From positions 77,786 to 121,134 of the forward strand of contig JAPYUK010000002.1 of the NCBI GenBank assembly GCA_029936155.1: a stretch of 43,349 bases of DNA, read 5' to 3'. The notes beneath the pieces were generated by a model. That model ran no database searches. It was not told the origin of the DNA and saw nothing but the letters and a program-made list of their open reading frames with translations. Shown here one piece after another: positions 1 through 43,349 of this stretch (within the stretch, counting starts at the first letter, position 1; each line of letters begins with the position of its first letter). The position numbers and the translations under genes are program-made. Origin of the DNA: Dehalococcoidia bacterium (GTDB taxonomy: Bacteria; Chloroflexota; Dehalococcoidia; Lucifugimonadales; Lucifugimonadaceae).

Positions 1-295
1 CACAGACGAATACCTTGTTTGGCCAGCGCGATTCACGCGCGGCTAACTTCGTCTTTTCGCTTTCATCCGGGTACCGCACGTCGTATTTTGGCTATATTAA
101 CGGGTTGTTTACATACGGACGTTCATATCGCATCTAGTTCTACCTGAACGCCCGCAGCCCACCTGGATTCACAAAGCTCTCCTTCACACAGCATGCAACT
201 GTGCCGGCCTGACCGAATGAATCACGAACACCGCTAAATTCATTCACAAAATCCACTAATTACTGGCACACGATTTACAGAAACCCGAACCAATC
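1..295. other. Upstream region of the DAHP synthase gene, no gene seen
   Basis: I see no convincing coding sequence, RNA gene or strong promoter in this stretch. A TATATT hexamer at 93-98 could be a -10 element, but no fitting -35 lies 16-18 bases before it. There is also no clear Shine-Dalgarno sequence before the ATG at 296. I looked for a leader-peptide attenuator for an aromatic amino acid gene and found no run of Phe, Tyr or Trp codons followed by a terminator. Confidence 0.4.
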
Positions 296-1333
296 ATGTC
301 TACTTCAAACGTACGAGTTACCAATCTTCAACCGCTCAGTTCGCCTAGATCGTTCATCGACTCACAGCCGATTACCCCTGAAATAGCAAAAACTGTCCTC
401 GACACACGCGCCACTATCGAAAAAATCGAGGCTGGCACCGACCAACGTATGGTCATGCTCGTTGGACCATGTTCCATCCACGATGAAGAGGCGGGGCTTG
501 AGTACGCAAAGCGACTCGCCGTTCTCGCTGAAGAAGTAAAAGACAAGATTCTTGTCGTGATGCGTGTCTATTTCGAAAAGCCTCGTACAACCGTAGGCTG
601 GAAAGGCCTGATCAACGACCCGAACCTTGACGGCACGTTCGATATGCAGACGGGCCTTGAGCGCGCTCGCGCGTTCCTTATTCAGGTGTTGAGTCTCGGT
701 CTACCAGCAGGAACCGAATTCCTCGATCCGTTCACTCCGCAGTACCTTGCTGACCTCATTTCGTGGGGTGCGATCGGGGCTCGCACGACGGAAAGCCAGA
801 CTCACCGACAGATGGCAAGCGGGCTTTCGATGCCAATTGGTTACAAGAACGGAACAGGTGGGAGTCTTCAGATTGCGGTCGACGCAATGATGGCGGCTCG
901 GTCATCACACGCATTTCTCGGCATTGACCTTGATGGTCGAGCCTCTGTCGTCAACACAACGGGGAACAAGGCGCAGCATTTGATTCTTCGTGGCGGAGCT
1001 TCTGGCCCGAATTACGATGAGGAGTCGGTAACTCTGGCTTCGAGTCTACTTTCAGAGGTTGGTCTGCGACCCAACGTGGTAATCGACTGCTCGCACGCGA
1101 ACAGTAATAAGGATCACAGCCGCCAGCCGATAGTCTTCCGTGACACGATTCGCCAGCGCGCTGAAGGAAATGCCGGCGTGATTGGGCTCATGCTGGAAAG
1201 CCACCTGAACGAGGGCAACCAGTCGTTGGGCGATCCTGCCGATCTTAAGTACGGTGTGTCTATTACAGATGCATGCATCAACTGGGAGACCACCGAAGAG
1301 CTTCTTCACGAAGCACACGCAAGCCTAAGTTGA
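296..1333 (+). CDS. aroF: 3-deoxy-7-phosphoheptulonate (DAHP) synthase, class I (AroFGH type)
   Basis: This cytoplasmic enzyme condenses phosphoenolpyruvate with erythrose 4-phosphate, the first step of the shikimate pathway. The 345 residues match the usual length of the E. coli AroF/G/H type (about 350). Visible family motifs are GPCSIHD near residue 57, MRVYFEKPRTTVGWKG near 88, WGAIGARTTESQ near 156 (PEP and metal site), the lysine of GYKNGTGG, and the metal-binding DCSHANS near 262. The N-terminal extension that carries aromatic amino acid feedback control in this family is present, but I cannot tell which amino acid inhibits it. The gene leads a same-strand run aroF-ribF-tyrS with gaps of 48 and 84 bases. 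The symbol aroF is used generically for the class; aroG or aroH would be equally valid. Confidence 0.95.
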   Translation: MSTSNVRVTNLQPLSSPRSFIDSQPITPEIAKTVLDTRATIEKIEAGTDQRMVMLVGPCSIHDEEAGLEYAKRLAVLAEEVKDKILVVMRVYFEKPRTTVGWKGLINDPNLDGTFDMQTGLERARAFLIQVLSLGLPAGTEFLDPFTPQYLADLISWGAIGARTTESQTHRQMASGLSMPIGYKNGTGGSLQIAVDAMMAARSSHAFLGIDLDGRASVVNTTGNKAQHLILRGGASGPNYDEESVTLASSLLSEVGLRPNVVIDCSHANSNKDHSRQPIVFRDTIRQRAEGNAGVIGLMLESHLNEGNQSLGDPADLKYGVSITDACINWETTEELLHEAHASLS

Positions 1334-1381
1334 ACCAGTGGTTCGTTTAATTTGGGTCAGGTGCGATTCGAGTCAACGGTT

Positions 1382-2314
1382 ATGTCGACTTCCGAACTGT
1401 TCAAATATGTAGACATCATTGAGGGTCCGACGGTGGCTACCATCGGTACTTTTGACGGTGTTCATCTGGGTCATCGTGCCTTGATCCAGCGCGTCATTGT
1501 TGAAGCCGAAAAGCGAAATGCCAGATCGGTCGCCATAGTTTTCGTGCGGCAACCACGTGCTTACATCACGCCTGATGCTGCCGTTTCGTACCTTTGTGAT
1601 TTCGAAGCCCGAAAGCGCATGCTCAATGAACTTGGTGTCGATCAGATAATCCCGGTCGAGTTCAGTGCGGAGATTCAAAAACTCTCGGCTGAGGAGTTTG
1701 TGCTGGAGATGTACGAAACGTTCGATCTGCGGGCGTTGATCGTCGGGCCCGGTGCGCTAATTGGATCGGATCGAATCGGCGTCGAGCAGCTGACTAAATC
1801 CTGGTCATCAACAAACGCGCCGATTGACTTTCTTTCCGTTGCCGCCGAAATGATCGAGGATCAGCAGGTTTCAAGCTCTGCGATTCGAAATGCCATCAAG
1901 GCGGGACATCTTGAGATTGCATCGAAAATGCTGGGTCGCAACTACTCGATCGAAGGTCCAGTTGCCGGGGGAGATGAACGAGGCCGCGAGCTTGGATTCC
2001 CCACAGCGAATATCGAACAGGACCCGAAAATAACGGTTCCCGACAACGGAATTTACGCGACTTTTGCAAAGGTCGACGGTAAGGTCTACCAAGCAGCCAC
2101 AAGCATTGGTGTTCGACCCACTTTTGAAGCTGATGGCACCCGCAAAATCGAGGCGTTCTTACTCGACTTTGATGGCGATATCTATACGAAGCAGCTGCGC
2201 CTAGAGTTTGTGACCCGGCTCCGCGGCGAAGTTGCTTTCGAATCGGTCAAACAACTAGTTGAACAGATGAACAAAGACGTAGAACAGACTCAAGAAATTC
2301 TCTCTTCTAAGTAG
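1382..2314 (+). CDS. ribF: Bifunctional riboflavin kinase / FAD synthetase
   Basis: The protein phosphorylates riboflavin to FMN and adenylates FMN to FAD. The N-terminal nucleotidyltransferase domain shows GTFDGVHLGH at residues 22-31 and the VSSSAIRNAI motif near 160. The C-terminal riboflavin kinase domain shows GRELGFPTANI with the PTAN motif near 202. At 310 residues it has normal length. I chose ATG 1382; an in-frame TTG at 1352 would add ten residues that do not look like the family, and neither start has a clear Shine-Dalgarno sequence. It lies between DAHP synthase and TyrRS on the same strand. The flavin made here would serve the old-yellow-enzyme homologue at 13.8 kb, among others. 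Confidence 0.95.
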   Translation: MSTSELFKYVDIIEGPTVATIGTFDGVHLGHRALIQRVIVEAEKRNARSVAIVFVRQPRAYITPDAAVSYLCDFEARKRMLNELGVDQIIPVEFSAEIQKLSAEEFVLEMYETFDLRALIVGPGALIGSDRIGVEQLTKSWSSTNAPIDFLSVAAEMIEDQQVSSSAIRNAIKAGHLEIASKMLGRNYSIEGPVAGGDERGRELGFPTANIEQDPKITVPDNGIYATFAKVDGKVYQAATSIGVRPTFEADGTRKIEAFLLDFDGDIYTKQLRLEFVTRLRGEVAFESVKQLVEQMNKDVEQTQEILSSK

Positions 2315-2398
2315 TTTCGGAATCGGATTTATATCCCAATATCGTTCTAACCTTTATCTGTCTCACTTGGGCGCAGGGCCCGTAATAACAAAAATCTA

Positions 2399-3712
2399 AT
2401 GACCACAAACACAGAATTTTCAAACGTAGCCGAAGACTTGGAATGGCGTGGTGCGCTGTTCGACGCAACCCCCGGAGCGGCGCACACGCTCGCCACTGAA
2501 AAAGTCACCTGCTACAACGGCTTCGATCCGACAGCCAGCAGCCTCCATATCGGGAACTTGGTTGCCATCATGGGGCTCGTCAGGCTCCAACGATACGGCC
2601 ACACGCCGGTTGCATTAGTTGGTGGCGGTACGGGGATGATTGGCGACCCCGGAGGGCGTACCACAGAGCGCACGCTTATGTCGGTTCCAGAGATCGACGA
2701 GAATGTTGAGGCGATTCACCTTCAGCTCGAGCCATTTCTTGATTTCGAGGTCAGGTCTAACCCGGCGCGCATGGTCAACAATGCTGACTGGCTGCGTACA
2801 GCCGAGCTGCTGCCGTTCCTGCGTGACGTGGGCAAGCACTTCACCGTCAATTCGATGATGGGCCGAGACTCTGTCAAGGATCGGTTCACTCGCGATAACG
2901 GAATTTCATTCACCGAGTTCAGCTACCAGTTGCTGCAGGCGTACGACTTTCTCACGCTTTACGAGCGTGACAGCGTCGGATTCCAGGCCGGTGGCAGCGA
3001 CCAGTGGGGCAACATTCTTGGAGGTGTCGATTTGATACGCAGGATTCATGGTGCCGACTCGGAGGGTCGGCCTCGGGCTCACGGAATCGCCTACCCACTG
3101 GTGGTTGGTGCAAACGGCGAAAAGTTCGGCAAGTCGATCGGTGGTGCGCCGACGCTCGATCCGAATCAGACCTCGCCGTACAAGCTGTACCAATTCTTCC
3201 TGAACGTGGCCGATGCCGACGCTGTTCCGTACGTGAAGCTTTTTACACTACTGAATCAGGTGCAAATCGGTGGACTTGCCGAGGCTGTGAGCGAAGAGCC
3301 GCAGAAGCGTGAGGCACAGCGGGCGTTGGCTGAGGAAGTGGTACGCACTGTGCACAGTCAGAATGGGCTCGATCAGGCTGAGAAAGTGTCTCGTGCATTC
3401 TTTGGGGGCGATATATCCGGGCTTACGGCCGATCAGATGGAAGATGTTCTCGACGGTTCCTCGGTAACTGAAGTGAACCGCGGTCAGCTTTCGGGAGAGG
3501 GTATTCGCTTCTCTGAACTGGCCGTTTCAGCCGGGGCCGGTAAATCTGGTGGCGATGTGAAACGGACTATCGATCAGGGCGGCATGTACCTGAACGGCGA
3601 GCAGATTTCTGACGCAGGCCGATTGGTGGGAGTTGAGGATCTGGTTGAAGGCCGGTTACTGGTCATCCGTCGAGGACGCAAGAACTACTCGCTGGTGAAG
3701 GTAGCTGAGTAA
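2399..3712 (+). CDS. tyrS: Tyrosyl-tRNA synthetase
   Basis: This class Ic aminoacyl-tRNA synthetase charges tRNA-Tyr. The HIGH motif appears as HIGN at residues 50-53 and the KMSKS loop as KFGKS at 242-246. Between them are the tyrosine-binding segment SYQLLQAYDF (about 175-184) and QAGGSDQWGN (about 196-205). A C-terminal S4-like RNA-binding domain covers roughly residues 365-430. The length of 437 residues is typical of bacterial TyrRS (about 420). The ATG at 2399 has no evident Shine-Dalgarno sequence. A small GTGCC-GGT-GGCAC hairpin begins right after the stop codon. Confidence 0.96.
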   Translation: MTTNTEFSNVAEDLEWRGALFDATPGAAHTLATEKVTCYNGFDPTASSLHIGNLVAIMGLVRLQRYGHTPVALVGGGTGMIGDPGGRTTERTLMSVPEIDENVEAIHLQLEPFLDFEVRSNPARMVNNADWLRTAELLPFLRDVGKHFTVNSMMGRDSVKDRFTRDNGISFTEFSYQLLQAYDFLTLYERDSVGFQAGGSDQWGNILGGVDLIRRIHGADSEGRPRAHGIAYPLVVGANGEKFGKSIGGAPTLDPNQTSPYKLYQFFLNVADADAVPYVKLFTLLNQVQIGGLAEAVSEEPQKREAQRALAEEVVRTVHSQNGLDQAEKVSRAFFGGDISGLTADQMEDVLDGSSVTEVNRGQLSGEGIRFSELAVSAGAGKSGGDVKRTIDQGGMYLNGEQISDAGRLVGVEDLVEGRLLVIRRGRKNYSLVKVAE

Positions 3713-4084
3713 GTGCCGGTGGCACGTTGGCGGATACAAGAGTCCATGAGAGGATAGGCTGGAAAAGTGGAGCCTTACAACCAGAGGGTCATCCAATGCC
3801 ACCATGGGATGAGTCCATTTTGGACATAGTACGAAAGCGAAAACCATTTTGGACTCATGTCGATTGACTAAAAACTGACTGATCAATTAACCAGTTGAAT
3901 ACCTTACCCACGCCGAATGGTCGACCAAACGTACTTCCCTCCGTTGCTCCAAAACTACTAAATAACAGCCGTTTAACTATCTGAGAGTTAGAATATTCGG
4001 TGGTCGTTTTTCGAAAGCGACCGGTATCGAGAAAATAACCTTCAGAATCCGTCACACGGCACCCTGCACGAAACGAGCACTCCG
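3713..4084. other. 372-base intergenic region with inverted repeats
   Basis: No gene was found here. The region opens with a hairpin GTGCC-GGT-GGCAC at 3713-3725, directly after the tyrS stop; it resembles the terminator hairpins at 27260 and 41738 but lacks their T run. A 9-base inverted repeat and an overlapping direct repeat lie at 3809-3858. A compact hairpin at 4002-4022 (GGTCG paired with CGACC and a partly paired centre) sits about 60 bases before the aminotransferase start. The 3' half is noticeably A+T-rich, as expected of a promoter region, but I could not place a convincing -35/-10 pair. Confidence 0.5.
3809..3858. repeat. Inverted repeat with embedded direct repeat
   Basis: ATGAGTCCA at 3809-3817 is the exact reverse complement of TGGACTCAT at 3850-3858, giving a 9-bp stem around a 32-base loop. 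In addition CCATTTTGGAC occurs twice in direct orientation, at 3815-3825 and 3844-3854. Such a paired site between tyrS and the aminotransferase could be an operator or a small dispersed repeat. No second copy was seen in the window, so the role is unknown. Confidence 0.5.
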
Positions 4085-5185
4085 GTGAGCAGCCAGAATC
4101 AGCCAAATCTTCGAATCCCAGGCCCGGTACCGCTTCCCGACGACGTGCTTGCACTCGCCGGTTCGCAGATGATCAATCACCGCGGACCCGAGTATGCCGA
4201 CATGCTCGATCGGATGTCGAAGAATCTGAAGACGGTTTTCATGACCCAGAACGATGTGTATTTCATCACATCTTCGGGAACCGGTGCTATGGAAACGTCG
4301 ATCGTGAACACGATTTCACCCGGCGACAAGGTGCTCTCGATCATCATCGGTGCATTCGGCGAGCGGTATGCCGAGATTGCCGAAGCGTACGGCGCAGAGG
4401 TCACTCAATTGAACTTCGATCTCGGCCAGGCTGCCGACATAGACAAGGTACGAGAAACGCTTCGTGGCATGTCTGACGTGAAGGCAGTTATCTTCACTCA
4501 CAACGAAAGTTCGACAGGTGTTTCGAACCCGCTGGAAGAGCTGTGCACGGTCATCCATGAGGAGTCGGATGCACTGATTCTCGTCGACGCCGTTTCGAGC
4601 GCCGGTGGTGTGCCGATCGCAGTCGACGGGTGGGGCATCGACGTTGTCGCAACCGCCTCCCAGAAGAGCTGGATTTCACCTCCTGGAATCTCGATGGTGA
4701 CCTTCTCGAAGAAGGCGTGGGCCGCTTACGAAACGTCGACGACTCCTAAGTACTACCTCGATATTAAGCAGTACGAGGACTATCTCAAGATCGGGCAGCC
4801 GCCGTTCACTCCGTGCCTGTCTGTGATGTTCACGCTCGAAGTGGCATTGCAGTCGATGGTCGACGAGGGAATCGAGAACGTCTTCGCACGCCATCACGAG
4901 ATCGCACAGCACACCCGAGACGGCGCAAAGGCGCTCGGACTCGACCTGCTGCCCGACCCCCGTTTTGCCTCGAACACCGTTACGGCTATTCGATTGCCCG
5001 AAGGCCTAGACGGCAAGGCGTTTTTGGGCCTGGTAAACAAGAACTACAACGTCGTTCTTGGTGGTGGACAGAAATCGCTGATTGGCAAAATCTTTCGATT
5101 GGGTCACATGGGCTGGGTCGAAAAGGAACACATCGACGAAGCCTTGAAGGCAGCCGAAGAAACCCTGAAGAGCATGACTTCGTAA
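4085..5185 (+). CDS. Class V aminotransferase (serine- or alanine-glyoxylate aminotransferase family)
   Basis: This is a fold-type I PLP enzyme of 366 residues, the usual length for serine-glyoxylate / alanine-glyoxylate / serine-pyruvate aminotransferases. The PLP Schiff-base lysine is K194 in ASQKSW and the PLP-ring aspartate is D168 in LVDAVSSAGG. The N-terminus NLRIPGPVPLPDDV and the segment SSGTGAMET (about 63-71) are family hallmarks. It probably moves an amino group from serine or alanine to glyoxylate, giving glycine plus hydroxypyruvate or pyruvate. The donor cannot be decided from sequence. The start is GTG at 4085. The gene is followed by an inverted repeat and a terminator and appears to be transcribed alone. 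Confidence 0.88.
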   Translation: MSSQNQPNLRIPGPVPLPDDVLALAGSQMINHRGPEYADMLDRMSKNLKTVFMTQNDVYFITSSGTGAMETSIVNTISPGDKVLSIIIGAFGERYAEIAEAYGAEVTQLNFDLGQAADIDKVRETLRGMSDVKAVIFTHNESSTGVSNPLEELCTVIHEESDALILVDAVSSAGGVPIAVDGWGIDVVATASQKSWISPPGISMVTFSKKAWAAYETSTTPKYYLDIKQYEDYLKIGQPPFTPCLSVMFTLEVALQSMVDEGIENVFARHHEIAQHTRDGAKALGLDLLPDPRFASNTVTAIRLPEGLDGKAFLGLVNKNYNVVLGGGQKSLIGKIFRLGHMGWVEKEHIDEALKAAEETLKSMTS

Positions 5186-5195
5186 GTTGGATTGT

Positions 5196-5214
5196 GATCG
5201 TTCATTGAACGATC
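5196..5214. repeat. Small perfect inverted repeat after the aminotransferase
   Basis: GATCGTTCA and TGAACGATC are perfect inverted arms around one central base, which means an 8-bp stem with a 3-base loop in RNA. It lies 11 bases after the aminotransferase stop and before the stronger terminator at 5240. There is no T run after it. It may protect the mRNA 3' end or bind a regulator of the downstream redoxin. Confidence 0.5.
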
Positions 5215-5239
5215 GCATCTGATCTTGTTGGCCCGAAAT

Positions 5240-5267
5240 GGCGCAGTCAAACTGGCTGCGCCTTTCT
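5240..5267 (+). terminator. Rho-independent terminator after the aminotransferase
   Basis: GGCGCAG at 5240-5246 pairs with CTGCGCC at 5256-5262 in a 7-bp G+C-rich stem, followed by TTTCT. It separates the aminotransferase from the selenocysteine redoxin gene 39 bases downstream. The redoxin must therefore have its own promoter or depend on read-through. Confidence 0.7.
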
Positions 5268-5306
5268 AAATACTTTTCGAACAGTTGGTAATTTGTTTTG
5301 AGGCGG

Positions 5307-6101
5307 ATGGAATTGGTTAGGACCGATCTGCTGCGAGAGACCCGAGCGCTGGTTGCAATTTCATTGATCGCAGCAGTGTTTGTGTTGACCGCAGCGTGCG
5401 GTAGTAGCTCGACTGCGCCTGTGGCTGGTGAATCTGCGCCAACCCCGCCCTCAAGCCTTACTCCTGCTCCCTTCGCAGCGTCGACTCCTACCTCAGTTGA
5501 GGCGTCGACTAATCCCACACCCACAGCCGTTGTAGAGACGATGGCTGAGGTCGAACTGACCGCTGATTCGGATACCAGTCCGGCAACATCGGTAGTAAAT
5601 CCTTCGCCACCGCCCACAGAGCCACCTCTCATCAACACCCCGGTTCCGGTCGCAAACACTGCGCCTGATTTCACTCTCCCTTCGGTTCAAGGTGTTGAGT
5701 ACACACTGTCGCAGTTCAGGGGTGAAAAGCCGGTGGCGGTTGTGTTCTATCGGGCCTACTGGTGAACGTTCTGCAGAAGGCAACTCGGGAAGTTGCAAAG
5801 AAACCAGGCCGACCTCGATGCTTCGGGCGTGCAGATACTTGCGATAAGCACTGACAATCTCGCAGGTGCCGCGGGGCTTGTGGAGGCGCAGGGCTACGAG
5901 TTTCCAATTCTATTCACAGCACTGGATAGGACGGTGCCTCAGAGCTACGGTGTGTTCGATCTGTTCGGTGATGGCCTCGCTTCGGCATCGTTGTTTTTAG
6001 TTGATACCGAGGGCGAGTTAACGTGGCAGAGTATTGGGCTGAACTACAGTCACCAGATAGAGGCTGCAGAGATTATCGAGCAGGTTGAATTGCTGAATTA
6101 G
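5307..6101 (+). CDS. Lipoprotein redoxin (AhpC/TSA-like) with in-frame TGA, probable selenoprotein (UxxC)
   Basis: Two same-frame halves are separated only by TGA at 5763-5765, and together they read as one redoxin of 264 residues with selenocysteine. Residues about 1-31 are a lipoprotein signal (hydrophobic stretch ending TAAC-G), followed by a Ser/Pro/Thr-rich linker to about residue 116. The thioredoxin-fold domain begins at APDFTLPSVQGVEYTLSQF. The active site reads FYRAYW-U153-TF-C156-RRQL, matching FYRGxWCxxC of known peroxiredoxin-like proteins with the first Cys replaced by Sec. The second half continues without a break (VQILAISTDN, FPILFTALDRTV, SYGVFDL, ASLFLVDTEGEL). A SECIS-like hairpin follows the TGA. 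TGA ends other genes here (e.g. at 1331 and 11642), so it is a normal stop in this genome. It probably reduces peroxides or thiols outside the membrane. An in-frame TTG at 5298 is the other possible start. A nonsense mutation or sequencing error is the main alternative. Confidence 0.85.
5766..5804 (+). promoter_or_regulatory. Bacterial SECIS-like element directing selenocysteine insertion
   Basis: Downstream of the in-frame TGA, GCAACT (5780-5785) pairs perfectly with AGTTGC (5791-5796) around the 5-base loop CGGGA (5786-5790). The apical loop begins 20 bases after the TGA and has a G at its second position. As I recall the bacterial SECIS rules, the loop should lie about 16-37 bases downstream with a G in one of the first two loop positions. 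A weaker lower stem, TTCT (5769-5772) with AGAA (5799-5802), may extend it. In E. coli such hairpins bind the SelB elongation factor; the equivalent here is inferred. Confidence 0.75.
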
Positions 6102-6137
6102 TGTTGTCTATTGTAGATGCAGCGCAGGGCTGTTTTC

Positions 6138-6281
6138 CGAGCGGAGTCACAGAAGTCGAGGGATAACGCTGGATTCGGCGGCTACATCGATGTAATTTTT
6201 TAGATGGTTGAAAGGTGTGGATCTGCATGCCTCCTGCCGGCATCGAGGTTCCTCTGCTTCGCTACCCTGCGATCGGGAAAT
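6138..6281. repeat. Composite inverted-arm repeat, copy 1 (REPIN-like)
   Basis: A right arm at 6245-6281 (37 bases) matches 40225-40261 at 31 of 37 positions. A left arm at about 6138-6163 contains AGCGGAGTC and GTCGAGGGAT, the reverse-complement sense of the right arm, as in the second copy. The distance from the TCGAGGGAT start to the GAGGTYCCTCT start is 90 bases here and 91 bases in copy 2. The element fills most of the gap between the two redoxin genes. Confidence 0.55.
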
Positions 6282-6333
6282 GGTGGCGGTAACGGTGGCT
6301 TGTAATTAGCTTTGCAGGATCGATAATTCTCAC

Positions 6334-7002
6334 GTGACTTTGTTATTTCGAAAACTAATGGTTGTGATGACTGCGACGCTGGCGGTCGGGCTGATTTACG
6401 CGTGTTCGGGCTCTTCGCAGACGCCCGGCTCCACCCCCACCGCTACGGTCGGGATAGCGGGGGGTACGGCCGAGCCACTGGAAGCCAATATCAACGAATC
6501 AACTTCCCAAACACAAACACCCGCATCTCAAGAAAGCGTGCCGTCGGCACCACCTGTTTTTGCGATGGAGTCAATTGATGGTGAGACGATTCGGCTTGAA
6601 GATCTCGTTGGAACGGTGCCTGTGTATGTGCTTTTCGTTCCGAGCACGGCTGATGAAATTGACCGCGCTCAATTGAGCAGGATTCAGGCCCGATACGAAA
6701 CGTTTGAAGGAATGGGCGCGGAGGTTGTTGTAATTGTTTCTGATTTGCCGAAGAGGGTTATCGAGCTGCGGGATGAACTGGGCCTGAAGTTCGCACTGAT
6801 CGCCGATCCGCTGCACGTCGTGGCTTCGGATTGGAAGGTGTTTGATCTCGACCACGAAGGAAAAGTCAGCCCCGCCAGCTTCGTGTTCGATGCCCACGGG
6901 AGCCTGATCGCACGACTGGTCGCTGCGGTGACCACGGACCGGCCATCGGTCGAAGAGGTACTTTCCGTTATCGAACAGTCGCTGAGCGTAGGCGCCGCCT
7001 AG
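6334..7002 (+). CDS. Lipoprotein redoxin-like protein lacking active-site Cys (DxxD paralogue)
   Basis: This protein of 222 residues repeats the architecture of the selenoprotein upstream: a lipoprotein signal ending IYAC near residue 24, a Thr/Ser/Pro-rich linker to about 72, then a thioredoxin-like domain. The segment FVPSTADEIDRAQLSRIQ lines up without gaps with FYRAYWUTFCRRQLGKLQ of the neighbour. Sec is replaced by D107 and the resolving Cys by D110. The fold is otherwise kept (VVVIVSD, FALIADPLHVVASDW, ASFVFDAHGSLIARLV). It should not do thiol redox chemistry and may be a binding or scaffold subunit. The GTG at 6334 is assumed; ATG 6358 is an alternative start. It is convergent with the DUF1015 gene, with 7 bases between the stops. 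Confidence 0.8.
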   Translation: MTLLFRKLMVVMTATLAVGLIYACSGSSQTPGSTPTATVGIAGGTAEPLEANINESTSQTQTPASQESVPSAPPVFAMESIDGETIRLEDLVGTVPVYVLFVPSTADEIDRAQLSRIQARYETFEGMGAEVVVIVSDLPKRVIELRDELGLKFALIADPLHVVASDWKVFDLDHEGKVSPASFVFDAHGSLIARLVAAVTTDRPSVEEVLSVIEQSLSVGAA

Positions 7003-7009
7003 CGACCGT

Positions 7010-8314
7010 TTAGAGCGTTGGGCCGAACTGCTGAATAACGGCTCCGGCGGGCGGCTTCGGATAGAAGTTGGTCGCTTTGGCAGGCAATCGCCATCCGCGT
7101 GTCACGATTGAAACGAACTCGTCGAGCGGTATCGGTCGCATGATGAAGGCCATTCGCGCCTCTCCGCTTTCGATCTGCCGAGCAATCAGTCCAGCGTCGT
7201 GATGGGGACTGATGATCTCCTCTTCACGCTCTGCTGAAATCACTGGCCGAATCACGTGTGAGTGCAGCTGAGAGTACTCAGAGTTTTCAAGGGCGTTTTC
7301 GGCCGGAGGTGGCGACTTCATCCGTGCGATATGGAATTTGTCGGGTTCTTTTGAATAGAGACCGAACACTACTTCGTCGCCGCTTCGTTCACCAAGAGCA
7401 ACGGAAAAAGCTTCGATTTTCTGGGACTCTGATTCGCCTGGTTCAGGAGTCCACTCTTCGAGGTCACACGTGCTCTCGACCGTTTGCACGATCTGTGCAA
7501 ATTCACCATCTGTCGCCGATTCGATAAGCCGGTGATAGCCGCGGGTAATCAGCCCAGGCTCATCGAATGACACCATCAGCATCATCCGGAAGTTGATCGA
7601 CTCGTCGTGCCCTACTTCTCGCTCGGCGCGAACTCCGCTTCGATAGCGCAACGCTGCTTCGTAGCGGTGATGTCCGTCCGCGATGAAAATCTCGGCGTCT
7701 TTCAGCGAATCCTGAAAGACCTTGATCGTGCCCGGATCAGACACACGCCAGATTCGGAACTGAGGCATGTCGGGTGGGGTGAATACGGCGGTCGGCACCC
7801 CGCCGATGATGGCTCGAATCAGGTTGCCTACACTTGAACGCAAGTCGTCCCTGTGAATCACCAAGATCGGGCTGTAGTTCGACTGGGCAGCCGCCATCAA
7901 GTTTACTCGGTCGGTGACCCATTCTGAACGTGTTTCCTCATGCGGTAGTACGACTTCCTGATCGTAGTCCTCAAGTCTGACCGCTGCTACGAATCCTCGC
8001 CTTAAAAGCGTTTTTCCCCGGTATACAAATTCTTCTTCAGTGACATATATCGAAGAGGTTTCTTCATGTTTTAGAGCACCGGAGTCGACCCAGTCCTGAG
8101 AGGTATCGGCGGCCTGTTCGTACGGGTCGTCTGCGAGGCCGCGCCGCGCAAGTTCAAGACGAACGATATTGAATGGCGATCGGTCATACAACTCCTGCTG
8201 AAGTTGAGGTGTGATCGCGTCGAAAGGCGGGCACACGTGAAGGCTCACGTCACCTGCGACGTCGGGGTTGTATCGAACTGCCCTAAAAGGCTGAATATCT
8301 GCCACAAATCTCAC
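7010..8314 (-). CDS. DUF1015 family protein
   Basis: This 434-residue protein has the full-length DUF1015 pattern: an N-terminus ADIQPFRAVRYNP, then VCPPFDAITP, YDRSPFNIVRLEL, and the strongly conserved central IADGHHRYEAALRYR. The GHHR motif resembles the DGxHR box of ParB/sulfiredoxin-like nucleotide-binding proteins. That has led to the idea that such proteins act on small phosphorylated substrates, but I do not assign a reaction. In other bacteria the family often occurs near serine biosynthesis genes; none adjoins it here. The start is GTG at 8314. The gene is transcribed divergently from ligA across a 222-base gap. Confidence 0.85.
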   Translation of the reverse strand: MRFVADIQPFRAVRYNPDVAGDVSLHVCPPFDAITPQLQQELYDRSPFNIVRLELARRGLADDPYEQAADTSQDWVDSGALKHEETSSIYVTEEEFVYRGKTLLRRGFVAAVRLEDYDQEVVLPHEETRSEWVTDRVNLMAAAQSNYSPILVIHRDDLRSSVGNLIRAIIGGVPTAVFTPPDMPQFRIWRVSDPGTIKVFQDSLKDAEIFIADGHHRYEAALRYRSGVRAEREVGHDESINFRMMLMVSFDEPGLITRGYHRLIESATDGEFAQIVQTVESTCDLEEWTPEPGESESQKIEAFSVALGERSGDEVVFGLYSKEPDKFHIARMKSPPPAENALENSEYSQLHSHVIRPVISAEREEEIISPHHDAGLIARQIESGEARMAFIMRPIPLDEFVSIVTRGWRLPAKATNFYPKPPAGAVIQQFGPTL

Positions 8315-10657
<2,343 letters not shown>

Positions 10658-10703
10658 ATAAGCTGCCAGTTTCCAGTGTTCTTTAGGTGCTGGAGAATTT
10701 TTC

Positions 10704-11015
10704 GTGGTCACGTCTGCCAACCTGTCAGGAAGCGCGAGTAGCGTTCAATTCTCTTTTGCACAGGATCTGATCGGTCGTGCTCATCGGGTCGAGACCAGTC
10801 TTGGTGGATATCGTTATCGTTTGGCCGCCGTGGTGTCGAATTTGGTGCCGAAATCCCCAAAATCCGACAGGCTACAGGGCTTATTCAGGCTCAATTCCGC
10901 TAGAGATTTGTCTGGCCTCGCAAACGTTCTCGACGATAAGGTCATATCCTTTCTGAACGAGTTGTTTGGCAAATCAAGCAGAAAATTTGGCGATTGGGCA
11001 TCTCCTCACTCTTAG
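10704..11015 (+). CDS. Small hypothetical protein between ligA and pth
   Basis: I do not recognise this 103-residue reading frame. It starts with GTG at 10704, preceded by GGAG at 10692-10695 with an 8-base gap, which is a good ribosome binding site. It overlaps the putative TTG start of pth by 22 bases, which would allow translational coupling. The product has no signal peptide, no membrane segment and no Cys, and looks soluble and mildly basic. Without homologues it could be a chance frame in the 336-base gap. No other gene candidate was seen between 10658 and 10993. Confidence 0.35.
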   Translation: MVTSANLSGSASSVQFSFAQDLIGRAHRVETSLGGYRYRLAAVVSNLVPKSPKSDRLQGLFRLNSARDLSGLANVLDDKVISFLNELFGKSSRKFGDWASPHS

Positions 11016-11644
11016 ATAAGTTATTTCCTAGCGGCAAAGGCGGCGGGTCGGAAGGCCCTCCGTGGATCGTTCTGGGTCTCGGTAATCCTGGCGCCGAGTA
11101 TAGAAACACGCGCCACAACGTTGGCTGGTGGTGCATGGACGAGCTCGTTCGCCGGACTAACGCCGATCTGAACCGCAAGCGCAAAGAGCTTCGGTATGCC
11201 GAGGTCGAGCTCGGAGGGACGCAGGTTGTACTCGCCTACCCACGCACCTTCATGAACCGCTCGGGGCTGGCGCTAAGCTATCTGACGAACAGGTTCAAAA
11301 CTAGCCCTGAAAATATCTTAGTGGTTACTGACGATATAAACCTGCCGCCCGGTTCCGTTCGTATACGTAAGCAGGGTGGCCCGGGTGGTCACAACGGACT
11401 TAAGTCGATCATCGCCGCCCTCCGCACCAGTGAGTATCCTCGTATTCGAATAGGTGTCGGCAACCCCGATACATCTTCCGAGCAGGTCGACCACGTTTTG
11501 GGTACGTTTGATCCGGCTACCAGAGAGCTCGTCTCAGCGGCAATAATTCGAGCGGCCGATGCGATTACGATGATCGTAAATAGTGAAATCAACAACGCAA
11601 TGAACAAATTCAACAGCAATGGCGAATCGCCAAAATCGAATTGA
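10994..11644 (+). CDS. pth: Peptidyl-tRNA hydrolase
   Basis: Pth releases tRNA from peptidyl-tRNAs that drop off the ribosome. The conserved core is intact: LGLGNPGAEYRNTRHNVG with the substrate-binding N31 and catalytic H41 (N10 and H20 in E. coli), TFMNRSG with N88 (N68), DDINLPPG with D113 (D93), and GGPGGHNGLKSI. The start is uncertain: TTG 10994 adds about 24 residues before the family's usual start, but no ATG or GTG lies nearer in frame. The stop TGA at 11642-11644 overlaps the proposed TTG start of the metallopeptidase by two bases, so the two are probably co-translated. Confidence 0.94.
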   Translation: MGISSLLDKLFPSGKGGGSEGPPWIVLGLGNPGAEYRNTRHNVGWWCMDELVRRTNADLNRKRKELRYAEVELGGTQVVLAYPRTFMNRSGLALSYLTNRFKTSPENILVVTDDINLPPGSVRIRKQGGPGGHNGLKSIIAALRTSEYPRIRIGVGNPDTSSEQVDHVLGTFDPATRELVSAAIIRAADAITMIVNSEINNAMNKFNSNGESPKSN

Positions 11645-13800
11645 TTTTGCTCAGCAATTTGCTAGCCCAACTACTGGAATCATCGCGACGCACAGTGCTT
11701 CAAATCGGTGTTGGCGGGCTCGCTCTACTTCTTGTTACATGCCAGAACGGTGAGCCTGAATTAAGGCCCACTATTTCTGTAGAGCCATCGCCACAGGCTG
11801 AACCGACACTGTCCGCAACCACGGCACCCACCGTGAAATCGTTAATACCCACCCCCGTTCCGACATCTACACGTTCGCCTTCAGACACCCCAGCACCCGC
11901 AACCAGCACACTTTCCGATCCGATCGTAACCGAAACACCGACAGCCGACCCTACTGCCACAACTGCGCCGAGCGGTTCATCAGGTGGCTCATCATCGCCG
12001 CTGATTCCGGCGCCAACTGCAACTCCAGTCTTTGTGCCAGCTCTGGCCGAGCCCGACATTCCCACTCCACCCGACCGTGATTTACAGGAGCTCGGGCAGC
12101 GGTTGGTTCCCGGCTATACCGAACCTAAAAACGTCGTCCCTGCCAATCCTCTGGAGATCGGAGACAAGGTCGATTTCTGGGTATTACGCGATGAGGGCAG
12201 CGTGATAGTCAGCGGCGAGGTTTCCCATGTCTCTGAGCATGTCTACTGGATATTCGAGAACGGTTATCTGCCCGAGCCGGAAGACATCCAGCTTGTCGCA
12301 GCTAATTTTGAGTCGGCGGTTTGGCCGGCGGTGACGGAAGTGTTCGGAGCACCGCTTACGCCCGGAATAGACGGCGACGATCGGATGGTCGTGTTTACCA
12401 GTGTTTTGCGAAGTGGAGTTGCCGGTTACTTCTCGGCGGCCGATTCGTATCCTCGTGAAATTCGGCCCCACTCAAACCAGCGAGAAGCGCTATATATGTC
12501 GGCGAATCAGGTCGATCTGGCGAGCAGCGAGTACCTCAGCGTGATTGCCCATGAGCTTCAGCACGCTACCCATTTCGCAGCTGATCCCAGTGAAGATTCG
12601 TGGGTCAATGAGGGACTTTCTGAGGTTTCTGCGGAGATTGCCGGGTTCACCAGATCGGCGGCGGCGGCCTTCGTTCGGGAACCGGCTACATCGCTAACCG
12701 CATGGGCGCAGGATATTTCGATATCGGCAGCAAACTATGGTGCGGCGAATCTTTTCTTCGCGTTCATCGCCACTCACTACGGCGGCAACGAAATGCTGGC
12801 AGCCATTGCCCAGAATCAGGAAGACGGTATCGAGTCGATCGATGCCGCATTGGCTGAGCAGGGATTCGATGAAACGGTGAACAACGTGTTTGCCGATTGG
12901 CTCGTCGCCAACTATCTGAGCACCGATGAAGGGCCGTTTGGTTACTCCGATCATTCCATGCCACCGGTGAGAAACCGCTACAAGCGGGCACCCGACTCGC
13001 TGAGCAGTACGGTGAGGGCTTATGGTGCCGACTACGTTGTGACGAGTAGTGGTTCCGGAATGATGACTATCGGATTCAATGGCGAGGCTGAGACTTCGTT
13101 GCTCGGCGCGGCTCCGCACTCTGGCGACACCTGCTGGTGGTCGAATCACGGCGACTCGATCGACTCGACCCTCACTCGCAGTGTCAATCTAAGTGATCTT
13201 GAAAGTGCCACGCTCAAGTTTTGGGTCAACTATGAGATCGAAGAGTTTTGGGATTATGGCTACATCATGGTGTCGAACGACGATGGCGCGTCGTGGAACA
13301 TTCTCGACACAGATCGGGCGATCAATTACAACCCGAACGGAAACGGATACGGAGCCGGGCTGACAGGTACGAGTCTTGGCTGGGTCCAGGATTCAATCAA
13401 TATCTCTGACTACGCTGGCCAACAGATCTTGCTGAGATTCGAGTACATCACAGACGATGCGGTGTTCTCACGGGGTGCCTGCTTCGACGATTTCGAAATT
13501 CCGGAGCTCGATTGGATTGACGACACGTCGACTTCTGGCGACTGGACGTCGAACGGATTCGCCCTGGTTGAAGAGATGATTCCGACGCAATATCTCGTAC
13601 AAGTTATCCATGAGAAGGCTGTAGGTGAGCCAGTTGTTTACCAGATTCCGATCGGAGCAGACGCCAAAGGTGGAATGACAGTTGAGGAAGTTGGCGACGA
13701 TGATTTGATCGTCGTGATAATCAGTGCAGTAAATCGCCAATCCACCATTGCTACGGAATACACTTTAGATATCACACCTAAAGTTTTGACGCGCTCCTGA
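11641..13800 (+). CDS. Secreted lipoprotein metallopeptidase (HExxH, immune-inhibitor-A-like C-terminus)
   Basis: The 719-residue protein has a hydrophobic N-terminus ending in a lipobox-like LLVTC near residue 34, then a long Pro/Thr/Ser-rich linker to about residue 130. The catalytic segment contains H304-E305-L-Q-H308, followed by NEGLSE with E324, which fits a zinc ligand or catalytic triad of the HExxH...E type. Residues about 480-630 resemble the jelly-roll region of M6 peptidases (YIMVSNDDGASWNIL, LLRFEYITDDAV, CFDDFEIPEL). I infer an exported protease anchored to the outer face of the membrane that degrades external protein. The start TTG 11641 overlaps the pth stop; other TTG codons just downstream are possible. 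A terminator spans its stop codon. Confidence 0.8.
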   Translation: MILLSNLLAQLLESSRRTVLQIGVGGLALLLVTCQNGEPELRPTISVEPSPQAEPTLSATTAPTVKSLIPTPVPTSTRSPSDTPAPATSTLSDPIVTETPTADPTATTAPSGSSGGSSSPLIPAPTATPVFVPALAEPDIPTPPDRDLQELGQRLVPGYTEPKNVVPANPLEIGDKVDFWVLRDEGSVIVSGEVSHVSEHVYWIFENGYLPEPEDIQLVAANFESAVWPAVTEVFGAPLTPGIDGDDRMVVFTSVLRSGVAGYFSAADSYPREIRPHSNQREALYMSANQVDLASSEYLSVIAHELQHATHFAADPSEDSWVNEGLSEVSAEIAGFTRSAAAAFVREPATSLTAWAQDISISAANYGAANLFFAFIATHYGGNEMLAAIAQNQEDGIESIDAALAEQGFDETVNNVFADWLVANYLSTDEGPFGYSDHSMPPVRNRYKRAPDSLSSTVRAYGADYVVTSSGSGMMTIGFNGEAETSLLGAAPHSGDTCWWSNHGDSIDSTLTRSVNLSDLESATLKFWVNYEIEEFWDYGYIMVSNDDGASWNILDTDRAINYNPNGNGYGAGLTGTSLGWVQDSINISDYAGQQILLRFEYITDDAVFSRGACFDDFEIPELDWIDDTSTSGDWTSNGFALVEEMIPTQYLVQVIHEKAVGEPVVYQIPIGADAKGGMTVEEVGDDDLIVVIISAVNRQSTIATEYTLDITPKVLTRS

Positions 13801-13813
13801 ACGAGCGCTTTTT
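13791..13813 (+). terminator. Rho-independent terminator spanning the peptidase stop codon
   Basis: GCGCTC (13791-13796) pairs perfectly with GAGCGC (13803-13808) around the loop CTGAAC, followed by TTTTT (13809-13813). The TGA stop of the metallopeptidase lies within the hairpin at 13798-13800. Translation up to the stop would cover the 5' arm, so termination may depend on ribosome position. The oxidoreductase start lies only 24 bases after the T run. Confidence 0.8.
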
Positions 13814-13836
13814 CTACTCCACCCGGAGCAACCGTC

Positions 13837-14937
13837 ATTAGCAAGTTATTCACTCCCCTCGAAATTCGAGGGGAGACCATACATAACCGCGTCTTCTATT
13901 CCCCGATGTGCGAGTACTCATGTGATGACGACGGTATGGCGACCGACTGGCACATGGTTCACCTTGGATCGAAGGCCGCCGGAGGTACTGGACTCGTGAT
14001 GGCTGAGGCGACCGGAGTCAGCCCAGAGGGTCGAATTACGCCAAGCTGTCTTGGCATTTGGTCCGACGCCCACGTCGATGCGTTGCGACCAATTACGACT
14101 TTCATATCTGGTCAGGGTTCTGTTCCCGCAATTCAAATTGCTCACGCCGGTCGCAAGGCTTCTCATGCGGAGCCGTGGAATCCTCTTCACAGGCACCTCG
14201 AAATAGACGAAGGTGGCTGGCAGTCGGTCGCTCCCAGCGCCATACCGTTCGATGAAACTTTTGGGATACCCAAAGAGCTGACGAAGCAGGAAATTGCCGA
14301 GGTCACTCAATCGTTTGTCGATGCTTCACTTCGATCTCTTGATGCTGGATTCAAGGTAATCGAACTTCACTTTGCCCACGGGTATCTGGCGAGTTCTTTC
14401 ATGTCCCCTCTTTCGAATCACCGAGAAGACGAGTATGGCGGCTCACTTGAAAATCGGTGCCGATTTGCATTGGAAACGATCGCTGCGGTTCGGAAGGCGA
14501 TTCCAGATTCAACACCGCTGTTTGTGCGTATTTCTGCGTCCGAGTTCGTCGAAGGCGGATGGGACATCGATGATTCGGTGCAGCTTTCGAAGTGGATGAA
14601 AGACGCTGGGGTTGATCTTGTCGATACCTCAGCTGGCGGGAATTCGGCGAATCAGGTATTGGAGCTCAAGCCGGGGTACCAGGTGCCATTTGCTGAGGCG
14701 ATACGCGAAGAAGCGGGGATCATGACCGGCGCTGTTGGTCTGATTACTGAGGCTCAGCAGGCAGAGGCGATTCTCGAAGCAGGACAGGCCGACGCTGTGT
14801 TTCTTGGTCGAGAAATCATGCGGAATCCGTACTGGGCGCTGTACGCCCAGGCTCAGCTTGATGGCGGAAGCGATAACTGGCCGGTGCAATACGAACGTTC
14901 AGCATTTGATGGCAAATACGCAGGGCCGGTGGCGTAA
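13837..14937 (+). CDS. NADH:flavin oxidoreductase (old yellow enzyme family), probable ATT start
   Basis: This FMN-dependent TIM-barrel reductase acts on activated C=C bonds or related substrates. The segments SPMCEYS, QIAHAGRKAS, HFAHGYLASSFMSPLSNHREDEYGGSLENRCRF and GAVGLI..AQQAEAIL are family hallmarks, close to YqjM/xenobiotic reductases. The first ATG is at 13906, but the conserved N-terminus (SKLFTPLEIRGETIHNRVFYSPM) is encoded upstream with no ATG, GTG or TTG at the right place. The codon where Met is expected is ATT at 13837, with GGAG at 13825-13828 eight bases before it. I therefore call a rare ATT start, giving 366 residues. Starting at ATG 13906 would remove the first strand and an FMN-contact region. 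The physiological substrate is unknown. Confidence 0.85.
   Translation: MSKLFTPLEIRGETIHNRVFYSPMCEYSCDDDGMATDWHMVHLGSKAAGGTGLVMAEATGVSPEGRITPSCLGIWSDAHVDALRPITTFISGQGSVPAIQIAHAGRKASHAEPWNPLHRHLEIDEGGWQSVAPSAIPFDETFGIPKELTKQEIAEVTQSFVDASLRSLDAGFKVIELHFAHGYLASSFMSPLSNHREDEYGGSLENRCRFALETIAAVRKAIPDSTPLFVRISASEFVEGGWDIDDSVQLSKWMKDAGVDLVDTSAGGNSANQVLELKPGYQVPFAEAIREEAGIMTGAVGLITEAQQAEAILEAGQADAVFLGREIMRNPYWALYAQAQLDGGSDNWPVQYERSAFDGKYAGPVA
13853..13875. repeat. Near-perfect 23-base palindrome at the start of the oxidoreductase gene
   Basis: CTCCCCTCGAA (13853-13863) and TTCGAGGGGAG (13865-13875) are exact inverted arms around a single A. In RNA this gives a strong 9-bp G+C-rich stem with a 5-base AAATT loop, beginning 14 bases after the ATT start codon. 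It could be an operator or a translation-controlling hairpin. It codes for part of the conserved TPLEIRGE segment, so it may partly be a coding coincidence. Confidence 0.6.
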
Positions 14938-14950
14938 CTGCCGACCATGG

Positions 14951-15786
14951 CTAGCTAATGCCGAAGTTGGCATCAGCCAAATCATCGAATTCGGATAACA
15001 GGCCATCTGGTAACGGCCCCATTTCAGCGGCGCCAATCCAAAATTCGAGATGCTCCAGTTCGGGCATACCGGCTTCAATGCCTGATACGTCCGGATTACG
15101 CATAGCGTATCGAACGGCAACTCGAGTACGCTCCCTGTGTTCGGGCTTCAACAGTGGCAGCACACTGATCATCCGTTCGACATCTGAACCAACGTCATTG
15201 GCGAGTGCAACACCGCCCTCTTTACCGGTGCGAACATCGGTAGCAATAACACCGGCGGCGAGCACCCGAATCACCATCATCCCAACTCGTTGACTGTGGG
15301 TAATTTCGTGCAGCGCATCGGCTTCACTCGTGCTGGTGAACCCAATATGGCGGGTAAGGCCTTTATCTACCAGCGACTGCATTGCATCGGCAATTCCCCC
15401 TCACCGAGTATGTCGTCTGGCGTAATCGCGTTTGCAAACTCGCCTAGCGAACCGCCAATACGGTTGTACAACTTGGTACAGATAAACGCTGTCCATATGC
15501 AGCCTACTCAGGCTATCTATCAGTGCTCTTTCGGCCTGCCCAGCAAAATCCGGTGCTGTTAGATCGAATGCTGTTTTTGTTGAGGCATATGGACGCTCTT
15601 TCTCGGTGAGCTCCTCCATCAGCCATCCGATGCAGTTTCAGATGCTCCACTCCCGGAACTGGCAGCAGTATCGATCCAGTTAATTCCGGCATCGAGCGCC
15701 ATTCGTACAGCCTTGCGGCGGCTGTCATCGTCGGCGTCAATCAAGATTCCACCGACCGCGCCACCGCCGAGTTTGCGGTAGTTCAT
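14951..15786 (-). pseudogene. Aldo/keto reductase, broken by several frameshifts
   Basis: Read from ATG at 15786, the product begins MNYRKLGGGAVGG and continues through DAGINWIDTAASSGSGASET, which looks like the start of an aldo/keto reductase with its NADPH-binding barrel. Shifting frame near 15635 recovers IGWLMEELTEKERPYASTKTAF. A second shift near 15475 recovers QVYNRIGGSLGEF, and a third in a run of five G near 15400 recovers GIADAMQSLVDKGLTRHIGFTST through to the natural end at 14951. With three single-base indels the gene cannot make a full protein. One change is a missing G in a homopolymer, so sequencing error is possible, but three in one gene next to intact genes suggests true decay. 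Confidence 0.75.
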
Positions 15787-15843
15787 TCGGGTGAAATCCT
15801 TGCGTTTTGCCGAGGAGTTTAGGTGCGCAAGGATATCAACGAA

Positions 15844-17106
15844 TTACAACGCCTCGATTGTTGACCATCCAGTGTAGGGGATCAGGACTTCGGGCATGGC
15901 GACCGAGCCGTCTTCTTGGAGGCCGTTTTCGACTACGGCTATCCAGATTCGTGGGAGTGCGAGACCGGATCCGTTGAGCGTATGCGGTAACCGCGTTGAG
16001 GCACCAACTTCAGGACGGTAGCGGGTGCCATTTCGGCGTGACTGGAAGTCGGTACAGGTCGAGATTGAGCTGACTTCAAGCCATTCGGCCGATCCGGGCG
16101 ACCAGACCTCGATGTCATAAGTTTTTGCCGACTGAAATCCGATGTCGCCTGCGCAGAGTTGTAGCACCCTGTATGTCAGTCCAAGTCGCTCACACAGTAC
16201 GGTCGCTTCACCAACCATCTCTTCCAGAATGTCATCTGAGCCTTCGGGTTCGACATATCGGAACATCTCGACTTTTTCGAACTGGTGAACTCGCTTGATG
16301 CCGCGTACATCACGACCCGCGGATGTGTGCTCTTTACGGAAGCTGGGAGTCTGAGCGACGTACTTCAGAGGCAGCGTATCGGGATCGATTATCTGGCCTT
16401 GATGCAGTCCATTTAAAGCCACTTCGGCTGTCGGCACAAGCCACAGATCGGATTCTTCGTCGCGATAAAGATTGTCCCTGAACTTGGGCAGGTTCCCCGA
16501 ACCGATCATCGTCTCCTGGCGGATAAGCAACGGCGGGTCGATCTCGGTGTATCCGTGCTCTTCGGTCTGCACGTCGAGCATCCAGGCTGCGAGCGCCCGT
16601 TGAAGTTTTGCACCCTTGCCTTTGAGCACATAAAACCGTGCTCCAGAAATGCTTGCACCAGCTTCGAGGTCGAGGATTCCGAGGTCAACAGCGACATCCC
16701 AGTGGGCGATGCCATGGGTGTCGGTCGGGCCTTCCGAAGTGCGAACTACAACATTGGACCCTTCATCGAGACCGTCAGGAACGTCGTCGAGAGGGGTGTT
16801 GGGAATCGGTAACAGAGTGTCGTTCAGTTCTTCGAGTACAGTCGCTAGCTCTCCTTCGACAGACTTGATGCGATCACCGGTTTCCCGCATTTCTGCGATC
16901 TCTTCTGGAGTTGGTTTTCGTTTCTCGTTGCCGATCGTCTTGCTCACGTTATTGCGGGTGGCGCGGTCGGCATCAGCGGTCTGGATCAGCTCTTTCCTGC
17001 GCCCATCGAGTTCGAGAATCCTGTCGATCGGCGGGTCTTCACCGCGACGCGTCAGAGCGGCTCGGAATTTCTCGGGGTCTCGGACTATCTGTTCCAGTGA
17101 AAGCAT
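15844..17106 (-). CDS. serS: Seryl-tRNA synthetase
   Basis: This class II synthetase charges tRNA-Ser and, in selenocysteine-using bacteria, also makes the Ser-tRNA(Sec) precursor. The 420 residues are the family length. An N-terminal tRNA-binding coiled-coil arm spans about 25-100. Motif 2 is FRKEHTSAGRDVRGIKRVHQFEKVEMF (about 273-300), and motif 3 is around LNGSGLALPRIWIAVVENG (about 377-395). The ATG at 17106 is clear. It follows lysS by 56 bases on the same strand, so the two synthetases probably form an operon. The tRNA-Ser at 28.8 kb is one of its substrates. Confidence 0.96.
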   Translation of the reverse strand: MLSLEQIVRDPEKFRAALTRRGEDPPIDRILELDGRRKELIQTADADRATRNNVSKTIGNEKRKPTPEEIAEMRETGDRIKSVEGELATVLEELNDTLLPIPNTPLDDVPDGLDEGSNVVVRTSEGPTDTHGIAHWDVAVDLGILDLEAGASISGARFYVLKGKGAKLQRALAAWMLDVQTEEHGYTEIDPPLLIRQETMIGSGNLPKFRDNLYRDEESDLWLVPTAEVALNGLHQGQIIDPDTLPLKYVAQTPSFRKEHTSAGRDVRGIKRVHQFEKVEMFRYVEPEGSDDILEEMVGEATVLCERLGLTYRVLQLCAGDIGFQSAKTYDIEVWSPGSAEWLEVSSISTCTDFQSRRNGTRYRPEVGASTRLPHTLNGSGLALPRIWIAVVENGLQEDGSVAMPEVLIPYTGWSTIEAL

Positions 17107-17162
17107 TTATTACTCTAGCTATTGCGTAAGCTTAAATCGGCGTAGGTTGAAAAATTATTAGA

Positions 17163-18737
17163 TCACGAATTTCGCATTGCCGGGAATAACAATATTTCTC
17201 GGATCGACTCTTCGCCTGCGATGAGCATTGTCAGTCTGTCGATACCGAGGCCAAGCCCACCGGTTGGTGGCATGCCGTGGTCGATCGCTGTCAGGAAATC
17301 TTCGTCCAATCGATCGGCCTCTTCATCGTCGAACTGCTCACGCATCTGCTCCTGCTGTACGAATCTCGCCCGCTGGTCAACCGGATCGTTCAGCTCGGTG
17401 AAAGCGTTGCAAATCTCTGTACCCATGACGAAACCTTCAAACCGTTCGACGATCTCGTCGGAGTCGGGTTTGCGTTTTGCCAGCGGCGACATCTCGACCG
17501 GATAGTCGACGAGGAAGTGTGGTTGAATGAGATGGGGTTCTACTTCAGATGAAATGACCTTGTCGAGCAGTCGACCCCATGCTGAACCAGCTTCGACGTG
17601 GATTCCACGCTCGCGCATCGCTCCCGAGAGTGACTCGGCGTCGCGAACATCAACAAAGTCGATACCCGTCCGCTTTTTAATCTCTCCCCGAAGGTCGAGT
17701 CGGGGCCATGGCGGAGTCAGATCGATCTCTTTCCGAACACCCTCTACGGCAGGTAAAACCATCGAACCTGTCGTCTCCTTAGCAATGTGGGAGACCATGT
17801 TTTCGACCAGTTCCATCACGTCGTTGTAGTCAGCGTATGCCTGATAACTCTCGATAGTCGTGAACTCCGGGTTGTGGTCGTGGTCGAGTCCTTCATTACG
17901 GAAGAGTCGTCCGATTTCAAATACCCGTTCGATGCCACCGACGATGAGTTTCTTCAAATAGAGCTCGGTCGCTATTCGCAGGTATAGATCACGGTCAAGC
18001 TGGTTGTGGTGCGTCTCGAATGGTGTCGCCTGGGCACCTGCGGCAACCGGTACGAGGATTGGAGTTTCAACTTCGATAAATCCACGATCGTGCATGAACG
18101 AACGCATCTCACGCACAACATTTGATCGCAGCAACGCGTTTTTCATCGCCTTGTCGTTCGAGATGAGGTCGAGATAGCGCTGGCGAAATCTGATTTCCTG
18201 ATCCTGCAGACCGTGCCACTTGTCGGGCAGCGGGCGAATCGCCTTTGTGAGCACAGTTACCTTCGCGGCCTCGACGCTGATTTCACCCCGGCGAGTACGG
18301 ATAACCGACCCTTCGACTCCGATAATGTCGCCAATATCCAGCAGGCTTATTATCGCGTACTCGTCATCGCCCATGGTGTTCTGTCGCGCAAATGCCTGAA
18401 TCGTGCCATGGCCGTCTTTGAGATCAATAAACGCAGCCTTACCCATTCCGCGCCGGGCCATGACACGGCCTGCTACCCGAATCATTTCGGTCTTTGGATG
18501 CTCGGTGTCGCCTACTCCGTTGCTAGCCATTACCTCGGCGTACTCGAACAGCGTTATCGCTTCGACAGAAGTGTGTGTGCGATCGTATCGGGGCGGGTAC
18601 GGGTCGATTCCCTGAGCCCTGATCTGAGCAACCTTGGCAAGACGATCCTCGATCAGCTTCTGCTCGCCGGCGGCCGAATCTATTTCTGATTCTTCTGGTG
18701 ATTGGACCGGCTGTTCCGGTTGATCTTGGTTGGTCAT
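17163..18737 (-). CDS. lysS: Lysyl-tRNA synthetase, class II
   Basis: LysRS charges tRNA-Lys. An N-terminal anticodon-binding OB fold (VAGRVMARRGMGKAAFIDLKDG) is followed by the class II core: motif 1 around FIEVETPILVPVAAGAQATPF, motif 2 FRNEGLDHDHNPEFTTIESYQAY and motif 3 GGLGLGIDRLTMLI. I chose the ATG at 18737 (MTNQDQPEQP), giving 524 residues, close to the usual 500-510. An upstream ATG at 18815 would add 26 atypical residues. The first 50 residues are acidic, Gln/Pro-rich and probably disordered. It is the first gene of a likely lysS-serS operon and is divergent from rsmD. Confidence 0.95.
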   Translation of the reverse strand: MTNQDQPEQPVQSPEESEIDSAAGEQKLIEDRLAKVAQIRAQGIDPYPPRYDRTHTSVEAITLFEYAEVMASNGVGDTEHPKTEMIRVAGRVMARRGMGKAAFIDLKDGHGTIQAFARQNTMGDDEYAIISLLDIGDIIGVEGSVIRTRRGEISVEAAKVTVLTKAIRPLPDKWHGLQDQEIRFRQRYLDLISNDKAMKNALLRSNVVREMRSFMHDRGFIEVETPILVPVAAGAQATPFETHHNQLDRDLYLRIATELYLKKLIVGGIERVFEIGRLFRNEGLDHDHNPEFTTIESYQAYADYNDVMELVENMVSHIAKETTGSMVLPAVEGVRKEIDLTPPWPRLDLRGEIKKRTGIDFVDVRDAESLSGAMRERGIHVEAGSAWGRLLDKVISSEVEPHLIQPHFLVDYPVEMSPLAKRKPDSDEIVERFEGFVMGTEICNAFTELNDPVDQRARFVQQEQMREQFDDEEADRLDEDFLTAIDHGMPPTGGLGLGIDRLTMLIAGEESIREILLFPAMRNS

Positions 18738-18982
18738 ATTTCTCGACGCAGAAGTATCTGCGGGTTTCGTCTTGAATCGTGGTACGGCTTGCTGCGCCGG
18801 AGTATGGAAATTCATTCTAAGCCAGCAGCACTTTAGATTCAGCCGGATTCAGTTACTAGTTTCAGCGGGTGCGGCAACTTCGCTTCCGTGTAAATCACCC
18901 GAAATCAGTAACGCCCCACGAAGGTCGATATTCCGCGCCCCATGAATAATCGGTTAATCCGAATTGACATCAGGGGTATCAG

Positions 18983-19570
18983 GTGCGGATCGAAAGAGCG
19001 ATGAGTGACAGACGCAAAGGGTCGCCAGGGTTCAAATCCAGGCGAGCTTCCAGTGGAGGTTCTCTTCGACCAACGACATCCAAAGTGAGATCAGCGATTT
19101 TCTCGATGCTTGGTCCTGCTGGAGCGAGTGGTCTCCGGGTTCTCGACATCTATGCCGGAACCGGTGCACTCGGAATTGAGGCTCTTCAACGCGGTGCCGA
19201 AAGTGCCGTGTTTATCGAGCAAAACTCACGTCGATGTGAGGATATTAAAAAGGCCTTAGGGCGACACAGGTTGACGATGCAGGGTTCAGTTCAAAGAGGT
19301 AGCGCACTCAACGCAGTTGGAAGACTGAAGAGTGAGTTCGATCTGATTTTTGCCGATCCACCGTACCATCTTGTGGAATTCGAAGCACTGTTCGAGCGTG
19401 TTTCCGAGGCTGGACTAATCGCCGAAAACGCAATCGCATTTCTTGAGCATTCGAAGATGACACAGCTACCCGGTTCACTTCCGGGCCTCACGTTGTCTAC
19501 CCACCGTCTTTACGGCGATACGGCAGTTTCGGTCTACACGACCGCAGCACACCAGTCAGGGGGCGAATAG
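18983..19570 (+). CDS. rsmD: 16S rRNA (guanine966-N2)-methyltransferase
   Basis: RsmD methylates G966 of 16S rRNA using S-adenosylmethionine. The family signature RPTTSKVRSAIFSML (about 29-43) is followed by the SAM-binding LDIYAGTGALGIEALQRGA (about 53-71) and the catalytic FADPPYH (DPPY motif, about 117-123). Length is 195 residues, within the normal range. GTG 18983 has an AGGGG Shine-Dalgarno sequence at 18972-18976 with six bases spacing; ATG 19001 is a less supported alternative. It heads a compact operon: its stop TAG is directly followed by the coaD ATG. The N-terminal part before RPTT is more divergent than in E. coli. Confidence 0.9.
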   Translation: MRIERAMSDRRKGSPGFKSRRASSGGSLRPTTSKVRSAIFSMLGPAGASGLRVLDIYAGTGALGIEALQRGAESAVFIEQNSRRCEDIKKALGRHRLTMQGSVQRGSALNAVGRLKSEFDLIFADPPYHLVEFEALFERVSEAGLIAENAIAFLEHSKMTQLPGSLPGLTLSTHRLYGDTAVSVYTTAAHQSGGE

Positions 19571-20068
19571 ATGGCGCGAGCGATCTATCCCGGCACGTTT
19601 GATCCGGTGACAAAGGGTCATGTGGATATTGTCGAAAGAGCATCATGCAACCTCGATCACCTTACGGTCGGCGTCGTCGATGGTTCGCTAAAACGGACGA
19701 TGTTCGACATCGACGAGCGAATCGGAATGTTCAGTGAAGCGGTTGCGCACCTGTCCAATGTTTCAGTACAGCAATACACGGGTCTAACGGTCAACGCGGC
19801 TCGAGAGATCGGAGCCACTGTGATAGTTCGTGGCCTGCGAATCACGAGCGATTTTGAGTACGAGAGTGAAATGGCACTAATGAACCGCAGGATGGCTGAA
19901 GACATCGAAACAATTTGCCTCTTCAGCGCTCTGGAATACCAGATTCTGAGTTCATCAAGAGTGAAAGAAGTGGCAGCATTCGGCGCTGATGTGTCGAATC
20001 TTGTGCCACCGAACGTATGGAAGCCTCTGGTTAAGAGGCTCGAAGAACAAAAAGCAAGCAGCAAGTAA
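19571..20068 (+). CDS. coaD: Phosphopantetheine adenylyltransferase
   Basis: CoaD transfers AMP from ATP to 4'-phosphopantetheine, the penultimate step of coenzyme A synthesis. The nucleotidyltransferase signature YPGTFDPVTKGHVDIVERA (6-24), with the TxGH-type box, is intact. The segments TVIVRGLRITSDFEYESEMALMNR (about 85-108) and LSSSRVKEVAAFGADVSNLVP (about 125-145) are typical of the family. The 165 residues are the standard length. AGGGGG at 19558-19563 lies seven bases before the ATG. The rsmD-coaD pairing is common in bacteria. Confidence 0.96.
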   Translation: MARAIYPGTFDPVTKGHVDIVERASCNLDHLTVGVVDGSLKRTMFDIDERIGMFSEAVAHLSNVSVQQYTGLTVNAAREIGATVIVRGLRITSDFEYESEMALMNRRMAEDIETICLFSALEYQILSSSRVKEVAAFGADVSNLVPPNVWKPLVKRLEEQKASSK

Positions 20069-20099
20069 CAAGCGTAAGTCGACACGCATGGAGGCAGAA

Positions 20100-20693
20100 A
20101 TGACACTAATGTCGAAACTCGAAGACCTGGAAGCGATCATCGTCAAGGGTCGAGTACCCGGAACGGCACGAACACTCGTCAATCTCGAGAAGATCACAGC
20201 AGCGATCAACGAAATGAAGGGCGAAATGCCAACTCAGATGAGCGAAGCCGAAGGCGTTGTTCGTCAGAAAGACGCGATCATCAAGCAGGCTGAACTGGAA
20301 GCCCGCCGAATCCGCGCATATGCCGATGAAGAGGCAACAACCATTCGCCAGCTGGCCGAAGAGCAGTCGAACACGCTGCTTACCACTTCGCAAGAAGAGG
20401 CCCACAAGATGGTTCAAGACACTGAGATCACCCGAGTTGCGAACGAACAGGCAACCGAGATTGAGGCCGGGGCTCAGAAGAGCGCCGGTAAGTTGATCGA
20501 TGACGCCGAAACCCGTGTGAACGGTATTTTGAACAAGGCAGAGACTTCAGCCGACGCACGACGCAAGGGTGCCGATAACTACGCCCGAGAGGTGCTGTTT
20601 ACGCTGGAAGAGCGAGTTGCCGACACGCTGGGTCAGGTTCGAGGTGGTATAGATCTTCTCGATGCACGCCCAACTGCAAACGTCGCCGACTAG
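20100..20693 (+). CDS. Coiled-coil protein (ATP-synthase-b / DivIVA-like), unknown role
   Basis: I call a 197-residue protein from ATG 20100, which has GGAGG at 20090-20094 five bases before it; the longer frame upstream overlaps coaD and is not real. The sequence is rich in Ala, Glu, Gln and Arg and has a long heptad-like stretch (about 50-175: VVRQKDAIIKQAELEARRIRAYADEE and similar). That is the pattern of the F-type ATPase b subunit stalk or of DivIVA-like scaffold proteins, but no membrane segment is visible. Its place directly after coaD suggests a conserved operon partner. A cell-division or envelope scaffold is a guess. Confidence 0.8.
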   Translation: MTLMSKLEDLEAIIVKGRVPGTARTLVNLEKITAAINEMKGEMPTQMSEAEGVVRQKDAIIKQAELEARRIRAYADEEATTIRQLAEEQSNTLLTTSQEEAHKMVQDTEITRVANEQATEIEAGAQKSAGKLIDDAETRVNGILNKAETSADARRKGADNYAREVLFTLEERVADTLGQVRGGIDLLDARPTANVAD

Positions 20694-21081
20694 TACCGGT
20701 TCATAGTTCTAGCTCTAAGAATGTCCGCTTGCACTCACCGGATTGCTCGATCCTAGATTTTCGTGAAGATAATCTCCACGAAACGAAATAGAGGGATCTG
20801 GAGAGTATCGCGCGTTGCCTCAAGTTCGACAACTGGCAAGCGAGCCAGCAATAGAACCAATCACTCAGCCCTGTGCTTGCGCAGGTTCCACACTAGGGAC
20901 CAAGCAAGGCAGGGTTGTGTTGTTTGGGGTTGTATTAAAAACCGCGTAAGTCGCCGATGTGTCGCCCAGAATCCTGAATCAAGTTCAGGACGACATGGCC
21001 GTGGGCCTACGCATCCGCCGAAGGTCGCTTCGCTGCGGTCGGACGTGAGTAGGAGGGTGAAAGGCGGCCACCAACGCTTCT
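20694..21081. other. 388-base convergent intergenic region with repeats
   Basis: No gene was found between the convergent coiled-coil and dehydrogenase genes. A hairpin TTTCGTG (20759-20765) / CACGAAA (20777-20783), with partial internal pairing, may be a weak terminator for the + strand operon. A copy of the CTGAATCAAGTTCAG repeat lies at 20972-20990. A fragment resembling the right arm of the composite repeats (CGCTTCGCTGCGGTCG) lies near 21030-21045. The rest shows nothing I can name. Confidence 0.5.
20972..20990. repeat. CTGAATCAAGTTCAG hairpin repeat, copy A
   Basis: TCCTGAA (20972-20978) pairs with TTCAGGA (20984-20990) around the loop TCAAG, followed by CGAC. Copies B and C at 28267 and 33228 share the 15-base core and the loop. 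Here the stem carries C-G pairs where copy B has T-A pairs, so pairing is kept while sequence changes. Confidence 0.7.
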
Positions 21082-22233
21082 CTACGGGTGCAGGATCACC
21101 TTTGTATAGCCGTCCACCCGCTGGTCGAACTTTTCGTAGGCGGTTGGTGCTTCTTCTAGAGAGACTTCGTGTGAAACGACGAAACTTGGCTTTGCCCGTC
21201 CGCTGATGATGAGATCGCGGAGGTTTGCGTTGTACTGCTTCACGTTGCACTGGCCGGTACCAAGTCGGATGCCCTTTTCAAAGAGTTGGCCGAAGTTGAT
21301 CGACAGCGCGCCCTTCTTGGCTCGCTCATCAACTCCACCGGGATCAGAAGGTACGTAGAGTCCCGGAATTCCCAGGGCACCGGTTGGGGCGACGACGTCG
21401 ATCAACTGGTTCAAGACGATGTTGGGCACTTCGTCCTGCTTGCCTCCCACAGCCGACGATCCGGCAGCCGTCGCCTGGTAGCCGACGGCATCGATACCTT
21501 TGTCGACCCCAGAGCCGTCGAGATGCGACTTGATCTGCTCGACAGGATTTGCTTCGTCGTAGTTGATCGGTATAGCTCCGATTTCAGCTGCCTTGTCAAG
21601 TCGCTCTTGAACGTGATCAACGGCGAACACCTGCGACGCGCCACGCAAGATGGCACTGTATGAGGCCATCAGGCCAACGGGTCCACAGCCGAACACCGCA
21701 ACAGATTCGCCGGGAGTAACGCCAGCGAGTTCGGTGCCGTGGTAGCCGGTCGGGAAGATGTCGGCAAGCAGCGCAAAGTCAGCTTCGTGCTCTGTGCCTT
21801 CGGGTAGTAGAAGGCAGTTGAAATCGGCGAACGGAACCTGCATTAGTTCTGCCTGGCCGCCAACCCAGGGTCCCATCGACACGTAGCCGTATGCGCCGCC
21901 GGCAAAGCCGGGATTCACGGTTGTGCAGAATCCGGTGTAACCACCAAGGCAGTTCTTGCAGAATCCACAGGCGACGTTGAACGGCATTACTACGCGGTCG
22001 CCAACCTTGCGGTGTTTGACAGCGGCTCCAACTTCAACGATCACCCCCATATTTTCGTGTCCGAACACGATGCCCGGTTCGGCAGAGGTACGGCCTTCGT
22101 ACATGTGCAGGTCAGATCCGCAAATGCACGATGAGGTAATTTTGACGATAGCGTCGTTCGGGTGAAGGATCTGCGGATCGGCTACCGTTTCAACTGCAAC
22201 CTTAAATGGTTCTTTGTATACAACCGCTTTCAC
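21082..22233 (-). CDS. Zinc-dependent alcohol dehydrogenase (glutathione-independent formaldehyde dehydrogenase-like)
   Basis: This is a medium-chain dehydrogenase of 383 residues. Catalytic zinc ligands are visible as C38 in CICGSD and H59-E60 in GHENMG. The structural zinc lobe has C89, C92, C95 and C103 (ACGFCKNCLGGYTGFC). The Rossmann motif FGCGPVG lies around 179-185. The inserted segment between YQATAAGSSAVGGKQ and IPGLYVPSDPGGVDERAKKG is typical of the glutathione-independent formaldehyde dehydrogenase (FdhA) group rather than simple alcohol dehydrogenases. It probably oxidises formaldehyde or another short aldehyde or alcohol with NAD+. The start is ATG 22233. It stands alone on the - strand between a repeat region and pseudogenes. 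Confidence 0.85.
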   Translation of the reverse strand: MKAVVYKEPFKVAVETVADPQILHPNDAIVKITSSCICGSDLHMYEGRTSAEPGIVFGHENMGVIVEVGAAVKHRKVGDRVVMPFNVACGFCKNCLGGYTGFCTTVNPGFAGGAYGYVSMGPWVGGQAELMQVPFADFNCLLLPEGTEHEADFALLADIFPTGYHGTELAGVTPGESVAVFGCGPVGLMASYSAILRGASQVFAVDHVQERLDKAAEIGAIPINYDEANPVEQIKSHLDGSGVDKGIDAVGYQATAAGSSAVGGKQDEVPNIVLNQLIDVVAPTGALGIPGLYVPSDPGGVDERAKKGALSINFGQLFEKGIRLGTGQCNVKQYNANLRDLIISGRAKPSFVVSHEVSLEEAPTAYEKFDQRVDGYTKVILHP

Positions 22234-22369
22234 TGCTACGACTCCTGCTCGTGGTTGGCTCTGAATGTTCTGTACGTTCAGTCGGGCGTACTATCGCTCG
22301 ACTTTCGCAGTTTGTCCATAGAAGAAGCGGTGAAATGGACGAGTTCGTGGGCATAGGAGAAATGCAGGG

Positions 22370-22567
22370 TTAGACCCGAATGAACTTTTGCAGACGGTTG
22401 TTTTCGCCGACTTCGGCTATGTATATCGACTCTTCATCATCGATGAACCCGCCATGCGGGGAGTTCATGAAGTGCCCCGCACCCTCTCCATCCTCACCCC
22501 AACGTCCAATCAGTGTTCCATCGAGTGCTCGCAACTCTACCCCACCTGCTCCGACGATATGCATGAC
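22370..22567 (-). pseudogene. NHL-repeat (beta-propeller) protein, C-terminal remnant
   Basis: The encoded segment LRALDGTLIGRWGEDGEGAGHFMNSPHGGFIDDEESIYIAEVGENNRLQKFIRV is the last blade of an NHL-repeat propeller (pattern: W-G-G-x-G-x-F-x-x-P-H-G, then I-Y-I-A-E, then N-R-L-Q-K-F), here given only in outline positions 22373-22535. It has no start of its own and is fused in frame to the remains of a phosphotransferase. I read this as the end of a larger gene whose front part was lost in a deletion. Confidence 0.65.
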
Positions 22568-23138
22568 GCCTGAGCGAGCGATCTCAGCTACATCGCCGCT
22601 GAAAGCCCTCACGTTGAGCCAGGCCGCTTGAGCCAGCTCAACCAACGGGTCGACAGGACCTGCATACTCCCAGTCGATCAGGCCGGCTAGAATATCTTCG
22701 CGAGAGACGATGTTCCACGGTGCGAAATCACAGTGGCTGATTGCCTTTTGACCGTCGCCAAGCTTTCGCTCGAAAAGCGGGGGCCACTGGCATCGGTATC
22801 TGGCACATACGAGCTTGAGGCATGGTGTAGCTCGCGAAGCATTTTGCCGAGTGCTTCGATTCCGTTGATGCTCTATGCACGGGGGTTGATCACGTCGCCT
22901 TCGATGAAGCTCAGCGTCTCACGTCCGTCGTCAGCAAAACCAGTCCCGACGATGTTTGGCGCAGCTGTGAAGCCGCGTTTTCGAGATGGCGAAGGAGTGA
23001 GTGGACTGATGCGGCCCAAGATCCACTTTCCCTTACTACGACGTCGCCTTTACGATAAACGACCGAGCGTTCTTCACTGCTCAGCCATGCGCGTCGCATC
23101 GGTTCGCTCAGTGGAATTTCAGCTTCGTCGTGAGTCAT
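22568..23138 (-). pseudogene. Aminoglycoside-phosphotransferase-like gene, decayed
   Basis: From ATG 23138 the sequence gives an APH-type N-terminus (RAWLSSEERSVVYRKGDVVVRE). A missing G in the GCGG run near 22980 shifts the frame; the restored frame reads APNIVGTGFADDGRETLSFIEGDVINPRA. A TAG stop then occurs near 22876. Another shift near 22785 restores GDGQKAISHCDFAPWNIV, the catalytic HxDxxxxN box, and LIDWEYAGPVDP, the metal-binding DWE box. The C-terminus is lost at the junction with the NHL remnant. It begins 10 bases after an intact phosphotransferase gene and probably once shared its transcript. Confidence 0.7.
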
Positions 23139-23148
23139 AACTCGGCAC

Positions 23149-24102
23149 CTAGACCAGCCCTTCAGCCCAGTCGCCGCTCAGGACTGCTTCGAACATTTCG
23201 GCTGATTCGTCGTTCCAGCCGAAGCGGTTGACGAGATTAAGGCGGTAGATCAGTTCGAGGGTACTGAGACGGGCCGAAAGTGCATCGTCGCTCAGATCAC
23301 CCTGGCACAGATCGACGAATGGTTTCATGAGTTCGATATCGAGCGATTCGGCGTATACCGCTTCGAGCTGTTCGGGAACAAAGTTCCACGGGTATCGCCA
23401 GAAGCGCAGCAGCATGTCTAGCTCGTAGTCGGCGGGAGCGAGAGCCATTCGATCAAAGTCCAAAATACCAGCGAGCCCTCCCTCGTTATCCACAAGAATA
23501 TTTCCGAACCATAGATCACCGTGGCACAGCACTCGTGGCCGATCTTCAAGCGATTCAGCCCACAACGCAAATGCACCTTGCGACTGGGTAAGCACACGGC
23601 CCGGCACGATTGCATCGACAGCTCGTAGGGCGCGGTTGAACGACTGCCTGATATGCTGAGCCCAGTCTGTTGTATCGGCGTGCAGCATGCCCTCGTCGGG
23701 CTCGAACTGCTGCATATGCCCGAGCGCGGTTGCGAGTTGGCCTGTCAGGTTGCTTCTGGCTGGAGCGTCCAGACCCGGCCAAACGTTGTACCCGCCCGAA
23801 CCTTCGAGGCGATTGAGAATTACCCACGCCCTGCCCTCAAGCGCACCGGTTTCCAGAACGCGAGGAGTTGCGACTCCCGGTATTTCCAACTGGCTGACGG
23901 CGAGTTCGTGGCTGAATCGCTCGGAGCGTCCCACTTCGGGGTCGATCTTGATGACGGTTTCGTTGCCAATGAATACCCACGTGCCGTAGCCGAAGCCGTA
24001 GTCGACGTTGCTGCCAAGTTTGTTGGCGGCCCATTCACGCACGCGACCGAGCGCGGCGTGGTCGTCTTTTTCGTAGTTTCGAACCCAAGGATTAATGAGC
24101 AT
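23149..24102 (-). CDS. Phosphotransferase of the aminoglycoside phosphotransferase (APH) family
   Basis: This kinase-fold protein of about 317 residues from ATG 24102 (a TTG at 24114 is an alternative) has the catalytic box LCHGDLWFGNIL (H194, D196, N201) and the metal-binding DFD box (D215). A glycine-rich nucleotide-binding region precedes TVIKIDPEVG with the ATP-binding lysine. The family includes choline, homoserine and other small-molecule kinases as well as antibiotic kinases. Nothing here points to antibiotic resistance, and I do not assign a substrate. It is followed directly by a decayed relative of the same fold, so this locus once held two such kinases. Confidence 0.8.
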   Translation of the reverse strand: MLINPWVRNYEKDDHAALGRVREWAANKLGSNVDYGFGYGTWVFIGNETVIKIDPEVGRSERFSHELAVSQLEIPGVATPRVLETGALEGRAWVILNRLEGSGGYNVWPGLDAPARSNLTGQLATALGHMQQFEPDEGMLHADTTDWAQHIRQSFNRALRAVDAIVPGRVLTQSQGAFALWAESLEDRPRVLCHGDLWFGNILVDNEGGLAGILDFDRMALAPADYELDMLLRFWRYPWNFVPEQLEAVYAESLDIELMKPFVDLCQGDLSDDALSARLSTLELIYRLNLVNRFGWNDESAEMFEAVLSGDWAEGLV

Positions 24103-24167
24103 GGCGGGTGACAAGTGTAGTCGCGAGTTGGGTACGGTGGATGTTCAGGCTCGGCGAGCGACGCGCT

Positions 24168-24197
24168 GTCCCCTAGGCTAGCGCTAGCCTAGGGGAC
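24168..24197. repeat. Perfect 30-base palindrome
   Basis: GTCCCCTAGGCTAGC (24168-24182) is followed directly by its exact reverse complement GCTAGCCTAGGGGAC (24183-24197), with no spacer. It lies between the divergent phosphotransferase and polA genes. No T run follows on either strand, so it is not an ordinary terminator. It could be a binding site for a dimeric or tetrameric regulator, a recombination site, or a cruciform-forming element. Confidence 0.85.
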
Positions 24198-24290
24198 GCT
24201 TTCCAGATATTGCCCATGCGCGGCCTATCAGGTCGATCGAACCGTCGATTGTCGAGATCGGAAGCTTGGATCGAAGCTGTTCCTTTTTCT

Positions 24291-24316
24291 CTTCTCCCGC
24301 TGGGAGAGGGCTTAAG
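24291..24316. repeat. GGGAGAGGG-CTTAAG repeat, copy 1
   Basis: CTTCTCCCGCTGGGAGAG followed by GGCTTAAG forms a hairpin (CTCCC/GGGAG with flanking pairs) and recurs in longer form at 27340-27367. Both copies sit just upstream of a + strand gene, here before the polA promoter. Confidence 0.6.
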
Positions 24317-24340
24317 TCAAGCTGTCGCTAACGCTATAAT
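24312..24340 (+). promoter_or_regulatory. Probable sigma-70-type promoter of polA
   Basis: A perfect -10 hexamer TATAAT lies at 24335-24340, about 50 bases before the polA ATG. With 17 bases spacing the -35 would be TTAAGT at 24312-24317, a weak match that overlaps the end of the GGGAGAGGG-CTTAAG repeat. Transcription would start near 24347. Confidence 0.6.
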
Positions 24341-24388
24341 CCGCTCACATTCCGAGCAATTACAGATCAGGCCAGCCGACTTCCGCTT

Positions 24389-27250
24389 ATGACCACAACT
24401 CCTGCAAAAACTGACGACCAGCTGTTCCTTCTAATCGATGGGCACGCAATTGTGTTCAGGGCATGGTTCGCTATGCGGGATCATCTGATCACCGCTTCAG
24501 GTCAGAATACGACTGGTGCAAGCGGGTTTATGACGATGTTTTTGAAGACTATTCGTGAGCAGAATCCGACTCATATCGCGGTGACATTCGACACGAAAGC
24601 ACCGACGTTCCGCAAAGACATGTTTCCGGCATACAAGGCTCAGCGTCAGGAGGTCGACCCGGCTCTGCACGAGCAGATTCCGATCCTCAAAGAGATTCTC
24701 GAGCCGATGGGTGTGCCGGTTTTTGAGTACGATGGCTTCGAGGCTGACGATCTGATCGGAACACTGTCGAAACAGGCGGTTGATCAGGGCATTAAAACGC
24801 TGATCCTGACAGGCGACGCCGACCAATTGCAATTGGTCGATGATGACACGTCCCTGCTTATGTACACCGGCTTTGGCGATATGAAGACCTACAACCCTCA
24901 GGGAGTTGCAGACCGCTACGACGGGCTCGGGCCGGACTTCGTAGCCGAGATCAAAGCTCTCGAAGGTGACCCGTCCGACAACATTCCCGGCGTACCCGGA
25001 GTTGGCAAGAAATCGGCGCGCGCTGTGTTGAACAAGCTTGGCCATTTCGACTCCCTATATAGCCAGCTCGAAGAGGTCGAAAATATCGAAGGCTTGCGAG
25101 GCGCCAAGCGGACTATGAACCTGCTTGATGAGCACCGTGAGACGGCAGCGACCGCGTTGGTTCTTACGACGATCGTGCGTGATGTGCCGGTCGAATTCAG
25201 CGCCGACGATTCAAAATTCGGTGATTTCGATCGTGAAGCCGTTATCAAGATTTTGATGAACTATGAGTTGCGGCTGGTGGCGAATCGACTGCCGAAAGCC
25301 GCAAATGAGCCGGAAGTTGAAACTGTTCCGGGCTGGGAAGCTCCATCTGGAAGCACTTCAAATGGCCAGATGGACATGATGGGCGATCACGAGGCAGCGG
25401 CACTTGTCGAGCCAGAGCCGCCGAAGCCACTGGGCGACTACGAGATTGTGACCGACATGGCGGGTCTCAACTCGATGATCGAAAAACTGCGAGCCAGCGG
25501 TGAATTCGCCTTCGATACCGAAACGACAGGTCTCGACTCGATGATGTCGGATCTCGTCGGTCTCTCTTTCTCGATAAAATCTGAGCATGCGTGGTACGTC
25601 GCAGTGGGTCACAACGAAGGTGATCAGGTGCCGTTTGCAGAGGGGATCGCTGCACTCCGGCCACTATTTGAAGATGAGTCGATCGGGAAGACCGCCCACA
25701 ACGCCAACTTCGACATGATGGTGCTGGCCACCGCCGGGATCGAGCTAAAAAACCTGAGCTTCGACACGATGATCGCAGCCGCTCTGTGCGGTCGACGGGC
25801 GATCGGATTAAAGCAGCTTGCACTTGAGTTGTTCCAGGCCGAAATGACCGAGATCAAGACCTTGATTGGAGTCGGTAAAAAGCAGATAACAATGGCTGCT
25901 GTGTCGATCGACGCTGCGGGACCGTACGCTGCTGCCGACGCTGACTTCACGTGGCGGTTGAAAGAGCATTTCGAACCAGAAATCTATGTGCACGAAGCTC
26001 GATATGTGAACGAGCAAATCGAACTACCATTGGTACCCGTGATCATCGAAATGCAGCGAAACGGCATGATGATCGACAAGGCGGCGCTCGCCGAGATGTC
26101 GGAGCAGCTAGGCGCAGATGTCGAGCAGATCAAGCAGGCAGCAACTGCGGTGGTTGGTGGACGAGAGCTAAACCTTGCTTCTAACCGACAGGTTGCCGAT
26201 CTGTTGATCGACGAGTTGGGTGCACCCAAGACCCGAAAAACCAAGACCGGGTTTTCCATGGATGCGAACGCTCTTGAGAAAATCCGAGAGACCAGCGGGT
26301 TGGACGACCGGGTCTACCAGATCGCTGACGCGGTGATGAAATTTCGTGAATTGAGCAAGCTAAAGTCGACTTACGTCGATGCGCTTCCCCTGCTCGTAAA
26401 CCCCAAAACGTTGCGGGTGCACACGAGCTTCAATCAGGTTGGGTCGGCCACGGGTCGGCTTTCAAGTACCGATCCGAACGTGCAAAACATTCCGGTTCGA
26501 ACGGAGTTGGGCAGAAAAGTACGAAAAGCGTTTGTTGCCGATGCCGGGAACGGCTGGCAGTTCCTCGCAGCTGACTACTCACAGATCGAACTAAGGATTC
26601 TGGCGCACCTGTCGCAGGAACCGGGTTTGTTGGAGGCGTTCCATCAGGGCGAGGATATCCACGCGGCGACAGCCCGGGCGATGTATGGCGTTGTGGACGT
26701 ATCTGCTGATCAGCGGCGTATTGCCAAGATATTGAACTTCGGTGTGATCTACGGACTGGGACCTGTGGGAGTGGCGCGCCAAACCGATCTGACTCGGGCG
26801 CAGGGGCAGGAGTTTATCGATCTGTACTTCGGCAAGTACCCGGGAATTCGTGACTACATCGAGCAGGTAAAGCAGTTGGCTCGGGACACCGGTTATGCCG
26901 AGACGATCACGGGTCGGCGGCGTTATTTGCCCGACATCAACGCTGGTCATCCGGGGCATCGGGCTGCGGCTGAACGGGTGTCAGTGAACATGCCGATTCA
27001 GGGCACGGCGGCCGACGTTATCAAGATCGCAATGGTGAATATTTCTAACGAGATCAAGTTGCAGAAGATGCAGTCAAAGATGTCGATTCAGGTTCACGAC
27101 GAGCTGATTTTCGAGATCGCTCCCGGTGAGTTGATGGAGATGCAGATGATGGTCACCACCATGATGCCAGCAGCGATGGACCTGGCGGTGCCGCTGCTCG
27201 TGGAGGCGAAGACCGGTCCAACATGGGGCGACATGGACTCCGTTGGCTAG
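24389..27250 (+). CDS. polA: DNA polymerase I
   Basis: PolA fills gaps and removes RNA primers in replication and repair. All three domains are present in its 953 residues. The 5' nuclease domain spans about 1-300 with acidic clusters such as FDTKAPTFR and YDGFEADDLIGTL. The 3'-5' exonuclease domain has an intact DTETTG (D376, E378), so proofreading is likely kept. The polymerase domain has motif A DYSQIELRILAHLS (D729), motif B RRIAKILNFGVIYG and motif C VHDELIFE (D904). The Phe in NFG is the residue that discriminates against dideoxynucleotides in this family. A terminator-like hairpin follows 10 bases after the stop. Confidence 0.97.
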   Translation: MTTTPAKTDDQLFLLIDGHAIVFRAWFAMRDHLITASGQNTTGASGFMTMFLKTIREQNPTHIAVTFDTKAPTFRKDMFPAYKAQRQEVDPALHEQIPILKEILEPMGVPVFEYDGFEADDLIGTLSKQAVDQGIKTLILTGDADQLQLVDDDTSLLMYTGFGDMKTYNPQGVADRYDGLGPDFVAEIKALEGDPSDNIPGVPGVGKKSARAVLNKLGHFDSLYSQLEEVENIEGLRGAKRTMNLLDEHRETAATALVLTTIVRDVPVEFSADDSKFGDFDREAVIKILMNYELRLVANRLPKAANEPEVETVPGWEAPSGSTSNGQMDMMGDHEAAALVEPEPPKPLGDYEIVTDMAGLNSMIEKLRASGEFAFDTETTGLDSMMSDLVGLSFSIKSEHAWYVAVGHNEGDQVPFAEGIAALRPLFEDESIGKTAHNANFDMMVLATAGIELKNLSFDTMIAAALCGRRAIGLKQLALELFQAEMTEIKTLIGVGKKQITMAAVSIDAAGPYAAADADFTWRLKEHFEPEIYVHEARYVNEQIELPLVPVIIEMQRNGMMIDKAALAEMSEQLGADVEQIKQAATAVVGGRELNLASNRQVADLLIDELGAPKTRKTKTGFSMDANALEKIRETSGLDDRVYQIADAVMKFRELSKLKSTYVDALPLLVNPKTLRVHTSFNQVGSATGRLSSTDPNVQNIPVRTELGRKVRKAFVADAGNGWQFLAADYSQIELRILAHLSQEPGLLEAFHQGEDIHAATARAMYGVVDVSADQRRIAKILNFGVIYGLGPVGVARQTDLTRAQGQEFIDLYFGKYPGIRDYIEQVKQLARDTGYAETITGRRRYLPDINAGHPGHRAAAERVSVNMPIQGTAADVIKIAMVNISNEIKLQKMQSKMSIQVHDELIFEIAPGELMEMQMMVTTMMPAAMDLAVPLLVEAKTGPTWGDMDSVG

Positions 27251-27259
27251 GTGGAGACA

Positions 27260-27277
27260 GTGCCGACGGCACGTTTT
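27260..27277 (+). terminator. Terminator hairpin after polA (recurring sequence)
   Basis: GTGCC-GAC-GGCAC followed by GTTTTG forms a 5-bp stem with a 3-base loop and a short T run, ten bases after the polA stop. The same 19 bases occur at 41738-41756 on the - strand, where they follow cysM. A related hairpin without the T run follows tyrS at 3713. Confidence 0.65.
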
Positions 27278-27339
27278 GGAAACAATATTGGGTCGCCCCA
27301 CGAGTGATCGTTTGGTTGGCCCACTTCTCCCTCACCCAA

Positions 27340-27367
27340 CCCTCTCCGGCTGGGAGAGGGGCTTAAG
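27340..27367. repeat. GGGAGAGGG-CTTAAG repeat, copy 2
   Basis: CCCTCTCC pairs with GGAGAGGG around a short loop, followed by GCTTAAG. It shares GCTGGGAGAGGG and CTTAAG with the copy at 24291. It ends 14 bases before the mutM start, so it could affect mutM expression. Confidence 0.6.
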
Positions 27368-27381
27368 CTAGGATTGGCCGC

Positions 27382-28203
27382 ATGCCTGAACTGCCTGAAG
27401 TTGAATCGTTACGGCGTTACCTTGTTCGGGAAGGTGTGGTGGGTAGCGTTTTCGAGCGGGTGGATGTTGAGGAGAAACCGAGTCCTGATAAGGGCACGGG
27501 AGCGATAGCGGGGACTGAGTTGCTGCCGGGTCGCAGGGTGATGAGTCTCGAACGTCGAGGAAAGCAGATCGCGGTGGTGCTTGACGAGGGCGTGCTGGGT
27601 TTGCACATGGGGATGACGGGTCGCATCGACGTTCTCGCACCCGACGAACCCATACCTCGATTCACACGTGTCGAGTTTCATCTGAAGAACAGAGATAGCC
27701 ATTTTCGAATGGTGCTGGCCGATCCACGTCGCTGGGGCATGGTCCGGCGATTCGAGAGTCTTGAATCGATATTTTCAGGCTTGGGTCCAGATGCGCTCGA
27801 TCCAAATCTCACTGCTGAGCAATTCGCTGAGGCTGTCAGTAGGCGAACTTCGCCGATCAAACCTCTGCTGCTGGACCAGTCGCTGATAGCCGGGATTGGC
27901 AATATCTACGCTGACGAGGCGCTTCACCGGGTGAAGATTTCTCCTTCAAGACGGGCGAATCGGATATCGAGAAAACATCTGATTGCGTTGTCTGGTGCAA
28001 TTCGTGAGTCGCTTGAGCATGCGCTTGAGTTTATTCAAAGTCATCCAGACGAACAGGGCCGGCCATACATCGTCGATGCGCTGGATGATCGGATGAGGCT
28101 GGTCAGGCGGCCGGGGTCGTTCTGTCCGCGCTGCGAGATTCCTTTGCGAACTCTGAAGTTCGGGGGTCGTACGACCTACTTTTGCAGGAACTGCCAGCGG
28201 TAG
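27382..28203 (+). CDS. mutM: Formamidopyrimidine-DNA glycosylase
   Basis: MutM (Fpg) excises oxidised purines such as 8-oxoguanine and cuts the resulting abasic site. The N-terminal PELPEVE motif supplies the catalytic proline P2 and E3 after Met removal. The helix-two-turn-helix part with DQSLIAGIGNIYADE is conserved. The C-terminal zinc finger reads CPRCEIPL...YFCRNCQR with four cysteines. Length of 273 residues is standard. It lies 131 bases after polA on the same strand and may be co-regulated with it, although a terminator hairpin and a repeat separate them. Confidence 0.96.
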   Translation: MPELPEVESLRRYLVREGVVGSVFERVDVEEKPSPDKGTGAIAGTELLPGRRVMSLERRGKQIAVVLDEGVLGLHMGMTGRIDVLAPDEPIPRFTRVEFHLKNRDSHFRMVLADPRRWGMVRRFESLESIFSGLGPDALDPNLTAEQFAEAVSRRTSPIKPLLLDQSLIAGIGNIYADEALHRVKISPSRRANRISRKHLIALSGAIRESLEHALEFIQSHPDEQGRPYIVDALDDRMRLVRRPGSFCPRCEIPLRTLKFGGRTTYFCRNCQR

Positions 28204-28266
28204 GCGTGGGTGAACATTCTTCAGCAACGGGCAAGACAGCGATGAAAGCTGTGGCATGTGATCTGG

Positions 28267-28287
28267 ATTCTGAATCAAGTTCAGAAT
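28267..28287. repeat. CTGAATCAAGTTCAG hairpin repeat, copy B
   Basis: ATTCTGAA (28267-28274) pairs perfectly with TTCAGAAT (28280-28287) around TCAAG, followed by GAC. It lies between the convergent mutM and small membrane protein genes and may act as a transcript end for both. Confidence 0.7.
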
Positions 28288-28313
28288 GACAGTGGCCAGT
28301 TGGACAGCACTGC

Positions 28314-28538
28314 CTAGTGAAACCCCACGTCGTCGAGGTCGTCGGTTTTGCGTGCTCGGAGCCTGTCGCGAAGGGCTCCCCAAAAAAGAATAGCAATACC
28401 CAGAAGACCGACGGCGTATCCGATGACGTACGTGTGCCACGAACTTTGGGTAATTAGTAGTACAACCAGACCAACAATTGCTATGACTATCCCAGCGACG
28501 ACGATCCCCATTCCGGACCATTCAAGAAGCTGCTTCAT
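28314..28538 (-). CDS. Small two-helix membrane protein
   Basis: This 74-residue protein has two predicted transmembrane helices, about residues 9-31 (GMGIVVAGIVIAIVGLVVLL) and 36-55 (YVIGYAVGLLGIAILFWGA). A basic stretch RDRLRARK follows and then an acidic tail. I chose ATG 28538 because AGGAG lies five bases before it; the longer frame upstream has no such signal. The Arg/Lys-rich tail should stay in the cytoplasm. I do not recognise a family and give no function. Confidence 0.7.
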   Translation of the reverse strand: MKQLLEWSGMGIVVAGIVIAIVGLVVLLITQSSWHTYVIGYAVGLLGIAILFWGALRDRLRARKTDDLDDVGFH

Positions 28539-28755
28539 GGTTACTCCTTTTGGTGGGTGATTACTTTGGCATTCCGTATTTACTGCGTTGCGGGCAGCAC
28601 GATTCGTGTTCACTAGCACCAGTATCCGCCTGATGCTTGGATTGAGCCAGTTCATATCGCTGAGGAAGTCGTAGCGAATACCGTTTCAGAATGCGCGATT
28701 TTACGATTAGACTTATCTTCTGTGCGGTTTCGTAGTGAAACCATAGTGCCCCTGC

Positions 28756-28845
28756 GGAGGGGTGGCAGAGCGGTTGAATGCGCTTGTCTTGAAAACAAGT
28801 ATGTCGGTAACGGCATCGCAGGTTCGAATCCTGTCCCCTCCGCCA
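28756..28845 (+). tRNA. tRNA-Ser (anticodon UGA)
   Basis: A complete 90-base class II tRNA is visible. The acceptor strands are GGAGGGG (28756-28762) and CCCCTCC (28835-28841), with discriminator G and an encoded CCA (28843-28845). The anticodon arm CTTGT-CTTGAAA-ACAAG has the UGA anticodon, reading UCA and related serine codons. The long variable arm and the T arm with GGTTCGAATCC fit tRNA-Ser. The ordinary acceptor length and long variable arm argue against tRNA-Sec, despite the UGA-looking anticodon; tRNA-Sec would carry UCA. Confidence 0.96.
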
Positions 28846-28868
28846 GCGCAGGCGCTGGCGGAGGGTTT
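28836..28868 (+). terminator. Inverted repeat joining the tRNA-Ser 3' end and its trailer
   Basis: The 14 bases 28836-28849, from inside the acceptor strand through CCA, are exactly complementary to 28852-28865, leaving only AG between. A T triplet follows. It may act as a terminator that uses the tRNA 3' end as its 5' arm. The trailer must be removed before the acceptor stem can form. Confidence 0.5.
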
Positions 28869-29186
28869 GGCGTTTGGCTCCGGGCGTCGTATCACGACTT
28901 GGTCGCGCGTCGCAATTGTGTTAAAGCCGAGCGTGCCGAGGCCGCACTTGGGCTAGTTTGGCCCTCAATCACTTCCATCAAGGAAGGGAAGATAGAACAG
29001 CTCGTGGCTGACAATTGTCATTGGTCGGCCCGGCTCGGCACGACGAGGCCGATTCAGCTAGTATCTCGACCGAACACTTCAACTTCTTGGCAACTCGTTG
29101 TGACAGAGCGGCGACTGGTAAATATTTCTACTTCGATGAATCTCCATCGAATGAGGCACTGAAGTGATCCGCATCTGGAGTATCAA
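28846..29186. other. 341-base intergenic region after tRNA-Ser
   Basis: After the tRNA trailer hairpin I see no gene, repeat or clear promoter. Reading frames that cross this stretch overlap the tRNA and lack good start signals. The promoter of the HpcH/HpaI aldolase should lie near its 3' end. A ribosome binding site GGAG at 29177-29180 precedes the TTG start at 29187. Confidence 0.4.
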
Positions 29187-29912
29187 TTGACCATCAAGAC
29201 CAACCTGAAGCATCGAATCCGAAGTGGCCAGACGACGGTCGGAGCTGCAACACCGCTCACTGCTACTAAGAGCCGAATTGAAGACATCATAGGCTCGAGC
29301 GACTATTCGTTCCTATCGGTCGATAGCCAGCACAATGCATACGGTGAGCGTGCGCTTGTCGAGGTCTGCGAGGCTGCCGATCAGGTTGGCGTGCCGGTAA
29401 TGTTCCGCATCAAGCACACTCGCCATTCATACCTGATCGGAAATATTCTCGATCTCGGCCCAGCAGGTGTGGAAGTACCGCAAACCGAAACTGAAGATAC
29501 TGCACAAGAGGCTCTCGACTATTTCTACTACCCACAGGTCGGCAAGCGATCGTGGGGCGGACCTCCGTCATCGTGGAAAGCCGATTTCAGCGATCGCAAC
29601 GAGTACGCCGATTTCTGGAACGACTATGGAGTTCTGTGGCTACAGATCGAATCGCTGAGCGCAATAACTCGTGCAAAAACATTCGCCCGTAAAGGAGTTG
29701 ACTGCCTTTCTTGGGGACCAGCCGATCTTTCGTTCAACAGAGAAGCGAACCCTGATCACCCCTTAAAGACCGATGACGACTGTATTGAGCACGTTCTCAA
29801 GCTGTTGGAAGGCACCGACACCAAGCTTTGCATTCGCAGTTACCAGCCGGAATTGCGCAACAAGTACTTGGATATGGGCGCCACCGTGTTAATCGAAATT
29901 CCCAGCGTGTGA
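29187..29912 (+). CDS. HpcH/HpaI family aldolase
   Basis: This 241-residue TIM-barrel protein belongs to the class II pyruvate/acetyl-CoA-type aldolase and citrate-lyase-beta superfamily. Visible active-site features are FLSVDSQHNAYGE (the catalytic His position), PVMFRIKH (substrate Arg), LWLQIES (metal-binding Glu) and WGPADLS (metal-binding Asp in the GPxDLS box). Substrates in the family include 4-hydroxy-2-oxoheptanedioate, 2-keto-3-deoxy acids and malyl-CoA; the short length favours the HpaI type. The start TTG 29187 is supported by GGAG six bases upstream. The gene ends before a strong terminator and a separate sucCD promoter, so it is probably a single-gene unit. Confidence 0.85.
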   Translation: MTIKTNLKHRIRSGQTTVGAATPLTATKSRIEDIIGSSDYSFLSVDSQHNAYGERALVEVCEAADQVGVPVMFRIKHTRHSYLIGNILDLGPAGVEVPQTETEDTAQEALDYFYYPQVGKRSWGGPPSSWKADFSDRNEYADFWNDYGVLWLQIESLSAITRAKTFARKGVDCLSWGPADLSFNREANPDHPLKTDDDCIEHVLKLLEGTDTKLCIRSYQPELRNKYLDMGATVLIEIPSV

Positions 29913-30059
29913 TGTAGTCTGTTGCTGGTCGCAACCGTTTATCGCGTCCAACACTCAAGAGTGAACTAGGGTTGCTGACAGCCAGAATCGGGCTTTCGGA
30001 AAACGCTCGATATAAAGAACGAGTTGCTTAGCATTTCAGCGTTCAGCTTGAAATTTTCT

Positions 30060-30098
30060 CAAAACGAACTCGTATTTTCACGAGTTCGTTTTGCTTTT
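30060..30098 (+). terminator. Strong terminator upstream of sucCD
   Basis: AAAACGAACTCGT (30061-30073) pairs perfectly with ACGAGTTCGTTTT (30080-30092) around ATTTTC, extended by one C-G pair, with GCTTTT after it. The A run on the 5' side makes it potentially bidirectional. It lies 148 bases after the aldolase stop; nothing else was seen between them. It is the strongest hairpin terminator in the window. Confidence 0.85.
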
Positions 30099-30196
30099 AA
30101 CGCTCACCGACCCGGTTCGTGGTATTCCGAGACTTTCGTGGTGATCGCGACCTGCCCGGACTCGACCGGACACTGGTTCGAATCACTAGTAGTTCG

Positions 30197-30225
30197 TAGA
30201 CACTGCTCACCACCGTGGGTACGAT
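30197..30225 (+). promoter_or_regulatory. Probable sigma-70-type promoter of sucCD
   Basis: TAGACA (30197-30202; five of six match TTGACA) and TACGAT (30220-30225; four of six match TATAAT) are spaced by exactly 17 bases. Transcription would start near 30232 and give a leader of about 76 bases before the sucC GTG. The strong terminator upstream fits a separate transcription unit starting here. Confidence 0.6.
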
Positions 30226-30307
30226 GATTTATTAAGAGCAGTCCGGCAATATGCACGTTCGGCAGCAAGTTCCGGATCAGCTACCAGTAAAAAGCGAGTC
30301 ATCGTTC

Positions 30308-31486
30308 GTGAATATCCACGAGTACCAGGCGAAAGAAATACTCGACAGATTCGGTGTACCAACACCGCGAGCTGAAGTTGCCTCAACGGCCTCGGAGGCA
30401 AAAGAGATTGCATCCCGAATTGGCGGGCGAGTTGTTGTAAAGGCTCAGGTTCACGCCGGCGGTCGAGGCAAAGTTGGTGGTGTAAAACTTGTCGAAACTC
30501 CCGAAGAGGCAAAGCAAGTAACTGCTTCACTTCTCGGAACCCGATTGGTTACGAACCAGACGGGACCTTCCGGCCTTCCGGTCGAGAAGGTGATGATAGC
30601 CGAGACTCTCGATATCAAGGACGAGCTCTATCTTTCGATTGTTATCGACGGTGATATTGGTGCTCCGGTGGTGATGGCGAGCACAGAAGGCGGCATGGAG
30701 ATCGAGCAGGTCGCCGAAGCTACGCCAGAGAAGATATTCCGTGTCGCAGGTGATCCGCTAATTGGTCTTACCACCTACCACGCACGAGACATAGCACTAG
30801 CACTTGGCGTTCCGGCCAAAGCATTACGGACGACCACAAAACTAGTAACCGATCTGTACCGGGTGTTCATCGAAAACGACTGTTCGCTCGTCGAGATCAA
30901 TCCGCTGGTCATCACTAAAGATGATCAGGTGGCTGCACTCGATGCCAAAATAAATCTTGAAGACGACGCACTGTTTCGGCATCCCGAACTGGGCGGTCTA
31001 CGTGACTCTAACCAGCAGGACCCGCTCGAACAGCGCGCCGAGCAGGCGGATCTTGCTTATGTAAAGCTAGACGGCGGCCGAGTTGGCTGCATGGTGAACG
31101 GCGCTGGTCTGGCGATGGCGACCATGGATATTACAAAGGCTGCCGGGGCCGATCCTGCCAACTTTCTAGATATCGGCGGTTCTGCTGATCAGGCACGAAT
31201 CGAAGAGGCGTTCAAGATCATCATGGACGACGATGATGTCGAGATGATTCTTGTGAATCTGTTCGCGGGGATCGCTCGCTCCGACATTGTCGCTCAGGGC
31301 ATCGTGGCTGCCGCAAAGGAAACCGATGCTCAGCTTCCGATGGTTGTTGCGATGCGAGGAACCAACGCCGAAGAGGGAATTAAAATACTTGCTGACTCGG
31401 ACTTGAATATCACCGGTGCACCCGATCTTGCTGGAGCCGCCGTGGTCATCAAACAGAAATTACAGGAACTGGAGGGCTCCAACTAA
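30308..31486 (+). CDS. sucC: Succinyl-CoA ligase (ADP-forming), beta subunit
   Basis: SucC with SucD interconverts succinyl-CoA and succinate with nucleotide phosphorylation in the TCA cycle. The 392-residue ATP-grasp protein starts at GTG 30308 with the diagnostic [11 protein letters not shown]. It shows [35 protein letters not shown] and [12 protein letters not shown]...NFLDIGG in order. A longer frame from 30251 adds a non-conserved extension and is unlikely. Its TAA stop shares one base with the sucD ATG. The related malate-CoA ligase beta subunit cannot be wholly excluded on sequence alone. Confidence 0.94.
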
Positions 31487-32358
31487 TGGCTATTCTTGTT
31501 GGAGCCGACACACGGCTGCTGGTTCAGGGTCTCGGGCGCGATGGCTCGTTTCAAGCGAACCGAACTCGAGAGTACGGCACCAACATGGTCGCCGCAGTTC
31601 ACCCAGGTCGCGACGGCCAGAAATTTGAAGATGAAGTTCCTTATTTCTCAACCGTTGCGAAAGCTGTTGAAGAGACCGGTGCAAATACCGGGGTTATCTT
31701 CGTTCCTGCGCCGTACGCCATGGATGCAATTATCGAGCAGATCGACGCCGGTCTTGAGTTGGTTGTCTGCATCACGGAAGGCGTCCCCGTGCTCGACATG
31801 GTCAAAGTTATGGCCTACATCAACGACAAGCCGACACGGCTGATCGGCTCCAACTGCCCCGGCGTGCTCAGCCCCGCCACGAAGGCTAAAGTGGGAATTG
31901 TCCCTGCAAATATCGTTCAACCCGGCAATATCGGTGTTGTGTCACGATCGGGCACGCTCACCTACGAAGCAATCGCACAGCTGGTGCAGCACGGCATGGG
32001 CCAGTCGACCTGTGTGGGCATCGGTGGCGACCCAGTTCACGGAACAACGTTTACAGACGTACTGGAGCTCTTCCAGGCCGATGATGAGACCGAGGCGATC
32101 GTGCTGATCGGTGAAATTGGTGGCATACGTGAGCAACTTGCGGCTGATTACATAAAAGAACACGTTACAAAACCGGTTGTTGCTGCGATAGCTGGCAGCT
32201 CGGCTCCTGCTGGAAAGCGGATGGGTCACGCAGGTGCAATCATCACAGGCAAGGCAGCACTTGCATCTGAGAAGAACAAGGCACTGGCTGCGGCCGGAGT
32301 CCACGTCGTGGAATCACCTGCACTGATCGGTGAAAAGATGAAAGAAGTGCTCGGCTAG
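31486..32358 (+). CDS. sucD: Succinyl-CoA ligase (ADP-forming), alpha subunit
   Basis: The alpha subunit binds CoA and carries the phosphohistidine. The phospho-His is H248 in [10 protein letters not shown], and the conserved [20 protein letters not shown] and IVLIGEIGG segments are intact. Length of 290 residues is typical. The N-terminal CoA-binding loop reads GLGRDGSF, rather than the usual GxTGxQGTFH, which is a noticeable divergence. GGAGG at 31471-31475 precedes the ATG by ten bases, and the ATG overlaps the sucC stop, so the two subunits are translationally coupled. An alpha/beta hydrolase follows 16 bases later. Confidence 0.94.
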
Positions 32359-32374
32359 CCCGAGCATCTCACCG

Positions 32375-33202
32375 ATGACGTTTACTGAACGCTACGTTCA
32401 TACCGGCAAAGTCGCACTGAACGTGGCGGAGTGGGAGGCGCCAACACCCGGTGCACTGCCGGTAGTGCTGATCCACGGCTACGCTTCAAGCTGGCTCACA
32501 TGGGGTCGGGTAACCGACAAGCTGTCGACAATGTTCAAGCTGTTTGCGATCGACCTTCGTGGCATGGGGCGGTCGGGACGTTGGGGCAACGGCAGCGAGC
32601 GCCAGATTTACCCTGACGATATTGCAACGGCACTACCGCTACTCACGGATCAGCCCGCATTGTTGGCCGGCCATTCGTTAGGTGGATGGGTGACAGCCGC
32701 GGTGGCTTCTCGACATCCGAAACTCGTGTCAAGGGTGATGCTGGTCGACCCGTACACCGGGGCGCAATCGGAAGTTGGTAAGCGGGCGCGCATAGAACGA
32801 CACGAGCAGCGGCTGAAGCGAGCTGAGCAGATAAAAAGCGCTCGAACTCCTGACGATCTGATTCCGTTGATCGAGGCGCGATACGCCGGTGCGGCAGAAA
32901 GCAGCATCAGGCGACTCGCTCGCATGTACTTTGAGCTTGATCCGGTGCTCGAGGCAGGTCGACTTAACCCATCTGATGATTTCGATCAGTTCGAAAGCCT
33001 GCTCGCAGCCATAGAATGCCCGGTTCTTATCATCCGCGGAAACGTCGAAAAAGGCGGAATCATGTCTGACGAGGAGGCGGAGCGGGTTGTTGATCTGATT
33101 CCGAACTCGCGATTGCTCAGCTGGCCCAAAGTGGGTCATTCGCCGCATATCGCTCGAAGCCACGATTTCATCCGGGCAGCAAAGCGGTTTGCTGCTGAGT
33201 AG
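32375..33202 (+). CDS. Alpha/beta hydrolase
   Basis: This 275-residue hydrolase has the oxyanion segment LIHGYASSW (32-40), the strand FAIDLRGMGRSG (57-68) and the nucleophile elbow GHSLGG with S101. A conserved His follows in VGHSPHI near 259. These make a complete Ser-Asp-His triad likely. The substrate cannot be told; esters, lactones and C-C bonds are all possible in this fold. It starts 16 bases after sucD and probably shares its transcript. A second hydrolase of the same family lies 117 bases downstream. Confidence 0.85.
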   Translation: MTFTERYVHTGKVALNVAEWEAPTPGALPVVLIHGYASSWLTWGRVTDKLSTMFKLFAIDLRGMGRSGRWGNGSERQIYPDDIATALPLLTDQPALLAGHSLGGWVTAAVASRHPKLVSRVMLVDPYTGAQSEVGKRARIERHEQRLKRAEQIKSARTPDDLIPLIEARYAGAAESSIRRLARMYFELDPVLEAGRLNPSDDFDQFESLLAAIECPVLIIRGNVEKGGIMSDEEAERVVDLIPNSRLLSWPKVGHSPHIARSHDFIRAAKRFAAE

Positions 33203-33227
33203 TGGGGTTGTTGGATCGTCGAAATGG

Positions 33228-33248
33228 ATACTGAATCAAGTTCAGGAT
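33228..33248. repeat. CTGAATCAAGTTCAG hairpin repeat, copy C
   Basis: ATACTGAA and TTCAGGAT flank the same TCAAG loop; the stem is intact except for one A-G mismatch. It is followed by GAC as in the other copies. It lies in the gap between the two alpha/beta hydrolase genes. Confidence 0.65.
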
Positions 33249-33319
33249 GACGTACTGACGTCGACCGTTTACGTTGCGCCGCCCTCGAAACGAAAGTAAC
33301 CTCGTGCCGCAGGAGAACC

Positions 33320-34153
33320 ATGCCCAATTACATCGAAAAGAAATTTGCTGCCAGCACGGTTCAGTTAAACTACGCGGAGGCTCCTGAGAACGGACCTCCG
33401 ATGGTTTTAATCCACGGAATCACCGGGCGCTGGGGCGAGTGGGATTCTGTCCTTGACCAGTTTGCAGCAAACTGGCATGTGTACACCATCGACCTGCGGG
33501 GACACGGGGATTCAGGGCGTGTACCGGGTGGCTACAGGTATGGTGACTATCACACTGAGATCGTTGAATTTCTTCAAGAAGTCGTCAACGAACCTGCGTT
33601 CCTCGTAGGACATTCGCTGGGCGGTATTGCGACCGCAACCGTCAGCAATAGCAAGCCGGAGCTGGTGGCAGCCGGCGTGATGGAGGATCCGCCGCTCTAC
33701 ATACGCGAGTGGTTCAATGAGTCGAATTTCGCATCTCGCTTCAAGGCGATGCTGGAGCTTAGCAAGAAGAATTTGAACCTGCGCGACACCGCACTCGAAT
33801 TGAGGAAGATGGACGCCGATTCGTCAGACGAGATGATTGTTTTCCGAGCTCTGAGCTTGATCAATGTGGACTCCGAGGTGATTGAGTTCGCTATCGATGG
33901 CCGATCGGACGAAGGATTGAGCGCCGACGAGGTGCTTTCGGGCATAAACACCCCAATGTTGCTGATTCAGGCGAATCCGGATTTAGGCGGGGCATTAAGA
34001 GACGTCGAGGCGACTCGGGCGGTCGATCTGCTTGAGCAGGGTCGGCACGTGAAGTGGGACGACGTTGGTCATGGGATGCACAATGGTGCGCCGGAGAGAT
34101 TCGTTCAACTGGTAAACGCGTTTTTCAAGCAGGCGATTCGGGAGCGCGGGTAG
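33320..34153 (+). CDS. Alpha/beta hydrolase (second copy)
   Basis: The 277-residue protein has LIHGITGRWGEWD (30-42), TIDLRGHGDSGRV (56-68), the nucleophile elbow VGHSLGG with S99 and a C-terminal DVGHGMH with the likely catalytic His. AGGAG at 33311-33315 supports ATG 33320. It shares architecture with the hydrolase upstream, but the two are well diverged, so this is an old duplication or a separate gain. Its stop codon lies only three bases from the end of the convergent pgpA, with no terminator between. The two transcripts must therefore overlap. Confidence 0.85.
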   Translation: MPNYIEKKFAASTVQLNYAEAPENGPPMVLIHGITGRWGEWDSVLDQFAANWHVYTIDLRGHGDSGRVPGGYRYGDYHTEIVEFLQEVVNEPAFLVGHSLGGIATATVSNSKPELVAAGVMEDPPLYIREWFNESNFASRFKAMLELSKKNLNLRDTALELRKMDADSSDEMIVFRALSLINVDSEVIEFAIDGRSDEGLSADEVLSGINTPMLLIQANPDLGGALRDVEATRAVDLLEQGRHVKWDDVGHGMHNGAPERFVQLVNAFFKQAIRERG

Positions 34154-34156
34154 GAA

Positions 34157-34663
34157 CTAGGCGAAGAAAACCAGTCGCACTGCGTTGAGAATTACTGCGC
34201 CTATGGCGCCGGCAGCGATGTCGTCGAACATGATGCCCCATCCACCGGGCCATGCCTCGATCTTGCGTACGCCAAGCGGCTTCAGAATATCCAGCGCACG
34301 AAATACAAAGAATCCGGCGATCATCCACGGCCACGTCACGGGGAGAAATAACACCGTCACCCACACTCCAGCCCACTCGTCGATTACCCCTCGCTTGGGG
34401 TCGTGGTCATCGTCGTTGTCGATGTAGTCGGTCGACCACACCCCGGCCACGGTCGTAGCGGCGATCAGCACAAAGAACCAGATCGAATCGCCGTCTCCAC
34501 CAAACACAGCCATATCTAGCAGCCAGTAAACAACTAGCGCAGCGAAAGTGCCGATAGTCGCTGGAGCCACAAACGGCCAACGGCCTGATCCAAAACCTGT
34601 GGCGATCGTTTCTGCCACGAACGAAATAACGGGATTTTTTTGCAATACGGTAGGGATCGACAT
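34157..34663 (-). CDS. pgpA: Phosphatidylglycerophosphatase A
   Basis: PgpA removes the phosphate from phosphatidylglycerophosphate to give phosphatidylglycerol. The 168-residue membrane protein has all the family motifs: ATGFGSGRWPFVAPATIGT (about 21-39), DPKRGVIDEWAGVW with the acidic catalytic cluster (about 88-101), and FRALDILKPLGV...PGGWGIMFDDIAAG (about 121-152). Several hydrophobic helices run between the motifs. The ATG at 34663 is five bases from the ppc stop, so it is translated from the same - strand message after ppc. Confidence 0.93.
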   Translation of the reverse strand: MSIPTVLQKNPVISFVAETIATGFGSGRWPFVAPATIGTFAALVVYWLLDMAVFGGDGDSIWFFVLIAATTVAGVWSTDYIDNDDDHDPKRGVIDEWAGVWVTVLFLPVTWPWMIAGFFVFRALDILKPLGVRKIEAWPGGWGIMFDDIAAGAIGAVILNAVRLVFFA

Positions 34664-34668
34664 GCTGA

Positions 34669-37437
34669 TTACCCGGTGTTCTTCAGTCCGGCAGCGACGC
34701 CATTGATCGACAGCAATAGTGCCCGCTCAACAGACGGGTCGTCTCCGTCCGACGACCGCCGCCTAGCCAGCAGCGAGACCTGTAGATAGTTCAGCGGGTC
34801 GACGTAGTACTCACGAACAGCAAGCGTTCGCTTGAGCACGGGCTGGTGATCGAGGAGATTTTCCTGGCCGGTAATCCGAAGTAACTCCTGAACAGCCTTG
34901 TTTCGCTCCTCTTTGATGCCGTCGAAAATGTGATGCAGGCTCGGATCGACCAGAGTATCGACGTACCGACCTGCGATTTCCATGCTCGACTTCACAAGAG
35001 TCATCTCTACGTTTGAAATGAAGGTTCTGAAGAACGCCCATCCTTCGAACATCTCGGCCAGAACGTCCTCCATGCCCGCTTCACGCGCCTCTCGCAACGC
35101 CTGCCCTACCCCGAAGTAGCCGGGGATGATTTGGCGACTCTGCATCCAGCCGAATACCCAGGGAATCGCTCGCAAGTCATCGATACTGCGGGAGCCATCG
35201 GCAGATGCACGCCTTGAGGGTCGTGAGCCGATATTCATTCCGGCGAGTTCCTCGACCGGCGTCGAATCCATGAAGTAATCAACAAACCCTTCGATTTCGA
35301 CGAGGCTGCGGTATTTTGCAAAAGCCCGTTCAGATAGCCAGTCCATCGTCGTGAACCACTCTTCAAGCCTCTCGGGAGTGTGGCGTGGTTCGGCGTGTAG
35401 CAGTGAAGCTTCGATCACCGCCGCTACCGATAGTTCAAGGTGATTTCGGGCGAGCTCAGGTAGCCCGTATTTGTCGGATATCACTTCGCCCTGCTCAGTA
35501 ATCTTGATTCGGCCATCCACCGTCGCATGTGGCTGAGCCATGATGGCGTCATTTGTGGGGCCACCACCTCGACCGACTGTTCCCCCTCTACCGTGGAACA
35601 GTCGGAACGACACACCGTGTTTTTGACCAATCTTGAGAAGAGCACGCTGAGCTTTGTATAGCTCCCACTGTGAGGTCATGATCCCGCCGTCTTTGTTGGA
35701 ATCGGAGTATCCGAGCATCACCTCGACGACGCCGCCGGACTTCTCGACCAGCGACTTAATCTCGGGTATCAACAGGAAGCGATCCATCACTTCGTGGCTG
35801 CGACGAAGATCTTCGATCTCTTCAAACAACGGGACAACTGATATACGTGAAACGCCTTCGCTTGGCACTACTAATCCCGATTCTTTCGCCAGTACCAGCA
35901 CGGCGAGTAGATCGTCTATGTCGCGAGTCATGGCGACGATCCAACTTTCGATTACTGGTTCGCCGTACTCGTCTTGGGCCTGTCGCACAGTTTCCACGAG
36001 ATCGAGGATCTCGGTTGTTGCTGGTGAGAATATGGCGCCTCTCGAACTAAGCACTCGCTTCGAGTTCAGCTCTTCGACCATCCTTGCCGAGCGCTCGTCC
36101 ATCGAAAGGCTGCCGAATCCACCTTCGGTAGCGTCAACCCGGTCGATCAGTTCGTTCACAGCCCCACCGGTAACTTCGGCGTGCTGCCTGATATCCATCG
36201 TGGCGAGAGTCATTCCGAACGCGGATATTCGCTGCATTACACGGCGCACCTCGCCGTTTGCCGATGCACTGCTCTGGTTGGCCTCAAGAGAATCGAGCAT
36301 CAGTTGAAGATCGGCCAGAAGCGGTTCGACGTTCGTGTAGCGAGGCTTATCGTTGGTGGCAGCTGCCCCCTCGGCTGCGGCGATGCCGTTGCGAAGCCTC
36401 TCGTAGATGAATGCGCACTTGAGTCGATATGGCTCCTCTTCGTCGAGGTTCCAGAACTCGTCCCAGACCGCAGGAAGTTCGACTCTATCTTTTTCGAGCG
36501 AGTCCAATAGCTCATCGCTGATCTCGACGATCCGGGTCGACTGGCTCAAGGTCTGCGCGAGTGACGCTATGGCAGGTGCGAACATCTTTAAAGCGCGCTC
36601 GTGCTGGAGGTCGAGGATCTGGCGAGTCAGAGTATGGGTGACGTTGGGATTGCCATCACGATCGCCTCCAACCCATGTGCCGAATCTCAGCGATCGAGTT
36701 GTTGGTGATTTTGAGATTCCAAACGTTTCAAGCTGGTCGTCTAGTGCTTCCTCAACCTCGGCGATGGCGTACGAGAACATGTCTTCCATGTAGAACATGA
36801 TGTTCCGGGCTTCGTCGATGGGCTGGGGGCGGGCGTGGCGCAACTCATCGGTCTGGAGGATCTCTTCGACAACCTCAGACAGGCGACGGTCTAGACGTCG
36901 TTGTTCCGACTCCAACAAGCCCGGGTTAGATCGTTCATTCAGCAGCTTGCCCACTCTGCTGAGCTTCCCGAGGATCGAACGGCGCGCCGCCTCGGTGGGG
37001 TGGGCGGTGTAAACAGGTCGAACTTCAAGGCGGTCGACAAGCTCACTGATTTCTTCAGGCGGAATCTTCGCCTCACGTATTCGGTCAAATGCCTCTTCAA
37101 GCCACTCTCGTCGTGCCCCGGCAATACCCTTGAACTCGATCCGGTGATGTTGTTCGGCGACGTTCGCAAGGTGGAAGTAGCTGGTGAAGGCTCGAACAGT
37201 TCTAATTACCAACCAGAGATCGGACTCATCGAGCTTCTTGATCAGCTGCTCACGGAGTTCAGGGTTTGGCGAATCTCGAAGGGTACGGGTGGAGGTTCGC
37301 ACGTACTCGACTAGGTCGTAAAGTTCTTCGCCCCACAGGTTGCGCAGCGTTTCACCGAGCATGTCGCCCATGCGCCTGATATCGGCGCGAAGTTCGGCAT
37401 CTTCACTATCGAATGGCGATATTTCTTGAGTGTTCAA
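34669..37437 (-). CDS. ppc: Phosphoenolpyruvate carboxylase
   Basis: PEP carboxylase makes oxaloacetate from PEP and bicarbonate, refilling the TCA cycle. The 922 residues are slightly longer than E. coli Ppc (883). The catalytic His H146 lies in VYTAHPTEAARRSIL. The mobile-loop and PEP-site segments GYSDSNKDGGIMTSQWELYKAQ and FHGRGGTVGRGGGPT are intact. The C-terminus ends in LKNTG, the conserved terminal NTG box. The start ATG 37437 is clear. It is the first gene of a ppc-pgpA unit and lies 54 bases after the hydroxypyruvate-isomerase-like gene on the same strand. Confidence 0.97.
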   Translation of the reverse strand: MNTQEISPFDSEDAELRADIRRMGDMLGETLRNLWGEELYDLVEYVRTSTRTLRDSPNPELREQLIKKLDESDLWLVIRTVRAFTSYFHLANVAEQHHRIEFKGIAGARREWLEEAFDRIREAKIPPEEISELVDRLEVRPVYTAHPTEAARRSILGKLSRVGKLLNERSNPGLLESEQRRLDRRLSEVVEEILQTDELRHARPQPIDEARNIMFYMEDMFSYAIAEVEEALDDQLETFGISKSPTTRSLRFGTWVGGDRDGNPNVTHTLTRQILDLQHERALKMFAPAIASLAQTLSQSTRIVEISDELLDSLEKDRVELPAVWDEFWNLDEEEPYRLKCAFIYERLRNGIAAAEGAAATNDKPRYTNVEPLLADLQLMLDSLEANQSSASANGEVRRVMQRISAFGMTLATMDIRQHAEVTGGAVNELIDRVDATEGGFGSLSMDERSARMVEELNSKRVLSSRGAIFSPATTEILDLVETVRQAQDEYGEPVIESWIVAMTRDIDDLLAVLVLAKESGLVVPSEGVSRISVVPLFEEIEDLRRSHEVMDRFLLIPEIKSLVEKSGGVVEVMLGYSDSNKDGGIMTSQWELYKAQRALLKIGQKHGVSFRLFHGRGGTVGRGGGPTNDAIMAQPHATVDGRIKITEQGEVISDKYGLPELARNHLELSVAAVIEASLLHAEPRHTPERLEEWFTTMDWLSERAFAKYRSLVEIEGFVDYFMDSTPVEELAGMNIGSRPSRRASADGSRSIDDLRAIPWVFGWMQSRQIIPGYFGVGQALREAREAGMEDVLAEMFEGWAFFRTFISNVEMTLVKSSMEIAGRYVDTLVDPSLHHIFDGIKEERNKAVQELLRITGQENLLDHQPVLKRTLAVREYYVDPLNYLQVSLLARRRSSDGDDPSVERALLLSINGVAAGLKNTG

Positions 37438-37491
37438 TCAGTGTCCCTGTGATGTTCAAAAAGGGCTATTTAGAAAACGTACTTTCAACAC

Positions 37492-38265
37492 CTAGAGCCA
37501 GGCGGACGCCCAGCCAAGTGTCTGCTCGGTATTACCGCTCGGGGCGTACTCGCAGCCGACCCACCCTTCGTAGCCTACTTCATCCAAGTATGGCAGCAGA
37601 TGGTTGTAGTTGATCTCGCCAGTGCCGGGTTCGTGCCTACCGGGATTGTCGGCTATCTGCACATGCTTGATCGAAGGGAGAATTTCCTTGAAAGTCATGG
37701 CGAGGTCTCCCTCCATAATCTGCATATGGTAGAAGTCGTAGAGCAGCGCCAGATTTGGGTGGTTCACCTCGGCAATGGCGTCGAGAGCTTGCTTTGAGGT
37801 ATTGACGAAGAATCCGGGCTGGTCACGGGTGTTGATTGGTTCGACCAGCGCCACGATGCCCACTTTGCCAAGTTCTTCAGCGGCGTGGCGGATGTTGACT
37901 ACGTAGGTCGAACGAGCCTCGTCGGGATCGATATCGTCGATAGGCCCACACCCGATGTTCACTCCGATGCATCCGAGACCCGAGGCGTAGTCTACGGCCA
38001 GAGCGATGCGCTCCTTGTAGAGATCCGTGCGATCAGGTCGGAGCGCTATGTTGCCCTGACCTGTGTCGGGATCCCTTACAGGCGAGTTAATGATGACGTG
38101 CTTCAACGAATTGCGGTCGAGTCGCTCGACAATCTGGTCGATCTCAAGCGAGTAAGGTGCCTGCAGCTCGACACCTTTGAACCCCGCACGAGCGGCGGCA
38201 TCGTAGCGGTCGATCAGTTCATATTCGTTGAACATCCACTGCAGATTGGCTTCAAGTTTCGGCAT
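37492..38265 (-). CDS. Hydroxypyruvate isomerase-like TIM-barrel protein (copy 1)
   Basis: This 257-residue protein belongs to the AP-endonuclease-2-like sugar isomerase superfamily, Hyi branch. The start NLQWMFNEYELIDRYDAAARAGFKGVE is diagnostic. The metal-site motifs ALVEPIN, LLYDFYHMQIMEGD, HVQIADNPGRHEPGTGEINY and VGCEYAP are intact. Hyi interconverts hydroxypyruvate and tartronate semialdehyde; related proteins act on other 2-keto or 3-keto sugar acids, so the substrate is not certain. A close paralogue lies 124 bases upstream in the same orientation, and ppc follows downstream. Confidence 0.87.
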   Translation of the reverse strand: MPKLEANLQWMFNEYELIDRYDAAARAGFKGVELQAPYSLEIDQIVERLDRNSLKHVIINSPVRDPDTGQGNIALRPDRTDLYKERIALAVDYASGLGCIGVNIGCGPIDDIDPDEARSTYVVNIRHAAEELGKVGIVALVEPINTRDQPGFFVNTSKQALDAIAEVNHPNLALLYDFYHMQIMEGDLAMTFKEILPSIKHVQIADNPGRHEPGTGEINYNHLLPYLDEVGYEGWVGCEYAPSGNTEQTLGWASAWL

Positions 38266-38389
38266 GTTTGTCTCTCGAGGTTCTCGGTTCGACCGCGATA
38301 GGCGGCCATATTCCGCAATAAGAAATTACTAAATCGCTGGAATCAGATCGTAATGCCGGCTATTCGCTGGTTCATGAAAGCATTCGGGT

Positions 38390-39166
38390 TTACAGGTATT
38401 TCGCGGCCCACAGCAGACCCGCGAGTGTGTCGCCTGCTGGCGCATATTCGCAACCGACCCAGCCATCGTAGCCCTTGCTATCGATGTACGGCAGCAGAAA
38501 GTCGTAATTAATCTCACCAGTACCCGGCTCGTGTCGACCCGGGTTGTCGGCGAGCTGAAAGTGACCGATCACGTCCATGTTGGACTCGATGGCCCGGGTG
38601 ATGTCTCCCTCCATGATCTGCATGTGGTAAATGTCGTACTGAACCTTCACATTGTCGGCACCCGCGGCTTCAACGGCGGCTCGGCTCTGGTTTGTACGAA
38701 ATACGGAATAACCGGGAATATCGATCGTGTTGATCGCTTCGAGAAGGACGGTAATATTCGTGTCTTCGACGGCTTGGGACGCGTATTTAAGGTTTTCGAT
38801 CAGCGTCTCATGCATCGTGATGGCGCTAACGCCGGATATCGCTTTGCCAGCGAGAACCGTTAGACGCTCACAACCGAGGATTTTTGCGTACTCGACCGCC
38901 TTGCCTACACCGTCCTCAAACTCACCGACGCGGTCGGGGAACGAAGCACAGCCACGATCACCAGCATCCCAGTTGCCAGCAGGAAAGTCGAAGAGGACCT
39001 GGGTCAGGTTGTGCTCATCAAGCTTTTCTTTGATTTGCTCAGCCGGAAAGTCGTATGGAAACAGATACTCGACGCCCTTGAATCCAGCCTTCGCAGCTGC
39101 TTCGAAACGATCGAGGAAATCGACCTCGTTGAACATCATCGAAAGGTTTGCGGCGAGCTTGGTCAT
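38390..39166 (-). CDS. Hydroxypyruvate isomerase-like TIM-barrel protein (copy 2)
   Basis: The 258-residue paralogue has the same motif order as copy 1: NLSMMFNEVDFLDRFEAAAKAGFKGVE, VLLEAINTIDIPGY, VQYDIYHMQIMEGD, HFQLADNPGRHEPGTGEINY and VGCEYAPAGDT. The active-site motifs are almost identical to copy 1, while the region around residues 60-105 differs (NWDAGDRGCASFP against GQGNIALRPDR). This suggests a tandem duplication followed by change in substrate pocket. E. coli Hyi resembles this copy more in that region, by my reading. It starts at ATG 39166 and stands 125 bases downstream of an SDR gene, probably in one catabolic cluster. Confidence 0.88.
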   Translation of the reverse strand: MTKLAANLSMMFNEVDFLDRFEAAAKAGFKGVEYLFPYDFPAEQIKEKLDEHNLTQVLFDFPAGNWDAGDRGCASFPDRVGEFEDGVGKAVEYAKILGCERLTVLAGKAISGVSAITMHETLIENLKYASQAVEDTNITVLLEAINTIDIPGYSVFRTNQSRAAVEAAGADNVKVQYDIYHMQIMEGDITRAIESNMDVIGHFQLADNPGRHEPGTGEINYDFLLPYIDSKGYDGWVGCEYAPAGDTLAGLLWAAKYL

Positions 39167-39291
39167 CTAGCGTAATTTCCTCTGTAAGCCGGTGAAATGA
39201 TCGTCATATCTGGCGCGGCGATCAATGACCGTGCGGCAGAGCCAGACAATCATACTTGCTGACCGGTGCGACTGAGGGCGACAGTATGACT

Positions 39292-40092
39292 TTAGTAATA
39301 GATACCTGTACCTACTCCGCCACCAGCAGCGATTACGTCACCGTTGATTGCGATCGAGAGCGGTGAAGCCAGCATCGTTACGACGTATGCGATGTCGGAT
39401 GCGTCGATGAACGTTCGTGATGAGTTACCTTCAGCCATCTGCCGTTCGACTATTTCTTCGCTCTGGCCTGTCGCTTCAGCCCGGCGTGCGATGACGCCTT
39501 CGGTTGCTTCAGTGCGGGTTAGCCCGGGGTGAACGACGGTTACGTTGATACCGCTTGGGCCGAGTTCGACTGCGAGGTTCTTAGTCATGGCGGTGACTGC
39601 AATGTTGCGCATCGAGCCGACTACAGTTCCGGTGTTTCTGGATGCCATTCCGGAGATGTTGATGATGCGACCCCAACCCTGCCTGGCCATGATCGGTGCT
39701 ACGTCACGGGCGCATCTGAGGTAGCCCATCACTTTCACATTCATGTGATCGTTGAACTCTTCAGTGGTGACGCCGTCGAGAGTTGGAACTGTGCTCTGGC
39801 CGCCGGGACGAGCTGCACAGTTCACGAGGATGTCGATCCCACCGAGTATGGAGTTTGCTTCGGCGATGAGGTTTGCGACGCTATCGTCGGATCCGGTATC
39901 GGCAACAACTCCGGTCACGGTGGAGCCGGTTTCGTTGGTTAGCTCTTCGGCGGTGGCGTCGAGGGCATCTCGCCCTCGGGATGCGATAACGACCGTCACG
40001 CCCTCTTCAGTCAGCGTGCGGGCTATCGCCTTGCCGATGCCGCGGCTACCCCCAGTGACTATCGCTCGTTTTCCGAGAAGTTTGAGGTCCAT
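39292..40092 (-). CDS. Short-chain dehydrogenase/reductase homologue without the YxxxK motif
   Basis: This 266-residue Rossmann protein has the nucleotide motif TGGSRGIG (14-21) and the Ser of NISG. Where the catalytic YxxxK of classical SDRs should stand (YSASK...LTKSLA), the sequence reads GSMRN...MTKNLAVELG. An ungapped alignment places Gly and Asn at the Tyr and Lys positions. The NNAG motif is also changed to NCAA. The fold and NAD(P) binding are probably kept, but the normal proton-transfer chemistry is not. AAAGGAG lies five bases before ATG 40092. It precedes the two Hyi-like genes in the same direction. Confidence 0.85.
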   Translation of the reverse strand: MDLKLLGKRAIVTGGSRGIGKAIARTLTEEGVTVVIASRGRDALDATAEELTNETGSTVTGVVADTGSDDSVANLIAEANSILGGIDILVNCAARPGGQSTVPTLDGVTTEEFNDHMNVKVMGYLRCARDVAPIMARQGWGRIINISGMASRNTGTVVGSMRNIAVTAMTKNLAVELGPSGINVTVVHPGLTRTEATEGVIARRAEATGQSEEIVERQMAEGNSSRTFIDASDIAYVVTMLASPLSIAINGDVIAAGGGVGTGIYY

Positions 40093-40108
40093 GACTGCTC
40101 CTTTGTAA

Positions 40109-40261
40109 ATTTCACGAGTGAAGCGTAGCGGAGTCGAGGGATCTAGGAGCCGACTGCCGCTACCTAGCCACCAGCATAACGTGGAGCTGTAAATAGTCGG
40201 CTTACGGGAGAGAGTGGTACCTGCGAGGTCCCTCTACTTCGCTTCGCTGCGGTCGAGAAAT
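40109..40261. repeat. Composite inverted-arm repeat, copy 2 (REPIN-like)
   Basis: A left arm at 40109-40144, read on the - strand, matches the right arm at 40225-40261 in about 28 of 36 aligned positions. The arms are thus imperfect inverted repeats around some 80 bases. The right arm matches 6245-6281 at 31 of 37 positions. The element fills the gap between the amidase 3' end and the SDR start. Confidence 0.6.
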
Positions 40262-40278
40262 CGGGTCGTTGTTTACAC

Positions 40279-41721
40279 CTACCCAACCACGCTTGGTCGT
40301 TGCTTGTGGAAGTTGGTCTCGCCTTCGAAGGCGCTTGCCAGTTGGAGGAGACCCATTTCGTCACGGGGTCGACCTACCAGCTGCAGGCCAACGGGCAGTC
40401 CGTCTTTGGTAAAACCGGCAGGCACCGACATCGCGGGGAGACCCGTGGCTGAGATGGTGTAACACGGCCACATCCAGTCGAGATAGGTTTCCAGTTCGAC
40501 GCCGTTAATCTCGGTCGGGTATTCGTCTTCAATCGAGAATGGCGGGACTGATGTGACAGGCAATGCAAGAAACTCGTACTTGTCGAAGAATGTCATCAAC
40601 TGCTCCCAGAGGCGGGTGCGCAATCGTTCGGCATGGGCAAGTTCGAGCGCTGACATTTGCAATCCGCGCTCAGCGTTCCAGATGACCGTTTCTTTCATCT
40701 TGTCTCGATGATCGCGCATATGCGTTTCGTGCTTGATTCCGAAACTGTAAGCACGGAGCGACTGGAAGATCTCGTCGGTACTCGAAAGATCAGGTTCGTC
40801 ATCTTCAACTACGCAACCAAGATCCTCGAAAACGTGTTTTTGAGCTTCGGTCACACGACTGTTTTCGGCGTCGATAGGACGACCGCCAAGGTCCTTGCTC
40901 CAGGCAATTCGCGCGCCTTTGAAATCTCGTTCAAGCGAATCGGCGAACTGTGAGCCGGATGCGCAGATTGAAAGTGGCGAGCGATTGTCGTGACCGGCCA
41001 TAACGCTGAGTTGGAATGCGACGTCGTCAACGGTACGCCCCATCGGGCCATCGGTTGAGAGGTTCGACCAACCGAGATCGCCGTTTATTGAGGGAACCCT
41101 GCCCGGACTGGGTCGGATGCCAACTACGTTCGACCAGGCGGCAGGGTTTCTCAGCGATCCGCCAAGATCCGATCCAGTTGCTATCGTGGTCATTCCAGTC
41201 GCCAACGCAACACCCGCGCCGCCCGAGCTACCGCCACAGGTCTTGCTGACATCGTATGAGTTTTTAGTCGAGCCGAACACCGGGTTGAACGTCTGTGACC
41301 CTGCACCAAACTCGGGCGTGTTTGACTTACCAATGACGATTGCGCCGGCGTTTTTCACCCGCTCAACGATGAGTGCGTCAGAAGTTGGCACGTAATGTTC
41401 GTAGATCGGTGAGCCTTGGGTCGTTCGTATGCCGGCTGTGTTTTGTAAGTCCTTGATAGCGATGGGGAGACCATAGAGCGGCCCCATTTTTTCGCCAGCC
41501 ATGCGAGCCATGTCGGCTTCACAAGCCTGATCCAAAGCTGAATCGGCGACCAAGGTGACAATTGCGTTGACAGCTGGGTTGACCTGATCGATCTGCGTAA
41601 GATGCGCGTTTACCAGCTCTTCAGATGAGATTTCACCTTTGGCTATGAGCCGAGCCTGCTCACGTGCGGTCTTGAATATGAGATCAGAACCTGGTGAAGA
41701 ACTCTCAGAACTATTCTGCAA
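40279..41721 (-). CDS. Amidase (amidase signature family)
   Basis: This amide-bond hydrolase has the complete Ser-cisSer-Lys triad: K90 in LPIAIKDLQ, S166 in CGGSSGGAG and S189 in GSDLGGSLRNPAAW. The length of about 480 residues is normal for the family, which includes GatA, nylon-oligomer, indoleacetamide and other amidases. The absence of gatB and gatC nearby and the extended C-terminus point to a catabolic amidase. A longer frame begins at ATG 41772, but that ATG lies inside the terminator hairpins that follow cysM. I therefore prefer TTG 41721, although support for that exact start is weak. Its natural substrate is unknown. Confidence 0.87.
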   Translation of the reverse strand: MQNSSESSSPGSDLIFKTAREQARLIAKGEISSEELVNAHLTQIDQVNPAVNAIVTLVADSALDQACEADMARMAGEKMGPLYGLPIAIKDLQNTAGIRTTQGSPIYEHYVPTSDALIVERVKNAGAIVIGKSNTPEFGAGSQTFNPVFGSTKNSYDVSKTCGGSSGGAGVALATGMTTIATGSDLGGSLRNPAAWSNVVGIRPSPGRVPSINGDLGWSNLSTDGPMGRTVDDVAFQLSVMAGHDNRSPLSICASGSQFADSLERDFKGARIAWSKDLGGRPIDAENSRVTEAQKHVFEDLGCVVEDDEPDLSSTDEIFQSLRAYSFGIKHETHMRDHRDKMKETVIWNAERGLQMSALELAHAERLRTRLWEQLMTFFDKYEFLALPVTSVPPFSIEDEYPTEINGVELETYLDWMWPCYTISATGLPAMSVPAGFTKDGLPVGLQLVGRPRDEMGLLQLASAFEGETNFHKQRPSVVG

Positions 41722-41737
41722 ATGCGTGATCCTGAAA

Positions 41738-41792
41738 CAAAACGTGCCGTCGGCACAAAATTCGACCCCCATCCGATAATTCAGTGGGGGTC
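41738..41792 (-). terminator. Tandem terminator hairpins after cysM
   Basis: Read on the - strand, GACCCCCA (41792-41785) pairs with TGGGGGTC (41771-41764) and is followed by GAATTTT. Directly after this comes GTGCC-GAC-GGCAC-GTTTTG (41756-41738), the same 19 bases as the terminator after polA. Both lie between the cysM stop and the amidase. Confidence 0.75.
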
Positions 41793-41825
41793 GTGATACT
41801 AACTCTATTCCGAGAATTTAGGGGG

Positions 41826-42785
41826 TTACCACCAGGTCTTGCCTTCGATTTCCGACTGCTCGAACTTGAAGTCTTCGCCATAGATGCCAGTGGAGAGGTA
41901 CTTCCAGCCGCCATCGGCGAACATCGCGACGATCTTGCCCTCGCGGCCTTCATCGGACATTTTTTGAGCGAGCTTGCGCGCCGTTGCAAATGTAGCGCCC
42001 GAAGAAACGCCAACGAAATAGCCTGCGTCAGTAAGCAATCGGCGAGTCCAGTAGAAAGCCTCTTCACCTTCGACGAGTATTCGGCCATTAAGCTTGTCGA
42101 GATCGAGAATTGGCGGGATGAAGCCGTGCTCAATTGAGCGGAGGCCCTGCACCTTATCATCGGGGTGCGGCGCAGTTGCGATGATCTGGACGTTCGGGTT
42201 GTGCTCGCGTAGAGCCCTGCCGACACCCATCAGCGTACCACCCGTGCCTAGTCCTGCAACAAACGCGTCGACATCGGGCATGTCGCGTGCTATTTCGGGA
42301 CCAGTAGTTCGGTAGTGAGCACTGGGGTTCGCGTCGTTGCCGTACTGGAACGGCATATAGTAGGAAGGATTCTCTTCACCGATCTGCTTGGCCATGAGAA
42401 TCGACTCGTTAGTGCCTTTGTCCTTGTGCGACAGGATCACTTCAGCACCGAATGCCTGTAATAGCTGAACCCGCTCTGGCGGAACGCTGGCGGGCATAAC
42501 GACCTTCACGTTGTAGCCCTTGATACGGCCGATCATGGCTAAACCGAGCCCAGTGTTGCCTGAAGTTGGTTCGAGAATCGTGTCGCCGGGCTTGATCAGG
42601 CCTTCTTCTTCGGCTGTTTGGATCAATGATCGGGCAGCGCGGTCTTTCACGGAACCGGTTGGATTAACCGATTCGAGCTTGCCGTAGATCTTGATCTTGG
42701 GATCTGGGCTGAGGATCGTCACATCGACCAGCGGCGTGTTGCCGATGGCCTGAAGTGCATCCTGTTTTATCGCCGTTGAAGGCAT
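41826..42785 (-). CDS. cysM: Cysteine synthase of the CysM type (likely sulfur-carrier dependent)
   Basis: This PLP enzyme makes cysteine from an activated serine. K47 in NPTGSVKDRAA binds PLP, with PTSGNTG (phosphate and substrate loop) and GLGTGGTLMGVGR following. The C-terminus GGWKYLSTGIYGEDF...EGKTWW closely resembles that of Mycobacterium tuberculosis CysM, which uses O-phosphoserine and the thiocarboxylated carrier protein CysO, not O-acetylserine and sulfide. I start at ATG 42785 (319 residues), since that matches the family N-terminus; TTG 42803 is an alternative. The upstream gene is a MoeB/ThiF-type activating enzyme, which would make the thiocarboxylate, so context supports the same route here. 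Confidence 0.92.
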   Translation of the reverse strand: MPSTAIKQDALQAIGNTPLVDVTILSPDPKIKIYGKLESVNPTGSVKDRAARSLIQTAEEEGLIKPGDTILEPTSGNTGLGLAMIGRIKGYNVKVVMPASVPPERVQLLQAFGAEVILSHKDKGTNESILMAKQIGEENPSYYMPFQYGNDANPSAHYRTTGPEIARDMPDVDAFVAGLGTGGTLMGVGRALREHNPNVQIIATAPHPDDKVQGLRSIEHGFIPPILDLDKLNGRILVEGEEAFYWTRRLLTDAGYFVGVSSGATFATARKLAQKMSDEGREGKIVAMFADGGWKYLSTGIYGEDFKFEQSEIEGKTWW

Positions 42786-42873
42786 GACAAAAGTGGTAGC
42801 CAAGAATGGTTCTTTCTTAAGGGGTTTGGCTCTTTAGGTAACAACCAGAGGCAAGCGGCGTAGCGCCGACCGA

Positions 42874-43349
42874 TTAATCGGCCGACACCATCTGCTCTTC
42901 AATTGCTGCTGGAGGCAGGATGCCGCAGAAAATCTCGTAATCGATCAATTCTGTGACTTCCGGGTTGGCTCCGCAAAGTTTGCAATCCGGATTCTGACGA
43001 ATCTTGATCTCCCGGAAGTCCATCGTCAGTGCGTCGATCAGCAGCATTCGGCTGGTGAGTGTTTCACCTACGCCCATCGCAAGCTTGATGACTTCCAACG
43101 CCTGGATCGAACCAACGAGTCCTGGAAGTGCGCCAATAACGCCAGCTTCTGAACAGTTCGGAACTTCCCCCGGGGGTGGCGGCTCTGGGAACATGCAACG
43201 GTAGCAGCCTTGACCCGGTACGTAGGTTGTCGCCTGCCCATCAAACACCAGAATAGCGCCGTCGACGAGTGGCTTGCCTGCCAGAAATGCTGCATCGTTT
43301 ACAAGATATCGAGTTGCGAAGTTGTCGGCCCCGTTTACGATGATGTCGT
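42874..43349 (-). CDS. moeB: MoeB/ThiF-family sulfur-carrier adenylyltransferase (3' part, cut by window edge)
   Basis: The gene enters from the right edge and its start lies outside the window; 158 residues are visible. The frame reads VNGADNFATRYLVNDAAFLAGKPLVDGAI, the E1-like adenylation region. Next come the zinc-binding pairs CYRC and CKLC and the segment PNCSEAGVIGALPGLVGSIQALEVIK with the conserved Cys. Such enzymes adenylate the C-terminal glycine of ubiquitin-like sulfur carriers (MoaD, ThiS, CysO). It ends soon after the second zinc pair, so no C-terminal rhodanese domain is present, unlike mycobacterial MoeZ. It is followed by cysM on the same strand, pointing to a shared job in cysteine synthesis. 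The symbol moeB is used in the family sense. Confidence 0.88.
   Translation of the reverse strand, partial: DIIVNGADNFATRYLVNDAAFLAGKPLVDGAILVFDGQATTYVPGQGCYRCMFPEPPPPGEVPNCSEAGVIGALPGLVGSIQALEVIKLAMGVGETLTSRMLLIDALTMDFREIKIRQNPDCKLCGANPEVTELIDYEIFCGILPPAAIEEQMVSAD

Follow-up and report, generated by a model that had tools for sequence, protein, structure and literature searches.

The locus described here raises the question of whether a TGA codon inside a redoxin gene is read as selenocysteine (Sec) and, if so, what kind of redox protein is made. The gene lies in a stretch of 43,349 nucleotides (the window) from the genome of a Dehalococcoidia bacterium (G000; 2,069,910 bases in 84 contigs, 89.34% complete), which belongs to the same genus as the cultured SAR202 strain Candidatus Lucifugimonas marina JH1073, represented by a closed genome (G041; CP046147.1). 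The reading that we favour, at a probability of about 0.88, is that the UGA at 5763–5765 would be decoded as Sec by SelB and tRNA-Sec, steered by a hairpin at 5780–5796, and that the product would be a lipid-anchored extracytoplasmic redoxin atop a stalk rich in Pro, Thr and Ser.

The reading frame and the conservation of its TGA

The initial annotation described two same-frame halves of one redoxin split only by a TGA, with this codon at the first position of a redox CxxC motif. The halves do form a single frame of 264 residues, in which the TGA is the sole internal stop (Table 1). In the context VVFYRAYW-U-TFC-RRQL the codon supplies the first residue of the motif UTFC, and both positions of UxxC are invariant in alignments A1 and A2 (in which Sec is written as Cys). 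The read-through protein matches the Pfam AhpC-TSA family over residues 115–240 (4.1e-24; 85.3 bits against a cut-off of 26), a match that spans the TGA. Seven read-through frames of the window were also compared with Pfam; in this selection of frames, in which the TGA was not located in every case, no single known domain with a redox motif clearly extended across an internal TGA.

Table 1. Coordinates of the redoxin gene, its predicted features and its neighbours in the window.
Feature	Position	Strand	Remarks
Class-V aminotransferase	4085..5185	+	Conserved upstream neighbour
Predicted Sec-containing redoxin gene	5307..6101	+	264 residues by read-through of TGA; stop codon TAG at 6099-6101
Presumed signal peptide ending in lipobox LTAAC (residues 27-31)	5307..5399	+	From sequence
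Predicted lipidated residue Cys31	5397-5399	+	From the lipobox
Low-complexity stalk, 81 residues	5400..5642	+	21% Pro, 17% Thr, 16% Ser, 14% Ala
AhpC/TSA (peroxiredoxin-fold) domain, residues 115-240	5649..6026	+	Pfam
TGA, predicted Sec153, position 1 of UxxC	5763..5765	+	Partner Cys156 at 5772-5774
Bacterial-type SECIS hairpin	5780..5796	+	6-bp stem GCAACT/AGTTGC, loop CGGGA, conserved G second in loop
Redoxin-fold lipoprotein paralogue, no Sec or Cys at motif (VPSTADEID)	6334..7002	+	AhpC-TSA 5.2e-16
DUF1015 gene	7010..8314	-	Conserved downstream neighbour

The N-terminal segment, which we take to be a signal peptide on general grounds, ends in a lipobox, and the window redoxin is therefore a putative lipoprotein; its lipidation and surface location are what we infer from this motif. 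A lipobox pattern precedes the TGA in the frames of 27 of 30 relatives. In the three others, none is seen (L025), the lipobox precedes an upstream same-frame TGA (L037) or the sequence is VFAC, which falls outside the pattern (L041). According to the available text of PMC10444878, cultured SAR202 cells are without peptidoglycan genes and have a layer outside the membrane, so a stalked lipoprotein would probably face the outside.

A search of 76 genomes of the family gave a match at E ≤ 1e-8 in 49 and at E ≤ 1e-20 in 45; the weaker matches are those of G045, G053, G056 and G074, and the 27 genomes with no match at 1e-8 are mostly small genomes of other genera. The best match in each of the 45 genomes has exactly one in-frame TGA and no other stop. 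Homologues had been expected to carry either Cys or again TGA at this codon, and the relatives bear this out. Codon-by-codon reading of 30 loci (from 30 genomes, drawn from the family matches) placed TGA at the motif in all 30. Among loci from named genomes the motif TGA is present in 33 of 36, many of these 33 coming from the same genomes as the 30 codon-read loci, and Cys is present in three distant ones (L152 and L154 from Acidobacteria and L155 from Anaerolineae). The gene thus has an in-frame UGA where homologues have Cys, as bacterial selenoproteins do. In a sample of 294 genomes of the class, a threshold of E ≤ 1e-28 gave 31 matches in 26 genomes; each match contains one TGA, counted irrespective of its position in the codon alignment. 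Among viral contigs, 20 pattern matches yielded no confirmed relative, and phage records gave three distant matches only. Numerous further, more distant redoxins of the family also contain one in-frame TGA (for example G026:C19, G034:C11 and G073:C85, counted without regard to codon position); these are probably other selenoproteins.

The TGA could instead be a true stop, with the gene truncated or decaying, or with its N-terminal part serving as a stand-alone lipoprotein. Decay does occur: the Sec redoxin of the congener G056 (L115, approximately 4690–5300; G056:C3) shows stops, carries its TGA at another place and no longer has the motif region. No strong match was found in the congeners G042, G045 and G053 in the family search; together with the decay in G056, this indicates that the gene is not essential in the genus. 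Against a true stop stand the same TGA in every one of the codon-read loci, the single TGA in all 45 strong family matches and the AhpC/TSA domain that spans the codon. Seven sequences from the genus give 21 pairs; over the 111 codons downstream of the TGA, dN/dS is 0.037–0.19 in 17 of these pairs and undefined in four, the exact values meaning little because dS is mostly saturated; the range indicates that purifying selection acts 3′ of the TGA. We therefore regard termination at this codon as extremely improbable.

The SECIS-type hairpin and the Sec machinery

The perfect 6-bp stem described in the initial annotation, with a loop CGGGA separated from the TGA by 20 bases, is present (GCAACT at 5780–5785, the loop at 5786–5790 and AGTTGC at 5791–5796). 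Conservation was assessed in 50 segments, of which 46 are distinct: 34 first copies (that of the window and those of 33 loci) and 16 tandem copies. Across the distinct segments the six stem pairs are formed in 266 of 276 cells (96.4%), with one stem pair broken in seven of the 46 rows of the pair table. Seventeen cells are changed on both sides of the stem, compared with 5.7 in shuffled data, and none of 500 shuffles reaches 17. The stem lies inside codons for Q-L-x-x-L-Q and a null was therefore also drawn from random synonymous codons, using the codon usage of five window genes; 300 draws gave 201 ± 6 pairs with a maximum of 219, compared with the 266 observed. A G occupies the second loop position in all 50 segments. 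A G in the small apical loop of a stem-loop just 3′ of the UGA is a feature of bacterial SECIS elements in the available text of PMC1088965, and the hairpin has this form. The hairpin is beyond chance, given that different genera share the TGA, the stem and the G of the loop.

Thermodynamic folding gives a weaker picture. When the 48 bases 3′ of the TGA are folded, the hairpin is the minimum-energy structure in only 20 of 30 relatives, and RNAalifold keeps only four of the six pairs (−2.37 kcal/mol). An Rfam search of the window matched only a tRNA. The three Cys homologues still form five, five and four of the six pairs, and part of the stem is therefore a by-product of the coding sequence. 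We read the hairpin as a coding near-palindrome that would have been co-opted and then maintained by selection.

The initial annotation also implied that the organism carries selA, selB, selC and selD. In G000 this stands for selA (509 bits; cut-off 267.9), selB (339.5 bits; cut-off 242.25) and the 3′ end of selC, of which the last 28 bases (96% match) lie at C46:76860–76887, where the contig ends at 76887; the end region of C46 shares synteny with the part of G041 that carries selC. selD was not found in this 89.34% complete assembly: synteny with G041 ends with contig C40, approximately 3.9 kb short of selD, which points to an assembly gap. The selD-like matches in G000 are paralogues (HypE/ThiL-like and PurL), and an Rfam tRNA-Sec match at C81 (52.3 bits, above the cut-off) was identified by ARAGORN as tRNA-Ser with anticodon gct. 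Bare Rfam tRNA-Sec matches were not used as proof because all 14 control genomes gave one, five of them above the cut-off.

In the wider lineage the machinery is more complete. Among 18 congeners selD is present in 17 and selC is near full length in 16; of the other two, G056 has a piece truncated where its contig stops and G046 has no selC match. ARAGORN called tRNA-SeC with anticodon tca at ten of 13 scanned loci, in nine genomes. Of the 45 genomes whose TGA redoxin match is strong, 43 have selB above the cut-off. The Sec reading was to be abandoned if selB or tRNA-Sec were absent from a complete genome of the lineage; the closed genome G041 has both (the tRNA with anticodon TCA), together with selD and the redoxin gene. 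The four sel genes are thus present in the lineage and, in part, in the G000 assembly.

Several side observations concern these genes. Of 57 selD matches, 55 themselves contain a single in-frame TGA, and this Sec-making enzyme is therefore a selenoprotein in the family. The small-genome genera g4 and g5 (14 genomes) have no selB above the cut-off, no selD and no redoxin match, and the Sec trait seems to have been lost in both; in g6 and g10, selB and/or selD are kept in most members without this redoxin. Extra or partial selC copies occur in G044, G049, G052, G053, G054, G058, G056 and G000, several at contig ends; mobile elements may integrate at selC and thereby break assemblies.

A suppressor tRNA or an altered code could also read the TGA as Cys or Trp, without selenium. 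The distant homologues with Cys at this place would fit such decoding, as would the rarity of TGA as a stop: it ends only two of the 22 other window ORFs checked, not all of which are confirmed genes. The statement that TGA is a normal stop elsewhere in the window therefore holds in that it ends other frames, for example that of DAHP synthase (1331–1333), but not as regards its frequency. These terminations themselves speak against a reassigned codon, as do selA, selB and the selC end in G000, selC and selD in most congeners, the selected SECIS-type hairpin attached to the TGA and the read-through of the TGA in selD. Decoding as another residue is very improbable, and Sec remains the preferred reading.

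The active site and relation to known redoxins

The residues PxxxTxxC and an active-site Arg define the peroxiredoxin class. When the window protein is aligned with solved peroxiredoxins, Sec falls at their Thr and Cys156 at their peroxidatic Cys: FYRAYWUTFC aligns with FYPAAFTQVC and FFPLAFTGIC, such that Pro is replaced by Arg and Thr by Sec. The PxxxT/SxxC active site of typical peroxiredoxins is absent from the window redoxin, and the column of the conserved Arg holds Ala (LASAS, compared with LAKRA in 2ywn). With Sec at the Thr position and neither the Pro nor the Arg, the protein therefore combines a peroxiredoxin fold with a thioredoxin-like UxxC and is without the standard peroxiredoxin residues.

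On this basis we favour a function outside the membrane as a selenol-based reductase, of either thiol-disulfide or peroxide type, and the cycle that we infer is as follows. Sec153, which stands where a thioredoxin-type CxxC has its N-terminal Cys, here on a peroxiredoxin fold, would most likely attack an oxidized substrate outside the membrane, either a disulfide or a peroxide. Cys156 would then resolve the intermediate to give a selenenylsulfide (a Sec–Cys bond), which a thiol donor would re-reduce. As a candidate reductant the DsbD/CcdA membrane domain (DsbD_TM) was sought, with none above the cut-off in G000, G041, G007 and G008.

The same alignment bears on whether the Sec protein might be an ordinary peroxiredoxin-type peroxidase instead of having thioredoxin-like chemistry. 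The fold, the best matches (AhpE and Bcp4) and the alignment of Cys156 with the peroxidatic Cys are what such an enzyme would show, whereas Sec at the peroxiredoxin Thr/Ser, Arg for the Pro of PxxxTxxC and Ala in the active-site Arg column are not, and we consider it somewhat unlikely. Thiol-disulfide oxidoreductases of the ResA/TlpA type among the weaker profile matches raise a further alternative, that of an extracytoplasmic disulfide oxidase, an isomerase or a metal- or selenium-handling protein. The domain scores best with peroxiredoxins, however, and the UxxC sits in an otherwise peroxiredoxin-like domain, which makes a non-reductase role distinctly unlikely. A reductase remains the function that we favour.

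The solved AhpE and Bcp/PrxQ structures (1xxu, 4x0x, 3hjp and 2ywn) have Thr or Ser where the window redoxin has Sec; the window redoxin is without their active-site Pro and Arg and has in addition a lipobox and a stalk. Further counterparts are the acidobacterial Cys homologues L152 and L154, in which VFYRAYWCPFCVRQL matches YRAYWUTFCRRQL. These share 36–37% identity with the window domain in the alignment, have Cys instead of Sec and carry a five-residue insert (YAGQD) before DG; the anaerolinean Cys homologue L155 is more distant (30%). The window protein scores below the cut-off of every NCBIfam model. The best match is to the SelL-related redox proteins (NF040769), at 46.2 bits (3.8e-12) against a cut-off of 120 bits and over residues 118–201 only.

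The initial annotation was right that Sec in peroxiredoxin-like families is already known. In the available text of three sources, Prx-like UxxC selenoproteins date from the Sargasso Sea survey ('Prx-like protein'; PMC1088965), the Global Ocean Sampling survey reported them in abundance (225 'Prx-like 1' sequences; PMC2398784), and Prx-like proteins ('Prx-like thiol:disulfide oxidoreductase') are listed with one or two Sec each in a 2026 review (PMC13188914). The window redoxin resembles these proteins (PF00578) in its AhpC/TSA fold, which exceeds the family cut-off, in having Sec first in UxxC and in the bacterial SECIS element just past the UGA. It differs in the lipobox and stalk of the SAR202 form, a distinction drawn from the published descriptions; the text available from PMC2398784 makes no mention of lipoproteins, signal peptides or Chloroflexi, and that from PMC13188914 none of lipoproteins or 'Chloroflex'. 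Because the Prx-like UxxC kind is known, the novelty lies in the SAR202 form: a putative lipoprotein on a stalk, bound to one locus, devoid of the peroxiredoxin Pro and Arg, and duplicated or multi-Sec in relatives.

The locus in SAR202 and its meaning

Genes for TyrRS, the class-V aminotransferase, the redoxin(s) and DUF1015 adjoin in five of five loci from three genera. The Cys-less paralogue noted beside the gene is real and conserved in the genus: a motif-less downstream copy is present in all 11 named genus loci examined (L120–L130) and, intact, in G056 (L115) next to the decayed Sec gene. In genus g2, three Sec redoxin genes lie side by side in the genome. In G008 a single read-through frame of approximately 700 codons (L165:3737–5851, minus strand) encodes a lipobox and three Sec redoxin domains of the AhpC/TSA type, joined by Pro/Thr linkers. 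Every domain has a TGA in its UxxC and a SECIS-like stem to go with it; a fourth TGA lies near the natural end. This frame is predicted to encode a three-Sec lipoprotein, the fourth TGA likely being the stop, and contrasts with the one or two Sec per Prx-like protein in the table of PMC13188914, as far as its available text goes. Such a fusion was seen in one of seven genome regions scanned for fusions.

SAR202 is a ubiquitous clade of marine bacteria first cultivated in the work reported in PMC10444878, according to its available text; its main text has no occurrence of 'selen'. Searches of the open-licence literature, including that on Chloroflexi/Chloroflexota, Dehalococcoidia and Lucifugimonas, gave no paper on SAR202 selenoproteins. 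Most sponge symbiont bins, from various phyla, contain SelA together with SelB, as described in the text available from PMC5649159.

Taken together, the data suggest, at a little better than even odds, that a selenium-based redox system, tethered by lipid and extracytoplasmic, is present in SAR202 and related Dehalococcoidia; in it, stalked Sec redoxins in a conserved locus would have been tandemly expanded, with one three-Sec fusion and, in the genus Lucifugimonas, a motif-less partner. This would be an old trait serving surface defence or a redox relay in an abundant marine clade. Both the claim and its physiological meaning are directly testable, because the genus includes a cultured strain (slow-growing and inhibited by light) whose closed genome has the gene, selB, selC and selD. 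The three-Sec fusion is also a natural case in which to examine how many times a single message can undergo recoding. If the reading is right, Sec-TGA genes of SAR202 are being mis-annotated as truncated, and part of the redox defence of these bacteria would depend on the selenium in seawater.
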